A DNA stretch of 7,629 nt from Chloroflexota bacterium (GTDB lineage: Bacteria; Chloroflexota; Limnocylindria; Limnocylindrales; CSP1-4). The translations under genes were made by a program, and so were the position numbers. Shown in pieces: positions 1-7,629 of the stretch. The stretch's first letter is position 1, and every line of letters starts with the position of its first letter. Where the stretch lies: positions 1 through 7,629 of the forward strand of contig JAJYJR010000270.1 in the NCBI GenBank assembly GCA_021789355.1, read 5' to 3'. Under the pieces are notes generated by a model. That model did not search any database and had not been told where the DNA came from. It saw only the letters and a list, made by a program, of their open reading frames with translations.

Positions 1-276
1 TCCGAATGATCCGGTGTCGAACGGGGGAGGGGACCGGCCCACTCCGCTCCTCGTGGCGATCCCGTCGTTGAAGGCCCGTGGTCAGCCGTCCGACCACCGT
101 CATCTGCCTACCGCCCATCGGGTCGAGCGCCGGAGCATGACCAGGCATCTCGGCTCGTAGCAGCGCCCGCTTTGCGTTCGTGCCTCTGCTCATGCCGTCC
201 GCGATACCCCCCCGGCCGCTACCCTGGAGCCGGCGCAGCCGCCCCCTTGATAGGTCCCTGGAAACGGACGCGGAGG

Positions 277-440
277 TTGTGACAAATCCGAGGTGCGTCC
301 GAGGACACTTCTGTGAGATTCCACAACGCCGCTCGCGGACGGTCTGCCATGTACTTCCGATAAGAGAAGTTATGTCACAATCGCACTGGACTCGCCCAAC
401 CGAGACTGTGAGTTCGCATGGAAGTGTCCTGGAAAAGTAC
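277..440. repeat. Cluster of interlocking inverted repeats
   Basis: Two exact inverted repeats interlock here. TTGTGACA at 277-284 pairs with TGTCACAA at 373-380. AGGACACTTC at 302-311 pairs with GAAGTGTCCT at 421-430, and this match continues imperfectly to about 14 of 19 positions. Between them lies the dyad at 345-377. Several arms end in ACTTC (at 307-311 and 353-357, and on the other strand at 366-370 and 421-425). Repeated arms of one sequence family in a gene-free, less GC-rich stretch are typical of recombinase or transposase binding regions, and also of operators. No recombinase gene lies next to it, so its role is inferred. Confidence 0.45.
345..377. repeat. Dyad with 8-bp spacer, resembling a tyrosine-recombinase core site
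   Basis: The left arm TGCCATGTACTTC (345-357) and the inverted right arm TGACATAACTTC (complement of 366-377) agree at about 10 of 12 positions with one gap. They flank an 8-bp non-palindromic spacer, CGATAAGA (358-365). Arms ending in ACTTC around an 8-bp spacer match the general architecture of sites such as loxP, although the sequence is different. It could equally be the end of an insertion sequence or a repressor operator. Confidence 0.4.
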
Positions 441-820
441 CGAGATCTGTCACGGCAGCGAGGACCGGACCGTCCGGGTGGTCCCGGAGTGCTCGACGAT
501 GCGAGACGCTGCATGGCGGCCGGCAAAGGTGGCCGATCGAGGCGGCCGACAGGTGCACAGGTGGGGCGCCGTGTGAGCGACCGGGTGACCTGTGCGACAG
601 GGCCGAAGGCCGCGGCGCAGCCGGTGGCAGAGGCGGCTGAGCGGCACGGCGACGACGCAGCGGCGTGGGGGTGCTCAAGCGGCCCCCGTCGGGGTCGCGC
701 TCCTGGCGCGTGCGAGATCGTCCACGTGGCTCACTCGGTCGGCGCAGGACGTGGGGTGGCGCTGCTGGATCCCGGTGATCCCGGGGCGGAAGCCCGGGGA
801 GTGGAAGCCGAGAAAGAGAA

Positions 821-839
821 CGGAAGTACGATATGGCAC
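821..839. repeat. Second copy of a motif from the 345-377 dyad (half site)
   Basis: CGGAAGTAC (821-829) followed by ATGGCAC (833-839) is the reverse complement of the left arm at 345-359, TGCCAT plus GTACTTCCG, with three extra bases between the two blocks. No matching opposite arm is visible, so it is a half site at best. It lies between the dyad cluster and the truncated nuclease gene. Confidence 0.35.
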
Positions 840-958
840 CAGCCACGGCGTCGGTCGGCTTCCCGACGCTCCCCTCCCCCAGTCGCGTCCTGCTGCGGTC
901 AGGCTCAGGCACGGCGGACGGCCCGCGCCGCTTGACGACGGGAGATCGGGGGCGCGAA

Positions 959-2044
959 TCACTCGCGCGTTGGGGGCTGCTCCAACGCCGCGATGAACTC
1001 CTCGGCGGTTATTGCGCGCAGGCCAGCCTGCTCGGCTGCCGACCGACCGTCGGCCGAGAACCCAGACTTCGCGACCAGGAGCCAGGGCCAGGCGTCGGCG
1101 GAGTCCTCGCGGGCCCGGAGGACGTCCTCGACCTCCGCAGATGACGCTCGCCGGGGGCCGTCCAGGGGGACAACAACGCTGCCCACGTCGTTGGGGTCGA
1201 CGCTCCGAAGGGCCGCGACCCCCCCGAAGTCGGCCTCTTCGACCAACCAGCCGGCCGCCTCCATGTACTGCGCGAGCGCGTCGGCGAGGGATGGCACAGG
1301 TGGTGGCGGAGTCTCTCCTGGTTGATCCTCGACGACGAGCCCGAGGCCGGGCGACAACGTACCGGCGGACTCCACCGCCGCGACGAGGTCGCCGAAGGTC
1401 GCGTACTGGCCCTTGTCGAACACGAGCTGGTCGACCCGCATGTAGCGCCAGTCCTGCCCGGCCTGCTCGCGGATGGCGTGGCACCACGCCCGAATGCCCC
1501 GGTCCTTGTGGGCCACGTCGGCGAACATGCGGCCCTTGGTCTCGACGATCCAGCTCACCTCCCCTGCCGGCGTCGTCTGGATGGCCACGAAGTCCGGGTA
1601 GTAGCGTCGGAGCGCCCCGCTCGGCCCCAGGTACGTGACGTTGAAGCGGGTGAACTGCTCGGCGAGGGCGGACCAGCGTGGGATGTCGGGGCGGGAGTCG
1701 AGCCACTCGGCGAAGCGTCGCTCGTAGTCGTTGAAGACCGTGACGAAGTTGAAGATGGTGTGGTTCGCCTGGAAGTGGGGGCGGCGCCAGAGGAAGCGCT
1801 CCAGCTGCGACAGCCGGAACTCCTGCTCGTCGAACTCGAGCGGGCGCTCTTCCAGCGTCGCCGCGCCGACCCGCTGCGCGAGATGCGCGGCCAGACGCTC
1901 GCGGTAGGCGAAGTTGGAGAGCAGGCCCGCAACGTTGGCGTCGTCGAGCTCGACGGTGTGTCCGAACAGGTGGCGGCGGACGTAGGCCTCGACGACCGGG
2001 TACAGGACCGCGAACTGCCCGGAGAGCCTGGCTCGGTCCATCAC
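959..2044 (-). CDS. C-terminal nuclease portion of a type III restriction-like helicase/nuclease (5'-truncated)
   Basis: The 361-residue product matches only the C-terminal part of Res-type (type III restriction subunit R-like) DEAD/DEAH helicase-nucleases, which usually approach 1000 residues. Residues about 95-210 hold the nuclease core: a lead-in with TIFN and NDYERRFAEWLD, then YYPDF (148-152), WIVETKG (165-171) and the KDRGIRAWC helix (180-188). P150-D151, E168 and K170 form an intact-looking PD-(D/E)xK site, so DNA cleavage is possible. Residues about 240-361 resemble a second, Mrr-like fold (SGFSADGRSAAEQAG), but its catalytic Gln-x-Lys is not visible. The frame starts with GTG-ATG and has no ribosome binding site; upstream it stays open only to a stop at 2117-2119, and no helicase motif is present. 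It is probably a remnant whose 5' part was lost beside the sigma-factor gene. An independently expressed stand-alone nuclease is less likely. Confidence 0.75.
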   Translation of the reverse strand: MMDRARLSGQFAVLYPVVEAYVRRHLFGHTVELDDANVAGLLSNFAYRERLAAHLAQRVGAATLEERPLEFDEQEFRLSQLERFLWRRPHFQANHTIFNFVTVFNDYERRFAEWLDSRPDIPRWSALAEQFTRFNVTYLGPSGALRRYYPDFVAIQTTPAGEVSWIVETKGRMFADVAHKDRGIRAWCHAIREQAGQDWRYMRVDQLVFDKGQYATFGDLVAAVESAGTLSPGLGLVVEDQPGETPPPPVPSLADALAQYMEAAGWLVEEADFGGVAALRSVDPNDVGSVVVPLDGPRRASSAEVEDVLRAREDSADAWPWLLVAKSGFSADGRSAAEQAGLRAITAEEFIAALEQPPTRE

Positions 2045-2132
2045 GGCGTCAGCACGCGGGGGCGGTGCGCGCGGGCACCTGAATCTGGAGCGAAGAGGCT
2101 GTGCAGCTCTTGACTCTTAGACTTCGTGAGCG

Positions 2133-2138
2133 AGGGAG
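2133..2138 (+). promoter_or_regulatory. Ribosome binding site favouring the GTG start at 2149
   Basis: AGGGAG lies 10 bases before the GTG at 2149-2151. An earlier in-frame GTG at 2101 has no such sequence and would add 16 residues unlike the family. This favours 2149 as the start of the sigma-factor gene. Confidence 0.5.
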
Positions 2139-2148
2139 AATCGTCGCT

Positions 2149-3186
2149 GTGGGCGAGAATCCGGTGAATCTGGTCGAGGACGCGCCGTCGCCGGGATGGG
2201 ACGATGCCGAGCTGACCGCTGCTCGCGAGGGCGATCGAGCGGCGTTTGCCCGGATGATCGCGCCAATCTACGGACAGTTGCACGCCCACTGCTATCGCAT
2301 GCTCGGTTCGGTCCATGACGCTGATGATGCCGTCCAGGACGCGCTCATGCGCGCTTGGCGCGGGATGGGCGCCTTCGAGGGCCGCAGCTCGGTCCGGACG
2401 TGGCTGTTCACCGTGGCGACCCGCGTCTGCCTCGATCTGTCTGCTGCCCGCGCCCGGCGCGCGCTGCCCATCGACCTCGGTCCGGCCAGCGATCGGGTCG
2501 ACCTCGAGGCCCAGCCTTCGACCGAGATCCCCTGGATCACGCCGTACCCGGACACCGATCCGCTCGATTCCACGCTGCGCCGGGAGTCGCTCGAGCTCGC
2601 CTTCATCGCCGCCCTGCAGCACCTTCCCGGGAACCAGCGCGCGGCACTGCTACTCTTCGACGTCCTCGGGTTCAACACCGCCGAGATCGCGGAGATCATG
2701 GGCACCACGAGAACATCGGTCAGCTCCGCCCTCTCCCGGGCTCGACGCACCCGCGAGGCGCGAGCCCCACATGCCGACGAACTCCGACCGGCCGAGTCGG
2801 TGGTGGATGAGGGCCTCCGACGACTCGCGAGCCGGTTCGCGACGGCGCTCGAAACAGGCGACCTCGATACCTTCGTGTCGCTGCTCACCGAAGACGTCAC
2901 CTGGACGATGCCCCCGCTCACCACCTGGTACCGGGGCCTCGATGCCGTCGCCGACTTCGCGCACGAAGTGCCGATGACGCGATGCCCGAGCTGGCGAGAC
3001 ACCCTCTTCACCGCCAACGGCGGACAGCCGGCGATTGCGTTCTACCTCGGCGCCGACCCCGCCGCCGACCACCTGGCCTGGGCGATCGCCGTCCTGGAAA
3101 CGCGCGGCGATCACATCGCATCGATCACCTCGTTCATCGAACCCGAGCTGTTCCCGCGCTTCCGCCTCCCCGCACAACATCCCTGA
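2149..3186 (+). CDS. ECF RNA polymerase sigma factor with C-terminal SnoaL-like domain (SigX5/SigG type)
   Basis: This 345-residue protein directs RNA polymerase to a specific promoter set. Region 2 spans about residues 20-107: a GDRAAFARM helix, then the core-binding segment HDADDAVQDALMRAWR (56-71) and the -10 recognition segment with SVRTWLFTVATRVCLDL (81-97). Region 4 is about 147-200: LPGNQRAALLLFDVLGF, then the helix-turn-helix TAEIAEIMGTTRTSVSSAL. Residues about 220-335 form a SnoaL-like fold, with the signature TMPPLTTWYRG (253-263) followed by an AVADF helix. In this class the SnoaL domain is thought to modulate the sigma factor in place of a separate anti-sigma factor, and no anti-sigma gene adjoins it here. 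The gene is divergent from the truncated nuclease. The start is set by the AGGGAG site. The length suits a complete member. Target promoters cannot be read from the sequence. Confidence 0.9.
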   Translation: MGENPVNLVEDAPSPGWDDAELTAAREGDRAAFARMIAPIYGQLHAHCYRMLGSVHDADDAVQDALMRAWRGMGAFEGRSSVRTWLFTVATRVCLDLSAARARRALPIDLGPASDRVDLEAQPSTEIPWITPYPDTDPLDSTLRRESLELAFIAALQHLPGNQRAALLLFDVLGFNTAEIAEIMGTTRTSVSSALSRARRTREARAPHADELRPAESVVDEGLRRLASRFATALETGDLDTFVSLLTEDVTWTMPPLTTWYRGLDAVADFAHEVPMTRCPSWRDTLFTANGGQPAIAFYLGADPAADHLAWAIAVLETRGDHIASITSFIEPELFPRFRLPAQHP

Positions 3187-3227
3187 GCCGACCAGCACCC
3201 GGCGCAACACTCGACCTGTGTCCCGTC

Positions 3228-3254
3228 CTCACGCCCGCCGAGCGATGGCGTGAG
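3228..3254 (+). terminator. Putative terminator hairpin after the sigma-factor gene
   Basis: CTCACGCC (3228-3235) and GGCGTGAG (3247-3254) form a perfect 8-bp stem with an 11-base loop, starting 41 bases after the sigma stop codon. It is followed by a mixed sequence, not a T-run. Terminators without a T-run are common in GC-rich actinobacteria, so termination is plausible but not certain. Confidence 0.5.
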
Positions 3255-3467
3255 AGATTCCATATCGGAGCCCCTCGTCCAGTTCGTCCATCGCCGCTGG
3301 GCGAGCGGGGCACCCCGATGGGCCGGGCGTCGGACCCACTCGAGTCGGCCAGCCCACTGCCGGCGCGCCCGGGGTGCAGGCAGGCGCGATTTCGGCGGTG
3401 GACGCGGCAGCCGCGGTAGACGCCCGGGCCGCGATGCGGTTCGATGCCCATCGCCGCCGGGGACGGC

Positions 3468-3498
3468 GGGCGGATCGGCCGCCCGACCGGGTACCCGG
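3468..3498. promoter_or_regulatory. Palindromes upstream of the FtsH-like gene (possible operator)
   Basis: Two palindromic elements lie 56-87 bases before the start codon. GGGCGG (3468-3473) pairs with CCGCCC (3479-3484) across a 5-base loop, and CCGGGTACCCGG (3487-3498) is a perfect 12-base palindrome. This position suits a repressor or activator site, or 5' leader structure. In DNA this GC-rich, short palindromes are common, so confidence is low. Confidence 0.25.
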
Positions 3499-3541
3499 CG
3501 GGACGCCGCGGCCCACCCAGGTGGCGGGCGCGGGTCGAGCG

Positions 3542-3549
3542 GGAGGTGG
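3542..3549 (+). promoter_or_regulatory. Strong Shine-Dalgarno sequence fixing the start at 3555
   Basis: GGAGGTGG lies directly before the ATG at 3555-3557, with 8 bases between GGAGG and the start codon. An upstream in-frame ATG at 3444 lacks such a site and would add low-complexity residues, so 3555 is the likely start. Confidence 0.75.
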
Positions 3550-3554
3550 ATCCC

Positions 3555-4975
3555 ATGACGGCGACGCGAGCGCGAGGCGGCGGGGCACCCCGTCCCCGGC
3601 CGGTCCCGGTCAGGATGGCCGCACTCCTCGCCCGGAGCCGGTACGGGGGGCCCGTCGTGCCCTGGGACGCGATCGTCGGCCACGCGCCGGCGAAACGCGA
3701 GCTCGCGGTGGTGGTCGAGGCGGTGCGGCGTACCTCGGTGGCGCAGCGACTCGGGATCGGGGTGGTCAAGGGGGTCCTGATTTCGGGGCCGGCCGGGTCG
3801 GGCAAGACCCTGCTCGCCACGGCCCTGGCCGGCGCGGTCGAGCGCCCCGTCTACGTGGTCCCCGCGTCGGAGGCCGACGCCGCCACCGTCCGCGCGGTGT
3901 ACGCGGCGCTCGCCGAGGTGCCCTGCGTGGTCGTCTGGGATGAGGCCGATGTGTTCCTGCGCGCCCGTTGGGGGCGCGACGCGCCCGAGCAGGGACGCAC
4001 CGTGGCCGCGTTCTGCACCGCGCTCGACGGCGTCGAGCCCCTGCGCGGGCCGATCACCGTGGCGCTCACCGCGGAGTCCGAGTACGGGCTCGACCCGGCC
4101 GCCATCCGGGCCGGGCGGCTCACCACCAAGGTGACCCTCACGCTCCCCTCGCGCGACGAGCGTCGCGAGCTGTGGGCCCGCTGCACCGCGCGGGTGCCCG
4201 TGGCGGGGCCGCTCGACCTCGAGCGCGCGGCCGACCGGAGCGTGGGCATGAGCGGCGCCGACATCGCGGCCGCGGTGCTGGTCAGCCTTGGGCTCGGCAT
4301 GGCCGAGGGGCGCGACGCGGTGACCCCGGCGCTGCTCGATGAGGCCATCCTGCGCCACCACCACGTGGAGGAGCGTCCCATCACCCGCACCACGGCCCAG
4401 CTCCGCCGCGACGCGGTGCACGAGTGCGGCCACGTCCTGTACGCCGCGCTCACCTGGGGCGTCGAGAGCCTCGCCTCGGTCACCCTCACCCAGACGCGCC
4501 ACGGGGACGGACGCACGGTGCTCCTCGACGCCTGGGCCGACGAGGGGCAGCTCGACCGGCGGCGCATCCGCGAGAGCGCCGGGATGGGCCTCGCGGGCAT
4601 GGTGGCCGAGGAGCTCGTGTACGGCGAGGAGGGGGTCTCGGCCGGCTGCGTGGGCGATCTCACCCGGGCCACCCGGGTCCTGCGCCACCTCGCCGTCGAC
4701 CTGGGGGGCACGCCCGCCATCGGCCCGGTGGACCTCGACGTGCTCGAACACGGGAGCGCCTCGGACCGCGGTGCCGAGGCGATGCGTGCCGGCCTGTGGG
4801 AGACGGTCCGGGCCGAGGCGGCGGCGCAGCTGGCGGCCACGCGCGCCCTCCTGGCACCTGGCGGTCCGCCCTCGAGGGCCTCGCCGAGGGGTTGCTCGCC
4901 GCCGACGACCGGACCCTGTCGGGGCCCGCGCTCGCCGACGCCCTGCGCGTCTGCGGGGTGGCGGTCCCCCGCTGA
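3555..4975 (+). CDS. Soluble FtsH-like AAA ATPase/M41 zinc metalloprotease with a C-terminal frameshift
   Basis: FtsH-type enzymes use ATP to unfold proteins and a zinc site to cut them. Numbered from ATG 3555: Walker A GPAGSGKT at 78-85, Walker B VVVWDEAD at 125-132, LDPAAIRAGR at 179-188 with both FtsH arginine-finger positions, SGADI at 233-237, zinc motif HECGH at 289-293 and the third zinc ligand D368 in VGDLTRAT. Oddities: there is no transmembrane N-terminus; the sensor-1 Asn position appears replaced (TAES for ATNRP); and the stretch between Walker A and B is about 8 residues shorter than in E. coli FtsH, removing the FVGVG pore loop. After ALLA (residue 434) the matching C-terminal sequence (WRSALEGLAEGLL to VAVPR, stop 4973-4975) continues in the -1 frame; one extra base near 4854 would restore a protein of about 473 residues. 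As written, the first frame runs to 5042. It is likely co-transcribed with the next gene. The family is clear; the function is unknown. Confidence 0.85.
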
Positions 4976-5025
4976 GGGCCCGCCGGCGCGGGGCGAGGCA
5001 CCCCCGCCATCCCGGCCGTGGCGAG

Positions 5026-6591
5026 GTGCTCGGCAGCCATGACCGGGGCGAGGTGACGGTCGCGCACGGGTTGGCGAACGTCGACGCCGGTGTCGTGGTC
5101 GTCGACGCGCCGGCGACATCGACGGGCACCGGGACCTTCCTGCGCCAGGTGCTGCGTGCGCTGGGAGTCCCTCCCCCGCCGACGCCCAGGCCGGGCGTGG
5201 CGTTCGACCACGCGCTCGCGCTCGCCTGGCTGCGGGCGCTCGCGATCCGCGACCTCGTCGTGGTCCACGCCGACTGGCTTGGGCGCGGCCTCGCCTTCGA
5301 GGCGCTCCGCGCGCTCACCGCCGCCGGCCCCGACGTGTATCTGCTGAGCCAGCGCGATCCGGGCGCACGCCCCTCGCCGCTGCTCGAGGGCTGGTGCTCG
5401 GAGACGTGGCGCTGGGGGCGCTTCGCGGCCTGGGCCGCCGCACGCGCGAGCGCGCAGACCCCGGAGGCGCGCGCGCAATGCGAGGGGCTTCCCGTGCTCG
5501 GGCTGACCGGCGCGCCCCGGCGGGTGCCACCGCTCGCCGGGGCGCGCGGTCCGTCAGCCGACGCGTACGAGGCCGTGCGGCGTCGCGCGCGGCCGGACCG
5601 CCCGAGCTGGCACGCCGCGCACGTCGCGCGGCAGGTCCTCGCCGGATCCGGCGCGGCGGCCGGGCCCGCGCTGCTCGAGGGCGTGGCGGCCGGGCTCGAG
5701 GAGCAGGGCTACTCGCTCCTCGATGCGCCCGGCGCTGCGGTGGTGCCGACCTGGTGCGACCTGCGCCGGCTCGGGCATCCGCAGGGTCCCGCCCTCGTCG
5801 GTATCCACGCGGCCGGCGCCGGACCGCGTGCCCTGGCGCAGCTCCGGATCGCGGACGTTGCCGCCGACGGCTCCGGGGTCCGGCTCGGTGCTCGTGCGCT
5901 CCCGGTTCCGCGTGGCGCGCGACCGTTCGTGCACGCCCAACGTCTCCTGCGCCTCGCGGTGGGGCGCGACGCGGGGGACGTCTTCTTCGCCGAGGCGTCG
6001 GACGGGCTGACCGTCGATCAGGTCCGCGAGCAGCTGTCGGCCACCCTCGCCGCGGTCGGCGCGCACCTCCAGCCGGGCGACATCGGCGAACGGATCGCCC
6101 CGAGCCAGGCGTGGCTCTGGGCGCGCGGGCTCTCCGTGCAGCGCACGGCCCGCGCGGCGGCCCTCGCGGACGCACGGGCCGAGGCCGAGGCCGCCGCCCG
6201 CGGCACGTCGATTCGCGACCCGCGCTGCCGGCACGGCCTGCGTCCCACGCTCGTCGTCGGGCGCGACACCCTGTCGCACTCGCAGCTGCTGTGCCGCGCC
6301 CACGACCCCGAGGAGACCCGACCGCTCTGGCGCGGGTATGCCGTGCGCCAGCTCGAGGAGCGCGGCCGCGGGCGCACCTGGCGGGTGAGCCAGGACGGCG
6401 TGGATGCCGGCTGGCTCTGGTCGGTCGAGACGCCGCTCGGGAGGGCCTGGCTGGAGAAGGGCGGCGGCCACATGCCCGGTCTCGGCGAGGTCGTGGCGGC
6501 CAGCGACGCGCTGCAGCACGAGCGGACCCGCCGGGCGGCGCCCGGGCCAGCGGCACCCCGGCGGCAGACGGACGGATCCGCGACGCGATGA
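5026..6591 (+). CDS. Unrecognised protein: degenerate AAA-like domain plus degenerate tyrosine-recombinase-like domain
   Basis: I do not recognise this 521-residue protein as a named family. Residues about 22-110 resemble an AAA/TniB-type NTPase: VVVVDAPATSTGTGTFLRQ (23-41) sits where a Walker A loop would be but has no lysine, and LVVVHADWLG (77-86) looks like a Walker B strand without the Asp-Glu pair. Residues about 255-375 align by eye with a tyrosine-recombinase catalytic domain (AGAGPRALAQLRIADV at 263-278, then VRL, LPVP, DVFF, LT), but the first catalytic Arg is Gly265 and no HxxR or catalytic Tyr is seen. An Ala-rich helix (about 374-392) precedes CRH (401-403) and CRAH (423-426), a possible metal site. 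The start is uncertain: GTG 5026, or GTG 5053 (512 residues). It begins 50-77 bases after the protease gene on the same strand. Function is unknown; a DNA-binding or adaptor role is inference. Confidence 0.6.
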   Translation: MLGSHDRGEVTVAHGLANVDAGVVVVDAPATSTGTGTFLRQVLRALGVPPPPTPRPGVAFDHALALAWLRALAIRDLVVVHADWLGRGLAFEALRALTAAGPDVYLLSQRDPGARPSPLLEGWCSETWRWGRFAAWAAARASAQTPEARAQCEGLPVLGLTGAPRRVPPLAGARGPSADAYEAVRRRARPDRPSWHAAHVARQVLAGSGAAAGPALLEGVAAGLEEQGYSLLDAPGAAVVPTWCDLRRLGHPQGPALVGIHAAGAGPRALAQLRIADVAADGSGVRLGARALPVPRGARPFVHAQRLLRLAVGRDAGDVFFAEASDGLTVDQVREQLSATLAAVGAHLQPGDIGERIAPSQAWLWARGLSVQRTARAAALADARAEAEAAARGTSIRDPRCRHGLRPTLVVGRDTLSHSQLLCRAHDPEETRPLWRGYAVRQLEERGRGRTWRVSQDGVDAGWLWSVETPLGRAWLEKGGGHMPGLGEVVAASDALQHERTRRAAPGPAAPRRQTDGSATR

Positions 6592-6594
6592 CCG

Positions 6595-6624
6595 CGTCGG
6601 CTGGCCCACGTGGCGCGGCCGACG
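6595..6624 (+). terminator. Putative terminator hairpin after the 5026-6591 gene
   Basis: CGTCGGC (6595-6601) and GCCGACG (6618-6624) are perfect inverted repeats starting 4 bases after the stop codon. A G-T and a G-C pair can extend the stem inward to 9 bp, and the loop itself contains CCACGTGG. There is no T-run, so termination is plausible rather than certain. Confidence 0.45.
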
Positions 6625-6921
6625 ATCCCGCTCCGGGGTTGAAGCGGCGGTGTGCGCAGCGTGGTCCCGTCGCGGCTGGCCGGAACGGCCGAGCCGGTCC
6701 GTCGCCGCTCGAGCCCGGGACCCCGCGCGCCGGGGCGTGAACGCGCCGTCCCGCCGACGCGACGTCGTGCCACGCACGCTGACAGAGGCGGCGTCGACGA
6801 TGCGCGCCGGGCCAGCGGGGCGAACACGCCAGGGGCCGGCCCGCGCGAGCCCGGGCTCGGCTGCTGGCCCCGGCTGCATGGCCACCGCGGACTCCGCCAG
6901 GTGCGGTTGCATCGTCAACCA

Positions 6922-6948
6922 GTACTTCCGTGCCGGAGAAGATGGCAC
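6922..6948. repeat. Third copy of the dyad-like motif
   Basis: GTACTTCCG (6922-6930), GAGAAG (6936-6941 region) and ATGGCAC (6942-6948) match, in the same order and orientation, GTACTTCCG, GAGAAG and ATGTCAC of the dyad at 351-378. About 21 positions are shared, with small gaps; the spacer is 9 bases here and 8 there. The two sites are about 6.5 kb apart in direct orientation. A short chance match cannot be excluded. Confidence 0.35.
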
Positions 6949-6950
6949 GG
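6928..6950. terminator. Hairpin between convergent genes, possible bidirectional terminator
   Basis: CCGTGCC (6928-6934) and GGCACGG (6944-6950) form a perfect 7-bp stem with a 9-base loop, 64 bases beyond the stop of the minus-strand ATPase gene. It lacks a T-run on either side. An overlapping alternative stem pairs CACGGG (6946-6951) with CCCGTG (6969-6974), so the two structures exclude each other. Confidence 0.35.
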
Positions 6951-6990
6951 GGAACCCTCGCGCTTCAGCCCGTGGAAGCCGTCGCTCAGG
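6944..6990. mobile_element. Possible relic of an IS200/IS605-type right end
   Basis: The stretch GGAACCCTCGCGCTTCAGCC (6951-6970), followed by CGTGGAAGCCGTC, resembles the imperfect stem with a TTCA loop found at the right end of many IS200/IS605 elements carrying tnpB, where it also forms part of the omega RNA. Pairing around the loop is about 6 of 8 positions. No tnpB reading frame lies next to it, so it would be an orphan end. This is recognition by pattern only. Confidence 0.25.
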
Positions 6991-7013
6991 TCGTCCCGGA
7001 CTGGATATGCAGA

Positions 7014-7499
7014 CTACGACGCGGTCGTCTCGAGGGTGATTCGGGTGCCGGTGGTGGGCGGCGTCGCCGCCGCAACCTTGACCCCGCCGGGAAACGACCA
7101 GGTGATCCTGGCGCTGCCAGATTCCACGACGACACGTGCCGGGGTCACCTCGCCCGCCGCCTCAAGTAGCTGGCTCAGGCCCATGCCACCCTCGCCGTGC
7201 GAGGTCGCCAGAGGGCGGACAGCCTGCTGGACGGCTTCCGCGTCAGAGGCGCCGCCCAATCGCGCCCGGATGCCGGGTCCCTGGTCCTCCACGGTGACGC
7301 GGATGATCTTCGTGTCGATCTCGAGCGTCACCTTGACGCCCTTTTGCCCGTAGCGGACCGCGTTGTCGCCGGCCTCACCGACGAAGGTCCCGACGGCCTC
7401 GCTCACCGCGGCGGAGCGCTGCTGGCGGACCGTCTCCGCCAGTGACTCGGCCAGTCGATCGACCTCGTCGGGCGTCGTCGGAGTGGACGAGGTGATCAT
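7014..7499 (-). CDS. RsbW-like ATP-binding protein (GHKL/HATPase_c fold)
   Basis: This 161-residue protein is a single HATPase_c domain of the type found in anti-sigma/serine kinases such as RsbW and SpoIIAB and in histidine-kinase ATPase modules. The N box is EAGDNAVRYG (42-51) with N46, the G1 box EDQGPGI (71-77) and the G2 box GEGGMGLSQL (102-111), all intact, so ATP binding is expected. There is no dimerisation/phosphoacceptor or membrane segment, which favours an RsbW-type partner-switching kinase over a sensor kinase. The start is set by an ATGA overlap with the stop of the upstream zinc-ribbon gene, meaning translational coupling; an earlier in-frame GTG at 7553 would fall inside that gene. 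No RsbV-type anti-anti-sigma or B-type sigma gene is visible, so the partner is unknown. The SnoaL-fused sigma factor in this window is not an obvious target. Confidence 0.85.
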   Translation of the reverse strand: MITSSTPTTPDEVDRLAESLAETVRQQRSAAVSEAVGTFVGEAGDNAVRYGQKGVKVTLEIDTKIIRVTVEDQGPGIRARLGGASDAEAVQQAVRPLATSHGEGGMGLSQLLEAAGEVTPARVVVESGSARITWSFPGGVKVAAATPPTTGTRITLETTAS

Positions 7500-7629
7500 G
7501 CGGGCACCGGGGCCGCCGCGGGGACGAACGCCCCCTCGTTGCATGCCGGGCACCGCCAGATCATGCCGCCCTCGCGGAGCTTGGCAACGCAGAGGGTGGC
7601 ACCGTGGTTCACACAGCAGACGGTGGGCA
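7496..7629 (-). CDS. C-terminal end of a Cys-rich zinc-ribbon protein (partial, runs off the right edge)
   Basis: Only the last 43 residues are in the window. They include TVCCVNHG, then LC, then a hydrophobic MIWRCPACNEGAF. The CPAC pair and the upstream Cys/His cluster look like the two halves of a zinc ribbon, and a Pro/Ala tail VPAAAPVPA ends the protein. The frame has the G/C-biased third positions of the real genes here. Its TGA (7496-7498) overlaps the ATG of the ATPase gene (7497-7499), as in a coupled operon. The N-terminal part, and therefore the function, lies outside the window. Confidence 0.7.
   Translation of the reverse strand, partial: PTVCCVNHGATLCVAKLREGGMIWRCPACNEGAFVPAAAPVPA

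Follow-up and report, generated by a model that had tools for sequence, protein, structure and literature searches.

An uncommon soluble relative of the FtsH protease that lacks pore loop 1, encoded beside a near-orphan gene

AAA unfoldases, FtsH included, grip with pore loop 1. ImmA/ImmR is a repressor-protease pair, and ImmA comes from another metallopeptidase family than M41. One published account gives FVG as the substrate-binding pore motif (PMC9020784). The locus described here lies on the plus strand of a stretch of 7,629 nucleotides of Chloroflexota DNA (the window, meaning the whole stretch that was analysed), and an initial annotation had read it as a module of a soluble FtsH-like protease and a partner carrying relics of an NTPase and a DNA recombinase. 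The locus is best read as an accessory, regulatory M41 protease beside a lineage-specific gene: both genes are real, and gene 1 is an uncommon soluble cousin of bacterial FtsH, but a 'two-gene module' as a conserved unit is not supported.

The two open reading frames were found as annotated, both on the plus strand, with gene 1 starting at ATG 3555 and gene 2 running to a stop at 6591; the strong ribosome binding site at the front, GGGAGGTGG at 3541–3549, can likewise be read directly in the sequence, 5 nt ahead of that ATG. The first-frame part of gene 1 (3555 to about 4862) encodes a soluble AAA and M41 (FtsH-like) protease, with matches to Pfam AAA (5.4e-17) and Peptidase_M41 (8.1e-13) that are both over the Pfam cut-offs, and with 151.9 bits against the FtsH equivalog TIGR01241, the curated cut-off of which (600) was not reached. 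The top Foldseek matches of its AlphaFold model (pLDDT 81.6) were FtsH structures, with TM-scores of only about 0.3–0.55 and rmsd values of mostly 12–18 A among the matches listed. Gene 1 falls into a distinct M41 branch with 48 relatives at 43–60% identity. In the 39 aligned family rows, Walker A (GPAGSGKT, residues 78–85, 3786–3809) was GK[ST] throughout, the acidic pair of Walker B (residues 129–130, 3939–3944) was DE in 38 and EE in one, and the SRH arginines R185 and R188 (4107–4118) were RR in every row. The histidines and the glutamate of the zinc site HECGH (residues 289–293, 4419–4433) were invariant, as was the third zinc ligand D368 (4656–4658). The sensor-1 Asn of FtsH was replaced throughout the aligned branch (LTAE for ATN), and ATP hydrolysis itself could therefore be altered.

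The surprising feature of the branch is a deletion of pore loop 1. The missing site lies between E106 and A107 (3870–3875), where six ordinary FtsH proteins read FVEMFVG, FVQMFVG or FVESLVG, and the spacing between Walker A and Walker B is accordingly 45 residues versus 53 in ordinary FtsH. A spacing of 45 was recovered by pattern in 47 of the 49 family proteins, the two exceptions (P0018 and P0040) being mis-hits on an early EE, and the region had identical length in all 39 aligned rows. None of the 49 carried the FVG pore motif, while a comparison set of 33 other, ordinary M41 proteins had an FVG-type motif at a spacing of 53. A scan of genome contigs with generic AAA patterns was used only as a control set for M41 spacing, because no close branch member was among the matches listed (closest 38% identity); 53 of the 54 non-family M41 ORF instances of loci L001–L095 had a spacing of 53–58. 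A literal FVG-type motif was absent from 17 of these 53 ordinary-length M41 ORFs although the loop was of full length, so the motif itself varies.

The membrane anchor is missing as well. No membrane segment was seen within the first 60 residues of gene 1, and over the first 60 residues of the 49 family proteins the top 19-residue hydropathy was 1.66, with none at 1.9; only two of the 49 reached 1.9 anywhere in their full length, against 26 of 27 ordinary FtsH proteins within their first 200 residues. The N-terminal transmembrane helices of FtsH were thus not found in the branch. Calling gene 1 a soluble FtsH-like protease was right, and understated in that pore loop 1 is absent as well: the protein keeps its ATP-binding and zinc peptidase residues and has neither the anchor nor the substrate-threading segment. 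A natural branch without pore loop 1 that has kept its ATPase and zinc sites makes the non-threading share of the AAA ring in proteolysis directly testable, and the soluble form should be easier to purify.

As assembled, the frame of gene 1 runs to 5042 and overlaps GTG 5026 of gene 2. The C-terminal helix of the protease is present in the other frame only (4850–4975, stop at 4973–4975). A frameshift near 4849–4870 is indicated because the helix and TLSG motif that are in frame at the C-terminus of relatives appear here in the frame ending at 4975; it may be of sequencing or of biological origin, and the window copy that carries it could be decaying. The annotated intergenic gap of 50–77 bp holds if gene 1 ends at 4975, but not for the gene as assembled.

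The branch was present in 2 of 400 Chloroflexota genomes (2 of 177 in one class of the phylum), and it was found only in Chloroflexota among the genomes searched; none was detected in 346 Actinomycetota genomes by a search that had no known positive and scored the first few candidates per genome. Plasmids and phages yielded distant matches only, all under 60% identity, a viral scan gave no close branch member (best identity 38%), and a viral pattern search for RAGRLTTKV returned none. As a separate observation, the sigma factor of the window was closer to Actinomycetota, with a best match of 48% (288 bits) in 198 genomes, than to the Chloroflexota class, with 46% (235 bits) in 177 genomes.

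Neighbourhoods could be read for two relatives of the protease, G349 (locus L095) and L094. The G349 protein is P0019 of the 48 branch relatives (P0003–P0050), a set that does not include the protein of genome G248. The G349 protease is placed between TniQ/TniB/integrase-core (rve) genes and JetA3/JetC3, with Tn7-like transposition genes on one side and Wadjet genes on the other, and a 4-nt overlap (GTGA) couples its translation to that of an XRE regulator gene. This setting suggests regulatory proteolysis in genomic islands. The L094 protease follows an ABC transporter, and its ABC transporter/RsgA setting is not a mobile or defence island, so the link to mobile elements or defence that had been proposed was seen at one locus of the two. 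Immediately ahead of the window's own protease gene, no XRE gene was seen. The protease is not claimed to be transposon cargo, because the repeats of L095 gave no clear terminal transposon pair. Searching 81 genomes of the class for the TniB family produced matches in 42, mostly long ORFs that appear Clp-like, judging by their length and by an E. coli control that also matched; neither the protease nor gene 2 was seen in two further loci read from this search.

Gene 2 (5026–6591, or from GTG 5053; 521 aa) is a near-orphan whose coding status is clear from strong coding periodicity, third-position GC bias and an uninterrupted frame of 521 codons. Its codon usage correlated with that of gene 1 at r=0.93, and the other five frames of the stretch reached 0.41–0.79. 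The whole protein matched no family at E<=1 in Pfam, NCBIfam, PHROGs or PADLOC, and its pieces matched only AAA_22 (E=0.029, one of four Pfam pieces) in Pfam, NCBIfam and PHROGs; among PDB sequences there was no match for the whole, and two pieces matched at chance level (E 1.4–2). AlphaFold on gene 2 alone gave an unusable model (pLDDT 36). Two word-based protein searches gave no confident homologue, and neither did plasmids, phages, a scan of viral contigs or 177 Chloroflexota genomes, for which the search had no known positive and scored the first few candidates per genome.

A search of 296 Actinomycetota genomes gave four matches (L188–L191), of which L188–L190 looked like glucose-6-phosphate isomerase by eye and were dropped as spurious. 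The score of L191 was reached by none of 10000 shuffles (9668 scored); Pfam gave L191 neither an AAA nor an integrase domain, its one match (0.045) being at chance level, and at default filter settings phmmer left it unreported. L191 is an uncertain relative of gene 2 and no proof of homology, because it was selected as a top match across 296 genomes, because spurious matches of similar score turned up, and because of these Pfam and phmmer results. It adjoins a gene that looks XRE-like by eye, and further relatives of it were absent from plasmids, phages and two viral-contig scans, while a search of its genus held its own genome only.

Gene 2 had been described as a dual pseudo-enzyme. The AAA_22-like stretch (5074–5319) aligns to profile positions 30–108, the domain part after the P-loop, and since the alignment starts at position 30 the Walker A that had been proposed does not coincide with the P-loop; the place of Walker B reads LVVVHAD, and neither motif of TniB/AAA_22 was found. 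Shuffle tests were mixed, as 2.5–5% of shuffles scored at least as high as the real sequence for two of the three profiles built, and an NTPase relic is only weakly supported. The stretch matched by L191 (residues 234–373, 5725–6144) gave a suggestive tyrosine-recombinase-like profile on profile comparison: gene 2 and L191 together beat 300 of 300 column shuffles against a recombinase alignment of the class, with an hhalign probability of only 4.9%. Gene 2 alone could not be told apart from shuffles (63 of 1000) and had no significant single-sequence match, and the R-HxxR-Y catalytic set was not recognisable. A recombinase relic is suggestive only, and only once the uncertain L191 is added. 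Gene 2 is a co-directional, lineage-specific neighbour of gene 1 without a detected catalytic motif, and is probably co-transcribed with it. The annotated end hairpin does lie after the gene (6596–6623, GC-rich), but it has no T run and folds no better than 10 of 200 shuffles (z = -1.77), which makes it weak evidence.

For the locus as a whole I tentatively favour, at somewhat less than an even chance, a rare accessory soluble M41 branch that has lost pore loop 1 and cuts without forceful unfolding. The ATPase ring of a presumed hexamer would gate or position the peptidase rather than forcefully unfold substrates, and the substrates would by this proposal therefore be loosely folded or partner-presented proteins. 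The most plausible target would be a regulator encoded alongside the protease in mobile or defence-gene islands, such as the XRE repressor in G349. That the ring is instead dead or a purely structural scaffold, and the protein an ATP-independent zinc peptidase, would fit the absent pore loop 1 and the sensor-1 replacement across the aligned branch, but I consider it unlikely: GK[ST] of Walker A and both SRH arginines in 39 of 39 rows and DE of Walker B in 38 (one EE) suggest selection for ATP binding and hydrolysis.

It is similarly improbable that both genes are remnants of a mosaic, decaying island and neighbours by chance, with gene 2 a degenerating transposon-accessory protein. The frameshift in gene 1, the unrecognisable catalytic motifs of gene 2 and a truncated neighbour at 959–2044, which matches only 764–958 of the 970-position BPTD_3080 restriction model, point that way, but the AAA and M41 motifs of gene 1 are intact, and the 521 codons of gene 2 are uninterrupted and strongly GC-biased at third positions. 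The initially annotated module, a dedicated pair in which a DNA-bound protein would undergo regulated proteolysis with gene 2 as the adaptor or the factor that delivers the substrate, draws on the shared strand, a distance of 50–77 bp or an overlap depending on frame, the closely matched codon usage, and the XRE-like gene beside L191 together with the one coupled to the G349 protease. As a conserved unit it was not supported, however, as no gene 2 homologue was near either readable protease relative (best E 0.096 among 182 ORFs, filters off), and no confident one came from the word-based searches, the 177 Chloroflexota genomes, plasmids, phages or viral contigs; a dedicated pair is accordingly doubtful, although gene 2 could still be an adaptor or substrate of the protease. 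Very unlikely is the fuller proposal of a soluble, ATP-gated M41 lineage that still binds ATP but does not thread substrates and that controls regulators in mobile and defence islands, while gene 2, derived from a recombinase and catalytically dead, would bind DNA and guide the protease to its target. The favoured reading of gene 1 as an accessory soluble protease can be set against the described systems as follows.

Gene 2 is weakly similar to TniB/ExeA-type AAA_22 ATPases after the P-loop but lacks a Walker A at the aligned position, and its likeness to tyrosine recombinases (PF00589) is that of the joint profile with L191, without a recognisable catalytic set. The AAA domain of gene 1 resembles IetA of the IetAS defence system (PADLOC, 4.9e-17); the similarity is however limited to residues 46–270, the AAA part, and the M41 peptidase lies within gene 1 itself, whereas in IetAS the protease is IetS, encoded next to IetA, and nothing in PADLOC matched gene 2. 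In its way of working L095 may be compared with ImmA/ImmR, as translation of its metalloprotease gene is coupled to that of an XRE regulator close to mobile-element genes, although no XRE gene was seen beside the protease in the window. Gene 1 differs from FtsH in having no N-terminal membrane anchor and no pore-loop-1 segment, in its replaced sensor-1 Asn and in its score (152 bits vs 600), and when its sequence was used singly, VCP-like AAA proteins outscored FtsH by a small margin. FtsH (TIGR01241) was nevertheless its best NCBIfam family, its best Foldseek match and, for the profile of the branch, the top match in the PDB, and gene 1 shares with it the AAA-then-M41 order, Walker A and B, the SRH arginines, HExxH and the third D ligand.

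Gene 1 represents a real protease branch, an unusual variant within a known family, and this branch is what deserves following up in the region. Gene 1 starts at ATG 3555 on the + strand, with GGGAGGTGG ahead of the ATG, and its product matched Pfam AAA and Peptidase_M41, both above cut-off, as well as the TIGR01241 FtsH model in part (152 bits, cut-off 600). A protein search returned 95 proteins, among them the window's own (P0002) and 48 relatives (P0003-P0050; 43-60% identity, 415-524 aa), which are mostly unnamed or labelled cell division protease FtsH or ATP-dependent Zn protease, with P0021 named Candidatus Limnocylindrales. Walker A GK[ST], both SRH arginines, the H, E and H residues and D368 were kept in 39 of 39 aligned branch rows, and Walker B was DE in 38 rows and EE in one. 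FtsH carries ATN at sensor-1, whereas gene 1 has LTAE, and other branch members shown in the alignment are similar. While 26 of 27 ordinary FtsH attained a hydropathy of 1.9 within their first 200 residues, none of the 49 branch proteins was membrane-like in its first 60 residues (maximum 1.66), and two attained 1.9 anywhere along their full length. The branch proteases are thus predicted to be soluble, as the initial annotation had proposed for gene 1, with ATPase and zinc residues intact and pore loop 1 gone. A structure model of gene 1 built from 39 aligned sequences (pLDDT 81.6) had FtsH structures as its top PDB matches; the whole-chain TM-scores of about 0.3-0.55 and rmsd values of mostly 12-18 A may be read as a different domain orientation.

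The loss of pore loop 1 was evident when gene 1 and seven branch members were aligned with six ordinary FtsH: the branch had gaps at seven columns, occupied in FtsH by FVEMFVG, FVQMFVG or FVESLVG, and at a single column further along. In two papers, FVG is described as the pore motif through which substrates enter FtsH (PMC9020784; PMC10850787), and one of them describes how the pore-loop phenylalanine binds substrate and carries it into the pore (PMC9020784); this segment is present in FtsH but deleted in the branch. The distance from the Walker A lysine to the Walker B acid was 45 residues in 47 of 49 branch proteins, the two exceptions being pattern mis-hits, as all 39 aligned rows were of equal length in that stretch. 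Among the 46 other proteins of the search, 33 were M41 proteins with a spacing of 53 and an FVG-type motif, P0051 (spacing 47) and P0088 (spacing 59) were M41 proteins without FVG, and the remaining 11 had no M41 or no Walker pair detected. M41 ORFs from loci L001-L095 gave a spacing of 53-58 in 53 of 54 non-family instances, 17 of these 53 having the full loop length without a literal FVG-type motif (YAG, FYG, others), and the five instances with a spacing of 45 trace back to the two branch genes, which overlapping loci counted more than once. The remaining non-family instance, a 930-aa M41 ORF of Alteromonas arenosi (L068, about 6497-9287, + strand), lacked an FVG motif and had a spacing of 47, which may reflect a separate loss of the pore loop. 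Titles and abstract openings outside subscription journals and preprints contained no description of a soluble or pore-loop-less FtsH branch, and a separate search of this literature found no paper on FtsH together with Limnocylindr.

At E<=1e-55 or 1e-50, the branch was found in 2 of 400 Chloroflexota genomes (the same two being 2 of 177 of their class) and in 0 of 346 Actinomycetota genomes; phylum was inferred from the centre loci of the genome sets, L053 (Chloroflexales) and L049 (Thermoleophilaceae). Of the kinds of neighbour that the initial annotation asked about, transposition and defence genes were found at one of the two readable loci. In genome G349 (locus L095), the start of the protease, P0019, overlaps an XRE gene (domain match HTH_31) by GTGA. 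About 2.4 kb off on one side are genes for an integrase-core transposase (rve 2.4e-4, below the Pfam cut-off; PADLOC TnsB 0.0026), TniB/AAA_22 and TniQ; the other side carries the Wadjet genes JetA3 and JetC3. The Tn7-like transposition genes, preceded by two small genes of which one is TnsA-like by eye, are at L095 3904-9561, and JetA3/JetC3 are further along the same contig. In the other genome, G248 (locus L094), the protease instead follows ABC ATPase and permease genes by a few bases, with an RsgA-like gene next.

In the window (7629 bases, GC 73%), a - strand gene at 959-2044 matched the BPTD_3080 restriction endonuclease model at positions 764-958 of 970 only (1.2e-13, 50 bits vs cut-off 800); it has a likely PD-(D/E)XK core by eye, looks like a 5'-truncated defence gene and adjoins an ECF sigma factor gene. 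The latter is of TIGR02960 type with a SnoaL-like domain (2101-3186, + strand), and the HATPase_c_2 protein at 7014-7628 (- strand) may regulate sigma activity.

Gene 2 reads on the + strand from GTG 5026 or GTG 5053 to a stop at 6591. It is truly coding, as initially annotated, because its third-position GC is about 0.9 along its length and its codon usage correlates with that of gene 1 at r=0.93, compared with 0.41-0.79 when the five alternative frames of that region are used. The gene 1 stop at 4975 is in a different frame from ATG 3555, whose frame stays open to 5042 and overlaps GTG 5026. Comparison with relatives showed TLSG and the downstream C-terminus to be readable in the 4975 frame, which indicates a frameshift near 4849-4870 in the assembled gene 1; the proposed spacing between the genes holds if gene 1 stops at 4975, but not in the ATG frame. 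The hairpin claimed 3' of gene 2 is present at 6596-6623, but is a weak terminator candidate (z = -1.77 for the fold of 6585-6640, without a T run).

The whole gene 2 protein had no profile-library match at E<=1 and no PDB match, two word-based searches (about 8000 candidates scored in each) returned no other protein, and plasmids, phages, the 177 genomes of the class and a single viral scan yielded no homologue. Of the two relics that had been proposed in it, the NTPase is weakly indicated: one cut piece resembled Pfam AAA_22 (E=0.029), but the alignment begins at profile position 30, so that the noted Walker A stretch would lie downstream of the P-loop, and 5 of 2000 shuffles equalled or exceeded the real score with a broad class-AAA_22 profile, the counts for two narrower profiles being 51 and 97 of 2000. 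The recombinase relic is suggestive. Gene 2 alone scored 0.5 bits against a profile of 30 class recombinases, at a different place and equalled by 63 of 1000 shuffles (742 scored), but a two-row profile with a candidate relative, L191, put the G-x-R..L...D stretch in register with recombinases (P = 0.008, probability 4.9%), a score attained by 0 of 300 column shuffles (AAA control 194/300).

L191 is a best-of-many match picked across 296 Actinomycetota genomes, a 285-aa ORF aligning to gene 2 residues 234-373 with few gaps; 0 of 10000 shuffles attained its score, and it was not reported under default filters. It was the sole match retained, three others being spurious. The ORF (1549-2406, - strand) carries a P-loop-like VSGEPGLGKF upstream of the gene 2-like stretch and no AAA or integrase domain in Pfam. 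An XRE-regulator-like gene comes next after it, by eye.

Near the branch proteases of L094 and L095, no gene 2 homologue was found at E<=0.1 with default filters, and with filters off the best of 182 ORFs reached E 0.096. Adjacency to gene 2 was thus kept at 0 of 2 readable relatives, the ties between gene 2 and the protease are adjacency and matched codon usage only, and a conserved two-gene system, the module of the initial annotation, is not supported.

I would expect the branch not to thread proteins that are well folded. The more likely role of ATP binding is to gate access or to shape the hexamer, and the substrates may be loosely folded proteins or proteins delivered by a partner, which gene 2 could be in this lineage. 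The coupling to the XRE gene in G349 suggests a regulator as substrate of that protease. The branch protease does not belong to the ImmR/ImmA family, but the logic of this coupling is comparable to the regulator-protease logic of ImmR/ImmA.
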